DNA of 64,000 nt from Crocinitomicaceae bacterium (GTDB taxonomy: Bacteria > Bacteroidota > Bacteroidia > Flavobacteriales_D > Crocinitomicaceae). A program made the position numbers and the translations under genes. The notes below the pieces were generated by a model. It was not told the DNA's origin, ran no database searches, and was given only the letters and a program-made list of their open reading frames with translations. This document shows positions 1-64,000 of the stretch, one piece after another. Location of the stretch: contig JAIPAL010000001.1 of the NCBI GenBank assembly GCA_021740085.1, forward strand, positions 1 through 64,000, given 5' to 3'. Positions within the stretch are counted from its first letter, which is position 1; each line of letters opens with the position of its first letter.

Positions 1-336
1 GATTACTCCTTGGCTAGCAGGTGGCGCAAATATTTCCCAAAACAAGGAGTGATTATAGTGACCTCCAGCATTGTTTCTTACGGCGTCAGATCGAAAACTC
101 GCGTAAAACATTAAATCGATAAGCGACTGTGTTTCCATTTTTGTTCCTTTAACTGCCGTGTTGAGGTTGTTTATATACGCTTGGTGGTGTTTTTTGTGGT
201 GAATTTCCATCGTTAATGCGTCTATTTGTGGAGCGTAATCGCCATAAGCATACGGCAAATTAGGAAGAGTGAATGATTGAGAAAAGATCGAGTTCGTTAT
301 CAAAAGTATACTCAAACAGTATAGTGCTATTTTCAT
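1..336 (-). CDS. Superoxide dismutase (Fe/Mn family) with signal peptide; 3' part cut off by window start
   Basis: Reverse complement from ATG at 336 reads MKIALYCLSILLITNSIFSQSFTLPNLPYAYGDYAPQIDALTMEIHHKKHHQAYINNLN..., containing the SOD N-terminal motif (MEIHHxKHHQAYxNNLN). Confidence 0.9.
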   Translation of the reverse strand, partial: MKIALYCLSILLITNSIFSQSFTLPNLPYAYGDYAPQIDALTMEIHHKKHHQAYINNLNTAVKGTKMETQSLIDLMFYASFRSDAVRNNAGGHYNHSLFWEIFAPPASQGVI

Positions 337-463
337 GAGGGCGTGTTTTTGTTAAAATTACTGAAGATAGCGGAATTATATGCCTTTACCCAAAACTTAT
401 TCTTGAAGTAAGACAAGAATATTGTGTTATTCTTGTTATTTTTGGACTCCTAATTCGTTGGAA

Positions 464-3400
464 ATGCCTCAAAAGTATAAAGAATATACTGGATTAAATT
501 TACCAATCATTGCTGCTGAAATCTTAAAAGATTGGGATGAAAAGTTGCTGTTTGAACTGTCTGTTTCCAGGCGCGAAAACTGTCCGCCTTTTGTTTTTTA
601 TGAAGGCCCCCCCTCAGCAAATGGTTTACCTGGCATCCACCATGTCATGGGCCGTGCCATTAAAGATATTTTTTGTAGGTACAAAACACTTAAAGGGTTT
701 CAAGTAAAAAGAAAGGCTGGGTGGGACACACACGGCTTACCCGTTGAGCTTGGCGTTGAAAAAGAACTTGGAATTACAAAAGAAGATATCGGCAAGACAA
801 TTAGCGTAGATGAGTATAACCAGGCTTGTAAAAATGCTGTGATGCGTTATACCGATATTTGGAATGACCTGACCACAAAAATGGGCTATTGGGTTGACAA
901 AGAAGAGCCCTACATTACCTACGAAACGAAATACATGGAGTCCGTTTGGTGGTTGATTGGCGAACTGTATAAGAAAGACTTAATGTACAAGGGCTATACA
1001 ATTCAGCCGTATTCACCGAAAGCTGGAACGGGCCTTTCTTCTCATGAATTGAATCAACCTGGCTGTTACAAAGATGTGAAAGACACCTCTGTTGTTGCTA
1101 TGTTCAAGGTGAAGGGAAATCAGAAAAATGTGTTTGATTCTTTTGTGAAATTAAATGAAGAGTTGTTTTTGTTAGCCTGGACAACCACTCCTTGGACATT
1201 GCCTTCCAATACAGCGCTTGCTGTTGGTGAAAACATCACGTATTGCCTCGTTTCAACTTATAATCAATACACCTTTCAACCAATATTAGTCGTTCTTGCG
1301 AAAAACCTCGTCACGTATCAATTTGGAAAAGGATTTCATTTGGTGGAGGAAAGAGATGCTTTCGCTACATATGTTCCCGGGGATAAGTCTATTCCTTATT
1401 TCATCTTAGGGAATTGTCTTGGAAAGGACTTAATCGGCCTACAATACGAACAACTTCTAACCTATTGTTTGCCGGCTGAAAATCCAGCAAATGCTTTTCA
1501 AGTAATCGCTGGTGATTTTGTTACAACAGAAGACGGAACGGGTATTGTTCATTTAGCACCAACCTTTGGAGCCGACGATGCACGAGTGGCTGCAGCAGCA
1601 AAAATACCCGCGATGCTCGTTCGTGATGAATATAACAACCTGGTGCCACTAGTTGATTTACAAGGAAAATTTCGACCCGAAGTGACTGACTTTGCTGGCA
1701 TGTACGTTAAAAATGAGTTTTACGAAGACACGGAAATGCCAGAGCGCTCTGTTGATGTTCAAATCGCTATTAAGTTAAAAGAAGAAAATAAAGCTTTTAA
1801 AGTTGAGAAGTATGAGCACAGCTATCCACATTGTTGGCGGACAGACAAACCAATTTTGTATTATCCTTTAGATTCGTGGTTTATTCGTGTTAGTGGGCAA
1901 AAAGAAAAAATGGTGACATTAAACAACACCATTAACTGGAACCCAACAAGCACAGGACAAGGGCGCTTCGGAAAATGGTTGGAAAATGCGAATGATTGGA
2001 ACCTCTCCCGCTCAAGATACTGGGGTATTCCTATCCCAATTTGGGCGACCGAAGACGGTAAAGAACGGCGGTGTATCTCTTCACTATCTGAATTAAAAAA
2101 GGCTTGTGAAGATGCTGTTGAAGGTGGAGTAATGAAAAGTAATCCATTGGCCTCTTTCAATGAAAATGATATGTCCAAGGAAAATTATGCTCAAATAGAC
2201 ATACACAAGCACCACGTCGATAAAATAGTTTTGGTTGCTAAGGACGGTACGCCGATGAAACGTGAACTTGATCTGATTGATGTTTGGTTTGATTCGGGAG
2301 CAATGCCTTATGCTCAATGGCATTACCCATTTGAGAATAAATCATTGATAGATGATAACAAGGCCTTTCCTGCTGATTTCATCGCGGAAGGAGTCGACCA
2401 AACGCGTGGCTGGTTTTACACCTTACACGCCATCTCAACACTCGTATTTGGAAGCGTTGCCTACAAAAATGTATTATCCAATGGTCTCGTTTTAGATAAA
2501 AACGGCCTTAAAATGTCTAAGCGACTTGGTAACGGCATCGATCCATTTGCCACCTTAGAAAAATATGGTCCAGATGCTACAAGGTGGTATATGATTACGA
2601 ATGCACAGCCATGGGATAACCTTAAATTTGATGTGGATGGCATTGTTGAAGTACAACGCAAATTTTTCGGAACACTTTATAATACGTATTCATTCTTTGC
2701 CTTGTATGCTAATATTGACGGATTTCGATACGAAGAAAATGAAATTGATATAGAAAAGCGACCAGAAATAGACCGATGGATTATCTCTAAACTCAATAGT
2801 TTGATTTCAGATGTTGATGCTGCTTACGAATCTTATGAGCCAACAAAAGCGGGGAGACTCATCCAAGAGTTTGTATCTGATCAATTGTCAAATTGGTATG
2901 TACGACTTTGTAGAAGACGTTTTTGGAAAAGTGACGACGCAATTGATAAGCTATCTGCTTATCAAACTCTTTACACTTGCTTAGAACAAATAGCCATCCT
3001 TGCATCTCCAATTGCGCCTTTTTTTATGGATCGATTATTTATGGATTTAAATAGCATCACTCATAAAAAAGATATTAGTTCTGTCCACTTATGTGAGTTC
3101 CCAATAAGCAATAAAAAAGAAATAGACGCCTCACTTGAAGGTAGAATGTTGATTGCACAGCGATTGTCCTCTTTGGTTCTTGGGCTACGAAAAAAAGAAA
3201 AAATCAGAGTGAGACAGCCCTTAGCTCGGATTTTAGTGCCTGCATTAAGTGATGAGTTTTCACAAAGTGTAACGGAGATTCAGGATTTGATTCTGTCTGA
3301 AGTAAATGTAAAATCCCTGTCCTTAATAAAGGATGACGGAACCATGTTAGTAAAAAACATCCGTCCTAATTTTAAATCCATCGGGAAGAAATTTGGTGCG

Positions 3401-3880
3401 CAAATGAAGGGTATTTCTGCAGAGGTGGCCAACTTTAATCAAGATAAAATTCGTCAAATTGAAAGTGAAAAGTTGTGGGAAAAAGAAATTGATGGGGTGC
3501 TTGTTCGTTTAGAATTAGAAGACTTTGAAATTACAGCCAAAGACATTCCAGGGCTTTTGGTTGCTAGTGACGGCGAGTTAACCGTTGCTTTAGACATTAC
3601 CATAACAGAAGAGCTTCATGCAGAAGGAATTGCAAGAGAATTCGTAAACCGAATTCAAGCATTAAGAAAGGAAAAAGATTTTGATGTAACCGATAAAATT
3701 ATAGTTCAGTATTCATCGAATGAATTCATCGAAGCTGCACTTGAAAAAAACAGGGCTTATATTTGTGCGGAAGTTCTTGCGGACGTTCTATTACCACTAA
3801 AAACAGTCCCTAATTCTACTAAAATAGATGTTGAAAATGAGGGAGATACAGAAATTTATCTGCAGTTAACTTCAAAGTAA
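464..3880 (+). CDS. ileS: Isoleucyl-tRNA synthetase (start probably ATG 464 rather than 422)
   Basis: Class I aaRS: HVMGRAIKD, GWDTHGLPVE, WTTTPWTLPSNTALAV, SKRLGNG (KMSKR) motifs; 1100+ aa IleRS architecture. Confidence 0.97.
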   Translation: MPQKYKEYTGLNLPIIAAEILKDWDEKLLFELSVSRRENCPPFVFYEGPPSANGLPGIHHVMGRAIKDIFCRYKTLKGFQVKRKAGWDTHGLPVELGVEKELGITKEDIGKTISVDEYNQACKNAVMRYTDIWNDLTTKMGYWVDKEEPYITYETKYMESVWWLIGELYKKDLMYKGYTIQPYSPKAGTGLSSHELNQPGCYKDVKDTSVVAMFKVKGNQKNVFDSFVKLNEELFLLAWTTTPWTLPSNTALAVGENITYCLVSTYNQYTFQPILVVLAKNLVTYQFGKGFHLVEERDAFATYVPGDKSIPYFILGNCLGKDLIGLQYEQLLTYCLPAENPANAFQVIAGDFVTTEDGTGIVHLAPTFGADDARVAAAAKIPAMLVRDEYNNLVPLVDLQGKFRPEVTDFAGMYVKNEFYEDTEMPERSVDVQIAIKLKEENKAFKVEKYEHSYPHCWRTDKPILYYPLDSWFIRVSGQKEKMVTLNNTINWNPTSTGQGRFGKWLENANDWNLSRSRYWGIPIPIWATEDGKERRCISSLSELKKACEDAVEGGVMKSNPLASFNENDMSKENYAQIDIHKHHVDKIVLVAKDGTPMKRELDLIDVWFDSGAMPYAQWHYPFENKSLIDDNKAFPADFIAEGVDQTRGWFYTLHAISTLVFGSVAYKNVLSNGLVLDKNGLKMSKRLGNGIDPFATLEKYGPDATRWYMITNAQPWDNLKFDVDGIVEVQRKFFGTLYNTYSFFALYANIDGFRYEENEIDIEKRPEIDRWIISKLNSLISDVDAAYESYEPTKAGRLIQEFVSDQLSNWYVRLCRRRFWKSDDAIDKLSAYQTLYTCLEQIAILASPIAPFFMDRLFMDLNSITHKKDISSVHLCEFPISNKKEIDASLEGRMLIAQRLSSLVLGLRKKEKIRVRQPLARILVPALSDEFSQSVTEIQDLILSEVNVKSLSLIKDDGTMLVKNIRPNFKSIGKKFGAQMKGISAEVANFNQDKIRQIESEKLWEKEIDGVLVRLELEDFEITAKDIPGLLVASDGELTVALDITITEELHAEGIAREFVNRIQALRKEKDFDVTDKIIVQYSSNEFIEAALEKNRAYICAEVLADVLLPLKTVPNSTKIDVENEGDTEIYLQLTSK

Positions 3881-3890
3881 AAATGGATGT

Positions 3891-4358
3891 ATGAAAAATA
3901 ATAACTGGTATTTCGACAACGAACCAATTCAGAATACAGACGGTGCATTCGTTGAATGGCACAACCACAAATTTTTTGACTTAGTTTTTCAAGGAAAGGT
4001 TTTCCACGGAGAAATTCAAGAAGAAAAATCCGAAGAACAAAAGCTAGTGATAAAAATAAACCATCGGGTTTTTCATGTTCGGAAAAAGCATGAGTTAGAT
4101 GATCTAATTTCTGCGTTGGGGCTTGACAAACCTAAAATAAAAAAAATAAAAGAATTTAAATCTCCCATGCCCGGGAGAGTATTATCCATTAGTGTTAAAG
4201 AAGGGCAAGAGGTGGCCGTGGGAGACCATTTGTTCTCTCTCGAAGCAATGAAAATGGAAAATGCCCTAAAAGCAGATGGTTGGGGTGTTGTTAAACGCAT
4301 ATTTATTTCGGAAGGAGCAATCGTTGAAAAAGGGAGCGTTTTAATCGAATTTGAATAA
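3891..4358 (+). CDS. Biotin/lipoyl attachment domain protein (BCCP-like carboxyl carrier)
   Basis: C-terminal biotinyl domain with EAMKMENALKA and flanking PMPGRVLSISVKEGQEV. Confidence 0.85.
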   Translation: MKNNNWYFDNEPIQNTDGAFVEWHNHKFFDLVFQGKVFHGEIQEEKSEEQKLVIKINHRVFHVRKKHELDDLISALGLDKPKIKKIKEFKSPMPGRVLSISVKEGQEVAVGDHLFSLEAMKMENALKADGWGVVKRIFISEGAIVEKGSVLIEFE

Positions 4359-4423
4359 TTTTTTTGCCATAACACTCTGTTAATATTAAACCCCTAACTT
4401 TTACCCACACTTTTGTACAAAAA

Positions 4424-6475
4424 ATGAAAATAGTAAATAGAGAATTAAGTTGGCTTTGCTTTAATGACCGGGTATTACAAGAAGCACTAGACGAGAAAGT
4501 TCCACTCATTGAACGGATGCGTTTTCTGGGTATTTACTCTAATAACCTGGATGAATTTTACCGCGTACGGGTGGCAAACATTCGCCGCATGAGCGCTTAC
4601 CGCAAAAAAAAAATGATCGGATATAATGGCAATGCGGAAGACCTTTATAAAGAAATTCGACGTGTTGTACTTAAACAACAAGAGAAATTTGAGAGCGCCT
4701 ATCAACAAGTTTTAATTGGGCTCGAAAAAGTGGGTATTTTTCATTTGGATGACACAACCGTTAGTGATTCTCAGAAAAAAATTCTTTCTTCCTACTTTCA
4801 TAAAGAACTAAAACACGCTATTTTTCCTATAATGCTGAGTAAAAAAAATACCTTCCCGCGATTAAGGGATTATGCGATTTACCTGGCTGTAAAAATTTCG
4901 CTGAAGGGCAAACCTGCCCATTATTCATTAATTCAAGTGCCACAGGAATTGTCTCGTTTCTATTCAATCAATGAAAAAGACAAGCATCATGTGATTATAC
5001 AAGACGATATTATTCGCCTTCATCTACATGAAATTTTTGCTATTTATGATTTTACAACGATTAGTGCCTACACCTTTAAATTTACACGGGACGCTGAATT
5101 AGATTTAGACGACGATATAGCTCTGACTTTTTTTGATAAAATAGAAAAGGGGGTTAAGCAACGGAAAAAAGGAGACCCTGTCCGATTTGTTTACGATGAA
5201 AACATGCCCAAAGATTTATTAGATTACCTTTTGAAATCCTTAAATTTAACTCGTGGTGTCAATACAATTCCGGGAGGAAAATACCATAATTTTAAAGACT
5301 TTATCGGATTCCCGACATTTGATCTGCCTGGTTTACAATATCCTGTTCAAAATCCTTGTACACATCAATCGTTAGAAAATGCAACTAGTTTACTTGATGT
5401 AATCGCTAAACAAGATGTGTTTTTACACTTTCCTTATCAAAAATTTGATTACGTTGTTGATATTTTGCGTGAAGCAGCCATAGATCCCTATGTAAAGGAA
5501 ATAAAAATAAATATTTACCGTGTCGCCAAAAAATCACAGATAATGAACGCTCTTTTGGCGGCGATATTCAATGGGAAGGCTGTTACTGTAATTATGGAAT
5601 TACAAGCGCGGTTTGATGAGGCAAATAATCTTTATTGGTCAAATCGCCTTCGTGAAAATGGAGCAAAGGTGATACATGGAGCGCAAAACCTTAAGGTGCA
5701 TTCAAAAATGATGCAGATTACTCGGGTTATTGACAAGAAAGAAAAATTTGTTAGCTATATAGGAACGGGTAATTTTAATGAAAAGTCATCAAAAACCTAT
5801 ACCGATTTTGCTTTATTAACCTCTAATCCCGTTTTATCGAATGAAATCAAAAAGGTTTTTCGTTTGTTAGAAAACAATTTAGAAAGGGCCTTATTTAGAC
5901 ATTTAATTGTTTCTCCTATTAACACAAGAAGAAAAATATATAAGTTAATTGATGGGGAGATTGATAATGTAAAGAAAGGATTGCCGGCAGGAATAAAAAT
6001 CAAGCTAAATAATCTAACAGACGTTCCGATTATTGAAAAATTATACGAAGCAAGTGCTGCGGGGGTAAAAATAGAAATGATCGTTCGTGGAATTTGCTGT
6101 ATTAAAACAGCAGGAAAAGGTATTCCTAAAAATATAACCGTAATAAGTATTGTAGATCGTTATTTAGAACATTCCCGCATGCTTGTTTTTGAAAATGGCG
6201 GAGAGCCACTTTACTATATTTTAAGTGCCGATTTAATGGAGCGAAATATTGATAAACGTATTGAGGTCGGTGTTCCAATTCTTGATAAATCCATACAAAA
6301 AGAACTGGCGCTTATTTTTGATTTTCAATGGAAGGGAAGCGTAAAATCTCGCTTAATCACCGGGGATTTTAAAAATATTTATAGATCAACAAACCTTGCC
6401 CCATTTCATGCGCAAGTAGAAACCTATAAGCATTATTTAGCCCTGAGTCAAATGCCTACTAAATCGATTAATTGA
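4424..6475 (+). CDS. ppk1: Polyphosphate kinase 1
   Basis: NRELSWLCFNDRVLQEA start, YIGTGNFNEKSSKTYTDFALLTS, MVRGICCIKTAGKG, NIDKRIEVGVPI: PPK1 family motifs. Confidence 0.96.
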   Translation: MKIVNRELSWLCFNDRVLQEALDEKVPLIERMRFLGIYSNNLDEFYRVRVANIRRMSAYRKKKMIGYNGNAEDLYKEIRRVVLKQQEKFESAYQQVLIGLEKVGIFHLDDTTVSDSQKKILSSYFHKELKHAIFPIMLSKKNTFPRLRDYAIYLAVKISLKGKPAHYSLIQVPQELSRFYSINEKDKHHVIIQDDIIRLHLHEIFAIYDFTTISAYTFKFTRDAELDLDDDIALTFFDKIEKGVKQRKKGDPVRFVYDENMPKDLLDYLLKSLNLTRGVNTIPGGKYHNFKDFIGFPTFDLPGLQYPVQNPCTHQSLENATSLLDVIAKQDVFLHFPYQKFDYVVDILREAAIDPYVKEIKINIYRVAKKSQIMNALLAAIFNGKAVTVIMELQARFDEANNLYWSNRLRENGAKVIHGAQNLKVHSKMMQITRVIDKKEKFVSYIGTGNFNEKSSKTYTDFALLTSNPVLSNEIKKVFRLLENNLERALFRHLIVSPINTRRKIYKLIDGEIDNVKKGLPAGIKIKLNNLTDVPIIEKLYEASAAGVKIEMIVRGICCIKTAGKGIPKNITVISIVDRYLEHSRMLVFENGGEPLYYILSADLMERNIDKRIEVGVPILDKSIQKELALIFDFQWKGSVKSRLITGDFKNIYRSTNLAPFHAQVETYKHYLALSQMPTKSIN

Positions 6476-7482
6476 GGAGCTGGGGCCTCATTTTCTGATG
6501 GCATTAAATCATTAAAAATAGTGTCAATTATTTGCTCCGTTCTATTAGGATAATGCACCACTATATGATTTGAACTCATAAGCCATGAACTAATCGTTCT
6601 ACGATGTAATAAACATAGCTTGTCTAATATAATTACCCCCATCTTTTTAAGACTCTCCGCATTGCAAAGCTGTTCATATTGTCCCATCATAGGAATCACC
6701 ATTAGTTTTTTATTTAAGAATAATGCTTCTGCGGGCAACTCAAACCCCGCACCACAAAGCACCCCTTCAGACGTCCTTAAACTCTCCGTGAAACCTTTAG
6801 AGTCAATTGGATTTACCCAAACATTATTAACACGATAACGACAACTTGCATATTTTGAAAACACCTGCCACTCAGCCTTAAAGTGCATTAACGTTTGAAC
6901 GATGAAATCATCGTGATATGCAGGTAAATAAACCGTATAATGCCCGCAGTTTTCCGATTCTAGTTGCCTAATATTTTCTCTGATTACTGGTGTAAAAATG
7001 GACGGCGCGTATGATTCGAAATGGAATCCATACTTATGATAGCTGGGACAATAATTTCCTAAAATAAAATTTCCGACACGACTTTTTTCTACCGGTTTGG
7101 GGGAGTTCTGATGATAAACCGCTGCCTGATGGCTTAACTCTACCGACTTTACGCCATGGTATTTTGCAGACCAAGCAGAAATGGGTTCAAAATCACTTAT
7201 TATTAAATCGTATTTTTTAGCGGGAAACTGACTTATTTCTTTTAGAAATTTAAAAACATTCGTGTTTACAGCCGTTTTGATGAGGTCTACCTTACCTTTT
7301 TTAGATGACATAAAGCTCATACCTCTCAATTGATAGTCAATTGAAAAAGAAGGTGTCAACTGGGATTGTGTGCCGCTCACCAAAATGTCTACTTGGCATC
7401 TTTTTCGTAAGTAGGGGACAATATCCTCCGCCCTACTTAAATGGCCATTGCCCGTTCCTTGTATCGCATATAAAACTTTCAT
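6448..7482 (-). CDS. Glycosyltransferase (GT28/MurG-like superfamily)
   Basis: MKVLYAIQGTGNGHLSRAEDIVPYL N-terminus; C-terminal GAGFELPAEALFLNKKLMVIPMMGQYEQLCNA. Confidence 0.75.
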   Translation of the reverse strand: MKVLYAIQGTGNGHLSRAEDIVPYLRKRCQVDILVSGTQSQLTPSFSIDYQLRGMSFMSSKKGKVDLIKTAVNTNVFKFLKEISQFPAKKYDLIISDFEPISAWSAKYHGVKSVELSHQAAVYHQNSPKPVEKSRVGNFILGNYCPSYHKYGFHFESYAPSIFTPVIRENIRQLESENCGHYTVYLPAYHDDFIVQTLMHFKAEWQVFSKYASCRYRVNNVWVNPIDSKGFTESLRTSEGVLCGAGFELPAEALFLNKKLMVIPMMGQYEQLCNAESLKKMGVIILDKLCLLHRRTISSWLMSSNHIVVHYPNRTEQIIDTIFNDLMPSENEAPAPQLIDLVGI

Positions 7483-7485
7483 ACC

Positions 7486-8346
7486 TTATACTTTTATGAT
7501 GTTTTGTGTGATTTCAGCAAGTAAAACCTCAATTGAAAGTTCTTCTCTCCGAGATTTTAGCAATTCGCTTTTTATGTTTTTTTGCAGATTTTGATCCTCA
7601 AAATAAAGTTTCCATTCGCCTTCATGGTATTCTAAAGCCGTTGAATTCTCAACCCAATCTCCTGAATTAAGATACGTCACCTTTTCACCATTCTTCGTTT
7701 GAATTTGTCTTATTTCTGGTTGGTGAATGTGACCACAAACAACATAATCATAGCCATTAGTAATCGCAAGCTCGGCAGCGGTTAACTCAAAATTGCTTAC
7801 ATAGCTCACAACACCCTTTACGCTGTTTTTTATTTTTTTTGACAAAGAAATCCTTCCTCTTCCAAGTTTTTCACTAACCCAATTCATGAAGGTATTTATC
7901 ATTATGAGAATGTCGTATCCTTTACCGCCCAGCTTTGCTAACCATTTTGAATGCCTCATCGTTGTGTCAAATACATCTCCATGGAAAATCCAAGCACGTC
8001 CCGTTGGTAGATTTAACACAATTTTATTGACTATTTCGAAGTTCGCGATTTTAAACCCGGTAAATCTCCGTAACATTTCATCGTGATTTCCTGTGACATA
8101 ATATACCATCGTTCCCTGACTCAGGAAAGATGTTATTTCTCGTATAACCTGCATGTGTGCCGCGGGAAAATAACGCTTGGAAAACTGCCATATATCAATA
8201 ATATCGCCATTCAACACCAAGGTCTTTGGTTTAATACTCCTCAAGTATTTAACCAATTCTTCCGCGCGGGAACCATAGGTTCCTAGGTGAACGTCTGAAA
8301 TAACAACTAGATCAACTTCTCTTCTCATTTTCTTAATTTCCAACAA
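7486..8346 (-). CDS. UDP-2,3-diacylglucosamine diphosphatase-like calcineurin phosphoesterase (LpxH-like)
   Basis: DVHLGTYGSRAEELV, NGDIIDIW, VTGNHDEMLR, FHGDVFD, CGHIHQPEIR metallophosphoesterase motifs. Confidence 0.85.
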   Translation of the reverse strand: MLEIKKMRREVDLVVISDVHLGTYGSRAEELVKYLRSIKPKTLVLNGDIIDIWQFSKRYFPAAHMQVIREITSFLSQGTMVYYVTGNHDEMLRRFTGFKIANFEIVNKIVLNLPTGRAWIFHGDVFDTTMRHSKWLAKLGGKGYDILIMINTFMNWVSEKLGRGRISLSKKIKNSVKGVVSYVSNFELTAAELAITNGYDYVVCGHIHQPEIRQIQTKNGEKVTYLNSGDWVENSTALEYHEGEWKLYFEDQNLQKNIKSELLKSRREELSIEVLLAEITQNIIKV

Positions 8347-8487
8347 AGATGGACCTTTGATGTTTCCTGAATTTTAAGCGAAGATTAAGGCGCAAATAGA
8401 TATGAATACTGCTTTGTTTAAAACAGATGCCTACAAGATGCTTGACACGGAAAACTTTCAATAAATTAAGTCAAGTAGAATCTTAGA

Positions 8488-11400
8488 TTACTCTTTGATT
8501 ACCTTTATTAAGTTAGTATCGCCGTTCTGATCTAATTTTATTAAATAAGAACCCGAGGCTATTGAAGAGAAGTCTAGAATTGTTTCCGATTTATTAATTA
8601 ACTGATCGATAAATAATACCCTTCCGTCCATGGTCAAAATAGAGATGGTGGCAGAAATAGGCCTATTAAAAGATACATACACCTCTTTTTGCGTTGGATT
8701 TGGATAATAAGAAAGAGCAAATAAATCTTCTTCATAAATTCCCAAACAAGCGTCTAATACTACCACGATGCTGCTTGAGTCTGTGCAGCCATTTAATTCT
8801 CCTGTAACCGTATAAGTACCTGCTTGCGAAATCGAAATCGAATAGCCAACGGTTCCATTACTCCAAGTAAATGAACTAGCATTTCCAAGAACATTTAATT
8901 GCACTGGTACATTGTAGTCACAAACAAGTGTATCTGAAATTGTACTAACAACTGGTAAAGGATTTACTGTAACAAGAAGCGTTTCTGTATCTTGACAATT
9001 ATTAGCGTCTACACCTATCACCGAATAACTAGAAGACGGCTGGGTAGGATAAATTACCGCGCCGTTTGCTTGGCCATTATTCCATGAATAACTTAGGGCA
9101 CCAGTAGCCTGAAGAACTATTGAATCTCCTTCACAAATAGTTGCGTTTGGACCAACATTGATAGTTGGCAAACTATTAACCGTAATAGAGATTTGGTCTT
9201 GGTCGTCACAACCAAATGCATTGGTTCCTGTTAAGGTATAAGTGGCTGTTGAGGTAGGAATAAAGGATGCTCCATTTGTTACTCCGTTATTCCATGAATA
9301 TGAACTAGCCCCGATTCCCGAAAGGATGAATGATGCGCCTGCACAAATCGATGTGTCAATACCCGCCGATACTGTTGGGGAAGGATTAACATTTATTGTG
9401 ATCTGATCCGTATTCTGACATAAATTTATATCAATTCCTGTCAACGTATAGGTCTGAGTTGCTTGTGCGACAAATCCCGAATTATTAACCGCGCCATTGT
9501 TCCAAGAATAACTTGTTGCTCCTGACCCGATCAATACTACCGTGTCTCCTGAACAAACTGTTTGATCATTTCCAGCAAAAACCGTTGGCAATCCTAGTAC
9601 ATTTACAACTACCTGATCATTACTCGTACAACCTGTAGCAATGTTCGTTCCGCTTACAGAGTAGCTAGTGCTTGATGGGTTGGTTCCTGTTTGAACGGTT
9701 AAAGAAGCTCCCGTCGCTCCGTTATTCCATACATAATTTGTCGCACCCGTGGCGCCAAATGTAACAGTTGAACCACCACAAACCGTTTGGTCAAGACCTG
9801 CGGAAACAATTGGAAGCGAATTTACAGTCACTGTCGTCGTTGCTGTGCCTGTACAACCTTGTAGATTAGTACCTGTAACCGTATAAGTTGTCGTAGTAGC
9901 CGGTATAAACGCTACTCCATTCGTAACGCCATTGTTCCATGAGTATGTTAAAGCGCCACCTCCATTAAGGGTTGTTGGTGAACCGGCACATACTGATTGA
10001 TTTATGTTTGCCGTAACAACAGGAGATGGAAGAATTGTTATTACTTTAACCAACGATGTATCTGAACAAGCAAGTGGCAAACTATTAACCATAACGGAAT
10101 ATGAGCCAGCTTGTGCTGCTGTTAATTGTGTGCCTATCTCTCCAATTATTGGTTGCCCATTTAGCAACCACTGGTAGGAGCTACCAATTGATCCAGGAAT
10201 AGAAAGGGTTGTGCTCGCTCCAGCACAAATAGAATTGGCAGCAGCTGTCACAACAGCTCCCGCTGCAGTGGCACAAGTATTTACTTGATAAATAGATAAA
10301 GTTGAGCTAACCTCGTTTGCCAAAATCACAATGTCATTACCATTCGGTGAAATAGCTGCAGGGATGGTGACAATTCCCTCTGCGCCTAAATCTGGACCGC
10401 TCAACGTTGTTGATCTATTATTGCGATAGGCTACATAAACTGGTGATAACGGATTCTCTACATTAAAAATCATCACTCCACCTATTCTTTCTAATGCTAA
10501 AAAGACATACGGTTTTCCATTTATTGTCTGAAAATAAATTCCTTCAACCTCTGGACCTTTATCATCGCTTCGATTTTTTAAAGATGGGGCGCCACTGGTA
10601 TTTGATGCATTAAAAATCGCGGCAAAAGTTGGGTGGTTGGCTATTATCTGCTCAATTAAATCCTTCGAATCATAAACAAGCGCACCGGTGGTCGCATTTC
10701 GAATACTAAAAGATCTTCCACTCATAACGTGTAATTCGTCATAATCACCATCTCCATCAGTATCTCCGGAATACTTTAAAGCACTAAGTCTACCAAGAAA
10801 CTTGTTGTTTTTAAGAATGTTTGCGTCTGGAAAGGCCACTGGATCTAAGTTCGTAAAGGTGGCAGAACTGATTCTATTAGCATCAATTACAGTCCCAAAC
10901 TCACGTGAATCACCTTCGTTGGCTGTAAAAATATACCCTTGGCCTCCAATTGTTCCAAAGCTAATTGCATCCGGCATGTAAGCTCCTTTGATAGGCAAGT
11001 CTCCTGTAATTAATACCGCGCCACTTTGATCTGAAGCGTCTAATGCGTTATTTGATGCGTTACCATATGAGCTATAACCCAATGCCGTTAGGCTTATTAT
11101 CGAATTATTTGTAAGATCAATCGTCAAAAGTGCATTCGCTTCTTGAATTCCCACGTATGCTTTTGTATTATCATCCGAAATTGTGATGTATTCTGGTTCT
11201 AAATCCTGAGCTACAGTTGCACTAGTAGAGAAGATACGAATTCCCTGAGCAACTAAAGCAACTTGCTGGCCATTAAAGGATGTTAATCCTATTGTGGTCA
11301 CATTCGCATTAGTTAGATTAGCAATTCCTGGTGTTAAGTCTACAATTGAAACGGATCCTTCTGGGTCAACAGAATAACTTGCATTTGGCTCACCTTCATT

Positions 11401-12819
11401 CGCTGTGAGAATTTTAGTGTAATTTTTATTGAATGTGATCATATCTGGCATAGCACCAACCGTCACTTGACTCAAGAAATTTCCATTATAATCCAAAAAA
11501 ACCACGGAACCATTCAATTGTGGATTACTATTTTCTATGGCCATTGCAACGATACTATCGTGAGCAACAACGGAGTTTATATTTCCGTATGGAGTTGTTG
11601 AAATGGAAGAAATAAGAACTGGAGCTGCCGGATTAGAGAAATTAACGATGTCTAGTTTAGCTCCAATGCTATTGGCAATATACAAACGATCAACGTCTTC
11701 GTCGAATGCAACTATTTCAGCAGAATTCGTTGCTGCAGCACCGTTGGAAAAGCTTGTTAAAAGTGTTAAGTTTAATGCGTTAGATGGAGAAGGTGCTTGA
11801 TAATCATTATCTTTAATGAAAATAATTTGATAATTCTCCGTTGTTGAAATTCGAGCATTGGATCCTGATAAGATTTTAACAATAATTCGTTCTGCTTTTT
11901 CAGGTAGTAAATCGTCATTAATTGTAATTACATGATTGGTCGTGCCATTCGTATTAGCTGGTATAGTTAATGTGTTTGTCCATGTAAAATCGACATTGTC
12001 GGTTGCGTTTGAATAAACAGAAAAGCCTAGATTTAAAGTTACTGGACTAGGATTTGCGTTGGCAATTAATATCGGAACGTTAACCGAACCAACATTTTCA
12101 GAAACTTGAATAAAATTATTGGCGGCTGCAATGGATGTATTAGCGCCTCCCTCCACTTTAACATTATCAAAACGCCATGTACCTCCAGTTGCAATATTGG
12201 TTGCAACGGATGTTTGACGAAACTCTCCCGTAGCCTGATAGTGTGCCGCAAGAACTCTAACGGCAAAATTTGGATTGTTATTCGCTGCTGGAATGGCTAC
12301 GAAATCTACAGAAATTCTTCTGTATTGGTCACCAACGCCGTTGTTTTGAAAACGTCCTGCATCAAGAACACCATTACAATACGTAGTATTTTGGTCCGTC
12401 ATCACAAAGTCAGTCCAAGCGATACCATCAGTTGTATATTTAACTCTTACAGTATTTACTGCTGTACCTGACCATCGTTGATCCCAGGTAAATTTTATAT
12501 TTTGATAACCAACGGTCGATACATTATATTGAACACCATTGGATTCATTTGCTAATCCTGGAACAGCAGAGAAAGCCCACGCTCCCGGATTGACACCGTT
12601 TTGAGCACCACAACCATTATTTATTATCGGATCCATGCCTGTTGCTGCAGGAGCTATAGTAAGTGTCCCTACTATAGAAGAAGTTCCCACACCTAAATCA
12701 GCATTGTAAGTAGTTGGGGAACCAACAATTGTGTTATAATTCCAAAGAGCAATCTGCGATTGAGCAACGATTGTTGATAATAAGATGCTTAAAGAAGTGA
12801 TGAGTAATTTTGAATTCAT
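8488..12819 (-). CDS. Large secreted protein: Calx-beta-like region, choice-of-anchor I domain, tandem Ig-like repeats, T9SS type A sorting domain
   Basis: Signal peptide; TLLTSFSNGAAATNSAEIVAFDEDVDRLYIANS...; repeated ~80-aa units with C.G....L..TGA.SYSWNNG...; C-term SYYPNPTQKEVYVSF...GSYLIKLDQNGDTNLIKVIKE. Confidence 0.88.
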   Translation of the reverse strand: MNSKLLITSLSILLSTIVAQSQIALWNYNTIVGSPTTYNADLGVGTSSIVGTLTIAPAATGMDPIINNGCGAQNGVNPGAWAFSAVPGLANESNGVQYNVSTVGYQNIKFTWDQRWSGTAVNTVRVKYTTDGIAWTDFVMTDQNTTYCNGVLDAGRFQNNGVGDQYRRISVDFVAIPAANNNPNFAVRVLAAHYQATGEFRQTSVATNIATGGTWRFDNVKVEGGANTSIAAANNFIQVSENVGSVNVPILIANANPSPVTLNLGFSVYSNATDNVDFTWTNTLTIPANTNGTTNHVITINDDLLPEKAERIIVKILSGSNARISTTENYQIIFIKDNDYQAPSPSNALNLTLLTSFSNGAAATNSAEIVAFDEDVDRLYIANSIGAKLDIVNFSNPAAPVLISSISTTPYGNINSVVAHDSIVAMAIENSNPQLNGSVVFLDYNGNFLSQVTVGAMPDMITFNKNYTKILTANEGEPNASYSVDPEGSVSIVDLTPGIANLTNANVTTIGLTSFNGQQVALVAQGIRIFSTSATVAQDLEPEYITISDDNTKAYVGIQEANALLTIDLTNNSIISLTALGYSSYGNASNNALDASDQSGAVLITGDLPIKGAYMPDAISFGTIGGQGYIFTANEGDSREFGTVIDANRISSATFTNLDPVAFPDANILKNNKFLGRLSALKYSGDTDGDGDYDELHVMSGRSFSIRNATTGALVYDSKDLIEQIIANHPTFAAIFNASNTSGAPSLKNRSDDKGPEVEGIYFQTINGKPYVFLALERIGGVMIFNVENPLSPVYVAYRNNRSTTLSGPDLGAEGIVTIPAAISPNGNDIVILANEVSSTLSIYQVNTCATAAGAVVTAAANSICAGASTTLSIPGSIGSSYQWLLNGQPIIGEIGTQLTAAQAGSYSVMVNSLPLACSDTSLVKVITILPSPVVTANINQSVCAGSPTTLNGGGALTYSWNNGVTNGVAFIPATTTTYTVTGTNLQGCTGTATTTVTVNSLPIVSAGLDQTVCGGSTVTFGATGATNYVWNNGATGASLTVQTGTNPSSTSYSVSGTNIATGCTSNDQVVVNVLGLPTVFAGNDQTVCSGDTVVLIGSGATSYSWNNGAVNNSGFVAQATQTYTLTGIDINLCQNTDQITINVNPSPTVSAGIDTSICAGASFILSGIGASSYSWNNGVTNGASFIPTSTATYTLTGTNAFGCDDQDQISITVNSLPTINVGPNATICEGDSIVLQATGALSYSWNNGQANGAVIYPTQPSSSYSVIGVDANNCQDTETLLVTVNPLPVVSTISDTLVCDYNVPVQLNVLGNASSFTWSNGTVGYSISISQAGTYTVTGELNGCTDSSSIVVVLDACLGIYEEDLFALSYYPNPTQKEVYVSFNRPISATISILTMDGRVLFIDQLINKSETILDFSSIASGSYLIKLDQNGDTNLIKVIKE
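8940..10060 (-). repeat. Tandem Ig-like/PKD-type coding repeats (about 5 units of ~75-85 aa) inside the 8488-12819 CDS
   Basis: Recurrent 'SAGxDxxxCxGxxxxLxxxGAxSYSWNNGxxNGxxxxPxxxxxYxxxGxxxxxCxxxDxxxxxVNxLP' in translation. Confidence 0.85.
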
Positions 12820-12938
12820 TTTTGCTAGTTTTTTAGACTACAAAATTCCTCGTTTAAATCAATTGATCTATTTCCTTAAGATTATATTTTTTAAGGCCAG
12901 TGTTTTCTTACTGTTAATTAATAATCACCTAAAGATTG

Positions 12939-13352
12939 CTATTTTACGGTAATATTAATTGTCTTGTTGGCGCTCACCATAAAAGAGGCTTCTTCGAAAC
13001 TTGGTGCACTAAATGTTCGGCGTGCATTATTAGAAAACCCATATACCTCAGTTGGAATTCCTAAATAGTTTTTATCTAACACTTTATTATTGTTTTTATC
13101 ATGATAAACCGCAACCGCATAAGGCCCCGCGGGGAGCTTACTGAAAACAACTTGGCTTGTAGTTCCCGCTATTGTGGAAGTCTTTCCTTTAAATTGCTTG
13201 CCAAAAACCGGAAAATCATCCGATGCTCGATAAATGGCAATATAAGCATCTCCCTTACTTGAAGGAAACCCTTTGACGTTAATCGTTAAATCATAGTTGG
13301 TAGATGACTGAATTAAAATGAAAAGTGAAAGAAGAGAAAGAAAGACATTCAT
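12939..13352 (-). CDS. DUF2141 domain-containing secreted protein
   Basis: Signal peptide plus LTINVKGFPSSKGDAYIAIYRASDDFP...PAGPYAVAVYHDKNNNKVLDKNYLGIPTEVYGFSNNAR, typical DUF2141. Confidence 0.85.
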   Translation of the reverse strand: MNVFLSLLSLFILIQSSTNYDLTINVKGFPSSKGDAYIAIYRASDDFPVFGKQFKGKTSTIAGTTSQVVFSKLPAGPYAVAVYHDKNNNKVLDKNYLGIPTEVYGFSNNARRTFSAPSFEEASFMVSANKTINITVK

Positions 13353-13414
13353 GAAACAAGTGTTTTTTATACAAAGGCTGCTGCAAAATTAATTGTTTTT
13401 CAACTACCTTTGAT

Positions 13415-14446
13415 ATGATGTTAAAAAACGTTTTAATTACTGGCGGAGCCGGTTATATTGGTGCACATACCGTTGACGCATTAGCAAAAAGTGGCTACAC
13501 ACCTATTATTGTGGATGATTTCCGTAATAGTAATCCCCGCGTTATAAAAGATTTAAGTAAATTAATCGGTTTCGAGCCCGTGTTTTATAATACAGACATC
13601 TGTGATAAAACAGCCTTGAAAGACGTTTTTGCAAAACATCAAATTAAGGCCGTTATTCATTTTGCGGCATTTAAAGCGGTGGGGGAATCTGTGATAGAAC
13701 CGCTAAAATATTATCAAAACAACCTCATCGGCTTATTGAATGTGTTAGAGTGCATGGAAGCATTTGATGTAAATGAATTGGTGTTTTCCTCCTCTTGTAC
13801 CGTATATGGAGAACCAGATTCAATAAAAGAGGTAACTGAAGAAACCCCAAAACAACTCCCCACCTCGCCCTATGGTTATACTAAGTGGATGGCCGAACAG
13901 ATTATTGCCGATTATGCGAAAGCAAATAATCGCTTTAAAGTTATCTGTTTACGGTACTTCAATCCAATTGGTGCCCATCCGAGCGGATTAATAGGCGAAT
14001 TACCTATAGGGAAGCCAAATAATTTGTTGCCATTTATTACACAAACCGCTATAGGGAAACATAGCAAATTATTAGTTTTTGGGAATGATTACCCCACGAT
14101 AGATGGAACTTGCATAAGAGATTACATACACGTGATGGATTTAGCGGACGCACATATAAAAGCCGTAGAAGCCTTTGGCAATAATTCAATTGGGTCCTGT
14201 GAATATATTAATGTAGGCACCGGAAAAGGAACCAGTGTGCTTCAAATGATTCAAGCTTTCGAAGAAATTAGCGGTACAAAACTTCCCTGGGAATTTGCCC
14301 CAAGAAGAGTCGGGGACATCATAGAGATCTATGCCAATGTGGATCTTGCTAAATCATTATTAAACTGGCAAGCGCAATTTTCCTATCAAGATGCCATAAA
14401 AGATGCCTGGAATTGGGAACTCTCAAACAAACAGAAAGAACACTAA
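13415..14446 (+). CDS. galE: UDP-glucose 4-epimerase (start 13415 or 13418)
   Basis: TGGAGYIGAHTV, SSSCTVYGEP, PYGYTKWMAEQ, RYFNPIGAHPSGLIGE, TCIRDYIHVMDLADAH. Confidence 0.96.
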   Translation: MMLKNVLITGGAGYIGAHTVDALAKSGYTPIIVDDFRNSNPRVIKDLSKLIGFEPVFYNTDICDKTALKDVFAKHQIKAVIHFAAFKAVGESVIEPLKYYQNNLIGLLNVLECMEAFDVNELVFSSSCTVYGEPDSIKEVTEETPKQLPTSPYGYTKWMAEQIIADYAKANNRFKVICLRYFNPIGAHPSGLIGELPIGKPNNLLPFITQTAIGKHSKLLVFGNDYPTIDGTCIRDYIHVMDLADAHIKAVEAFGNNSIGSCEYINVGTGKGTSVLQMIQAFEEISGTKLPWEFAPRRVGDIIEIYANVDLAKSLLNWQAQFSYQDAIKDAWNWELSNKQKEH

Positions 14447-15232
14447 ATGCATTTTATTGATACACATGCCCACACCTATGATGAGGCCTTCCTGGGTGAT
14501 TTAGACACAACGATTTCTAATGCAAAAGAGGCCGGCATAAGCAAGATCTTAATGCCCAATATTGATGTAGAAAGTATTGAGCCCATGTTTGCCATTCAAG
14601 AAAATTATCCATTCTGTATTCCTATGATGGGATTACATCCTGCCTATGTAAAAGCAGACTGGGAAGAGCAATTAGAGAAAATTGAAAGTTATTTATTTGC
14701 TGATCCGCTTAGATTTTGTGCCATAGGAGAAATCGGAATGGATCTGTATTGGGATAAATCCTTTATGGAAGAACAAAAAACGGCCTTTATCCGACAAATT
14801 CAATGGGCGAAAAACCTTGATTTACCAATTGCTATTCACGCTCGTGATGCCTTTACTGAAATCTTCGAAATACTAGACCAAGAAAATGATGCAAGCTTGA
14901 AAGGCGTCTTTCATTGCTTTACAGGAAATACAGCGCAAGCAAAACATATCAAAAATTATGGGGGTTTTCTACTAGGAATTGGTGGTGTGCTTACTTATAA
15001 AAATTCAGAACTTGGAGAAACCCTTAAACAAGCTGTTTCATTAGAAGACTTGGTGCTAGAAACGGACGCCCCGTATTTGCCGCCTGTTCCATACAGAGGT
15101 AAAAGAAATGAGTCCGCTTATATGCTAGAGGTGGCGTATAAATTGGTTGATTTGTATCAGGTCCCACTTGAAGAAGTAGCTAGAATAAGCTCGCACAATG
15201 CCGAGGAACTTTTTCAATTAAACCGATTTTAA
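14447..15232 (+). CDS. TatD family metal-dependent hydrolase
   Basis: FIDTHAHTYDEAF, GLHPAYV, AIGEIGMDLYWD, IHARDAF, FHCFTG, LETDAPYLPPVPYRGKRNES. Confidence 0.93.
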   Translation: MHFIDTHAHTYDEAFLGDLDTTISNAKEAGISKILMPNIDVESIEPMFAIQENYPFCIPMMGLHPAYVKADWEEQLEKIESYLFADPLRFCAIGEIGMDLYWDKSFMEEQKTAFIRQIQWAKNLDLPIAIHARDAFTEIFEILDQENDASLKGVFHCFTGNTAQAKHIKNYGGFLLGIGGVLTYKNSELGETLKQAVSLEDLVLETDAPYLPPVPYRGKRNESAYMLEVAYKLVDLYQVPLEEVARISSHNAEELFQLNRF

Positions 15233-15233
15233 T

Positions 15234-16259
15234 ATGAAAGCAAAGATATTACTCATTTACACCGGAGGAACCATCGGAATGATCAAGGACCTTAGAACAG
15301 GGGAACTTAAAAGCCTGGATTTTAATTATGTATTTGACCACATTCCTGAATTGGAAAGGCTACATGTCGAATTAAGTAGTATTAGTTTTGAAAAAGCGAT
15401 TGATTCCTCTGACATGACTTGTGCACATTGGCGACAATTGGTAGATATTATCAATGATAATTATGAAACGTATGATGGGTTTGTGGTGCTTCATGGCTCA
15501 GACACTATGGCCTATACCGCATCCGCCTTGAGTTTCATGTTGCAAGGGCTAACAAAACCAATTATTCTGACGGGATCGCAATTACCAATCGGAACCATAC
15601 GAACAGACGGAAAAGAGAATTTGATAACAGCAGTTGAAATCGCTGCCGCAAAAAACACCGATGGATCGGCTACCGTGCAAGAAGTGGCGATCTATTTTGA
15701 GTATTCCCTTTATCGAGGAAATCGTTGCACGAAAATCTCCGCCAATCAATTTGAGGCATTTGCCTCGCCAAATTATCCGCCGTTAGCAGTTGCTGGTGTT
15801 ACTATTGAATATAAACTTGATCAAGAATCTATTAAAGAAAGACACGTTCTTCAAGTTTATAAAAATTTAGAAACACGAATCGGACTGTTAAAAATATATC
15901 CTAACATTCCTTTTAAACAATATGAATTCCTATTTAATGTCCATCAGTTTAAAGGAATTGTATTGGAAACATTTGGCGCAGGAAACGCACCCAATAACCA
16001 AGAGATGATTGATTTGATTACCAACTATATCGCAGCAGGGGGAATTGTGCTGAATGTAACTCAATGTTCCTCCGGTTCAGTGAGACAAGGACAATATCAG
16101 ACCAGCTCATTTTTTGAAAAAATTGGGGTGCTTAGCGGAAAAGATATGACCACCGAGGCAGCGCTAGCAAAAATGATGTTTGTGTTGGGAAATTATTCCA
16201 CAATAGAGGAGCGAATTAAAAAACTAACTAAAAATGTGGTTGGAGAACTAACAGCATAA
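15234..16259 (+). CDS. ansA: Type I (cytoplasmic) L-asparaginase
   Basis: IYTGGTIGMI, GFVVLHGSDTMAYTASALSFML, ILTGSQLPIG...TDGKENL. Confidence 0.95.
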   Translation: MKAKILLIYTGGTIGMIKDLRTGELKSLDFNYVFDHIPELERLHVELSSISFEKAIDSSDMTCAHWRQLVDIINDNYETYDGFVVLHGSDTMAYTASALSFMLQGLTKPIILTGSQLPIGTIRTDGKENLITAVEIAAAKNTDGSATVQEVAIYFEYSLYRGNRCTKISANQFEAFASPNYPPLAVAGVTIEYKLDQESIKERHVLQVYKNLETRIGLLKIYPNIPFKQYEFLFNVHQFKGIVLETFGAGNAPNNQEMIDLITNYIAAGGIVLNVTQCSSGSVRQGQYQTSSFFEKIGVLSGKDMTTEAALAKMMFVLGNYSTIEERIKKLTKNVVGELTA

Positions 16260-16300
16260 GCGTGATTATATATTAAATCTACTATTGCTAACTTTTAAAT

Positions 16301-17362
16301 ATGACTAAAAATCCATTCCTTATTATCCGTGCCATTATCATTTTAATGACGTTTTCTGCTTTTGGCCAAACAACTTGGCAAGGATCGAAGAATAAAAACC
16401 ATAAATTCACCCTTTCTGGCTTCGGTGATTTATATTACGGTAAACACTTTGGAAACTATGCTAAAAAAGAAAGTTTTTATTATAATCATAAAGTAAATAA
16501 TAAAATCCGCACTAATTTATTGCTCTTAAAAGGAGAATTTACTTCGCCTCGCTTCCATGCCACATTGGGGCTAATGACTGGTGATTATTCTCAATACAAC
16601 TTGGCCGCAGAACCTAATTGGGCCAAGCCATTGAACGAAGCTTATGTAGGAGTCAAGCTACTTAAAAAACACAATCTATGGTGGGATGCTGGGATATATA
16701 GTTCGTTTATTGGTATTGAATCATCCATATCGTCTGATTGCCCGACATTAACACGAAGTATTGTCGCTGAAAACTCCCCTTATTTTCTTAGCGGAACGCG
16801 ATTGCTTTTCACAAGCGAAAACAAAAAAAACGAACTCGGCTTTCACGTCTTAAATGGTTGGCAGCGAATCGCCTTTGACCCTTTAATAACTCGTCCCAGC
16901 TTTGGCGCACACTACAAACGCAATCTAAATGACCATACTTCACTAATGTATGGTGTGTTTTATGGGTCAATATATCCTGACAGCCTCTCAATAAATCGAT
17001 TTTACCAGCATGCAAACGTAGCTTGGAAAAAAAATAAGTGGGAAATGTGGGCGACCTTAGACTTGGGGCTTGAGTCAGGTTTTATTTGGGGAGCAACTCA
17101 GTTCGTGGGTAAATATTCATTTACGCAGCATTGGTCTCTTGCCCAGCGCTTAGAAGTTTACTATGATCCTAATAACCGATGCGCTCGCATTGGCGCAACA
17201 AAACAAACAAACTTGGGCGGCTATGCAATTTGTCTGAATTATTCCTTAAATGAAAATATCCTAATCCGGTTCGAACCAAAGTTTTTACTCGCTACAGAAC
17301 CTATATTAAAATCTAATCCTTGGGATTTACAATTTAATCTCGGTATTGGTGTGAAATTTTAA
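16301..17362 (+). CDS. Outer-membrane beta-barrel protein, BBP2/OmpL-like porin
   Basis: Signal peptide; FGDLYYGKHFGN...ESFYYNHKVNNKIRTNLLLLKGEF...LAAEPNWAKPLNEAYVGVKLLKKHNLWWDAGIYSSFIGIESSISSDCPTLTRSIVAENSPYFLSGTRL. Confidence 0.75.
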   Translation: MTKNPFLIIRAIIILMTFSAFGQTTWQGSKNKNHKFTLSGFGDLYYGKHFGNYAKKESFYYNHKVNNKIRTNLLLLKGEFTSPRFHATLGLMTGDYSQYNLAAEPNWAKPLNEAYVGVKLLKKHNLWWDAGIYSSFIGIESSISSDCPTLTRSIVAENSPYFLSGTRLLFTSENKKNELGFHVLNGWQRIAFDPLITRPSFGAHYKRNLNDHTSLMYGVFYGSIYPDSLSINRFYQHANVAWKKNKWEMWATLDLGLESGFIWGATQFVGKYSFTQHWSLAQRLEVYYDPNNRCARIGATKQTNLGGYAICLNYSLNENILIRFEPKFLLATEPILKSNPWDLQFNLGIGVKF

Positions 17363-17382
17363 TTTGGTTGATTTACAGCAAG

Positions 17383-17610
17383 GGGGATTATTTCATGATC
17401 CCGGAAGGGGTCGCTTCATAATAATTAAAGCCATGCCGCGATGCGGCGAATAGCTTTTTTTGTTCCACTTCACATTAAAGCAAGCTTTAGGAAGGGTTTT
17501 TGGGCTAATCGTTGGTTTAGGAATGTAAAAGCGCTAGTAAGCTATACTAGGATAGATTCTAAAAATGTTAGTATACATTCTTAAAATTCATCTGCAAATT
17601 AATGTGTGAA
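17383..17610 (+). repeat. Dispersed structured intergenic repeat, copy 1 (short first hairpin)
   Basis: Shares 'ggggt(c/a)gcttcata.taattaaagcc.tgccgcgatgcgg....agctttttttg.tccacttcac.ttaaagcaagctttaggaagggtttttgggctaatcgttggtttaggaatg...gctatactaggatagattctaaaaatgttagta' with copy 2 at 19286. Confidence 0.9.
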
Positions 17611-17959
17611 AACAACACTAATCCTTTTACCAAATTGGTGTTCAGAGAAAAAACTATCTAAAAATGAATCAATCCAGGATTTTTGATCGATAAAAACTAA
17701 TGTAATTTTTCAATATGTTTGAGGCTTCCTGAATTTAGATAATAAACAGACTAAAAATCAATCAAATGAAAACAACATCAACACATTATTGAGTCTATTT
17801 TTAAAACAAGGGGTTTGTACCTATGATAATTAGTATAAACCGCATTGCAAGTAATAATAATGAATTATAGTTTTGGCATGATTCAAATAAAATAATTTGT
17901 GGAGAAAAAAATGACCCGAACACTCCAGAAAAAAAAGTAGGGCACTTAAAACTAATAAT

Positions 17960-18574
17960 ATGAAAAAGTTAATTTTTGGAACATTATTCCTTGCCTTAGT
18001 AGGAATTGGAGGTTTTTCATGTAAAAAAACCCACGAAATAAAAACTTTATCAAAAACTGAAAACACTTTTGAGTCACAAAAAAATGAACTACAAAACATC
18101 CTAAAGGATTTAAATTCTGAAGAAAAAGACGGGCCTGGTTGGTGGGAGAAATTTAAAGATTGGGTACATACTAAGTCAGGCACTTCTCAACGTTGGGTAA
18201 ATGGACAGGCAGCTTGTTTCGGTGATGGTGGTTGTGGTCCTTGTGCTGGAATGTGTCCCTTTGGCTTAGTTGAAGGTGGGGACGTTGGTAATATCTCTGA
18301 CTCAGAATTAAGCGCAGGATTCAGGCCTCTTTTATTTACTTTTGTAGAAAATTCTGAAAAAGAAATTCGACTTATCGTTGAAATTCCTAATAGTTACAAA
18401 AGTGACTTTGTAACGAATAATGGTGTCTATGTTGCAGAAGACACTTATTTGCCCGCGTTTTTAGTCGCACCAATTAAGGCTAATACGATTCTTATTAAGA
18501 AAGGGTTTTACCCAGCTATTATTGATTCGGTAAGTGGAAATGCTCAAACAATTGTTGACATAATTATAAATTAA
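17960..18574 (+). CDS. Hypothetical Cys-rich lipoprotein
   Basis: Lipoprotein signal MKKLIFGTLFLALVGIGGFSCKK; mature CFGDGGCGPCAGMCPFG cluster; no family recognised. Confidence 0.75.
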   Translation: MKKLIFGTLFLALVGIGGFSCKKTHEIKTLSKTENTFESQKNELQNILKDLNSEEKDGPGWWEKFKDWVHTKSGTSQRWVNGQAACFGDGGCGPCAGMCPFGLVEGGDVGNISDSELSAGFRPLLFTFVENSEKEIRLIVEIPNSYKSDFVTNNGVYVAEDTYLPAFLVAPIKANTILIKKGFYPAIIDSVSGNAQTIVDIIIN

Positions 18575-18594
18575 TTATTACTAACTTGCTGAAA

Positions 18595-18623
18595 GGGGTT
18601 TTTCTTTTAATTTTAAAAGCCCC
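18595..18623 (+). terminator. Possible hairpin terminator downstream of the Cys-rich lipoprotein gene
   Basis: ggggtttttcttttaattttaaaagcccc: imperfect inverted repeat shortly after the stop codon. Confidence 0.4.
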
Positions 18624-18646
18624 ATTGATTTTTATTCAACTGTAAT

Positions 18647-19255
18647 ATGAAGTTTACTTGTTTTCTGTTTTTAGCATTAATTTTCACGTCCTGTAATCTC
18701 ATCCGAATACTCCAAATGTCGGAACCTAATGATGAGTCCAAAATTGAGGTGAACAGATTTATAAAGAAATATAAATATGACTACAGTTTATTTGCAGATG
18801 ACAGCAAATCTTGGATGCAAAAAACCAAAATATATGGCGTCAACAATGATACAACCAAATACTCTTACGTACAACTAAGGATTTACAATCGTGATGGTAG
18901 TTTATATTCCGCCTATTCACAATGCATGGGGGATTTTAACAAGAGGAATTTTGTAGATAGTTTCCCACTCAAAAGGAATGATTATCCTTTTATCAATAAG
19001 CAATTGAACTTTAAAAATGAAATGGATTTGCTTGATCTAAGTACTGAAAAAAAAGAACAGATTCTTTCGCAATCAATAAATTACAAATTCATTTACGTCG
19101 TTTATTATGCTATTTGGACAAATTATCCATCGAAACATGTCCTTAAAGAAGTTTCTAAGATTAAATCGAAGCATCCAAATGATGTCATGGTTATATTGGT
19201 GAATTTAGCTAGAGATACTCATAAAGGAAATACCCTAAATGATACTCCAAATTAA
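18647..19255 (+). CDS. Hypothetical lipoprotein
   Basis: MKFTCFLFLALIFTSCNL lipobox; 202 aa; no family recognised. Confidence 0.65.
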   Translation: MKFTCFLFLALIFTSCNLIRILQMSEPNDESKIEVNRFIKKYKYDYSLFADDSKSWMQKTKIYGVNNDTTKYSYVQLRIYNRDGSLYSAYSQCMGDFNKRNFVDSFPLKRNDYPFINKQLNFKNEMDLLDLSTEKKEQILSQSINYKFIYVVYYAIWTNYPSKHVLKEVSKIKSKHPNDVMVILVNLARDTHKGNTLNDTPN

Positions 19256-19285
19256 AAATACCACCAAAATAAAAAACTAAAATAG

Positions 19286-19545
19286 AACCTTAAAGAAAGC
19301 TTTAGGGATTACGCATCTAAAAGGATGCGTGATCCCCAAAGGGGTAGCTTCATACTAATTAAAGCCCTGCCGCGATGCGGTAACTAGCTTTTTTTGCTCC
19401 ACTTCACCTTAAAGCAAGCTTTAGGAAGGGTTTTTGGGCTAATCGTTGGTTTAGGAATGAAAAAGTGCTATTAAGCTATACTAGGATAGATTCTAAAAAT
19501 GTTAGTACATGTACTTAAAATTCCATCGTGCAAAATAATGCACGA
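19286..19545 (+). repeat. Dispersed structured intergenic repeat, copy 2
   Basis: Begins ccttaaagaaagctttagggattacgcatctaaaaggatgcgtgatccccaaaggggtagcttcata..., highly similar to copies at 17383 and 28150; ends with atcgtgcaaaataatgcacgat hairpin. Confidence 0.9.
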
Positions 19546-19806
19546 TCAACACAAAACCCTTATAAACACTTAAAATTAGGGATGTTTAAAAAAGAATTGA
19601 TTAATTCGTGAAGTTTGGAGCCCTACAAAACTATTGTGATTTTGGAATATATTTGACCAACGAAATTAAAATTTGATTTATAGAAATTAATCCCATTGAA
19701 CGGTAATAAATTGAGTGATAATTTTGGCTTGGATTGAAATACTTAAAGAAAAAATTTGACTTAAACATTTCTAAACATAAAGTAGGGTGATAAAAATTTA
19801 TTAAAA

Positions 19807-19974
19807 ATGAAAATGTTAATTTATAGCGTTTTATTCTTTGCCTCAATTAACACTAGAACTCTATCTACAATTTTTAATGTTCAGAGGACGCTTACCAAAA
19901 GTAATAAAAAAAATGTTTTTTTGACTGTCGGAAATTCTGAAACAGCGACAATAAATTCTGAAAGTAAGACTTAA
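19807..19974 (+). pseudogene. Possible decayed copy of the 5' end of the 17960 lipoprotein gene (55-codon ORF)
   Basis: Upstream DNA (..gataattttggcttggattgaaata../..aaagtaggg..) and first ~45 nt (atgaaaatgttaattt....ttattctttgcc) resemble 17880-18000; similarity then fades. Confidence 0.35.
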
Positions 19975-19991
19975 CACTTAAATTTTTTCTC

Positions 19992-20168
19992 ATGAAAAAA
20001 GTTTTTTTATTGGGCGGTTTTATCGCTTTAATATTTTCATTCTTCAGTTTTAACAACACAACCGAAGAAGAAGTTTGTTCTCCACGTGTAATTGAAAAAC
20101 AATTACGTGATGGATGTTATGGTAGTTCAAATGTCTGTTGTGTTAGCACGGCAGTTAAACACATGTAA
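19992..20168 (+). CDS. 58-aa secreted Cys-rich small peptide (not in ORF track)
   Basis: ATG 19992 to TAA 20168: MKKVFLLGGFIALIFSFFSFNNTTEEEVCSPRVIEKQLRDGCYGSSNVCCVSTAVKHM; N-terminal hydrophobic leader, four Cys in mature part, followed directly by a strong terminator. Confidence 0.7.
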   Translation: MKKVFLLGGFIALIFSFFSFNNTTEEEVCSPRVIEKQLRDGCYGSSNVCCVSTAVKHM

Positions 20169-20192
20169 CAATCCATAATTAAAAGCCACAGA

Positions 20193-20222
20193 AAAAAGCC
20201 CATCAAATTTTGATGGGCTTTT
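20193..20222 (+). terminator. Rho-independent terminator after the small peptide gene
   Basis: aaaagcccatcaaattttgatgggctttt: perfect long stem with flanking A/T runs. Confidence 0.85.
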
Positions 20223-20262
20223 CTATTCTTTAAAAAAATGCATGAATTAAAATCTTTCAACC

Positions 20263-21279
20263 TTGAAAAAAACAATAATCTATCTTTTAATTGGAATCGT
20301 TTCAGCATTTTCAATTATTGCTCTGTTAGTAAAATCAAGCAATAAAAAAAATAAAATCGAGCTAGTTCAGAAAAGAAACATCAATAAACAACTTGTTCTA
20401 ATTAAATCAATCAAATTTGAGAACATACTAGGCATGATGAAGAAAACTAAAAATGATATTACTTTCGCATGTTTCGACAATGTTGATGGCAACTCCATTT
20501 TTTATTTCGACACAATTAGAAAGAAAATTAGAAAGAAAATTGAGTTGAATATCCCAATTGAAAAAATTGTTGTAGACAATTATTTTTATTCAAAACATGG
20601 ATTGTTTATAGTAAATAGTATCAATGGGACTTTGCTGAAAATAAGCAGCGACGGTAATATTATAGAAAAATTTACATACCCAAAAAAATTCTTTCGGGTT
20701 GATAACCGGGATGATTTATTTTTAATATCAGGATGGGATAAAAATTTCAATCTTTTTCATGAAAAATTCAACTTTTCTTTGAAGAAAATCTCTAAAATCG
20801 TTTTCGAAGATGATTATCTAAAAAAATATAAATCTAACGGAATTGCCTTAGACGGTGCATATTTTAGTAATGATTATTTTACGGTTAACATGCCTTATTC
20901 AGTAAATCGAATATACATATTTAATGAAAATTTCAACTATACAAATAAGATGGATTTAATTTACAATCCTATCACTTTTAAAATTAGAAATGGTGAAGAC
21001 GGAAATATATATCCAGATCCAAATAATTTAAACCCTAATAAACATGCATATCTAGATTCGACCAATATTTTTTATTGCCTTTTAAACGAATCAACAAAAT
21101 GGGATAAATCAAATAAATGCTATATTGATATATATGATTTAAAAAACAAAAAATATAAAGAAAGTATTAAAGTTGTTGACTTTGCAAATTCTGAACCACG
21201 AGAAATTATTGTTGCCGGTAATCGAATTTATATTTTGTTCAAATCATCACTAAATATTTATTTAATCAAAAACAAATGA
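20263..21279 (+). CDS. Membrane-anchored/lipoprotein-like protein, possible 6-bladed beta-propeller (TTG start)
   Basis: N-terminal TM segment; repeated blade-like strands (e.g. ..VDNYFYSKHGLFIVNSINGTLLKISSDGNIIEKFTYPKKFF..); followed by MauE-like gene with 4-nt overlap. Confidence 0.6.
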   Translation: MKKTIIYLLIGIVSAFSIIALLVKSSNKKNKIELVQKRNINKQLVLIKSIKFENILGMMKKTKNDITFACFDNVDGNSIFYFDTIRKKIRKKIELNIPIEKIVVDNYFYSKHGLFIVNSINGTLLKISSDGNIIEKFTYPKKFFRVDNRDDLFLISGWDKNFNLFHEKFNFSLKKISKIVFEDDYLKKYKSNGIALDGAYFSNDYFTVNMPYSVNRIYIFNENFNYTNKMDLIYNPITFKIRNGEDGNIYPDPNNLNPNKHAYLDSTNIFYCLLNESTKWDKSNKCYIDIYDLKNKKYKESIKVVDFANSEPREIIVAGNRIYILFKSSLNIYLIKNK

Positions 21280-21698
21280 TAAGATTTTATTTTTCACAAT
21301 TCATTCGAATTATTCTTTTATTAATGTTTTGTTACACAACTTACCATAAATTAACTGATTTGAATAAATTCGAAGAGACATTATTAAAATCAACTTTAAT
21401 TGAAGAGTATCAAGTAAAATACTTACTCTTAATTATCCCTTCTATTGAATTAATCGCGATTTTCTCTCTACTAAGGATAAATTATCGAATTGGATTTTTT
21501 ATTTCGTTTTTCTTAATGTTGTTGTTCACTTTGTATTTAGTTGCATTAAATAATTACTCATTTTATAAAGGATGTTCTTGTGGTGGAATTTTTAATGAAT
21601 TGTCATATAGTCAACATATAATAGTTAACATATCCTTCATTTTACTTTCAGGAGTGGGTATATTTATTTTTTCTGTTGCAAGAAACAAATCAGAATAA
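21276..21698 (+). CDS. MauE/DoxX-like redox-associated membrane protein
   Basis: 140 aa, four predicted TM helices, FCYTTYHKLTDLNKFEETLLKS N-terminus and YKGCSCGGIFNELSYSQHIIVN cysteine motif typical of Bacteroidota MauE-like proteins. Confidence 0.7.
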   Translation: MIRFYFSQFIRIILLLMFCYTTYHKLTDLNKFEETLLKSTLIEEYQVKYLLLIIPSIELIAIFSLLRINYRIGFFISFFLMLLFTLYLVALNNYSFYKGCSCGGIFNELSYSQHIIVNISFILLSGVGIFIFSVARNKSE

Positions 21699-21815
21699 AC
21701 ATAAGTCATCCAAATTCTTAAGGCATTCTAGCCCTAGGGTAAGCTTACCCGCGTATGTTTAAATCTCAATTTAAAAAGGCAATTTAGTATTCGCTAGGAT
21801 AATTAATATTGAAAT

Positions 21816-21847
21816 AAAAAAAGCAGAATATAAATTCTGCTTTTTTT
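21816..21847. terminator. Bidirectional terminator between MauE-like gene (+) and response regulator gene (-)
   Basis: aaaaaaagcagaatataaattctgcttttttt: perfect stem with A7/T7 arms. Confidence 0.9.
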
Positions 21848-21919
21848 ATTAGAAACTTAGGCATTTGAACAAAGAAATTATCCTTGAGATAACAAATTAA
21901 CCTAATAATTACTTTTGCT

Positions 21920-22678
21920 TTAAAAATACTTCAAACTATCCAACAAACCACCTTGCTGTCTCAATTTCTTAGCAGCAATAATATCTTCATTTTCTAATTC
22001 AATCTCCTCATTAGACCTTGGGGTATAAAATCCGTTAATAATGCTCAAGCGTATGAGTTCATTGGCGGATTTCACCGCAAACTTTTTCATAAGAATCGTT
22101 CGGAGGAGATCAAGGTTTTTCTTTGAAGTAAAAACGGCGGCAGCTATTTCTTGGCCCTTTTTACCATCGCAAATCATTCTGATTATTTTTATGTCTCGTT
22201 CATCCAAATCCAAATGTTTCATTCGACTTTGTATTTTTCGCTCTGTAGCAATGGAATTCATAATTGCCTCGTTCATGAAATAGTTGGTGTATTTACCGTC
22301 ATGATGAATCTTTGTAATTGCTTCAATCATTTCACGCGTTGAACATTCTTTAAGAAGGTATGCATCTGCGCCTCTCGAAAGTAACTCGAATGCGATATCG
22401 AGGGCGTCATGCATGGTTAAAATAATGACTTTAACTTTGGGCTCTACCTTTTTGAGTTTTTCAAGGGTTTGTATGCCATTGAGTACGGGCATTTCTAGAT
22501 CGAGCAAAACGACATCAATTGGTTTGGTGGCAAGTTGATCCAGAAAGTCTTGTCCGTTTGCAGCGCCAAAAACATATTCAAAACCTGGAATTTCAGCTAA
22601 TGTTTTTCCGATTGCGTTTCTAACTAGTTCATGATCTTCAACAAGGGCTAGCTTAATTTTTTGAAAGGTGTTATCCAT
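21920..22678 (-). CDS. LuxR/NarL-family response regulator
   Basis: REC domain: LALVEDHELVRNAIGKTLAE, DVVLLDLEMPVLNGIQTLEKLK, KVIILTMHD; C-terminal HTH. Confidence 0.92.
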   Translation of the reverse strand: MDNTFQKIKLALVEDHELVRNAIGKTLAEIPGFEYVFGAANGQDFLDQLATKPIDVVLLDLEMPVLNGIQTLEKLKKVEPKVKVIILTMHDALDIAFELLSRGADAYLLKECSTREMIEAITKIHHDGKYTNYFMNEAIMNSIATERKIQSRMKHLDLDERDIKIIRMICDGKKGQEIAAAVFTSKKNLDLLRTILMKKFAVKSANELIRLSIINGFYTPRSNEEIELENEDIIAAKKLRQQGGLLDSLKYF

Positions 22679-23483
22679 GTTCTACCTGAATTTTAGTGTT
22701 CAACTCAACTGTGCCGTAACTCTCATTTCGATTAAAAGTCAAATTACCATTAATCATTTTCAGTCGATATTTAATGTTTTCTAATCCAAAACTATCTGAT
22801 TCCGCAGTAAGTACATTAAAATCGCGTTGAGTTAATGCAATTCCATTGTGCTTGATATTCATTTTCAGTTGCCACTTCTCGTACTTCAGACTCATTTCAA
22901 TAGCATTCGGATAGCTATGTTTCAACAAGTTGGTTATTAACTCACTGACAATGTAGAAATAATGCATACTGATTACATCCGGTATTACTATATCATTTGG
23001 AATTTCTGAAAGAAAAATAAACGAATCAATTAAAGATTCCGTTTTCTGCTTGGCCATTTTTTCCAATGCTTTTACCAAGCCAAACTTCAACAAATAATGC
23101 GGGACCAACCCTTTCGTAATCTGACGTATTTGATCAACGCTATCTTGAACATAACTCTTCGTTAATGACACCTCGCTCAAAACTAACTGCCCCAGTTCAG
23201 CTCTATCCTCGACATTCGAAAGATTCTTCAAGACTAAAGATAATCGCGCACCCACATCATCATGCAGCAGGCGCGCGATTTCACTTCGTTCCTTTTCCTG
23301 GGTGGTTATTGCCACTTCGAGTTTTTCGAGTTCTTTTTTATCCTCGGTTTCTTTAATTAATTTTTCGGAGATTTCTTTTATTTTGCGGTTTTTATTCGTT
23401 AGCAATATTATTCCACCTCCCATGAAAATAGAAAAGGACATCACTAATATTATAAACAGACCTAATTCTTGGGCTTCAAGCAT
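22671..23483 (-). CDS. Sensor histidine kinase (HisKA_3/HPK7-type)
   Basis: EKERSEIARLLHDDVGARLSLVLKNL phospho-acceptor region; ELITNLLKHSYPNAIEMSL N-box; FGLENIKYRLKMINGNLTF; one N-terminal TM. Confidence 0.9.
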   Translation of the reverse strand: MLEAQELGLFIILVMSFSIFMGGGIILLTNKNRKIKEISEKLIKETEDKKELEKLEVAITTQEKERSEIARLLHDDVGARLSLVLKNLSNVEDRAELGQLVLSEVSLTKSYVQDSVDQIRQITKGLVPHYLLKFGLVKALEKMAKQKTESLIDSFIFLSEIPNDIVIPDVISMHYFYIVSELITNLLKHSYPNAIEMSLKYEKWQLKMNIKHNGIALTQRDFNVLTAESDSFGLENIKYRLKMINGNLTFNRNESYGTVELNTKIQVEHG

Positions 23484-24073
23484 ATTGCATATGAGAAAAG
23501 AAGATTCAATATTAAAGAGAGCATTACCATGAAATCCAGTAAGTAGTTATTTAATTCCTTCGATTTCAAAATAATCTCCTCAAAGAATAGTAAAAATGTA
23601 AATGCAATTGTGTAAATGGATATCGAACAAAATATGATCTTTTGGAAATAATCTCCAGTAATATTGAACAGATATCGTATACCAAATCCCGAAATTACAA
23701 TATAAGTATACATTGTGGAAACATGGTTGTTTTGCAAGATACTTGACGTTACAGTCAAATCCAATATAAAAAAAACTAAAGCTAGAATTAGAAAAATTTC
23801 TTTTCGAAATTTATAGCGATGTAACGTATAAAATAGCTCTAAGATCAGAACAAACTGAATGAGAATTGAAAAGTGGAAAACTGGCAATGAATTACTAATT
23901 ACCTTTTCCGAAATTATATTTCCGAGATCTGTTAAGAATCTTGCCAATATGAAAAGAAAAAAAACTGACCTTAATCGAGTTTGCTTTGAAGTTATTCGTT
24001 GTTGGACTCCGATAAAAATCACCGGAATCAAACTTGATAATAAAACCGAATAATAGAAAAGGTAAAAATTCAT
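23462..24073 (-). CDS. Multi-TM membrane protein of unknown function
   Basis: 203 aa, about six hydrophobic helices; overlaps HK gene by 22 nt and shares TAATG with the upstream gene. Confidence 0.75.
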   Translation of the reverse strand: MNFYLFYYSVLLSSLIPVIFIGVQQRITSKQTRLRSVFFLFILARFLTDLGNIISEKVISNSLPVFHFSILIQFVLILELFYTLHRYKFRKEIFLILALVFFILDLTVTSSILQNNHVSTMYTYIVISGFGIRYLFNITGDYFQKIIFCSISIYTIAFTFLLFFEEIILKSKELNNYLLDFMVMLSLILNLLFSYAICLKPKN

Positions 24074-24387
24074 TAACTATTCAATGAGTTTGAATTAGAA
24101 CAATTTGGCGGACATTTTATTATTTTATCAGCTATCAAACCGTTAACCAAATCGTTTTCGTTACCATCTGCACCAACAATAACAATAGTGTTTTCATTAT
24201 TTTCATCTTTGGCAAAGTAAAAACGAATACCAACACATTCATTTTGGGCTAAAATCTTTTTGATTTTTTCTTTCCCCATAAAACCCCCTATAACCTCGCC
24301 AGGTTGAATTGTATTTCTGTAGCGTTTTGTCATTTCTGACCCTTCTCTTAGAGTGATAAAATCACCTTCATTTCCATTAAAAGACAT
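24073..24387 (-). CDS. Small conserved-looking protein of unknown function with C-terminal CPPNCS motif
   Basis: 104 aa: ...IKKILAQNECVGIRFYFAKDENNENTIVIVGADGNENDLVNGLIADKIIKCPPNCSNSNSLNS. Confidence 0.75.
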   Translation of the reverse strand: MSFNGNEGDFITLREGSEMTKRYRNTIQPGEVIGGFMGKEKIKKILAQNECVGIRFYFAKDENNENTIVIVGADGNENDLVNGLIADKIIKCPPNCSNSNSLNS

Positions 24388-24571
24388 AATATAAAATTTA
24401 AAGTTAGTCCGGCGAATTTAAAAAACGAATACGCCGAAAAGGTGTTAATCTTAACTAATTTTTGTTGAATATATAAAAAATTAGAACGAGTTCTAGTTAT
24501 TATTAGAAAGATACATTGGTGTGCCAGGTTGTCAAACATATAATTTTGACAAATTAAAACTATATACACTT

Positions 24572-25570
24572 ATGAACAGAAAAACCATTTTTTTATTACT
24601 TGTTTCAATTTTAATCACTTTAAGCTGTAAAAAGAAATTTGTAAATAATCCTTCTAACAATTCTATTTTGAAGACGTTTGTTAGTATTGATACTATAAGG
24701 GGCTTGGAAAAAGTGGGTTCAATATTAAAGTTTGAAACTGTTGATGATTATGCAGATTTCATTGAAGATACAAATCAAGTGAAATGGGCGAAACTATTAC
24801 AATTCACTTCTGAAAAAGGATTTCAAAATTTTTTCGTTCAACACCCTATCACAAATTTTGAAGATCTAAATGCTATGGATGAAAATTTCGGGCAATTGTT
24901 AAATTCCGATGGGGTTATAATAATTGGAAACGATGCTTTAAAAATAGACCTGCCAAAGAAAAAAGTGTATTTAACAGCCCTAGAAGGGTTAAGTCCCAAC
25001 TATCAAAGTTTAATAATTGGTGATACTGTAAATAAATCAATACATAGTTTTTCAACTGACGATGACATTATTGACTACCTTCTTTATGGTATTATTGAAA
25101 AGTGCGGTGGCTCTGATGATTTTAATGAGGTATCCAATAATATATACCCTTTTGAAAACAATACCCTAGAATATTTGACATGGAATGCTCGTTATTTTAA
25201 AGCAGGAATATATTTTTCCGTTAAAATAAAAGCCTTGCATACTTACATCAGTTTTATTTGGGCTGATTACAGTAAAGTAAAATTCGAAGTTAAAATTGCG
25301 CCGTCACCTAGTTGGAAAGCTATGAGAATGAAACCACGGCCATGTTCGGGGAATAATAACGTTTCTCATCATGGCGGAATTAGAAGTTTTACAGGATTTG
25401 GATCTTTGGGTAGTGCAACAAATCCGGCAACAAGACTTTTCTCTGCATACGAACGAGTACGGGGGCTTAATGGTTACAGGGTGTGGATTAGAGGAATCTA
25501 TGTTAATTCTCTATCCGATACAATAACCACGAACAGTTGGATAGGAAGAGAAGTAAACTCAAATTTTTAA
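24572..25570 (+). CDS. Hypothetical lipoprotein (start ATG 24572)
   Basis: MNRKTIFLLLVSILITLSCKKK lipobox; no family recognised. Confidence 0.7.
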   Translation: MNRKTIFLLLVSILITLSCKKKFVNNPSNNSILKTFVSIDTIRGLEKVGSILKFETVDDYADFIEDTNQVKWAKLLQFTSEKGFQNFFVQHPITNFEDLNAMDENFGQLLNSDGVIIIGNDALKIDLPKKKVYLTALEGLSPNYQSLIIGDTVNKSIHSFSTDDDIIDYLLYGIIEKCGGSDDFNEVSNNIYPFENNTLEYLTWNARYFKAGIYFSVKIKALHTYISFIWADYSKVKFEVKIAPSPSWKAMRMKPRPCSGNNNVSHHGGIRSFTGFGSLGSATNPATRLFSAYERVRGLNGYRVWIRGIYVNSLSDTITTNSWIGREVNSNF

Positions 25571-25572
25571 CC

Positions 25573-26358
25573 ATGAAAATAATAATCGCAATTATTTGTT
25601 CAATATTAATGACAGTAACATTTAATGCACAAAAATTAATTTACATCAGGCCCCTTGCCTCAATGAAATTAAATAATAGCTTTTATCCTGGCGCCTCTTT
25701 TAAATCACCTTTGGATGTTGCAGGAAATGAATATTATTCTTTCTATAATTATGGAATACATGCAAATACAACACAATTAAACTTAGGATTGAGTGTCGGT
25801 TTGAAGTTATCAAATCTAAGTGCTTTTGAATTTAGCGTGGCTAGTGACAACGCAAGCATCAAAAGTGCTTTTGTATACAAAACACCGAATTACAGCAGCT
25901 CTTTAATAGGTAGAAGTTTAGTGCGAATTTCGGCAGACTATCACCGCCTACTTTATACAAACAAACTGATTGACTTACGTGGAACGGTCGGATTCGGTCT
26001 TTTCTTGACTCCCAAACAGAATAACGATACCAATACAAATGATATTATTGAATCCAATTTTTCAGCGTCAGTGGTACGCACAGTATTCAATTACAATCGC
26101 ATTTCACCATTATTAAAATTAGGAACTGGGCTTGATTTTAAAACCAAAATGGGTAAGCCCTTTTGTTCTTTGGATATTTTTTTAACTTACAAGCTAGGCA
26201 AACCTTTGTTGTCTGAAAGTTACAATGTTATCGTTACTGACAACGCTCAACAGATATCCACTTTTCAACACACCTTGAGCTCGAAAGGAAGCGGTATCAA
26301 TTTCCAACTTTCTTTCCCGATTCAAGTGTATTCTTTTGGGACAAAACAAAATAATTAA
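25573..26358 (+). CDS. Putative outer-membrane beta-barrel protein
   Basis: Signal peptide MKIIIAIICSILMTVTFNAQ; alternating amphipathic strands (LNLGLSVGLKLSNLSAFEFSVASDNASIK...). Confidence 0.6.
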   Translation: MKIIIAIICSILMTVTFNAQKLIYIRPLASMKLNNSFYPGASFKSPLDVAGNEYYSFYNYGIHANTTQLNLGLSVGLKLSNLSAFEFSVASDNASIKSAFVYKTPNYSSSLIGRSLVRISADYHRLLYTNKLIDLRGTVGFGLFLTPKQNNDTNTNDIIESNFSASVVRTVFNYNRISPLLKLGTGLDFKTKMGKPFCSLDIFLTYKLGKPLLSESYNVIVTDNAQQISTFQHTLSSKGSGINFQLSFPIQVYSFGTKQNN

Positions 26359-26363
26359 TGTGA

Positions 26364-26639
26364 GTGCATTTGCTGACCACAAATCAAATATTTACACATG
26401 ATTTTAAAATTTATCCAAATCCGTCAAATGGAGAATTAAATATTATATTTGATAAGTTACAGAATGAGGGACGACTCGAAATTTTTGATCTTTCTGGACA
26501 ATTAATGTATTTAAAAAATTTACAACCCGGAAATAAAATTAATTCAATCAACGCGACAAATTTATCGACTGGGGTTTACCTAGTTAAATTTTCAGGGCAG
26601 AATGCAAAAAGTATAACAAAAAAATGGATGAAACTATGA
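26364..26639 (+). pseudogene. Orphan T9SS type A C-terminal sorting domain (GTG start or gene remnant)
   Basis: Entire 91-aa ORF is a CTD: FKIYPNPSNGELNIIFDKLQNEGRLEIFDLSGQLMYLKNLQPGNKINSINATNLSTGVYLVKFSGQNAKSITKKWMKL; no signal peptide or cargo. Confidence 0.6.
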
Positions 26640-27886
26640 AAAATGTTATTGTATTCTTAGCATTACTTATTTCTCATTTCGGGCAAGCACAAAGTTGGCA
26701 TACGTACAATTCTAATATTTTTCACCCCTATTACTATTGGTCATCTTTTGGATATCCGTATAAACAGTTCAAGATCAATCCATATGACAACTCCTTCTGG
26801 TTTGCTCAAGAAACAAATATTTTTCGCTTAGCAAACAACGGTCAGTTTACCGTTTTTAATGACGGAAACGAACCTACTTTACAAGGTTATTATGCGTTTG
26901 AAGATATCACGTTTACGCCGACACGAACGGTCTTAATTGATCGTTATTTTGGCTTAGTCAATTACGATGGCTCCAATTGGAGTACCATTCCAAATGGTGT
27001 AGATGGCGTTCATTTATCTTCAGATGGTGATACCATTTGGTGTGCTAGAATAAATGAAAACTACTTGGTAAATCATCCTCAAGGTTCTCAATTAGGCAAT
27101 GTTAGTTATCTGAGAAGGATCGAATCCAAAAACGGAAATCATTGGGCAACTTCAGGAGTTGACCAAGGTGCATTATTTCATTTTCAAAATGGATTACCAA
27201 CCATGTACAACGCAGATACCATTCCATTCATGCTTGAAAATCAGACGTATCACATGAAATTTTCTAACTATTCAGACACCCTTTATAAATCAGGGGACTT
27301 AGGTATTTCATTGGCAGTGGGTAATTCATTCGTTGATACGATAACGCCAAATAATTCTATCAACATGCCCACAGACCTCATTGTTAAAGAATTTGAAATT
27401 GACCCAAACAATAATGTTTGGGCGGTTTTTGGTGAATTTGGGGTTTTGAATCCTCCTAAAAAAATCGGGTTTCTTAATCGAAACCTCAATACCTGGACGC
27501 TCTATGATGAATTGAATACACCGATTGTTTTTTCCAACGAAGTAGGAATAGAATTAGATACACTCGGGAATTTATGGGTGGTGAATAGACAATTACTTCA
27601 TGTTTTCACTACCGGTATTGAACCTGCTTGGTTAGGAACTTCTGAATTGTCTAACGATAATTCCTCAATTGTAATATATCCAAACCCCACAAAAAATGAG
27701 TTACACATTCAAAACAATGGATTGAACGTCGAATTAATTGAAATTCTTGACATCAACGGCAAAGTTTTAATGAGTTTAACTTCTTTAGAAAATATTTCAG
27801 TAGAAAATCTAGATGCAGGATTGTATTTTGTTCAAGTCAAATACCATACAGGCACTATTTTAAAGGAGAAGTTCGTCAAGGAATGA
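26636..27886 (+). CDS. Secreted protein with T9SS type A sorting domain (start ATG 26636)
   Basis: Signal peptide MKNVIVFLALLISHFGQAQS; C-term IVIYPNPTKNELHIQNNGLNVELIEILDINGKVLMSL...LDAGLYFVQVKYHTGTILKEKFVKE. Confidence 0.85.
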   Translation: MKNVIVFLALLISHFGQAQSWHTYNSNIFHPYYYWSSFGYPYKQFKINPYDNSFWFAQETNIFRLANNGQFTVFNDGNEPTLQGYYAFEDITFTPTRTVLIDRYFGLVNYDGSNWSTIPNGVDGVHLSSDGDTIWCARINENYLVNHPQGSQLGNVSYLRRIESKNGNHWATSGVDQGALFHFQNGLPTMYNADTIPFMLENQTYHMKFSNYSDTLYKSGDLGISLAVGNSFVDTITPNNSINMPTDLIVKEFEIDPNNNVWAVFGEFGVLNPPKKIGFLNRNLNTWTLYDELNTPIVFSNEVGIELDTLGNLWVVNRQLLHVFTTGIEPAWLGTSELSNDNSSIVIYPNPTKNELHIQNNGLNVELIEILDINGKVLMSLTSLENISVENLDAGLYFVQVKYHTGTILKEKFVKE

Positions 27887-28001
27887 TGTTTTTTTGAGCT
27901 AAAAAAAAGTAAAGGCAATCCTTCACCTCTTGAAGGGAAAGTCTATTTTTTATAAATAATAAGCATCTAATTTAGACCTAGCAACAGGTGGTTTTTCAGA
28001 T

Positions 28002-28062
28002 CCATTGAATTTGGTGTATGCTAAGATTATCTGAAAGATCAATCGCTAGCATCCAAATTTGG
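28002..28062. other. Long imperfect stem-loop in noncoding DNA
   Basis: Hand fold: CCA..AATTTGG..ATGCTA.GATT.ATCT GAA AGAT.AATC..TAGCAT.CCAAATT TGG. Confidence 0.5.
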
Positions 28063-28149
28063 TGGGTATTAAAAATACTTCGGCCCTATTCATGGTTGAG
28101 AAAAAATCATGATGCTTCGAAGTAAAGCGCATTGCTCAGTCAGCTCCTT

Positions 28150-28330
28150 TTTTTGTTACTTTTTTTTGAGCTAAAAAAAAGTAAAGAAATGCTTTGCCTT
28201 AAAGCGGGGATTACGCGTCGAAAAGGACGCGTGATCCCCAAAGGGGTAGCTTCATAATTATTAAAGCCATGCCGCGGTGCGGTAGCCATCTTTTTTTGCT
28301 CCACTTCACCTTAAAGCAAGCTTTAGGTTC
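28150..28330 (+). repeat. Dispersed structured intergenic repeat, copy 3 (with upstream ttactttttttt-gagct-aaaaaaaagtaa hairpin)
   Basis: ggggattacgcgtcgaaaaggacgcgtgatccccaaaggggtagcttcataattattaaagccatgccgcggtgcggtagccatctttttttgctccacttcaccttaaagcaagctttagg. Confidence 0.9.
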
Positions 28331-28336
28331 ATTTAC

Positions 28337-28367
28337 AAAAAAAGCCATGCAAAAAATGCACGGCTTT
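28337..28367 (-). terminator. Terminator hairpin downstream of tRNA-Ser and its repeats
   Basis: Minus strand AAAGCCGTGCATTTTTTGCATGGCTTTTTTT. Confidence 0.8.
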
Positions 28368-28377
28368 AATAATTTTG

Positions 28378-28569
28378 GCGGAGAGAGGGGGATTATCTCA
28401 ACTTCCGTTCGGAAGTATTCGATGGTCTTCGGCACGAACCCAGGGTTCTCATCCCATCTTCCTTCATTTCATTGCGGAGAGAGGGGGATTATCTCAACTT
28501 CCGTTCGGAAGTATTCGATGGTCTTCGGCACGAACCCAGGGTTCTCATCCCATCTTCCTTCATTTCATT
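28378..28569. repeat. Two perfect 96-bp tandem repeats, each including a 17-nt copy of the tRNA-Ser 3' end
   Basis: Units 28378-28473 and 28474-28569 identical; each begins gcggagagagggggatt, which recurs at 28570-28586 within the tRNA gene. Confidence 0.95.
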
Positions 28570-28570
28570 G

Positions 28571-28655
28571 CGGAGAGAGGGGGATTCGAACCCCCGTTAC
28601 GTTGCCGTAAACACGCTTTCCAAGCGTGCGCGTTCAGCCACTCTGCCACCTCTCC
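28571..28655 (-). tRNA. tRNA-Ser (anticodon GGA)
   Basis: Minus strand GGAGAGGTGGCAGAGTGGCTGAACGCGCACGCTTGGAAAGCGTGTTTACGGCAACGTAACGGGGGTTCGAATCCCCCTCTCTCCG: cloverleaf with long variable arm; anticodon loop TTGGAAA. Confidence 0.95.
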
Positions 28656-28810
28656 TCTTGTTTTTAAGAGCGCTAAGTTAATGCTTTTTAGTTTTAATAA
28701 GGGGCGAAAAAGCACAAATAGTAAAAAAGACAGGTATGGAAGGAATCACAATGCAAGTGAATTTTCTTTTAAAGGATGGACTTCTCTAGAACTAATTGTA
28801 ATTTTGGTAT

Positions 28811-29374
28811 ATGAAATACCTCATCGTTGGCTTAGGAAATCCTGGTATAGAATACGAAAACACGCGCCACAATGTTGGTTTTCGCGTACTTGATAAGATT
28901 GCTGGGGAATTAGGCGCCACTTTTTCGCTTGACCGAGCAGCTTTCGTTTCGTATGCTAAATATAAAGGGCGGTCCTTGGTATTAATCAAACCGATCACTT
29001 TTATGAACTTATCTGGAAAAGCTGTCAATTACTGGATGCAAAAAGAAGGGGTTTCAATAGAAAATGTTTTAGTAATCACCGACGACTTAGCGCTGCCCTT
29101 TGGTAAATTGAGAATGAAAGGAAGCGGGAGCGACGGGGGGCATAATGGCTTAAAAGATATTCAAGCAACACTTGGAACCAATGCCTATTCTCGCTTGCGA
29201 TTTGGAGTTGGGAGTGATTTTCCGAAAGGACGACAATCGGATTATGTGTTGGGGCAATGGGAAAAGGACGAGGAGCTTGCATTACCGGAGCGACTTAGCA
29301 CCGCGAATTCGTTCGTTTTAAGCTTCTGCACCGCAGGGCTTCAATTAACAATGACTGCTTGGAATGGCAAATAG
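28811..29374 (+). CDS. pth: Peptidyl-tRNA hydrolase
   Basis: MKYLIVGLGNPGIEYENTRHNVGF, KPITFMNLSGKAV, DDLALPFGKLRMKGSGSDGGHNGLKDI. Confidence 0.97.
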   Translation: MKYLIVGLGNPGIEYENTRHNVGFRVLDKIAGELGATFSLDRAAFVSYAKYKGRSLVLIKPITFMNLSGKAVNYWMQKEGVSIENVLVITDDLALPFGKLRMKGSGSDGGHNGLKDIQATLGTNAYSRLRFGVGSDFPKGRQSDYVLGQWEKDEELALPERLSTANSFVLSFCTAGLQLTMTAWNGK

Positions 29375-29383
29375 CTCATTGGA

Positions 29384-31771
29384 TTAACGGATAATCTCGA
29401 AGAATCCCGTGTAATTTAAGTCCTTCTCTTCTATGCGCAACATGAAAAAATACGTGCCGTCTGTAAATCCATCACCCGTCCAATCGTTTTGATAACCCGT
29501 TTTCTCGTATATTAAATTTCCCCAACGATTAAATAACAGTAATTGATTGTCAGGATAAAATTCTAAGAATTCAAACGATAGAAATTCATTTAATCCATCA
29601 TTGTTTGGTGTGATAACATTGGGTACGTGTACTTCTGCTGGTATGGCTTGAATAATGGTACAAAGGGAATCAACACATCCAAAATTATCTTGAATAATAA
29701 GGCATAATGGGTAACTTCCTGGCGTATTAAATGTTTGTCCCCAATCTTGTAAAAAACTAGCCAAGGTGTCATTTAAATACCAATTCCACGATACAATGTT
29801 GGAAGCGGGGGCGGTTGATTCGTCCAAGAACATGACTGGAATTTCTACAATTATTGATGTTGGATCAAGGGAATAGTTGGCGACTGGATTCGGTTGAATA
29901 TACACATTGAAATTCGTCGTGTCAGACGTGCAATTATCCAAGGTGGCATACGCCGAATAAGAGAACATAAGAGGAGTGGTCGTTGTCGTTTGTAGGTCAG
30001 AAAAGGACCCTTGACCCGATTGGTTATTTCCCCAATAATAAACAGTTCCTCCTGGGAGGCAAGAAGTCAAGGAAACGGTGTAAGGAGTGCCAGAACAAAT
30101 TATGGAATCATATACCAAGTCTACATTCGTAGCGGGGATAAGAGGAACCGTTTCGGCTGGAATACCAGAAATGACTGTTCCACAAGCATCCACAATAAGG
30201 GGAGGTGGAATCGTTAATAAAGTGTTGTTTGAATCGCAATAATCAGGGCAATTGGGTATGGTCAGTACAAATTGATGACTTGTTGCCCCAGAACTACAGC
30301 CGTTGTTGGTTCCCAAAGTAACCACTTGCGTGGTCCAAGGATGCGAAAAGGTATAGGGGGCAACTCCATAGCGCGCATAAGCAGTTGCATTTACCGTACA
30401 CTTGTTTGTGCAGAAAGGTGTTTGTGGCGTAAACCATTGATTCCCGTATGATTCCGGCGTTTTTCCATAAACAATAACTTGAAAAGGCCAAAGGGTAGAA
30501 AATGGATCGTATCGAATGTAATTTTGATTACACCCTGCTCCCCACGCATTTCTACCAAGGTGCATGCGCACATAAATATTTGTGGGAGAACAAGATTCTG
30601 GATAGCAACAAGTCAAGGGCGCCATCATATTAAAACTATCTAAATAAGCCGTTCCAGCAAAATTAGCATTCGCTCCCGTAACGGTAAATGTTTGGGAGTT
30701 CCCACAAACGGTGCTAAAATACATGGCTCCATTACTCATGGTGGCAGGCGTAAATGGATCGGCATAAAAGCTAGCGGAAACATACAAACCAGAAACAGAG
30801 ATGCCCGCAGGTATTGTAACAAGAACGCTATCCATATTATAAGAAGGCATAATACACGATGGCATATACCCCCCGCCCCAATTTGCCATTGGACCAGCGA
30901 CTAAAGGATCAATTACAACAGGATAATTTCTGGACGGGTCGTTTAACCAACTACTTGGTATGGCTAGCTGAATTACGGTGCTTCCATCTTCTTTTTTTAT
31001 GATTTTGTGCGAGCCTACTAAACTTGACTTATCAGCATCGTAATAAAATGGAATGAAAATTTTACCTGTCGCTAAACCGTTTTGATTATTAATAATAATG
31101 TCGGTTTGAAAAAAACCATCGCTTAAGGCCGTCGATTCATCTTGCCTCGAAAGCGTATACCCTTCAGGCAAATCAATTTTTTCCTCGATAATTAAATTCT
31201 CGCCTAATCCCTGAGGGGAGCTTTGAAGAATATAGTTACTTTTTATGGCATTTTCAAAAAAGCTTACTTCTTTTCTTAGTTGATCGTTATAGATTAACTG
31301 CGCCTTATTGTTTGCTACTGTTAAATTTCCTAAGGATAAAACGCCATTTATCCAAACTTTATCGGCAACATGTATTTCTTGACCATCGCTGGAGGAAATA
31401 GCATAGGAGCCATTGGTAAATAATTTAGTAGGATAGGGTTGCTGGGCAGCGACCCAGTTTCCTGACGTATTATCCTTTATTAAGCTTGGATTAATGGGCA
31501 TTAGTGCTCCGTCTTTCCCTATATAGTTTATTGGTTTTTTACTGAAAATGCTCTTCGTATCACCTTTTGAATTTGTGAAAGAAGTGGAGAAAATGGAACG
31601 CATTGAGATGGCTTCATTCCACAAGCCGGTATCTAGTGCCGCTAACTTATTTGTTTGATCGTCTGAAAATAAAGGAGCACTAAAGCCCGCTAATTGCCCA
31701 AAAGTAGTTAAGCCTATAAAAACGGAAATTATGCTTAACAGAATGCTTCTATTCGCTTGATTTAATTTCAT
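29384..31771 (-). CDS. Large secreted protein with T9SS type B (gliding motility-associated) C-terminal domain
   Basis: PNVITPNNDGLNEFLSFEFLEFYPDNQLLLFNRWGNLIYEKTGYQNDWTGDGFTDGTYFFMLRIEEKDLNYTGFFEIIR. Confidence 0.88.
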   Translation of the reverse strand: MKLNQANRSILLSIISVFIGLTTFGQLAGFSAPLFSDDQTNKLAALDTGLWNEAISMRSIFSTSFTNSKGDTKSIFSKKPINYIGKDGALMPINPSLIKDNTSGNWVAAQQPYPTKLFTNGSYAISSSDGQEIHVADKVWINGVLSLGNLTVANNKAQLIYNDQLRKEVSFFENAIKSNYILQSSPQGLGENLIIEEKIDLPEGYTLSRQDESTALSDGFFQTDIIINNQNGLATGKIFIPFYYDADKSSLVGSHKIIKKEDGSTVIQLAIPSSWLNDPSRNYPVVIDPLVAGPMANWGGGYMPSCIMPSYNMDSVLVTIPAGISVSGLYVSASFYADPFTPATMSNGAMYFSTVCGNSQTFTVTGANANFAGTAYLDSFNMMAPLTCCYPESCSPTNIYVRMHLGRNAWGAGCNQNYIRYDPFSTLWPFQVIVYGKTPESYGNQWFTPQTPFCTNKCTVNATAYARYGVAPYTFSHPWTTQVVTLGTNNGCSSGATSHQFVLTIPNCPDYCDSNNTLLTIPPPLIVDACGTVISGIPAETVPLIPATNVDLVYDSIICSGTPYTVSLTSCLPGGTVYYWGNNQSGQGSFSDLQTTTTTPLMFSYSAYATLDNCTSDTTNFNVYIQPNPVANYSLDPTSIIVEIPVMFLDESTAPASNIVSWNWYLNDTLASFLQDWGQTFNTPGSYPLCLIIQDNFGCVDSLCTIIQAIPAEVHVPNVITPNNDGLNEFLSFEFLEFYPDNQLLLFNRWGNLIYEKTGYQNDWTGDGFTDGTYFFMLRIEEKDLNYTGFFEIIR

Positions 31772-31877
31772 TCGTTTGTTTCTATTTTTTGCACTAATGT
31801 AATAAATCCATTTTAATTATCTGCTTTTTGAGATAATTCGATAGGGCTATTCTTTGAAATACATTATTTTTGCATCT

Positions 31878-33326
31878 ATGAGTCGTATTAAAATAAAATA
31901 CATTTTAAGTAATGAAGGGCAATTGCTCATTGGACAACGAATTACTGTCAAAGGGTGGGTAAGGGCTTTTAGAAGTAATCGTTTTATTCAAATTAACGAT
32001 GGTTCTTGTTTGTCAAACATTCAAGCTGTCATTGACTTTGAAAAGTATGATGAAGGAATAATTAACCAAATCACCACCGCTGCTGCCGTTTCCGTCTCGG
32101 GAATATTGGTCGCTTCGATTGGGACGGGTCAGTCCGTAGAATTACAAGCAGATGCCATCGAAATTATTGGCGCTGCGCATCCAGATGAAGTTCAAAAGAC
32201 CGTCTTGCAGCCCAAAAAACATAGCCTGGAATTGTTGAGAGAACAGGCACACTTGCGCTTCAGAACCAATACATTCAGTGCAGTATTTAGAATTCGACAC
32301 AATGTTGCCTATGCCATTCATCATTATTTCCATGAAAAAGGGTTTTATTATTTACACACACCCATAATAACTGGCTCTGACGCGGAAGGCGCTGGAGAAA
32401 TGTTTCATGTGTCTACCCTAGACCCTATGTCGCCACCGTTAGATTCCGATGGAAACGTGGATTACAAACAAGATTTTTTTGGAAAAGCTGTTAACCTGAC
32501 CGTTTCAGGACAATTGGAAGCAGAATTAGCCGCCTTGGCGCTTGGGCAAGTGTATACCTTTGGTCCTACGTTTCGTGCAGAAAACTCAAATACATCTAGG
32601 CACCTGGCAGAATTTTGGATGATTGAGCCAGAGGTTGCTTTTAATGACTTGACAGACAATATGGATTTAACAGAAGATTTTTTAAAGTATATCTGTTCCT
32701 ATGTTATTGAAAATTGTCAAGAAGATTTACATTTTTTAGATCAGCGTGAAAAGCAAGAGCAAAGTCAAAAACCAGAAAGTGAACGCAATGAAATTGGATT
32801 AATCGAACGATTAAATTTTGTGATAGAAAATCCATTTAAACGATTAACGTATACGGAAGCGATAACTGTTTTATTAAATTCCAATCACCACAAAAAGAAA
32901 AAGTTCAAGTTTCCCATCCAGTGGGGGATTGATTTACAAAGCGAACATGAGCGTTATTTAGTCGAAAAAGAGTTCAAATGTCCCGTTATTTTAAGTGATT
33001 ATCCAGCAGAAATTAAAGCTTTTTACATGCGCCAAAACGATGATAACAAAACCGTTGCAGCCATGGATGTTTTGTTTCCTGGAATTGGGGAAATTGTTGG
33101 TGGATCACAGCGGGAAGAACGATACGATATTTTATTAGAAAAGTGTAAAGCCTTCCATATTCCAGAAGAGGAACTTTGGTGGTATTTACAGACAAGAAAG
33201 TTGGGAACGGTTCCACATGCTGGTTTTGGCTTGGGATTTGAAAGAATGATTATGTTCGTAACAGGAATGACCAACATAAGAGATGTTATCCCTTTTCCTC
33301 GAACGCCTTTAAATGCTTCATTCTAA
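31878..33326 (+). CDS. asnS: Asparaginyl-tRNA synthetase (start probably 31878)
   Basis: N-terminal OB fold [20 protein letters not shown]; class II motifs [60 protein letters not shown]. Confidence 0.96.
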
Positions 33327-33336
33327 TAACTAATTT

Positions 33337-34779
33337 ATGGCACTAAAGCAATATCTTGCGCTAAAAACTGAACAGCGGCTTTCTCCTCAACAAATTCAGT
33401 TAATGAAATTATTACAGGTGCCAACCTTAGAATTAGACCAGCGTATTAAGCAAGAATTGGAAGAAAATCCGGCACTTGAAGAAGGATCAGATGAAGAGGA
33501 AGATTTTCAAGAGGAAGATGAATTTGAAGAATCCAATGAAGAGGAGGATGATTTTGACATCTCTGATTATTTTGATGAAGACGTCGCGGATTATAAAACA
33601 CAAGCCAATAACACCTCTAAAGATGATGAAGAACGTGTTATTCCACTATCTGGGGAGCAAAGTTATCAGGAAAGACTTAGCGAACAACTTCATTTACTAA
33701 CACTTAACGATAAGCAATTTATGATTGCTGACATTCTTATCGGCAACTTGGATGAGTCTGGTTATTTGAGTAGGGAAATAACTGCCATAGTCGATGATCT
33801 CGCCTTTTCATTAAATATTGATGCTGAAGTAAGTGAAATTGAAACGGTACTGTTTTTAATTCAATCATTAGATCCAGCTGGTGTTGGTGCGAGAAATTTA
33901 CGAGAATGCTTATTAATTCAAATTAAACGTCGACAAGACAACTCCATCAACAGGTCTCGGGCTAAGCGAATACTTGAACAATGTTTTGAAGAATTTACTA
34001 AAAAACACTATGATAAAATTGCCAAGAAATTAAATGTGGATGAAGAGGAGTTAAAACAAGCCATTAACGAAATCTTAAAGTTAAATCCGAAGCCGGGAGG
34101 ATCCACGAAAGAATCTGCCAAAAATTACCAACAAATCATTCCTGATTTTCTTTTGATAGAAAATGAGGGGGCCTTAGAACTTACTATTAATAGCAGAAAC
34201 GCGCCGGAATTGAAAATAAGCAAAGAATACGAAATGATGTTGCGCGCATATGCGGAGGGGGCCAAAACATCTAAAACAGATAAGCAAGCGGTTACATTTG
34301 TGAAGCACAAATTGGACAGTGCGATGTGGTTCATAGACGCCATTAAGCAGCGACAACAAACCCTTTTGCTCACCATGAACGCCATCATGCGCTATCAAGA
34401 ACGCTTTTTCATGTCCGGTGATGAAACGAAATTAAGGCCCATGATTTTAAAGGACATTGCCGAAATAGTGAGTCTTGATATTTCAACGGTTTCAAGGGTT
34501 GCAAATAGTAAGTATATTCAAACTAATTTTGGGGTTTTTCCGCTGAAATATTTCTTTTCAGAGTCCTTATCTACCGATTCAGGAGAAGAGGTTTCGACTA
34601 GGGAGGTGAAACAAATTTTGTTAAACGCCATAGAAAATGAGGATAAACACAATCCCTTACCCGATGAAAAATTAATGGAGGTTTTGAATGAAAAAGGTTA
34701 TAATATTGCACGGAGGACCGTGGCTAAATATAGAGAGCAATTAAACCTTCCCGTAGCGAGAATGCGTAAAAAACTATAA
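33337..34779 (+). CDS. rpoN: RNA polymerase sigma-54 factor
   Basis: LALKTEQRLSPQQIQLMKLLQVPTLELDQRIKQELEENPALE; RPMILKDIAEIVSLDISTVSRVANSKYIQTNFGVFPLKYFFSE; ARRTVAKYREQLNLPVARMRKKL (RpoN box). Confidence 0.97.
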   Translation: MALKQYLALKTEQRLSPQQIQLMKLLQVPTLELDQRIKQELEENPALEEGSDEEEDFQEEDEFEESNEEEDDFDISDYFDEDVADYKTQANNTSKDDEERVIPLSGEQSYQERLSEQLHLLTLNDKQFMIADILIGNLDESGYLSREITAIVDDLAFSLNIDAEVSEIETVLFLIQSLDPAGVGARNLRECLLIQIKRRQDNSINRSRAKRILEQCFEEFTKKHYDKIAKKLNVDEEELKQAINEILKLNPKPGGSTKESAKNYQQIIPDFLLIENEGALELTINSRNAPELKISKEYEMMLRAYAEGAKTSKTDKQAVTFVKHKLDSAMWFIDAIKQRQQTLLLTMNAIMRYQERFFMSGDETKLRPMILKDIAEIVSLDISTVSRVANSKYIQTNFGVFPLKYFFSESLSTDSGEEVSTREVKQILLNAIENEDKHNPLPDEKLMEVLNEKGYNIARRTVAKYREQLNLPVARMRKKL

Positions 34780-34781
34780 AT

Positions 34782-35429
34782 ATGAAGGTTCTTTCACATA
34801 TCTTTTCTTGGGTGTTTTTACCGTTGTTAATGCCTGCATACGGCTTGTTAATAAGCTTGTACTATCCCTCTGAAGGATTGGTGTATTCATCTATGAACAT
34901 GTTTAATATACCGCCTGACATCAAGACTCAGTTATTTTGGTTGTTTTTTATCTTTAGTTGTGCGGCGCCTGGACTCTCTTTTGTGATGTTGCATCAACGC
35001 AAAATTATTACCACAATAGATATGGAAAACGCAAGGGAAAGAAATATTCCCTTGTTGATAATGTTTGCGTATTGTGCTTTTTTGTATGCCCTGTTTCTCT
35101 ATAAGGCACCTAATGGACTTTTACCCAAGTATTTTTATGCCCTTCCCCTTTCAGGAACCATTGTAACGGCTTGTTTTATTTATATTAATCGGTGGATTAA
35201 AATTTCTATGCACGCTGGTGGTGGTGGTATTTTATGTGGCTACCTCATTGCTTTTTTTATAGCTCAAACCCAAGCTCCCATCTTGCTAATCGCCCTTGCA
35301 TTTCTGGTATCAGGCCTCACCATTTCAGCACGGTTATATTTAAAGAAACACGAGGAAATTGAGGTGTATGCTGGGTGGTTATTAGCCTTTGCAATAACCT
35401 TCTCTTGTAATTGGTTTTATCCGTCTTAG
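34782..35429 (+). CDS. Integral membrane protein, possibly PAP2-phosphatase-related
   Basis: 215 aa multi-TM; SMHAGGGGILCGYLIAF segment; directly downstream of rpoN. Confidence 0.6.
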   Translation: MKVLSHIFSWVFLPLLMPAYGLLISLYYPSEGLVYSSMNMFNIPPDIKTQLFWLFFIFSCAAPGLSFVMLHQRKIITTIDMENARERNIPLLIMFAYCAFLYALFLYKAPNGLLPKYFYALPLSGTIVTACFIYINRWIKISMHAGGGGILCGYLIAFFIAQTQAPILLIALAFLVSGLTISARLYLKKHEEIEVYAGWLLAFAITFSCNWFYPS

Positions 35430-35438
35430 CGTATTATT

Positions 35439-37283
35439 CTACTCCACGGTAACCGACTTCGCTAAATTGCGCGGTTGGTCAACGTTACAGTTTCGCATAA
35501 CAGCAATGTGATAAGAAAGTAATTGAAAAGGAATGGTCGCTAGTAAGGGCACCAATATTTCATTTGTTTCTGGGATTTCAATAACATGGTCTGCCATTTC
35601 CCTAACCTGCGTATCGCCTTCTGTTACGATGGCTATTATTTTTCCTTTTCGGGCCTTTACTTCTTGAATATTAGAAACTACTTTTTCGTAGGAATTCCCT
35701 TTGGTAGCAATTACAAAGACAGGCATGTTTGCATCGATAAGGGCAATTGGACCGTGTTTCATTTCAGCTGCAGGATATCCTTCCGCATGTATGTAGGAAA
35801 TTTCTTTGAGTTTTAACGCGCCTTCTAATGCTACTGGAAAAGAACTACCTCTCCCTAAATATAAGGCGTTAGTAGCATCTTTGTATTCCAGGGCAATTTG
35901 CTCAATCTTCCCGTTTGTCTCAAGTACTTTTTTAACTTTTTCTGGGATTGCTTCCAATTCAGTTAATAAAATTCTAAAGTTGGTTTCCGAAATGGATCCT
36001 TTTTTATGTGCCAACGACAAGGCCATAAGTGTTAGAACGGTTACTTGAGCAGTAAAGGCTTTTGTTGAAGCAACACCTATTTCTGGTCCAGCGTGTGTAT
36101 AAGATCCGGCGTCTGTTATGCGCGAAATGGAAGACCCTACCACGTTACAAATTCCTAATATGGTTGCACCTTTCGACTTTGCTAATTCTAAGGCTGCCAT
36201 GGTGTCTGCGGTTTCTCCTGATTGTGAAATCGCAATAACAACATCGTTTTCACTTAAAATAGGATTTCGGTACCTAAATTCACTAGCATACTCCACTTCT
36301 ACATTAATTCTTGCCAGGTCTTCTATTAAATATTCTCCCACTAGCGCTGCGTGCCATGAGGTTCCACAAGCAACCAGAATTAAGCGATTCGCTTGGATCA
36401 TTTTTTGTTCATAATCCTTAATTCCCCCCAAGGTAACTCTTCCTTCTTGTGCATTTAAACGCCCACGCAAACAATCCTGAATAGACCTTGGCTGTTCGTG
36501 GATTTCTTTTAGCATGAAATGTTCGTATCCTCCTTTTTCCAAGGCCTCGAGCTCCATTTCTAATTGCTGAATATACGGTCTTTTTTCTTCGTCATTAATG
36601 CTGAATAGCTTTAACTCTTCGCCGAATTTAATTACAGCAATTTCTTCATCTTCCAAGTAGACAACCTGCTTTGTATACTCCACAATTGGTGTTGCGTCGG
36701 AGGCGAGGTAAAAATCTCCCTCCTCTCCTATTCCAACAACAAGCGGGCTGCTTTTTCTTGCTGCCACCATTTGATTGGGAAAGTCTTTTGAAATTGCCAC
36801 AATCGCGTAAGCACCAACCACATGTGAAAGGGCCATACGCAAAGCTTCTCCAAACCACACTTTTTCTTTTTTCCCAATGTTATCGACTAGATGAACAAGT
36901 ACCTCGGTATCAGTTTCACTTTTGAAAACATACCCTTGTTTTATTAATTCTTGTTTAAGTGCGTCGTAGTTCTCAATTATACCATTGTGAATGAGTGCTA
37001 ATGATCCGTCCATAGAAATGTGGGGGTGAGCATTAACATCTGTTGGGGGGCCGTGTGTGGCCCAACGTGTATGGCCAATTCCTATGGCTCCTTCTGCGTT
37101 TTTTTCCGAAATAAATGCCTCGAGGTTTGCAACCTTGCCAGCGCATTTATAGATATTCAATTCCCCCTTATCGATTAAGGCAACCCCAGCGCTATCATAT
37201 CCACGATATTCAAGGCGTTTTAGCCCTTTTATTATTATTGGAAAAGCATCTTTTTTTCCAATGTAAGCAACAATTCCACACAT
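35439..37283 (-). CDS. glmS: Glutamine--fructose-6-phosphate aminotransferase (isomerizing)
   Basis: MCGIVAYIGKKDA...LKRLEYRGYDSAGVAL; GHTRWATHGPPTDVNAHPH; C-term NVDQPRNLAKSVTVE. Confidence 0.97.
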   Translation of the reverse strand: MCGIVAYIGKKDAFPIIIKGLKRLEYRGYDSAGVALIDKGELNIYKCAGKVANLEAFISEKNAEGAIGIGHTRWATHGPPTDVNAHPHISMDGSLALIHNGIIENYDALKQELIKQGYVFKSETDTEVLVHLVDNIGKKEKVWFGEALRMALSHVVGAYAIVAISKDFPNQMVAARKSSPLVVGIGEEGDFYLASDATPIVEYTKQVVYLEDEEIAVIKFGEELKLFSINDEEKRPYIQQLEMELEALEKGGYEHFMLKEIHEQPRSIQDCLRGRLNAQEGRVTLGGIKDYEQKMIQANRLILVACGTSWHAALVGEYLIEDLARINVEVEYASEFRYRNPILSENDVVIAISQSGETADTMAALELAKSKGATILGICNVVGSSISRITDAGSYTHAGPEIGVASTKAFTAQVTVLTLMALSLAHKKGSISETNFRILLTELEAIPEKVKKVLETNGKIEQIALEYKDATNALYLGRGSSFPVALEGALKLKEISYIHAEGYPAAEMKHGPIALIDANMPVFVIATKGNSYEKVVSNIQEVKARKGKIIAIVTEGDTQVREMADHVIEIPETNEILVPLLATIPFQLLSYHIAVMRNCNVDQPRNLAKSVTVE

Positions 37284-37286
37284 AAT

Positions 37287-38576
37287 CTAATAGGTTGTAT
37301 AGGTTACTACTAAGCGGGGCGCAAATTTATTATTGGTGTTTTTTCCGTTGAAAATAATCCGTTCTGACGAATTAATAAAATACCGTGGTGATAAAATAAG
37401 CCCTGTGTTTTCAATGTCTTGATTTAAAATGGCTTGTACGTACTGCTTTAAATCAATTTTAAATTCTTTATTAAAATCATCTAATGTACCTAGAACACCT
37501 AAACTAGTATAGGCTGTCTCCGATTCTTTTATTCGTGTGGCCACCGAAATATTCACCCCCGGTTTATATCGATTAAAACTCTGAAACTGGATAGGTAAAT
37601 GTAATTCTGCACGATGAATTATTTTATTTTTTGAGAGGGCACTTAGACCTGGTATTTTTACTACGGCTCGTAAATTAAATGCTTGAGCATAAAATGCCTT
37701 GTTGCCAAGGGTGCTGTCTTGTAAGATTTGGTCAATTGGCGTTCCTGTATAATCTTTATCGATGTGGGTAAAGTCGGCACAAGAACTATTAATTAGCAAG
37801 TCGAAGGTCTTTGATAAGCCTGCTTGATGAAAATAAATGGTCATTTTTGAAGCCGGGTCACTTAAATTAAAATAAAAAATGCCGCCATTTCCTAAGGCTT
37901 GATTTCCGTTATTCGTCTGTATTTTAATTCCTTTAAAGTAGCTCAGAAAGGCCTCATTGCTGCTAAAGGTAGCACTTCCACTTGTTGCTTCTGTTATGAG
38001 TGCTTTTGCTAAATTAGTGTCAAGGGGAATTCTTAATTGTGGATTAAGGCTGTCACCTCCAACGATCGTTTTATTAATCGGGTCGGGAATTATTGTGCCT
38101 AAACCAAATGGCACTAAGTTATTCGGCTTTGTACTTTTGTTCGTGAAGGCATAATAAGTGGAGTCAATGTTTATGTCCTCATTCAGTTCATACACTTCAA
38201 ACGTTTGTGGAGTTAGGTCCCCATAATAGCCGACATATTTCAAAGCTAAAACAAAAGAGTCAATAATTATTGTAGAGGGATCCCCAAAATTAGGGTTTAT
38301 TCCTGCAAGGCGTATTTGCGTATAAAAAGACGCGTTAAATTTTCCAAATGTTGGATCGGTATAGCTTCCTAAAATAACATTGGCAGCGTTGTCGGTAATT
38401 ATAGAATCCTCCTCAATTGTATAAGAAAGAATGTCAAAAGTATCTGTTGTTGTGCCATATAGATAGGTGTCATCGTCTAAGATATCTTTCCCCAATGCAC
38501 TATCCTTTTTTTTACATGAGGTAGCACATGTAAGTAATAATAAAGCTATTAAAAGAGAAAAGCTGGTTGTTTTCAT
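37287..38576 (-). CDS. DUF4270 family lipoprotein
   Basis: Lipobox LLTCATSCKKKDSALGKDILDDD; DTYLYGTTTDTFDILSYTIEEDSIITDNAANVILGSYTDPTFGKFNASFYTQIRL typical DUF4270. Confidence 0.8.
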   Translation of the reverse strand: MKTTSFSLLIALLLLTCATSCKKKDSALGKDILDDDTYLYGTTTDTFDILSYTIEEDSIITDNAANVILGSYTDPTFGKFNASFYTQIRLAGINPNFGDPSTIIIDSFVLALKYVGYYGDLTPQTFEVYELNEDINIDSTYYAFTNKSTKPNNLVPFGLGTIIPDPINKTIVGGDSLNPQLRIPLDTNLAKALITEATSGSATFSSNEAFLSYFKGIKIQTNNGNQALGNGGIFYFNLSDPASKMTIYFHQAGLSKTFDLLINSSCADFTHIDKDYTGTPIDQILQDSTLGNKAFYAQAFNLRAVVKIPGLSALSKNKIIHRAELHLPIQFQSFNRYKPGVNISVATRIKESETAYTSLGVLGTLDDFNKEFKIDLKQYVQAILNQDIENTGLILSPRYFINSSERIIFNGKNTNNKFAPRLVVTYTTY

Positions 38577-38594
38577 TAGATAATGACCCTTTAG

Positions 38595-39416
38595 TTATAC
38601 CAAAACGGGTTCGTCCACCACTTTATCAATAAAAGCAGAAAGTTCTTTTGATAAAAGATCCTCGGCAATTAGTCCTATTTTATGAGCGGGTGAATTGTCA
38701 AATATTGTTTGAAGTTCTGATGTTAATTCCTCTGATGCAACACTAATTCCATCACAGTGATCCACAATAACTTGCGTTATATTATTAAAACTTGTGTCTT
38801 TTAAACTGTCGGTTACTTTTGAAGGGAAGCCATCCATTTTTAATTTTTCGAAAAATCGCGGGTCCCAATCTTTATCAAAAGCATCATTATAAATATTATA
38901 TATGATTTTTGTCGATTTGAAATGAGGGTCTTTGCTGTATATGTGTTTGATATATAGTGCCATTATCCCCGTGAACCAACCATTACAATGAATTACGTCT
39001 GGTTGCCAACCTAATTTTTTTACTGTTTCTAAAACGCCTCTGCAAAAAAACATGGCTCGTTCGTCATTATCGGGATAATCAACGTTGTCCTCGTCTCTCA
39101 AGGTCGATTTTCTCTTAAAATAATCGTCGTTATCAATAAAATAAACTTGCATTTTTGCAGCGGAAACGGAGGCCACTTTTATTATTAAAGGGTGGTCTTG
39201 ATCATCTATTGATAAATTCAGGCCTGATAAGCGTATTACTTCATGAAGCTGGTGTCTTCGCTCGTTGATTACACCGTACCTTGGTGTAAAAACACGAATT
39301 TCTTTTCCTTCTTCTTGTGTAATTTGAGGCAACCTTCTGGCGTGTGCAGAAACCTCTGATTTTGGTAAAAAGGGGTATATTTCCTGAGAAATAAATAACA
39401 CTTTCTTTTTTTCCAT
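38595..39416 (-). CDS. Short glycogen/starch synthase-like protein (GT5 N-terminal domain only)
   Basis: KKKVLFISQEIYPFLPKSEVSAHARRLPQITQEEGKEIRVFTPRYGVINERRHQLHEVIR; DVIHCNGWFTGIMALYIK; 273 aa. Confidence 0.8.
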   Translation of the reverse strand: MEKKKVLFISQEIYPFLPKSEVSAHARRLPQITQEEGKEIRVFTPRYGVINERRHQLHEVIRLSGLNLSIDDQDHPLIIKVASVSAAKMQVYFIDNDDYFKRKSTLRDEDNVDYPDNDERAMFFCRGVLETVKKLGWQPDVIHCNGWFTGIMALYIKHIYSKDPHFKSTKIIYNIYNDAFDKDWDPRFFEKLKMDGFPSKVTDSLKDTSFNNITQVIVDHCDGISVASEELTSELQTIFDNSPAHKIGLIAEDLLSKELSAFIDKVVDEPVLV

Positions 39417-39505
39417 TTAGGGCTTGCTTACTTATTAGTTAGGTGCAAAATTACAATAAAATATGTGATTTTCATAAAAACCAATAGCTTTGCCCCTCAA
39501 ACTAA

Positions 39506-40360
39506 ATGAAGACGATGCCAATAATGACACATTTTCAAACAAGATGTTCCTTAATAGCGAAGCTAAACGCTGTAAAAGGGGAGGGAAAGTCGATTGGTTT
39601 TGTTCCGACGATGGGGGCTTTACATGAGGGACATTTATCCTTGGTTAAACGTGCGGTAATGGAATGTGATGTTGTTGTAGTAAGTATTTATGTAAACCCA
39701 CTACAGTTTAATAATCCTGATGATTTAAAGAATTATCCTTCAACCCTAGAAAATGATTTAAAACTCCTTTCCCTATTTCCCGAAGTGATTGTGTTTACCC
39801 CTTCTTTTTCCGACGTTTTTCCATTAAATGATGTGCACTATAACGTTGAGCTTGGTGAACTTGCAACCGTGTTAGAAGGCGCGCACAGGCCGGGTCATTT
39901 TCTTGGCGTGGGAAAAGTTGTCTATGCCTTGTTCGATCTAGTTAAACCAACAAAAGCTTTTTTTGGTAGCAAGGATTATCAGCAAGTTCTAATTATAAAA
40001 AAATTGGTGGAGGTGCTGGGGTTAAAAGTAGAAGTAATAGAATGTTCAACCCAAAGAGATCCTAGCGGCCTAGCTATGAGTAGTCGTAATTTATTGTTAA
40101 GTCCTAACGAAAGGATGGAAGCGTCTATAATTTTTAAAACGCTCCACTTTTGCCAAGAAAACATTTCTTCCAACACACCCATGGCCCTAGCTTCTGCAGC
40201 CAAACATTTTTTTAGTGCTGGTTCCTTACGCTTAGAGTACCTAGAGATTGTGGGTGCTTTAGACCTTAATCCAATTGGAGATTGGGAGCAAAAAAGCGTG
40301 TGTTGTATCGCTGCTTACTGCGGAAAAATCCGATTGATTGATAATTTAGTGCTCAATTAA
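39506..40360 (+). CDS. panC: Pantoate--beta-alanine ligase
   Basis: IGFVPTMGALHEGHLSLVKRA, VSIYVNPLQFNNPDDLKNYPSTLENDL, FFGSKDYQQVLIIKKLV, RDPSGLAMSSRN. Confidence 0.96.
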   Translation: MKTMPIMTHFQTRCSLIAKLNAVKGEGKSIGFVPTMGALHEGHLSLVKRAVMECDVVVVSIYVNPLQFNNPDDLKNYPSTLENDLKLLSLFPEVIVFTPSFSDVFPLNDVHYNVELGELATVLEGAHRPGHFLGVGKVVYALFDLVKPTKAFFGSKDYQQVLIIKKLVEVLGLKVEVIECSTQRDPSGLAMSSRNLLLSPNERMEASIIFKTLHFCQENISSNTPMALASAAKHFFSAGSLRLEYLEIVGALDLNPIGDWEQKSVCCIAAYCGKIRLIDNLVLN

Positions 40361-40396
40361 TTGTTTTGACTTAATTTTGTAGGACAAATTCAACTA

Positions 40397-40750
40397 ATGC
40401 AAATTCAACTTTTAAAATCTAAAATTCACAGGGTCCGTGTTACTCAAGCAGAATTGGACTATATCGGCAGTATAACAATCGACGAAACATTGATGGTCGC
40501 GGCTAATTTAATAGAAGGAGAACGTGTTCAAATAGTTAATATTAATAACGGGGAGCGATTTGAAACCTATGTTATTAAAGGGGTGCCCAATAGCGGTAAT
40601 ATTTGTTTAAATGGTCCCGCAGCTAGAAAAGTCGCCATTAACGATGTTATAATTATACTTGGCTATGGTATTATGGATTTTGAAGAAGCAAAGTCTTTTA
40701 AGCCCTCTTTGGTTTTTCCGAATGAAACAACCAATCTATTAGACCACTAA
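40397..40750 (+). CDS. panD: Aspartate 1-decarboxylase
   Basis: [28 protein letters not shown]-type processing site [24 protein letters not shown]. Confidence 0.95.
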
Positions 40751-40752
40751 CT

Positions 40753-41262
40753 ATGCACGATCATTGGGCAATTACTAAGGCGAAATTAATGTCATTGGAA
40801 GATGTGTTAGGCCAGATTAATTCCTGGAAACTCGCTGACGATAAAATTGTTTTTACAAATGGTTGTTTTGATGTGTTACATCTTGGACATGTCACCTATT
40901 TAGCTAAAGCTGCATCATTAGGAACCCGCTTAGTAGTTGCATTAAATACAGATGAATCTGTCCGATCGCTAAACAAGGCGCCAAATCGACCTATTCACGA
41001 TGAAGAGGCCAGACAATGTGTTGTCGCAGGCTTAGGATTTGTAGACGCGGTTCTTCTTTTTCATGAAACAACACCATTAGCTACGATTGAAGCAATCTTA
41101 CCAGACGTTCTTGTTAAGGGAGCAGATTATGATGCGAAAGAACGTGATAAATCATCAGCCAAATATATTGTTGGATCAGACATCGTCTTAAAAAATGGCG
41201 GGAAAGTTGAAACTATTGATCTCGTTATAGGACACTCAACAACACGAATTTTATCGAAGTGA
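40753..41262 (+). CDS. Heptose-1-phosphate adenylyltransferase-like nucleotidyltransferase (RfaE2/HldE C-domain)
   Basis: KIVFTNGCFDVLHLGHVTYLAKAASLGTRLVVALNTDESVRSLNK...RPI; PDVLVKGADY. Confidence 0.88.
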   Translation: MHDHWAITKAKLMSLEDVLGQINSWKLADDKIVFTNGCFDVLHLGHVTYLAKAASLGTRLVVALNTDESVRSLNKAPNRPIHDEEARQCVVAGLGFVDAVLLFHETTPLATIEAILPDVLVKGADYDAKERDKSSAKYIVGSDIVLKNGGKVETIDLVIGHSTTRILSK

Positions 41263-41934
41263 TTTTACTTTACTTCTTTCAAAAAGAGCAATAATTGGAA
41301 ACAATAAACTAAAGTTATAATACAAATCCTCGAAAGGAATTGTGATAAGACGCCACCCTATTATGTGCGATTCAGCGTACCAAACTATTGGGGCTGGGGT
41401 AATTGCACCCGTCAATATTCCATTTACAACAACAAAGGGGATCAGGCAAACTAAATAAGTAAAGGTAAAATTGCCCATCCAACTCGGTTTGTTTAATAGC
41501 GTCCAAGCGGCGAAAAGAAAGGTGATTAGACAAGCAGACATCGTGTACCAATTTTTAAAATAATACACGGCGAAAAAAAGGCCACTTGCTCCAAAAAGAA
41601 AAAAGAACCATTTTCCAACTACTTTCATTTTAACTTGCGGAAAATAACCCTTTAAAACTTGGTGAATAAAAACACAATTATATGGCACGATGAGGAAAAA
41701 TAAAATCTCCTCCAGTGGCAAATGACCAATATAAATTTTTAGTAAATAGCTTGGATTAAAGCCCCAAATTTTATTGACGGTAAAATACTCATCCCAGAGT
41801 ATAAAAGCAATCGCGGTGATAATTAAACCGAAAAATAAAAAACGGAACTCTTTGTAAAAAGCAATCTTCTTATCGAAGCTTAAGGCGAAAGGGCCTAAAA
41901 ATGAGAATAGAATTACATAAGCATACCAACTCAT
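41251..41934 (-). CDS. Fused CrtYc/Yd-type lycopene cyclase
   Basis: Two related TM halves with FAL.FDKKIAFYKEFRFLF..., IGHLPLEEILFFLIVPYNCVF and PIVWYAESHIIGWRLITIPFEDLYYNF. Confidence 0.85.
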   Translation of the reverse strand: MSWYAYVILFSFLGPFALSFDKKIAFYKEFRFLFFGLIITAIAFILWDEYFTVNKIWGFNPSYLLKIYIGHLPLEEILFFLIVPYNCVFIHQVLKGYFPQVKMKVVGKWFFFLFGASGLFFAVYYFKNWYTMSACLITFLFAAWTLLNKPSWMGNFTFTYLVCLIPFVVVNGILTGAITPAPIVWYAESHIIGWRLITIPFEDLYYNFSLLFPIIALFERSKVKSLR

Positions 41935-42410
41935 TGTGGTTGTTGATTTCTGCGGTAAGCTTTTCTGGCTTCTTTATAAAATTTAGGGGGAACCAATAAC
42001 ATTCCGAAACACTGTCCTTCTTCCTTTCCTGTATTTTTATGATGAATTTTGTGTGCTTTCCGGATGGCATAAAAATACGGATGATCAATATTCCTTAACC
42101 AATTAAATCTTCTGTGAATATAAACGTCGTGAATTAAAAAATAAGCCAAACCATAGGTGGCTATTCCATAACCTATCCATACAGGAATATAATAGTTGGA
42201 CATCATGCCTAACATGATGCAAAGCCACGAAGGAATGGCATAGATAAGGAAAAAAATATCGTTTTTCTCCATAAAACCTGGCTCAACTTGATGATGATCC
42301 CTATGAAAAAACCACATTTTTCCATGCATCAAAAACTTATGAGTGCACCAAGCCATGAACTCCATTACAAAAAAAGTTATTATCAAAAGAAAAGGACCCC
42401 ACCAAACCAT
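41931..42410 (-). CDS. crtZ: CrtZ-like beta-carotene hydroxylase (fatty acid hydroxylase superfamily; start 42410)
   Basis: HKFLMHGKMWFFHRDHHQ, HDVYIHRRF, AHKIHHKNTGKEEGQCFGMLLVPPKFY histidine clusters; ATG overlaps upstream stop as TAATG. Confidence 0.85.
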   Translation of the reverse strand: MVWWGPFLLIITFFVMEFMAWCTHKFLMHGKMWFFHRDHHQVEPGFMEKNDIFFLIYAIPSWLCIMLGMMSNYYIPVWIGYGIATYGLAYFLIHDVYIHRRFNWLRNIDHPYFYAIRKAHKIHHKNTGKEEGQCFGMLLVPPKFYKEARKAYRRNQQPQ

Positions 42411-43048
42411 TAATAAAAATTTAAGACTATGAAAAAAATTGTCATCAAAGTAAACAAAAATACGAGTACGTTGTTCGTCCGATGAACTATTTTTTGAAAA
42501 TAAATAACTTGTAAAAATAAGCCCACTACAAACCAACAGACATAATTGTAGGTCGGGATTATCCCACCGCTCCAAGTCCAAAATTGACTTTTAATCGCAA
42601 CCGGCTCCATGATTATATCAAACAGTAACATTATGCTTGCCGCAAGAACTATCCGAACATACTTATTTCCGCTTATTAAACCAGCAATCTGTGCTGCGCC
42701 TATGGTTATTATAGCCCAATTGATTGATATAACAATCGGGACTTCCGCTATTTTAACTCCTAAATTTTGTTGATAATGATAATTTCCAAATAAGAATCCG
42801 GTGTGGATCCCTATTAATTCAACGACAAAACCTATAATTGCGGAAAATAATATAAATAAAAAAATCGGTTTTTTGGGAGCTGACGTCGTATAGATAATCG
42901 CAAGAAACGAAAGTAATAAGGTGATGGGAGAAAGGGGCAACACAGTATTTCTCCAGAGAGGTGAAAAACTCCCCACAATACCCACAAAATAAATTATGAA
43001 TAAAAAAATAATTACTAAGATTTCTTTATTTGTAGCTTTTATTTTCAT
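42410..43048 (-). CDS. Carotenoid biosynthesis protein, DUF422/CruF-like hydratase (start 43048)
   Basis: VVELIGIHTGFLFGNYHYQQNLGVKIAEVPIVISINWAIITIGA and DIIMEPVAIKSQFWTWSGGIIPTYNYVCWFVVG. Confidence 0.8.
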   Translation of the reverse strand: MKIKATNKEILVIIFLFIIYFVGIVGSFSPLWRNTVLPLSPITLLLSFLAIIYTTSAPKKPIFLFILFSAIIGFVVELIGIHTGFLFGNYHYQQNLGVKIAEVPIVISINWAIITIGAAQIAGLISGNKYVRIVLAASIMLLFDIIMEPVAIKSQFWTWSGGIIPTYNYVCWFVVGLFLQVIYFQKIVHRTNNVLVFLFTLMTIFFIVLNFY

Positions 43049-44057
43049 GAATCGTTGTTTCAATTCTACCATTAATTGCATTCTCTAGTGTATCACGAAG
43101 CGGCCTAAATTGTATTCCTGATGCAGCGATAATTCGACTGTTATCATACACAATAGTTTTATATGCCGAATAAACCGATTCAATCGTTAAACCCCTTCTT
43201 TTTCGCAATAATAAACTAATTACCTCGGAAAAAGATGCGAAAAGCAGTGCAATTATACGCGGTGATTTTATGTTTGGTGCTTTTTTATTAAAGCAACTAG
43301 CCAATTCTGTTTGTAGATTTTTAAAACTAATATTTTGCCCTGTACAAAGAAAACGTTCGTTTACGATCGAAGAATTCATAAAGAATTGCAAACAAGAAAC
43401 AACGTCACGAACATCAACAATGGCGTTTGAACCAGTGGGATAAAATGAAATCCCTTTTGAGGCCGTTTTAAAAATCGACAAAGATCCATCGTTCCAATTT
43501 CCAGGGCCCAAAATGACACATGGATTAATCATCACGGCTGATAATCCCTCTTCTATTCCCCTCCAAACCTCTTTCTCGGCACTAAATTTAGAAACTGAAT
43601 ATCCAGAGATCTCTCTTCCGGGCTTCCACTTTATCGACTCGTTCGTTAAACCATTCAACGCGCTTCCAATAGCGGCTGTCGAACTAACATAACATAACTT
43701 CTTCACCTTATACTCGAGGCACATATTGACAATGTTTGCCGTTCCTTGTCTGTTCACTTTTAGACACGTATGAAAATCTATTTTATGAAAAGAAACTAAA
43801 GCGGCACAATGATAAACATAGCTTACGCCTTCGAAAAGACTTTCTAAATCTTTTAATGAAAGAATGTCGGCTTTAATCCACTGTATCTTTTCAAAATAAT
43901 TAGCGGCATTCTCCTTGAAATAATAATTAAATAGTTGCTTCGTCTCTCCCTTTTTGCTTTCGGATCGGAAACTCGCACGGACACTTTTATGTTTTTGCGT
44001 TAGTTCACACAATAAGTGACCGCCAACTAAACCCGTTCCGCCAGTTACTAATATCAT
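43026..44057 (-). CDS. NAD-dependent epimerase/dehydratase
   Basis: ILVTGGTGLVGGHLLCEL Rossmann; VYHCAALVSF; YVSSTAAIG; GYSVSKFSAEKEVWRG. Confidence 0.88.
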   Translation of the reverse strand: MILVTGGTGLVGGHLLCELTQKHKSVRASFRSESKKGETKQLFNYYFKENAANYFEKIQWIKADILSLKDLESLFEGVSYVYHCAALVSFHKIDFHTCLKVNRQGTANIVNMCLEYKVKKLCYVSSTAAIGSALNGLTNESIKWKPGREISGYSVSKFSAEKEVWRGIEEGLSAVMINPCVILGPGNWNDGSLSIFKTASKGISFYPTGSNAIVDVRDVVSCLQFFMNSSIVNERFLCTGQNISFKNLQTELASCFNKKAPNIKSPRIIALLFASFSEVISLLLRKRRGLTIESVYSAYKTIVYDNSRIIAASGIQFRPLRDTLENAINGRIETTIHENKSYK

Positions 44058-45358
44058 TGTTTTGAAAAAATAAGGTCTAAAGAATCACAGAAACCTATTG
44101 AAGCTGCTTTCAAAACATCCTCAGTATGAGCTTCCGATACAAAGCCCACCTCATAACCACTCGGTCCAATATAAATCCCATGCTCCAATAGTGCTTTGTG
44201 AAGGAGATTAAAATTACTCATATCTGGATTTATTTGAGCCGAGGCAGAAATTCGTTTCTTCCCATCAAAAGACAACCAAAACACGGATCCTATTGAAAAA
44301 ATTTCAAGGGGATAGGCCCTTTCATTTGAGTAGTTATTAATCGTTTCTACAAATCGTGTCGTCTTTTCTGCTAACAAAGTATAGAAGTTTGGTTTTAAAC
44401 AATTACTGAGTTGCGCAATTCCTGCAGCCATGGCAACTGGATTACCTGATAGTGTCCCAGCTTGGTAAACGGGCCCTTCTGGAGAAACAAACGACATTAA
44501 TGCATCACTTGCTCCATAGGCGCCGACTGGTAGACCGCCCCCCATTATTTTTCCGTAAGTTACAATATCTGGTACAATGCCATAATATTCTGCCGCCCCA
44601 CCGAAAGCGACTCTAAACCCTGAAATAACCTCATCAAAAATTAAAAGTATGTTAAGTTCTGTACATAATTCGCGCAAGGATAATAGAAAAGTTTTGTCTT
44701 GAAGGAGCAGCCCATTATTTGCTGGTATCGGCTCTATAATTACTGCTGCGATCTCTTTTTGACGCGAATGTAAACATTGAGTTAATAAATCCAAGTTATT
44801 AAGCGGCAAGACAATTGTTTCGTTCGCTAAAGATTCCGGAACGCCTGCACTTGATGAGGTGCCTAATGTTATTAGACCGCTTCCAGCTTTTACCATCAAA
44901 GAGTCGACATGACCATGATAACAACCATCGAATTTTACAATTTTACTTTTTCCTGATGCGCCTCTGGCCAAGCGGATTGCCGACATAACGGCTTCTGTTC
45001 CAGAAGAAACAAATCTGATTTTATCTATAAAGGGAATGTTTGTTAAAATTAATTCGGCGAGGTCATTTTCTTTTTTTGTGGGAGCACCGAAACTTGCCCC
45101 ATTTGAAAGAGCTTCAACTGTTCCTTTAAAAATATCCGGATGATTGTGACCTAAAATTAACGGTCCCCAACTACAACAAAAATCTATAAATTTATTGTCA
45201 TCCTCATCCCACAAATAAGGCCCATCCCCCTTTTTAATGAAAAGAGGCGTTCCCCCAACCGATTTAAATGCGCGAACAGGGGAATTTACCCCACCAGGGA
45301 AATACGTTTTGGCAACTGTAAAAAGTTGTGCTGATTTACTTCTGTTTAATTCGCTCAT
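44054..45358 (-). CDS. hemL: Glutamate-1-semialdehyde 2,1-aminomutase
   Basis: YFPGGVNSPVRAFKSVGGTPLFIKKGDG; FVSSGTEAVMSAIRLARG; FDEVISGFRVAFGGAAEYYGI.PDIVTYGKIMGGGLPVGAYG. Confidence 0.96.
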   Translation of the reverse strand: MSELNRSKSAQLFTVAKTYFPGGVNSPVRAFKSVGGTPLFIKKGDGPYLWDEDDNKFIDFCCSWGPLILGHNHPDIFKGTVEALSNGASFGAPTKKENDLAELILTNIPFIDKIRFVSSGTEAVMSAIRLARGASGKSKIVKFDGCYHGHVDSLMVKAGSGLITLGTSSSAGVPESLANETIVLPLNNLDLLTQCLHSRQKEIAAVIIEPIPANNGLLLQDKTFLLSLRELCTELNILLIFDEVISGFRVAFGGAAEYYGIVPDIVTYGKIMGGGLPVGAYGASDALMSFVSPEGPVYQAGTLSGNPVAMAAGIAQLSNCLKPNFYTLLAEKTTRFVETINNYSNERAYPLEIFSIGSVFWLSFDGKKRISASAQINPDMSNFNLLHKALLEHGIYIGPSGYEVGFVSEAHTEDVLKAASIGFCDSLDLIFSKQ

Positions 45359-45407
45359 TTTCTTGTTTATCTTTGTCTTTTACAAAAATAACAAATTTCA
45401 ACGGCTT

Positions 45408-46682
45408 ATGTTTTTTGAATCAACGCTAGAATTTGCCAAATCACTTGATCGGCGGGATCCGCTACGCTCGTTTCGTGAAGAGTTTTTATTCCCTGACTTT
45501 CACGAAAAGAACCTGCTTTATTTTACGGGTAATTCCCTCGGTCTTCAGCCTAAAAATGCAAAAAATTATATCTTAGAAGAGCTCGAAGACTGGCAAAAAT
45601 ATGGCGTTGAGGGGCATTTTATTTCTCGGAGACCTTGGTATTCTTACCATGAAAACCTAACGGATATGATGGCCGAAATTGTCGGAGCAAAACCTCTTGA
45701 AGTGGTGGTTACGCATTCATTAACCACCAATCTCCACCTGTTAATGGTTTCCTTTTTTCTACCTGAAGGTAAACGAACGAAAATAATTTGTGAGGAAAAG
45801 GCCTTTCCAAGTGATCAATATGCTATAGAATCACAATTGAAATTTCACGGATTGGGTGCAGAGAATTTGATTGAAATCGCTCCGAGAAAAGGAGAGTTTT
45901 TGATCCGAGAGGAAGATATTATCGCTAAAATAAACGAAATCGGCGATGAACTAGCCCTAGTAATGATCGGTGGGGTGAATTATTATACCGGGCAATTATT
46001 TGACATGAAAACCATTACTAATGCTGGGCATTCAGTGGGGGCAAAAGTGGGTTTTGATTTGGCTCATGCTGCAGGAAATGTTGAGTTATCTCTTAACGCT
46101 TGGGGGGTTGATTTTGCTGCTTGGTGTGGTTATAAATACCTAAATTCATCGCCAGGAGGAGTTGCGGGAATGTTTGTTCATGAAAGACATGCCAATAACA
46201 CTGATTTACCTCGCTTTGCGGGTTGGTGGGGACATAATAAAGACACACGATTTGAAATGAAACCTGGGTTTTCTCCTATTCCTGGGGCCGAAGGATGGCA
46301 ACTGAGCAATGCACCTGTGCTTGGTATGGCAGCACAACTTGCTTCCTTGGAAATTTTTAAAAAAGCTGGTATGGGTCGCATCTCTGAAAAAAGAGATTTG
46401 TTAACCGCCTATCTGGAATATATTATTCTAGGCGTATCAGAAAGGAATAAAACAACTTGTTCTTTTGAAATAATTACCCCCTCAGAACCAGCTAAAAGAG
46501 GGTCCCAATTATCGATGCTTGTACATGGAAAGGGAAAGGAGTTGTTTGAAAAACTGAGCAAAAATGGCGTTGTGGCTGATTGGAGAGAACCAAACGTTAT
46601 TCGCGTTGCACCTGCCCCACTCTATACTAGTTTTGAAGATTGTTATTGGTTTGGTAAATTCCTAGAGGACGCTATTCAATAA
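45408..46682 (+). CDS. kynU: Kynureninase (start probably 45408)
   Basis: YFTGNSLGLQPKNAK; GFDLAHAAGNVELSLNAWGVDFAAWCGYKYLNSSPGGVAGMFVHERH; RFAGWWGHNKDTRFEMKPGF. Confidence 0.95.
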   Translation: MFFESTLEFAKSLDRRDPLRSFREEFLFPDFHEKNLLYFTGNSLGLQPKNAKNYILEELEDWQKYGVEGHFISRRPWYSYHENLTDMMAEIVGAKPLEVVVTHSLTTNLHLLMVSFFLPEGKRTKIICEEKAFPSDQYAIESQLKFHGLGAENLIEIAPRKGEFLIREEDIIAKINEIGDELALVMIGGVNYYTGQLFDMKTITNAGHSVGAKVGFDLAHAAGNVELSLNAWGVDFAAWCGYKYLNSSPGGVAGMFVHERHANNTDLPRFAGWWGHNKDTRFEMKPGFSPIPGAEGWQLSNAPVLGMAAQLASLEIFKKAGMGRISEKRDLLTAYLEYIILGVSERNKTTCSFEIITPSEPAKRGSQLSMLVHGKGKELFEKLSKNGVVADWREPNVIRVAPAPLYTSFEDCYWFGKFLEDAIQ

Positions 46683-47259
46683 TCGTCATTTGCTCAATAA
46701 TGGTTAATATGGCATTCGGAAAATACCGCTGTTCTAAGGCGTTTATTTTTCCTTCCAGAGAAGCTATTGTTTCTCCCATATCAATTTCGCACTCGTATTG
46801 ATTCATAATTTTCCCCTCATCGAACACTTCATTTACTAAATGAATGGTAATGCCTGATTTTGTCTCCTTTTCTGCCAATACGGCCGCATGAACATTTTTT
46901 CCATACATCCCTTTTCCTCCAAATTTAGGCAACAGCGATGGATGTAGATTTATTATTTTATGGTTTAATCTACTGATAAATTCTACTGGAATTTTTTTTA
47001 AATACCCCGCCAAAATAACCCAATCGATATTATAGGTAGAACACAAGGTTATTTGCTGTTGTGTATGCGTCTCTTTATCATTCGAAGAAAAGAATTGAAC
47101 GCCTTTTTGGAGGCAAAAATCCAATAAATCATAATTTTCTCCTGTTGTAAAAACAAATTTCACGCTGATTTTAGTTGAATCATGGAAATAATCAATGATG
47201 TTTTTGGCGTTGGAACCTTTGCCTGAAATAAAGATAGCGATGTTCTTTTTTGAATTCAC
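46672..47259 (-). CDS. purN: Phosphoribosylglycinamide formyltransferase
   Basis: NIAIFISGKGSNAKNIIDYF; INLHPSLLPKFGGKGMYG..VHAAVLAEKETKSGITIHLVNEVFDEGKIM. Confidence 0.93.
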   Translation of the reverse strand: MNSKKNIAIFISGKGSNAKNIIDYFHDSTKISVKFVFTTGENYDLLDFCLQKGVQFFSSNDKETHTQQQITLCSTYNIDWVILAGYLKKIPVEFISRLNHKIINLHPSLLPKFGGKGMYGKNVHAAVLAEKETKSGITIHLVNEVFDEGKIMNQYECEIDMGETIASLEGKINALEQRYFPNAILTIIEQMTIIE

Positions 47260-47398
47260 ATCACAAAATTAAACAATACAATGACTTAAAAATCAGCTGT
47301 AAAAAAGTATTTATTAAATAATAAAGGCGGAATAATTTTGATATTTGATTGTTTGTATTTTCCTTTGCATCCGTAAACCAATCTAAAATATAAAAAAA

Positions 47399-47635
47399 AT
47401 GTCTGAAATAAAAGATCAAGTTATTGCAATTATTGTTGATAAACTTAATGTTGAAGAAGCAGAAGTTACCAATGAGGCAAGTTTCACAAACGATTTAGGT
47501 GCTGACTCTTTAGACACTGTTGAGTTGATTATGGAGTTTGAAAAATCATTCAATATTTCTATTCCAGATGACAAAGCTGAAGGAATTCAAACTGTTGGTG
47601 ACGCAATTGCTTATATAGAAAGTAACCATAAATAA
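47399..47635 (+). CDS. acpP: Acyl carrier protein
   Basis: [46 protein letters not shown]. Confidence 0.97.
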
Positions 47636-47659
47636 GACACCCGTCTTTTTTTAATCACT

Positions 47660-48910
47660 ATGCAACTCAAACGAGTCGTAATAACAGGTTTGGGCGCGCT
47701 AACGCCTATTGGTAATGATGTGAATTCCTATTGGGATGCACTTATTGCTGGTAAAAGTGGTGCGGCTCAAATTAAGCAATTTGACGCTGATTTATTTAAA
47801 ACACATTTTGCGTGTGAGTTGAAGGATTTCAACATCGAAGATCATTTAGATAGAAAAGAAGCACGAAAGCTAGATCAGTTTTCTCAATATGCACTGGTTT
47901 CTGCCACACAAGCAATAGAAGACGCTAAACTTATGGAAAGCAATCCAAATTGCGACCGTATTGGTGTCGTTTGGGGATCTGGAGTTGGCGGCTTAAAAAC
48001 TTTTCAAGACGAAGCACAAAACTTTTTTGAGGGGGATGGAACACCGCGTTTTAATCCGTTTTTTATTCCCAAAATGATTGCTGATATTGCCTCTGGACAT
48101 ATTTCAATCAAATATGGTCTTCGAGGTCCCAATTACGTTACTGTTTCTGCTTGCGCATCCGCAACCAATGCCATAATTGATGCCTTTAACTTAATTCGCC
48201 TAGGCAAAGCTGATGCCATTGTTACCGGCGGATCTGAGGCGGCTGTTAATCAAATGGGAATGGGTGGCTTTAACGCATTAAAAGCTTTGTCTACAAGAAA
48301 TGATTCGCCCGAAACGGCATCGCGTCCATTTGATTTAGATCGAGATGGTTTTGTTTTAGGAGAAGGTGCTGGTGCATTAATCCTTGAAGAACTTGAACAC
48401 GCTCTTAAACGAGGTGCAAAAATTTACGCAGAAGTTGCTGGCGGTGGAATGTCTGGTGATGCTTATCACATGACGGCTCCACATCCAGAAGGAATTGGTG
48501 CCAGAAACACGATGATCGCTGCATTGGAAGATGCTGAATTAAATCCTTCTGATGTTGATTATGTTAATGTACATGGAACATCAACCCCACTTGGTGATAT
48601 AGCAGAAGTAAAAGCCATTGAGACCGTTTTTGGTGATCATGCTTTACAATTAAATATCAGTTCAACGAAATCAATGACTGGACACCTACTTGGCGCTGCC
48701 GGTGCAATCGAAGCGATAGCATGTGTACTAAGTGTTAAACATGATTTGGTTCCTCCTACGATTAATCATTTTACGGACGATCCCGCCTTGAATCCTAAAC
48801 TTAACTTTACATTCAATAAATTCCAAAAAAGAGTGGTAAACGTTGCCATGTCTAATACCTTCGGATTCGGGGGGCACAATACAAGTGTGATCGTTAAGAA
48901 ATACCATTAA
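47660..48910 (+). CDS. fabF: Beta-ketoacyl-ACP synthase II
   Basis: RVVITGLGALTPIGNDVNSYWDALIAGKSG; VSACASATNAIIDAFNLIRLGKAD; HGTSTPLGD; NTFGFGGHNTSVIVKKY. Confidence 0.97.
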   Translation: MQLKRVVITGLGALTPIGNDVNSYWDALIAGKSGAAQIKQFDADLFKTHFACELKDFNIEDHLDRKEARKLDQFSQYALVSATQAIEDAKLMESNPNCDRIGVVWGSGVGGLKTFQDEAQNFFEGDGTPRFNPFFIPKMIADIASGHISIKYGLRGPNYVTVSACASATNAIIDAFNLIRLGKADAIVTGGSEAAVNQMGMGGFNALKALSTRNDSPETASRPFDLDRDGFVLGEGAGALILEELEHALKRGAKIYAEVAGGGMSGDAYHMTAPHPEGIGARNTMIAALEDAELNPSDVDYVNVHGTSTPLGDIAEVKAIETVFGDHALQLNISSTKSMTGHLLGAAGAIEAIACVLSVKHDLVPPTINHFTDDPALNPKLNFTFNKFQKRVVNVAMSNTFGFGGHNTSVIVKKYH

Positions 48911-48913
48911 TCC

Positions 48914-49639
48914 TTGGGTGTTTTAAACTCCTTCTTTTCAAAGAAAAAATCTCAAGATGAGATAAAGTTAATTCGTTTTATTATTCAATCATTTGGTTAC
49001 CGTCCCACGAATCTTAGTTTTTTTCAAAAAGCCCTTTCTCATAAGTCTATTACCGAAAAAAACGAAGTGGAAGAATCTAATGAACGACTTGAGTTTTTAG
49101 GGGATGCCATACTTGATGCCGTTATAGCAGAATACTTATACGAAAAATACCCTGGAGACGATGAAGGATATTTAACTAAGTTGAAATCAAAAATTGTCAA
49201 CCGAAAAACACTTTCTGAAATCGGTGAAAAAATGGGGATTCGGAACCATCTCAATTATAGCACGGCAAGAACGATCAATCTTCCTTCTATTGAGGGAAAT
49301 GCTTTTGAAGCACTGATGGGGGCGCTCTATCTTGATGGGGGCTATAAACAAGTGAGACAGAGTCTTCGGAATCATGTGTTAAGAAAGTTTGTGGACGTTA
49401 ATAAATTATTGGAGGAAGAAATTGATTTTAAATCCCGATTGATAATTTGGTGTCAAAAGAAAAGATTACCCTTGGAATTTATTGTAGTTTCTGAGAAGAA
49501 GCACCAAGGAGTCAATAATTATACTATTGAAGTTAGAATAAATAAAACAGTATATGGCACTGGTGCAGGGGGAAATAAAAAAGAAGCGGAACAAAACGCC
49601 TCCAAAGAAACGTTTAATATAATGGGGGAAATTGATTAA
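48914..49639 (+). CDS. rnc: Ribonuclease III (TTG start)
   Basis: FFQKALSHKSITEKNEVEESNERLEFLGDAILDAVIAEYLYEKYP; EGNAFEALMGALYLDGGY; dsRBD GTGAGGNKKEAEQNASKE. Confidence 0.95.
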   Translation: MGVLNSFFSKKKSQDEIKLIRFIIQSFGYRPTNLSFFQKALSHKSITEKNEVEESNERLEFLGDAILDAVIAEYLYEKYPGDDEGYLTKLKSKIVNRKTLSEIGEKMGIRNHLNYSTARTINLPSIEGNAFEALMGALYLDGGYKQVRQSLRNHVLRKFVDVNKLLEEEIDFKSRLIIWCQKKRLPLEFIVVSEKKHQGVNNYTIEVRINKTVYGTGAGGNKKEAEQNASKETFNIMGEID

Positions 49640-49693
49640 TTTACTCATTATTGCTTTTTTTTCCTTTACTTTGTCGTGTAAAAAAAATATAGT

Positions 49694-49924
49694 ATGAGTT
49701 GGACAGATATTATTTATTCTATTGGAGATTTATTTAAGTGGTCTTTTGGCTTTTTTGAGTTTATTCAAAATAATTTCAACAATGTTTTATTGTTCTTGGG
49801 CTTTTTTGGGTTCGCCTATTGGATGAACATACAGCGCAAGTACAATGCAAAGGCTAATGTTCCTGTCGAATCTAGTGAAAACACTGGGTGGTTTAAAGAT
49901 GGTGAGGGAAAACAAATTAAATAA
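49694..49924 (+). CDS. Small membrane protein (possibly DUF6341-like)
   Basis: 76 aa: IQNNFNNVLLFLGFFGFAYWMNIQRKYNAKANVPVESSENTGWFKDGEGKQIK. Confidence 0.6.
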   Translation: MSWTDIIYSIGDLFKWSFGFFEFIQNNFNNVLLFLGFFGFAYWMNIQRKYNAKANVPVESSENTGWFKDGEGKQIK

Positions 49925-49953
49925 TTCCTTCTTTTCTTTATTATAATCTGTTA

Positions 49954-50697
49954 TTAAGTTAACGAGGACTTTAAGTATTCCCTATTCATTCTTGCAATAT
50001 TTTCTAACGAAATCCCCTTAGGACATTCGACTTCACATGCACCTGTATTCGTGCAATTTCCAAATCCTTCTGCATCCATTTGATTCACCATATTAATTAC
50101 GCGGTCTCTGGCCTCCACTTTTCCCTGCGGTAACAAAGAGAATTGGGAAACTTTAGCAGACACAAACAACATAGCAGAAGAGTTTTTACATGTGGCAACA
50201 CAGGCTCCACAACCTATACAAGTTGCCGCATCAAATGCTTTGTCCGCGTCGTGCTTTGGTATCGGAATCGTATTGGCATCAATGGTGTTTCCTGAAGTAT
50301 TTACGGAAATAAATCCGCCAGATTGTTGAATTCTATCAAATGCACTTCTATCTACAACAAGGTCTTTTATTACTGGGAAACCCTTAGCTCTAAATGGCTC
50401 AATATAGATAGTGTCGCCGTCTTTGAATTTACGCATATGCAACTGACAAGTGGTCACAAGTCTATCCGGTCCGTGCGCCTCGCCGTTAATAAATAAAGAG
50501 CACATACCACAGATTCCTTCTCGGCAGTCATGGTCGAAAGCAACGGTGTCTTCTCCTTTAACAATTAACTCATCGTTTAATATGTCCAACATTTCAAGAA
50601 AAGACATGTCTGGTTCTATTTTGTCCACGGTGTAATCCACCATCTTTCCTTTTGAGCTAGCGTCATTTTGGCGCCAAATTTTAAGTGCTAATTTCAT
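49954..50697 (-). CDS. sdhB: Succinate dehydrogenase/fumarate reductase iron-sulfur subunit
   Basis: [73 protein letters not shown]. Confidence 0.96.
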
Positions 50698-50724
50698 GAT
50701 ATTATTGCTTAGTAAGCGTCACTA

Positions 50725-52725
50725 TTATTTATAACTTCTTTGAACTAATTTTACATTCTCAAACGATAGGGGTTCTTTGTGAAGAACAGCATCGCTAGGA
50801 TTTCCTTTGTATTCCCATGCAGCAACATAGGCAAAATTTTCATCGTCTCTTTGCGCCTCACCATCAGTTGTTTGATACTCCTCTCGGAAGTGGCCACCAC
50901 AAGATTCATTCCTATGCAAGGCATCTTTAGCGAAAAGCTCCCCTAATTCCAGAAAATCAGCCACACGCATAGCTTTTGCTAATTCTGGATTAAAACTATC
51001 GGGTGTCCCTGGAATTTTTACTTCCTTATAAAAGTCTTCTCTGATTTGAGCAATTTCCTGCTGCGCTTCTTTTAAACCCTTTTCGTTTCTTGACATCCCT
51101 ACTTTATCCCACATTATTTTTCCTAATTTCTTATGAAAATAATCGGCTGGCTTACTGCCTCCGTTATTCATCAAACGACTAATCTGATCCACCACATTTT
51201 TCTCTGCGGCATCAAACTCAGGAGTATTTGTATCGATTTTCCCCATTTTGATATCTGGGGCTAAATAATCGCCAATAGTGTAAGGCAAAACAAAATACCC
51301 ATCGGCTAATCCTTGCATCAAAGCAGATGCACCCAATCGGTTGGCGCCATGATCAGAGAAATTAGATTCACCAATTGAAAAACAACCGGGAATTGTTGTT
51401 TGCAGATTGTAATCCACCCAAGTGCCTCCCATCGTGTAATGAACCGCAGGATAAATCATCATCGGTGTTGAATAGGGATCTTCATCCACTATTTTCTCGT
51501 ACATCTGAAAAAGATTTCCATATTTATTGGCCACAATTTCCGTCCCTAATTTGATAACTAATTGCTTATCGTTTTCATCTAAATGCTTCAGGCGGGCTTG
51601 ATCTATTCCGTAACGCTCAATGGCAGCAGCGAAATCTAAGTAAACAGCTTCTCCCGTTTTATTAACACCAAAACCAGCGTCACATCGCTCTTTTGCTGCC
51701 CGCGAAGCAATATCACGAGGAACCAAATTACCAAATGCTGGGTAGCGACGCTCTAAATAATAATCGCGATCTTCTTCGGCTAATTGAGTGGGTTTTAATT
51801 TTCCCTCTCGAATCATTTTTGCATCTTCCAATTTGGCAGGAACCCATATACGACCGTCATTTCGTAGTGATTCAGACATCAATGTTAATTTCGCCTGATG
51901 ATCACCAGAAACAGGGATACAAGTTGGGTGGATCTGCGTGTAACAAGGATTCGCGAAAAAAGCACCTCTTTTATGGATTTTCCAAGCGGCCGTTACATTA
52001 CTTCCCATCGCATTTGTCGAAAGAAAGAAAACATTTCCGTAGCCTCCAGAAGCGATAACCACCGCGTGTGCTGAGTGGCGCTCAATTTTTCCCGAAACCA
52101 TGTCTCTAGCAATAATACCCCTCGCTTTACCGTCAACAATTACCAAATCAAGCATTTCATGGCGATTGTGCATTTTTATTTTTCCGCGACCTATTTGTCT
52201 GTTCATAGCGGAATAAGCACCCAATAATAATTGTTGTCCAGTCTGACCCTTTGCATAAAAAGTTCTTGATACAAGGGTTCCACCAAATGATCTGTTATCT
52301 AAAAGGCCACCATATTCTCTAGCGAACGGAACGCCTTGAGCAACACACTGGTCAATAATGTTGGTGGACACCTCTGCTAAGCGATGTACATTTGATTCCC
52401 GAGCACGGTAATCTCCACCTTTCACCGTGTCGTAAAACAAACGAAAAGTAGAATCCCCATCGCCCTGATAGTTTTTTGCAGCATTAATCCCCCCTTGTGC
52501 AGCAATTGAGTGCGCACGACGCGGTGAGTCTTGAAAACAAAACGCTTTTACGTTGTAGCCTAGCTCGGCAAGGGTGGCTGCAGCAGATCCTCCAGCTAGT
52601 CCAGTTCCCACAATAATAATGTCAAGATTCCGCTTGTTTGCGGGATTCACCAAATTAATGTGGTCTTTGTAATGTGTCCATTTTTCAGCAATGGGGCCTG
52701 TGGGTATTTTTGAGTCTAAAGCCAT
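50725..52725 (-). CDS. sdhA: Succinate dehydrogenase/fumarate reductase flavoprotein subunit
   Basis: [83 protein letters not shown]. Confidence 0.97.
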
Positions 52726-52731
52726 TATTAA

Positions 52732-53397
52732 TTAATGATTAAAGTGGTGAAAAAGTGCGATAAAAATGAATCCAAAAGGAATGATAACAGCAAATGCATA
52801 ACCCAATTTATGGATCGTTTTTGAATACTTATTATTGAAACCTATGGATTGAAATGATGAATTGAAGCCATGCCATAAATGCAAGAAAAGAAAGAAAAAA
52901 GACAAGGAATAAATCGCTGTTCTTATTGGGCTTTCAAACTTTTCTCCGAGCTCATGATAATAACGTTGAGCGTCCAAGGGATTTACTTCTACATATTTAT
53001 ATGCCATTTCTGGAACCCAGAAATCATAAAAGTGGAGACCTAAAAAGGATAAAACCACAATTCCTGAAATAATCATGTTTCTTGATGACCAAGAAGCATT
53101 AGAAGCACCGTTGTATTTAGCATAAGCTATTGGCCGAGACGCCCTGTTTTTAAAATCTAAAACAAAACCCATAATGAAATGGAATAATACCCCAATAATT
53201 AGTATCGGCTGCATTACAAATTGAATTAATGGGTTATTACCCATAAAGTGAGCCATCATGTTAAATAGCTCTTCACTAAAAACAGACATCAAATTAACAA
53301 AGAAATGGATCGACAAAAAAGTAATCAAAAACAAACCTGAAAGCGCCATGGCAACTTTCTTGGCAATTGATGACTTTAAAATAGTTGGATTGCTCAT
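52732..53397 (-). CDS. sdhC: Succinate dehydrogenase cytochrome b subunit
   Basis: Five TM; SIAKKVAMALSGLFLITFLSIHFFVNL; LHLWHGFNSSFQSIGFNNKYSKTIHKLGYAFAVIIPFGFIFIALFHHF. Confidence 0.92.
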   Translation of the reverse strand: MSNPTILKSSIAKKVAMALSGLFLITFLSIHFFVNLMSVFSEELFNMMAHFMGNNPLIQFVMQPILIIGVLFHFIMGFVLDFKNRASRPIAYAKYNGASNASWSSRNMIISGIVVLSFLGLHFYDFWVPEMAYKYVEVNPLDAQRYYHELGEKFESPIRTAIYSLSFFFLFLHLWHGFNSSFQSIGFNNKYSKTIHKLGYAFAVIIPFGFIFIALFHHFNH

Positions 53398-53472
53398 AAT
53401 TAAATACTAAAATAATCACTGCAAATTTAGTCCTTTGAAAGATTAAAAGGGGCAATAATGTCTTATTTAGAA

Positions 53473-54372
53473 TTAATTTAAATAAATAACACTTGTTTCC
53501 TCCTCACTAACTGTGAGCAGTATTTTTTTTCCAACTATTATCGCTCTATTATCTGCGATATGTCCCCCTGGGAAACCAAATAAAACCGGGATTCTCGTGT
53601 ACTCAAGTTGATCTAACACCATTTCTTGTATTGTACGGCCTAATGGAGGGTCCGTGTCTTCTAATTCGCTTATGCCGCCAATGATTAATCCCTTTGTTTT
53701 TTGAAAGACGCCCGCTTTTTTAAACGCGTACAACATTCTTTCAACTTGATAATAATGTTCTCCGACATCCTCCAAAAACAGAATACTATCCTCAAAATCA
53801 TATTGATCATCCGTGCCTAGCATACTATAAACAATACTGAGATTTCCACCAATTAAATTACCCGTGGCTATACCCGCTTTGTTGGATTGATTGGAGGGTA
53901 GTAAGAATTGTGGCCAAGAGCCTTGAAGGGTGTTTATTAAGGTTGTTAATGCCGCTTCGGTGTTTTTTTCAAAATTAATTGGCATAGAACCATGAATACT
54001 TTGAACGCCCAATTTATTCAGGCGGTGATGAAAGACGGTAATATCACTAAATCCAATCAACCATTTAGGCTCTCGTAACATGTTCGCCCAATTTATTCGG
54101 TCTACTAAACGAACGCATCCATAACCGCCTCTTGCACAAAGGATCGCTCGGACATCGGGGTGGTCTATCCCAAATTGAAAATCCAACAACCTTTCTTCAT
54201 CCGTTCCTGAAAAATAATGGTGGTTGCCAAAACAATTCTTACTAATCAACACCTTGAAGCCATTCTGCTCGAGGTGTTTTTTCGCATACAAAACCGCTTG
54301 TGGATCCATGAATTTTGCTGGTGCCGTAATATAAATAAGATCGCCTGGATTTAATGCTGGTGGTTGAATCAT
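53473..54372 (-). CDS. LD-carboxypeptidase (S66 family)
   Basis: LNPGDLIYITAPAKFMDPQAV; ILCARGGYGCVRLVDRINW; GFSDITVFHHRLNKLGVQSIHGSMP; GFPGGHIADNRAIIVGKKI. Confidence 0.92.
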   Translation of the reverse strand: MIQPPALNPGDLIYITAPAKFMDPQAVLYAKKHLEQNGFKVLISKNCFGNHHYFSGTDEERLLDFQFGIDHPDVRAILCARGGYGCVRLVDRINWANMLREPKWLIGFSDITVFHHRLNKLGVQSIHGSMPINFEKNTEAALTTLINTLQGSWPQFLLPSNQSNKAGIATGNLIGGNLSIVYSMLGTDDQYDFEDSILFLEDVGEHYYQVERMLYAFKKAGVFQKTKGLIIGGISELEDTDPPLGRTIQEMVLDQLEYTRIPVLFGFPGGHIADNRAIIVGKKILLTVSEEETSVIYLN

Positions 54373-55043
54373 GGCTTCATTATAAAAGATTGAGCGATTG
54401 TAAGATCAAACTGGTCGGTAATTTTAATGTTTTCTTGGTTGCTTGGTACAAAATGTATCTTTACTCCCAATTGTTCCACCAAAGAGGCGTCGTCTGTTAT
54501 GTTTTCGGTAAATTCCTGGCGATAGGCACGCCGAATTATTTCCGCGTGAAAACATTGCGGAGTATGAATAATCCGAAAGTTTTTCCGGTCTACTGCAAAA
54601 TTATCATTCCCATTTACCTGTCTTATCGTATCCTTTAAATCAACGACTGGAACAACCGCTTCAAACTTCTCTAGCGAGGAAAAACAACGTTCAATAGTTG
54701 CCACTGATACGAACGGCCTTACGCCATCGTGGATGGCTATGTGCTCACCATGGACAGTAGTAAGTGCGTTTTTTATTGAGTGGAATCGCTCGACACCTCC
54801 TACCACAATACTATGTGGAACAGTAAAGCTGATGGAATTAATTAAGGATTTCCAATAATCAACCCAGTCATTTGGCAGGGTAACTACTATCTCTAAGGTA
54901 TTATCAAATGAATAAAACTCGTTAATCGTATGTGCTAAAATGGGTAAGTTTCCAATAAGCAGAAATTGTTTAGGTATTACATTTCCTGTACGTCGTCCTA
55001 TTCCTCCTGCTGTAATAATAACTGATCGTTTTATCATGGTCAA
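54369..55043 (-). CDS. ispD: 2-C-methyl-D-erythritol 4-phosphate cytidylyltransferase
   Basis: [80 protein letters not shown]. Confidence 0.94.
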
Positions 55044-55120
55044 AAATAAGTATAAGTATGGTATCTACAAATTTTACAACTTTCCCCTTGTTTTTCTACC
55101 TTTGTATAAAATCACGTTCC

Positions 55121-56590
55121 ATGACAATGCGAAAAGGTAGCCTAACTATTTACAATACCCTAAGTGGTAATAAGGAATTGTTTTGTCCAATCAATCAGGA
55201 TTTTGTAGGCATGTATGTTTGTGGGCCAACGGTATACAATTATGTGCACTTAGGAAATTGTAGGACTTTTATTTCTTTCGACTTGGCTTACCGTTATTTA
55301 CTTCATCTTGGATACCGGGTTCGTTATGTAAGAAACATAACAGATGTTGGTCATTTAGAAAGTGATGCGGATGAAGGGGAGGATAAAATATCAATCAAAG
55401 CGCGCTTAGAAAAATTGGAGCCGATGGAAATTGTACAACAATACACCATCGATTTTCATCAAGTTATGCAAGCTTTTAATGCGCTGCCACCAAATATTGA
55501 ACCCACTGCTACAGGACATCTTATCGAACAAATCGAATTTATTCATTCGATCCTTAAAAATGGCTTTGCATATGAATCAAATGGCTCTGTCTATTTTGAT
55601 GTAGAAAAATATAATACGGCATATCCTTATGGCGAATTGTCCGGAAGAAAAATTGAGGATTTAATTGCTAATTCGAGGCCACTTGACGGCCAAAATGAAA
55701 AACGAGCACCACTTGATTTTGCCCTTTGGAAAAATGCTTCGGCAGAACATATTATGAAGTGGCCATCGCCTTGGGGAATTGGTTTTCCAGGATGGCATTT
55801 AGAATGCTCCGCCATGAGCGGTAAATATTTAGGGGAGGAATTTGATATTCACGGAGGAGGAATGGATCTTAAATTTCCACACCATGAATGCGAAATTGCG
55901 CAGGGTTGTGCTGCGACTGGTAAAAAACCAGTTAATTATTGGATGCATGCCAATATGCTCACGCTTAACGGAAAAAAAATGAGTAAATCAGCCGGGAATT
56001 CCTTGTTGCCAAACGAATTGTTTTCAGGAGAAAACGAGTTGCTAAATAAAGGATTTGATCCAATGGTTGTCCGTTTTTTTATGATGCAGGCACATTATCG
56101 AAGCACCCTAGACTTTACAAGTGAGGCGCTGAGTGCGGCAGAAAAAGGATTCAAAAAACTTATGGTATCAGTAGAAAACTTAGAGTTGATTGTTCCTTCC
56201 AATCAATCAACTTTGGATGTTTCAACGCTTATCGATAGTTTTTATGCAGCAATGGATGATGATTTTAATGCGCCCGCTTTAGTCGCTAATTTATTTGAGG
56301 CCGTTAAACAAATCAATGCAGTCCTTGAAGACAAAGAATCACTAAATAAAGAAGATTTGAATCTCTTTAAAAAAGAAATGAACGGTTTTGTTTTCGACGT
56401 TCTGGGATTAAAACCTACCATTGAGAAATTAGAGGATGATCGTTTAGTCGGTGTGATGGACTTAATGATGAATTTAAGGTCAAATGCGAGAGAGAATAAA
56501 GACTGGGCAACATCGGATAAAATTAGAGACGGGCTCCTAAATGCTGGCATTAATGTTAAGGATGAAAAAAATGGCGCAAGTTGGAAATAA
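55121..56590 (+). CDS. cysS: Cysteinyl-tRNA synthetase (start about 55121/55127)
   Basis: [93 protein letters not shown]. Confidence 0.97.
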
Positions 56591-56611
56591 CAAAACATAT
56601 TCTTTTAAGCA

Positions 56612-57124
56612 ATGGCATTAATTAAATCTTGTAAAGATCTTTCTCCTCAATTCGGTGAAGATTGTTATTTAGCCGAGAACGCTACCATAATAGGCGACGT
56701 GGTAATGGGACAACAATGCTCTGTTTGGTTCAATACCGTTATTAGAGGAGATGTGAATTCTATTCGAATCGGAAATAAAGTTAATATTCAAGATGGTGCC
56801 GTATTACATTGTACCTATCAAAAAACAACCGTTTCTATTGGAAATAACGTATCCATCGGACATAATGCGCTTGTACATGGGTGTACAATTGAAGACAATG
56901 TGTTGATTGGAATGGGGGCAATTGTTATGGATAATTGCCATATTGAATCAAATTGTATTATTGCTGCTGGGGCGGTCGTTTTAGAGGGGACACGTGTGGA
57001 ATCTTGGAGTATTTACGGTGGTGTTCCCGCAAAAAAAATTAAGACCTTGTCTCCTGAACTTTTCGAGGGGGAGGTAATGCGAATTGCTGATAATTATGTT
57101 TTTTACTCCAGTTGGTTTAAATAG
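56612..57124 (+). CDS. Gamma carbonic anhydrase-family hexapeptide-repeat protein
   Basis: YLAENATIIGDVVMGQQCSVWFNTVIRGDVNSIRIGNKVNIQDGAVLHCTYQ...ISIGHNALVHGCTI. Confidence 0.88.
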   Translation: MALIKSCKDLSPQFGEDCYLAENATIIGDVVMGQQCSVWFNTVIRGDVNSIRIGNKVNIQDGAVLHCTYQKTTVSIGNNVSIGHNALVHGCTIEDNVLIGMGAIVMDNCHIESNCIIAAGAVVLEGTRVESWSIYGGVPAKKIKTLSPELFEGEVMRIADNYVFYSSWFK

Positions 57125-57170
57125 ATGGCCTTTTGATTTTTTTTTAGTTAATTTGTTAAAATATAAATTT

Positions 57171-57617
57171 ATGAAACGCTTTATTTTTCTCTCGATGATA
57201 TTTCTTTCAATCGGGTTGTTTTCGTGTAAGAAATATTCGGAGGGAGGTTTAAAAAATATGGCGGCGAGTCATATTAGAGGTACTTGGAAACTGGAAACCT
57301 ATCTCCTTAATAACATCGATTTTACAGGTGACTTATTAATCAATAGTTATAAAGAAACGTTCAATGAAGAAGGAACTTATTCGAGACAACTTATTGACAC
57401 CTTTGACCAGGTTTTAAATACTTCCGGAGGATGGGATTTTGAAGGCGAACGCAGCCTATTAACAATTTTAGGCGCGGGGGATTTTCTTTTGACGGCGAAC
57501 TCTTCAACCGCAACTGCTCCACGTAGTTATACGATTGAACGCCTAACAAAATCGGAGCTTTGGTACACCTATGATGATGGTTTGGGGAAGCATGATTTTA
57601 GGTTAATTAAACAGTAA
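57171..57617 (+). CDS. Lipoprotein, lipocalin-like (start 57171)
   Basis: Lipobox FLSIGLFSCKKYSEGG; HIRGTWKLETYLLNNIDFT...YKETFNEEGTYSRQLIDTF. Confidence 0.7.
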   Translation: MKRFIFLSMIFLSIGLFSCKKYSEGGLKNMAASHIRGTWKLETYLLNNIDFTGDLLINSYKETFNEEGTYSRQLIDTFDQVLNTSGGWDFEGERSLLTILGAGDFLLTANSSTATAPRSYTIERLTKSELWYTYDDGLGKHDFRLIKQ

Positions 57618-57632
57618 GATTACTTTATATCA

Positions 57633-58925
57633 ATGAAATATTTACCTATAAACGCAGGGCTTTTTATTCAAAATAGGGAGGCTTTTGTTAAACAAATGGA
57701 AAAGGGCGCCTTAGCCGTTTTTAATTCCAATGATGTTTTCCCAATAAGCGCAGACAGCTCGATGCCCTTTCAGCAACATCGTGATATTTTTTACCTAAGT
57801 GGGGTTGATCAAGAAGAGTCTATCTTAGTCCTGTCTCCTAATGCGAGTAATCCCGCTCATAAAGAAATACTGTTTTTAAAAGAAACTAGTGAATTAATTG
57901 CCATCTGGGAAGGGGAGAAACTTACAAAAGAGTCCGCGCTGCAAGTCTCTGGGATAAAAACAGTCTATTGGTTGCAACAATTCCCTGTCATCTTCAAGCA
58001 ATTAATGGCGGATTGCGATGCTATTTATCTAAATACCAACGAACATTTAAGAGCTTCAACAGAGGTAGAAACAAGGGAAGATCGATTTATTAAAAAAGTG
58101 AGGATTGAATACCCCGCGCATCAGACATTGAAATCTGCGCCAATATTACATCAAATTCGCGCTATTAAAAGCCAACTAGAAATAGATTTAATGCAAACGG
58201 CCTGTAATATAACTGAAGCCGGTTTCAGAAGGCTTTTGGGGTTTGTAAAGCCCGGTGTTTGGGAATATGAAATTGAAGCGGAACTTGTACATGAATTTAT
58301 TAAACGCAGATCGAAAGGTTTTGCTTATACGCCAATCATTGCATCGGGAAAAAATGCTTGTGTGCTTCACTATATTGAAAACAACCAACAATGTCAAGAC
58401 GGCGAAGTTATTTTGCTAGATGTTGCTGCAGAATATGCTAATTATTCATCTGACTTAACGAGGTGCATTCCGGTCTCTGGTCAATTTACAAAACGTCAAA
58501 AGGCGGTATATAATGCCGTGCTTCATGTAAAAAAAGAAGCAGAAAAATTGTTGGTGCCTGGCGTAATTATGGCGGATTATCATAAAAATGTCGGGTTATT
58601 AATGGAGGAGCAACTCGTTGGTCTTAATCTAATTTCAATCGACGATATTAAAAACCAAAAACCCGAATGGCCTGCTTATAAAAAATATTTTATGCACGGC
58701 ACTTCTCATTTTATCGGACTTGACACGCATGATGTGGGTCTTTGGCACCAACCAATTCAAGCAGGAATGGTTTTTACTTGTGAGCCAGGTATTTACATCC
58801 CGGAAGAAAATTTAGGAATCCGTTTGGAAGACGATTTAGTTGTCCAAGAAAAAGGAGAGCCAGTTAACCTGATGAAAAACATCCCACTTGAAGCAGAAGC
58901 GATTGAAGATTTGATGAACGCTTAA
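57633..58925 (+). CDS. pepP: Xaa-Pro aminopeptidase (M24B, aminopeptidase P family)
   Basis: FYLSGVDQEESILVL; GVWEYEIEAEL; LHYIENNQQCQDGEVILLDVAAEYANYSSDLTRCIPVSGQFT; HGTSHFIGLDTHDVG; VFTCEPGIYIPEENLGIRLEDDLVV. Confidence 0.93.
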   Translation: MKYLPINAGLFIQNREAFVKQMEKGALAVFNSNDVFPISADSSMPFQQHRDIFYLSGVDQEESILVLSPNASNPAHKEILFLKETSELIAIWEGEKLTKESALQVSGIKTVYWLQQFPVIFKQLMADCDAIYLNTNEHLRASTEVETREDRFIKKVRIEYPAHQTLKSAPILHQIRAIKSQLEIDLMQTACNITEAGFRRLLGFVKPGVWEYEIEAELVHEFIKRRSKGFAYTPIIASGKNACVLHYIENNQQCQDGEVILLDVAAEYANYSSDLTRCIPVSGQFTKRQKAVYNAVLHVKKEAEKLLVPGVIMADYHKNVGLLMEEQLVGLNLISIDDIKNQKPEWPAYKKYFMHGTSHFIGLDTHDVGLWHQPIQAGMVFTCEPGIYIPEENLGIRLEDDLVVQEKGEPVNLMKNIPLEAEAIEDLMNA

Positions 58926-58926
58926 A

Positions 58927-59670
58927 ATGCTCTATTCACGTGTTTTTGGTTCTGGACCAGCCCTAGTTTTTATTCATGGTTTTTTAGAATCCTCCACCAT
59001 GTGGGATGTGTTACCCCTCGCAACACTTAAGTGCCAATGTATCTTTATTGACCTGCCTGGCCATGGGAATTCCGCTTTAGAAAACACACCAGAAGAGCCT
59101 TCTATATGCTGGATAGCGGAGCAAGTTATCTCTACACTAGAGATGCTGGGAATAAATTCCTTTTCCATCGTTGGACATTCGATGGGTGCTTATGTTGCGC
59201 TAGAAATTAAAAGAATAATGCCTGGTTGTAGAAAAGTCGTTTTACTTAATTCTAATTTTTGGACGGACGGGGAACAGAAGAAAAAAGACCGGGTGCGTGT
59301 TGCTTCACTCGTTTTGAAAGCAAAAAACCTCTTTATTCAAGAAGCTATTCCACACTTGTTTCATGATATAAAAAAACACGAAGAAACTATTTTATCTTTA
59401 ATTAAGGAAGCAAAAAAAATGGAGGCGAGTGCCATTGCTTTTTCGTCCTTAGCCATGAGAAATAGGACGGATTTTAGTACTCATATTGAAGAAAATCCAC
59501 GTGATTATCTTTTCGTTCATGGGGTGTTGGACAGGCTTATTGAGGTGGAAGAATACCGCCGAAAAACCATCGCGTTTCCTGAACAGCTCTACCTAATCGA
59601 TGGGGCCGGTCATATGTCACCTTGGGAAAATCCTACTGCAGTAATGAGTTGTATTAAGTCCGCACTATAA
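58927..59670 (+). CDS. Alpha/beta hydrolase
   Basis: PALVFIHGFLESSTMWDVL; IDLPGHGNS; IVGHSMGAYVALE; IDGAGHMSPWENP. Confidence 0.92.
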   Translation: MLYSRVFGSGPALVFIHGFLESSTMWDVLPLATLKCQCIFIDLPGHGNSALENTPEEPSICWIAEQVISTLEMLGINSFSIVGHSMGAYVALEIKRIMPGCRKVVLLNSNFWTDGEQKKKDRVRVASLVLKAKNLFIQEAIPHLFHDIKKHEETILSLIKEAKKMEASAIAFSSLAMRNRTDFSTHIEENPRDYLFVHGVLDRLIEVEEYRRKTIAFPEQLYLIDGAGHMSPWENPTAVMSCIKSAL

Positions 59671-62490
59671 AATAGTAATATGCCCCGCAGCCTCACGACC
59701 ATCATTGGTAATTAATCGATAAAAATAAACCCCCTGTTCTAATTTATTTCCATTTTGGTCTTCTCCTTTAAACAAAAGAGATTGGTTATTCATTTCATAG
59801 ACAAGATTTCCCCATCTATTAATTATGTAAAGGGTAAATTCTGTGCAATCTACAAACAAAGAATTAATTGTTAATACATCATTTATTCCGTCATTGTTAG
59901 GAGTTAAAACATTAGGGATTTCTAAGTTTTCAATGGTAACTGAAGGAATAATGGTGAATAGAAGTGGTGTATTAAAATCACACCCGTTTTCTCCTTCTAT
60001 AAATAATGTCCCAATATAATTGCCTGGACTTGTGAAGGTTGTAGTAAATTCCTGTGTGTTGAAATCTCCAATTCCTGTGATTGTCCAATAAAGTTGGTCA
60101 ATAACATAATTTCCAGTTAGTATTTCTGCACTAAAATCTGCCACCTGGCCACATTGAGGGGTAACCTGTGGAATAAGTTGCGGTATTGATGTAATAATTA
60201 CGTTAGCGGTGTCACTCATTGGGCAGTCCTCAGAACTCGTCGCGCTTACTATAACAGTATAATTACCTATAGAATCATATATATGTGTGCCATTGGCGTT
60301 CGTTCCAGTTTGACCATCACCATAGTTAATAAAATAAGTGCAGTTGATGTTAGGAGGGGTAATTGTGGACCACGCTAATGCGGTAGTGTACGTGGCTGTT
60401 TCTCCATCACATAAGGGGCTTAAGCTGAGGTTAATCGCCGGATAAGGATTAAACGTTATTGAAAACGTGTCTGCCGCAGTGCAATTATTTTGAGTTGTTA
60501 ATTCTACCCAATATGTCTGGGTGGAATATGCCCCATTCGTGGCAGTTACATTGTTTAATGTTTGTCCTGATCCTATACTATTGTTTGCATCGTACCAAGT
60601 TATGCCGGTCATTGGATCAGAGGGGTCCGTTTGATAGCTACTTAAGAACCCTATTGCGTTGCCACAAGTATCACTAGGGCCGGCATATTGAATTGAGTTA
60701 GGGTTAAAAACAACGATGGTATCTTGATTTATTGGAGATATACAATTTCCTAAAGAGGATACTAATTCAACCGTGTAATTACCTGGAGATAATGCGCTTA
60801 AATTAAAGTTGGAACCTTGTAAATTTAAGGTATCGTTAAAAATCCAATCAAGGGAGAAAAAAGAACTTGCATTTGTTGAAACAAAAAGAGTATCTCCAAA
60901 ACACAAGGGTGAATTCGTTATTATACCGGGAAGAGGTGGTGTGGCAATGATAATTATAGCTACTGTATCGGGTATTAATTCGCATGATCCCGCTGTAAAT
61001 CCACTTATTATATAATTTCCCGATTGCGCAGGAACAACATTAAGTAACTGTAGGTTAATACCATTAGAATTAACCCCTAAAGGACCCGTCCAATTATACG
61101 TTGCCCCTGGCAAAGAATCCGTTGTTAATGCTAAGGTATCGCCACTACAAAGAATGGATGCATTAGACTCTATTTCATATTTATAGGCAGCGAAATCACT
61201 AAAATACCCATATCTACAACCCGAACTTGCACCACCATGAATTACTCCGAGGTGAAATTTAGAGTTGGGATTTTCTACTCTACTTGCTTGCTGTACACCG
61301 ATAAATGACGTTCCATCAATTTGTGCATATTTCCATGCGCCCGCTGTTCCGGGCACAGGCTGGAATATCCCCGGACCTATATTTGCTGGGGAGCCATTTA
61401 GCGTAAATGTGTTTTCTCCCCCCGTCGGCACTAAAATATTAATCGCGAAAAACTCGTTGGTAGACCGAACGAAAGCAACCGTGTTTGAACCGGTACACAC
61501 AATCGGCGGGACAATTGCGCCTCCAACCTCACAACCGAACCCAGAGGTGTGCAAAACATAAACCGGTTTATCTGTTTGTGTATAAGCCGTAGCGTTCGTT
61601 TGAGTATGAACGTACATATCTGTTATGTTTAATATGGCGACATTAACGCCGTCTATTGTTACTTGCGTATTATTTTGGGTGGCAACAATATAAACTTTAT
61701 CAGGACCATTTAAATATCCTTTAATTGTAATGTGTTCTTTGCCTGTAACAGAAATTGGAATGATTTGATCCCCCATTAAATCGGCACAGCCACCGTAAGG
61801 CGCGCCAGACATAGAATCATCAACAATAGTAATGGCAATCGGTTTATCAGCAACAACTGTTGATCCAGATAAATGCAATCCAGCAGAGGTACTTACCGCT
61901 TGGGCACTATAAGTTTCTCCTTTTTGAAGAATTATTACAAAAGGAACGTTGGCAGGATGCCCAACAATATCGTTTTTTGGATTGATAGTGACCGTTGTAT
62001 TATTTTGAGTAGCCACAATGTCAAAACCAGAGCGTGCATAGGCTGCGTTATTAAGAAAGTTTTGGAAAGGCACGATAAATTGTGTTCCCAAGGAATTCTT
62101 TCCTTTAAGCGTAAATATATCCGGGTTACAATTGCAGCTTGGTGTTACTTCATAATAAGCCATGATAGGGGTGGTGGAAACAATTTTAAACCCGAAAGGC
62201 AAAATCATGTTTGGTGGTTTATTTTCTGTTATATCAACCCAAGCTGTTAAATCGAGTGTTTGTGCTGCATTAATTCCAAGATTAATTATTTGTACTGGAA
62301 AAGCAGGATTTGCGGGCTGAGAGATGGTAATTGTTGCGGCCGTATTTAAGGTCGCGAACCTCAATACAATTGGTCTGTCGCCATGGCTTTGAGCGACCTC
62401 TGGGGCAACAAACCAAAAAAGCGTATCTGTTTGACCAAAAGAAAAGGATACTTGAAAAACAATTACAACAAATAAAATAATTTTATTCAT
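59665..62490 (-). CDS. Secreted adhesin-like protein: IgGFc-binding-type N-terminal region, PKD-like domains, T9SS type B C-terminal domain
   Basis: FWFVAPEVAQSHGDRPIVLRFATLNTAATITISQPA...; INYGDGQTGTNANGTHIYDSIGNYTVIVSAT (PKD); EIPNVLTPNNDGINDVLTINSLFVDCTEFTLYIINRWGNLVYE. Confidence 0.85.
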   Translation of the reverse strand: MNKIILFVVIVFQVSFSFGQTDTLFWFVAPEVAQSHGDRPIVLRFATLNTAATITISQPANPAFPVQIINLGINAAQTLDLTAWVDITENKPPNMILPFGFKIVSTTPIMAYYEVTPSCNCNPDIFTLKGKNSLGTQFIVPFQNFLNNAAYARSGFDIVATQNNTTVTINPKNDIVGHPANVPFVIILQKGETYSAQAVSTSAGLHLSGSTVVADKPIAITIVDDSMSGAPYGGCADLMGDQIIPISVTGKEHITIKGYLNGPDKVYIVATQNNTQVTIDGVNVAILNITDMYVHTQTNATAYTQTDKPVYVLHTSGFGCEVGGAIVPPIVCTGSNTVAFVRSTNEFFAINILVPTGGENTFTLNGSPANIGPGIFQPVPGTAGAWKYAQIDGTSFIGVQQASRVENPNSKFHLGVIHGGASSGCRYGYFSDFAAYKYEIESNASILCSGDTLALTTDSLPGATYNWTGPLGVNSNGINLQLLNVVPAQSGNYIISGFTAGSCELIPDTVAIIIIATPPLPGIITNSPLCFGDTLFVSTNASSFFSLDWIFNDTLNLQGSNFNLSALSPGNYTVELVSSLGNCISPINQDTIVVFNPNSIQYAGPSDTCGNAIGFLSSYQTDPSDPMTGITWYDANNSIGSGQTLNNVTATNGAYSTQTYWVELTTQNNCTAADTFSITFNPYPAINLSLSPLCDGETATYTTALAWSTITPPNINCTYFINYGDGQTGTNANGTHIYDSIGNYTVIVSATSSEDCPMSDTANVIITSIPQLIPQVTPQCGQVADFSAEILTGNYVIDQLYWTITGIGDFNTQEFTTTFTSPGNYIGTLFIEGENGCDFNTPLLFTIIPSVTIENLEIPNVLTPNNDGINDVLTINSLFVDCTEFTLYIINRWGNLVYEMNNQSLLFKGEDQNGNKLEQGVYFYRLITNDGREAAGHITIL

Positions 62491-62515
62491 AATTCATTAC
62501 AATAAGAGGGGGCAC

Positions 62516-64000
62516 TTAATTTTTTATTATTCGCATTATTTGTTTTTCATCTATTGATCTTACTTCAACAAAATAAATTCCCGGTGCGTAATCCATTTTC
62601 GCTGTGAATGACTCTGAACCGTCAATATAGAAGTTATCTATTAATCTACTATTGGCATCAAATAAATTGATGGAGCCAGTAAACGCCTCATCAAATGTTA
62701 TGCTCCACATGTCTTGCACTGGATTAGGAAAGACCTTTATGCCTGACAAACTTCCTTCTTCAATAGAAACATAATTAATAGTTATACAATTGGATGTGTC
62801 GGTACAACCATTAGAATTAGTGGTGACAACGGCATAAACGCCATTTTGCGTAACCGTATAGTTTGCACTTGTTGCTGCGGGAATGGCTCCTAAAGTCGTA
62901 CAATTTATCCATTGGTATTGAAGACCAGGTAAGCTAGAATTTATCACCAAACCATTAGCAGAAATGGTGTTATTAATTTGCTCCAAGGACAGGTTTAAAG
63001 TCACTAAACTATCACACCCTTGCATATTTGTTTGGTTAGAAGTGTAAGTTCCCGCTTGAGTATAAGACGTGCCATTGAATAAATAACTATCTCCTTGACA
63101 AATCGAAACATCAAGAGCAACTTCATCACTTTGGCATGTTATATTTATAAAGTCCAGGTAATTTGACGTTGGAAGTTGTATGCTTGTATAACCAACAAGG
63201 GGGGAAGCCATCGTAGTTGGGTTCACGTTAGACACCGCAACAGAAGATGGATAGGTAAAGGTCCAAGAGGCAGGGCCTGGTCCGGCCAATATATCTGTTA
63301 CTGTCATGGATTGATTCGTACAAGTTGCATATGAAACTTGTATTTCTGGTTGACCCGCTAAATCGAAAGAAATAGAGTCCATGGCTAAAGAATCTCCAGA
63401 CGCTAAATAAATAGATTCCGAAATTCCTGAAGCACCATTTCCCCCAGCACCACCATTTCCTCCTGCTCCCCCATTTCCTCCCTTACCGCCTTCACCTATT
63501 TCAGACGAACAAGTAGTTTGTCGCGCGGCGCCAATTCCCCCAGCTGCACCAATTCCTCCTGCACCTCCTGTGCCACCTAATCCTGCAGTACCCATTAAAA
63601 CAAAGCAATCCATGAATTGACCTGAAGGCCCATTATCATTTAGATATATACCAAAAGAGCTTCCACCGCCATAACCACCTGTACCGCCGTCACCACCTTG
63701 TCCGCCACCACCTGCACCTGAACCTCCATTTCCAGGACCATTGTCGCATAAAGTACACACTTGTCTGCCTCCTCCTCCTCCTGAGCCTCCTCCTGAACCA
63801 CCACAAGCAAAGGTTCCCGATGGAGCCTGTGCTCCTGGTGTCCAAAATCCATTTATGACAAGGCCATTGGGGCCCAATCCACCTGCTACTCCGTTCGTTC
63901 CTGCTACACCATTAGCACCATCTGTTGCGTCTCCTCCAGGATCACCGTCTAATCCTCTTGCGCCACCAGTACCACCGGGCAAACAAGTAGAGGCGCCTCC
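62516..64000 (-). CDS. Glycine-rich secreted protein with T9SS type A sorting domain; 5' end beyond window
   Basis: Gly-rich GGxGGxGG tract, then C-term VFPNPVQDMWSITFDEAFTGSINLFDANSRLIDNFYIDGSESFTAKMDYAPGIYFVEVRSIDEKQIMRIIKN; frame open to position 64000. Confidence 0.85.
   Translation of the reverse strand, partial: GGASTCLPGGTGGARGLDGDPGGDATDGANGVAGTNGVAGGLGPNGLVINGFWTPGAQAPSGTFACGGSGGGSGGGGGRQVCTLCDNGPGNGGSGAGGGGQGGDGGTGGYGGGSSFGIYLNDNGPSGQFMDCFVLMGTAGLGGTGGAGGIGAAGGIGAARQTTCSSEIGEGGKGGNGGAGGNGGAGGNGASGISESIYLASGDSLAMDSISFDLAGQPEIQVSYATCTNQSMTVTDILAGPGPASWTFTYPSSVAVSNVNPTTMASPLVGYTSIQLPTSNYLDFINITCQSDEVALDVSICQGDSYLFNGTSYTQAGTYTSNQTNMQGCDSLVTLNLSLEQINNTISANGLVINSSLPGLQYQWINCTTLGAIPAATSANYTVTQNGVYAVVTTNSNGCTDTSNCITINYVSIEEGSLSGIKVFPNPVQDMWSITFDEAFTGSINLFDANSRLIDNFYIDGSESFTAKMDYAPGIYFVEVRSIDEKQIMRIIKN

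Follow-up and report, generated by a model that had tools for sequence, protein, structure and literature searches.

The MauE protein of Paracoccus, which belongs to the maturation of methylamine dehydrogenase, has been speculated to help in disulfide formation of the beta-subunit. In the decRiPPter candidate RiPP families of Streptomyces, MauE is encoded beside precursors with at least eight cysteines, and it was proposed to act on these precursors (PMC7794033). Bacteroidetocins are four-Cys peptides that require a neighbouring thiol oxidoreductase and a membrane protein for full activity (PMC6671954). In bufferins and oxazolins, a DoxX-type protein accompanies a Cys peptide that keeps its Sec leader, and this DoxX protein is suspected of keeping thiols reduced or of aiding loading (PMC12452194, PMC13419390); siamycin-type lasso peptides come with DoxX plus a thioredoxin (PMC9266682). 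Bacteroides has been reported to lack the general disulfide machinery (PMC6671954), which raises the question of how this phylum folds its secreted Cys peptides.

Here we describe a cassette for a 58-aa Cys peptide, a predicted beta-propeller protein and a MauE protein in a 64,000-nucleotide stretch of DNA from a Crocinitomicaceae bacterium (GCA_021740085.1, contig JAIPAL010000001.1), hereafter referred to as the window. As in the Mau system, the protein belongs to PF07291, and a membrane protein is thought to serve the disulfides of a Cys-rich periplasmic partner. In contrast to that system, neither MauD thioredoxin nor methylamine dehydrogenase or other mau genes adjoin; the partners are the propeller and the peptide, and the next gene encodes a response regulator. 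The decRiPPter families likewise have a MauE gene adjoining a small Cys-rich precursor, but they are actinobacterial, their precursors have at least eight cysteines, and the passages of the source that describe them name MauE, MauD in one family, and no propeller (PMC7794033). Bacteroidetocins share with the window a Bacteroidota four-Cys peptide that has a dedicated thiol oxidoreductase at its side, together with a membrane protein. They differ in having a 15-aa GG leader, an ABC transporter with a double-glycine peptidase, a five-helix membrane protein and no propeller; GG is not conserved in the leaders of the window peptide's relatives, and an ABC transporter is absent from the cassette operon. 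In the bufferin, oxazolin and siamycin-type systems, too, a Cys peptide, which has a Sec leader in the first two, comes with a membrane protein of the DoxX type, but these systems need an MNIO and its partner protein, or lasso enzymes, none of which was found among the scanned neighbours in the window. Cassettes of an oxidoreductase and a Cys peptide are already known; the peptide-propeller-MauE set is a form for which we found no publication in the open-access literature.

Organisation of the cassette

The features of the locus are collected in Table 1. The original prediction, made from the letters of the window, had proposed a 58-codon ORF with a hydrophobic leader and four cysteines, a membrane-anchored propeller-like protein and, overlapping it by four nucleotides, a four-helix protein with a CSCGG motif. 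All of these were retrieved, and so was the bidirectional terminator at the end of the unit, which closes both the cassette and the convergent response-regulator gene. The hairpin 3′ of the peptide gene also proved to be a perfect palindrome, beginning one base later than the predicted 20193; its stem and T tail were equalled in none of 200 shuffled sequences.

Table 1. Cassette features and the convergent unit, in window coordinates
Feature	Position	Strand	Remarks
58-aa secreted Cys peptide gene	19992..20168	+	ORF with ATG start; same-position homologues in L116, L117, L118, L119, L185, L130, L173
Intrinsic-terminator-like hairpin between peptide and propeller genes	20194..20222	.	Perfect palindrome, 13-bp stem and T tail
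Predicted beta-propeller protein, 338 aa, one N-terminal membrane helix (residues 2-26)	20263..21279	+	TTG start; AlphaFold2, Foldseek
MauE family (PF07291) four-helix membrane protein, 140 aa	21276..21698	+	PF07291 HMM; overlaps propeller gene by 4 nt (ATGA)
CxCGG codons, C100-S-C102-G-G, loop between helices 3 and 4 of MauE	21573..21587	+	Invariant in 25 aligned proteins
Bidirectional terminator-like hairpin	21816..21847	.	Perfect 14-bp stem, T run on both strands
Convergent unit: response regulator, histidine kinase, 203-aa membrane protein, 104-aa protein (EGSEMTKRYR)	21920-24387	-	

The peptide, MKKVFLLGGFIALIFSFFSFNNTTEEEVCSPRVIEKQLRDGCYGSSNVCCVSTAVKHM, has a leader of about residues 1-20, followed by cysteines at positions 29, 42, 49 and 50, the last three forming the motif C-x-G-x(4)-CC. 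Judging by the hydrophobic leader and the even number of cysteines, the product is probably Sec-exported and disulfide-bonded. Pfam and NCBIfam scans gave no family match for it, the DUF6520 (PF20130) HMM gave none at E 10, and NVEALA (PF14055), considered as the peptide family, yielded two sub-threshold hits in 198 genomes. Just 5′ of the peptide gene, at 19807-19974 (+), lies a 55-codon ORF with a hydrophobic start and no family match, which could be a second small gene.

The start of the propeller gene was placed at the TTG codon because translation from the in-frame ATG at 20242 would hit a stop codon. While the Pfam and NCBIfam scans found no family for the protein, its AlphaFold2 model (pLDDT 84.4, pTM 0.81) consisted, beyond the N-terminal helix, of strands with the exception of two short helices. 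A Foldseek search with this model gave a best E of 2.8e-11 at a probability of 1.00, and beta-propellers, including the Bacteroides DUF4221 protein 3s9j, dominated among the matches listed, so that a beta-propeller fold is predicted. The HMM of DUF5128 (PF17170), a six-bladed propeller, did not match the window protein, whereas a homologue from a Thermochlorobacteriaceae MAG scored above the cut-off (E 1.4e-6); in all, this HMM matched two of 23 members. In hhalign profile comparisons, window-type and other separate-gene propellers aligned with an E of 8.8e-13; separate-gene and MauE-fused propellers aligned with an E of 1.7e-5 and a probability of 79% over about 70 C-terminal residues. At the level of profiles, homology is thus firm among the separate-gene types and weaker towards the fused type. 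The cysteines of the propeller are not conserved among homologues.

Membership of the third protein in PF07291 is clear (E 8.1e-22, 78.3 bits at a gathering cut-off of 27), and its model showed four long helices (pLDDT 93.4). Across 25 aligned MauE proteins, C100, C102, G103, G104, E58, Y87, N107, H114 and N118 were invariant. By the positive-inside rule, the CxCGG loop would face the periplasm, which would be the side of peptide export and the one faced by the propeller. Foldseek returned no significant match for the MauE model; NACHO/TMEM35A (TM 0.51, E 6.1) is a lead only.

Recurrence in relatives and accessory distribution

Relatives were sought in 69 named loci from bacterial genomes, scanned with a pattern from a three-sequence MauE alignment, and in whole genomes. 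The order peptide-propeller-MauE recurred in five Flavobacterium loci (L116, Flavobacterium UBA7680; L117, Flavobacterium HTF; L118, F. sharifuzzamanii; L119, F. croceum; L185, another Flavobacterium), in the Thermochlorobacteriaceae MAG (L130/L075) and in an Ignavibacteria MAG (L173/L041). A Capnocytophaga MAG (L120) had the propeller and MauE genes; a peptide gene was not found there, and the propeller ORF looks truncated. The peptides had in common C-x-G-x(4)-CC after a Sec-like leader, with slightly altered spacing in the two most distant ones, and the alignment of the window (GCYGSSNVCCVST), L116 (GCGGGDRVCCAST), L185 (TCQGGARTCCVAV) and L130 (ACGGGTTGCCIDS) displayed an invariant C-x-G...CC. 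Four cysteines were present throughout, except for six in L173, and the position of the first cysteine varied among the window, L119 and L185. At the expected cleavage site, AQ is present in L116 and L117 and SQ in L119, a type of site that fits the Bacteroidetes Q-rule (PMC5837995); the window leader has no clear site of this kind.

Comparison of the L116 peptide gene with those of L117 and L118 gave a dN of 0.23 and a dS of about 1.16-1.31 (1.31 for L117), which argues that the ORF is coding. L117 and L118 differed by one synonymous and no non-synonymous change, and the comparison of the window with L185 was near saturation and little informative. The prediction would have failed had no small Cys ORF been conserved 5′ of orthologous propeller/MauE pairs; instead, one was found at seven loci, and its coding nature was borne out by recurrence and dN/dS. 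By this comparative evidence, the 58-residue ORF is a real gene of a small secreted peptide. Six relatives were checked for a hairpin after the peptide gene, and every one of them had it; a good T run accompanied the hairpin in L116, L117 and L118 but not in L119, L130 and L185. The proposed internal terminator holds as a recurring hairpin, and its T run does not recur in several of the relatives. Since peptide motif, gene order and post-peptide hairpin recur in independent genomes, the cassette is more than a chance arrangement.

The distribution is sparse. Among 200 genomes from the family, the propeller turned up in three, which all belong to the window's genus, and the stand-alone MauE of the cassette type was present in the same three among 86 genomes of the genus; three of 350 Flavobacterium genomes had the cassette. 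Other strong MauE hits in the genus lay in frames of mostly about 320-414 aa, and the three examined were MauE-thioredoxin fusions; the common MauE of the genus is one with a fused thioredoxin-like domain and the motifs CGCFGS and PSCEHC. A peptide profile search of 301 Flavobacterium-family genomes gave, for the most part, matches to the leader alone and is uninformative on orphan copies.

When the window was compared with G108, a genome of another species, the block at 20.0-24.5 kb was about 99.2-100% identical per 500-base step and about 99.6% overall, whereas its flanks were mostly about 84-92% identical. This difference points to recent transfer or recombination of the block. On this alignment, the cassette is accessory and sits in a recently transferred block. 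A repeat of about 120-200 nt occurs in three copies within 17-28.4 kb (17371-17604, 19305-19523 and 28207-28327) and is also found in G108. One copy marks the left edge of the shared block and may be a recombination site. Next to a variable region, at 28378-28655, a perfect tandem pair of 96 nt abuts tRNA-Ser(GGA) and looks like an integration hot spot. Two predicted lipoproteins are encoded outside the shared block, one of 204 aa (17960-18574, +) with the Cys cluster CFGDGGCGPCAGMC and without a confident family, and one of 202 aa (18647-19255, +), which matches Redoxin weakly (E 3e-4) and contains no CxxC. In viral contigs, plasmids and phages, the searches brought up no relatives of their respective queries, and PADLOC found no defence family.

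The convergent kinase/regulator module, with its 203-aa and 104-aa genes, lies within the block shared with G108 and accompanies the cassette in the window, in G195 and in G108. It is not counted as part of the cassette because it is absent beside the Flavobacterium cassettes; as a conserved partner it was rejected, since a small protein together with kinase and regulator was found near MauE in just two additional loci, L083 and L096. The contig of G195 is also our locus L114 (CAMDAH010000027.1), of which 11 kb are 100% identical to the window; it belongs to the window's genus, and its title, Chryseobacterium gleum, looks wrong.

Proposed peptide maturation and competing explanations

An invariant-Cys membrane redox protein, a partner with which it is fused in some genomes and a secreted Cys peptide with a conserved motif are most simply read as a dedicated maturation unit. 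In this unit, MauE would act on the cysteines of the peptide, mainly by oxidising them, and the propeller would serve for docking; we assign this reading a probability of roughly 0.6. What we infer about topology, redox direction, the relation to the substrate, the expression ratio and the final function is the following. The 58-aa precursor would cross the inner membrane via its Sec-type leader, and the periplasm-facing CxCGG pair of MauE would act on its four cysteines, most likely oxidising them to two disulfides. The propeller, tethered in the inner membrane beside MauE, would hold or present the peptide, and natural MauE-propeller fusions suggest such a partnership. The hairpin after the peptide gene would yield many peptide transcripts per propeller-MauE transcript. 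The finished peptide would act outside the cytoplasm, most likely in cell-cell competition or signalling, and may be a toxin or a pheromone. The invariance of the MauE cysteine pair, set against the variable propeller cysteines, counts for maturation based on MauE. CxC pairs can also reduce or isomerise, so that oxidation of the peptide by MauE is the presumed rather than the sole direction. The cassette operon contains neither an export gene nor a killing gene.

Alternatively, the peptide could be a toxin or bacteriocin and the propeller and MauE its immunity or receptor complex instead of maturation machinery. The patchy distribution (three of 86 genomes of the genus, three of 350 of Flavobacterium), the recent transfer of a block about 99.6% identical and the tandem paralogous peptides in the related modules L129, L138 and L145 would all suit this explanation. 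We nevertheless consider it unlikely, since peptide and MauE diverge similarly (67 and 73% identity between L116 and L117), an invariant redox motif is odd for a pure immunity protein, and the analogous oxidoreductase and membrane protein of the bacteroidetocins conferred no protection (PMC6671954).

An equally doubtful explanation is that the peptide binds copper or zinc in the periplasm, with MauE keeping its thiols reduced or helping to load the metal. DoxX-type genes do accompany Cys-rich, Sec-exported metallophore precursors (PMC12452194, PMC13419390), and CGGCGGGDRVCC in the Flavobacterium peptides seems to resemble metal-thiolate motifs. However, the MNIO and its partner protein are absent among the scanned neighbours, the first cysteine is not fixed in position, and the peptides of the broader module have quite different Cys spacing. 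Far less probable still is a periplasmic redox sensor made of MauE and propeller, the peptide being only a diffusible regulator or electron donor: the internal hairpin and the kinase/regulator module travelling with the cassette in three genomes would fit a sensor, but that module is not found beside the Flavobacterium cassettes. Finally, a chance ORF, as its length of only 58 codons and the lack of a database family might suggest, is ruled out by the motif, position and coding selection kept in relatives.

MauE-propeller modules across Bacteroidota

Elsewhere in Bacteroidota, MauE and propeller genes occur in reverse order or fused (about 505 aa), and usually a secreted Cys protein, often of DUF6520, comes after them. 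Many Flavobacterium genomes encode such a fusion of about 505 aa followed by a secreted Cys protein of 84-95 aa with four cysteines, and the first two neighbours of this kind that were scanned, from one fused and one separate-gene locus, both matched DUF6520. The DUF6520 (PF20130) modules resemble the cassette in having small secreted Cys proteins with the same MauE and propeller families; they differ in that DUF6520 proteins are longer, with other Cys spacing and the opposite gene order, and PF20130 gave no hit to the window peptide. Under fixed criteria applied to stand-alone MauE loci, small Sec-leader ORFs with at least two cysteines lay beside MauE on the cassette strand at 55 of 67 loci and on the opposite strand at three, against 2.9 expected from shuffled flanks; part of this excess could reflect the coding strand of the operon, because the shuffle control keeps composition and not gene density.

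The window itself has what defines the module here, a MauE gene adjoined by a homologous anchored propeller and a small Cys ORF with a Sec leader. Its cassette is one version of a theme that is widespread in Bacteroidota and tied to DUF6520 proteins. In Chitinophaga skermanii (L142), MauE and propeller genes accompany two peptides with CFGTGKFCCA and CIGQGVFCCA, which appear to link the C-x-G-x(4)-CC style to that of the wider module. Searches of the open-access literature, with subscription journals mostly outside their coverage, brought up no publication about DUF6520, NVEALA or the 'redox-associated membrane protein'.

Tentatively, and at somewhat less than even odds, these modules may constitute a Bacteroidota-wide, undescribed system dedicated to the oxidative folding of short secreted Cys peptides, a large class that has stayed hidden. 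The class would comprise the C-x-G-x(4)-CC family, the CGxTxxG peptides and DUF6520, and the propeller would be a substrate-specific docking platform replacing a thioredoxin partner. If true, the modules would define natural peptide cassettes of a new class. The recurring MauE-propeller pair, sometimes fused and usually near small secreted Cys proteins, offers a concrete, testable candidate for peptide folding, and it points to a large set of small peptide genes, many of them probably unannotated, whose products may act as antimicrobials or signals. Arrays of three to four paralogous secreted Cys peptides were seen beside MauE in L129 (2944-7097), L138 (6526-7088) and L145 (5491-7016), and these resemble diversifying families.
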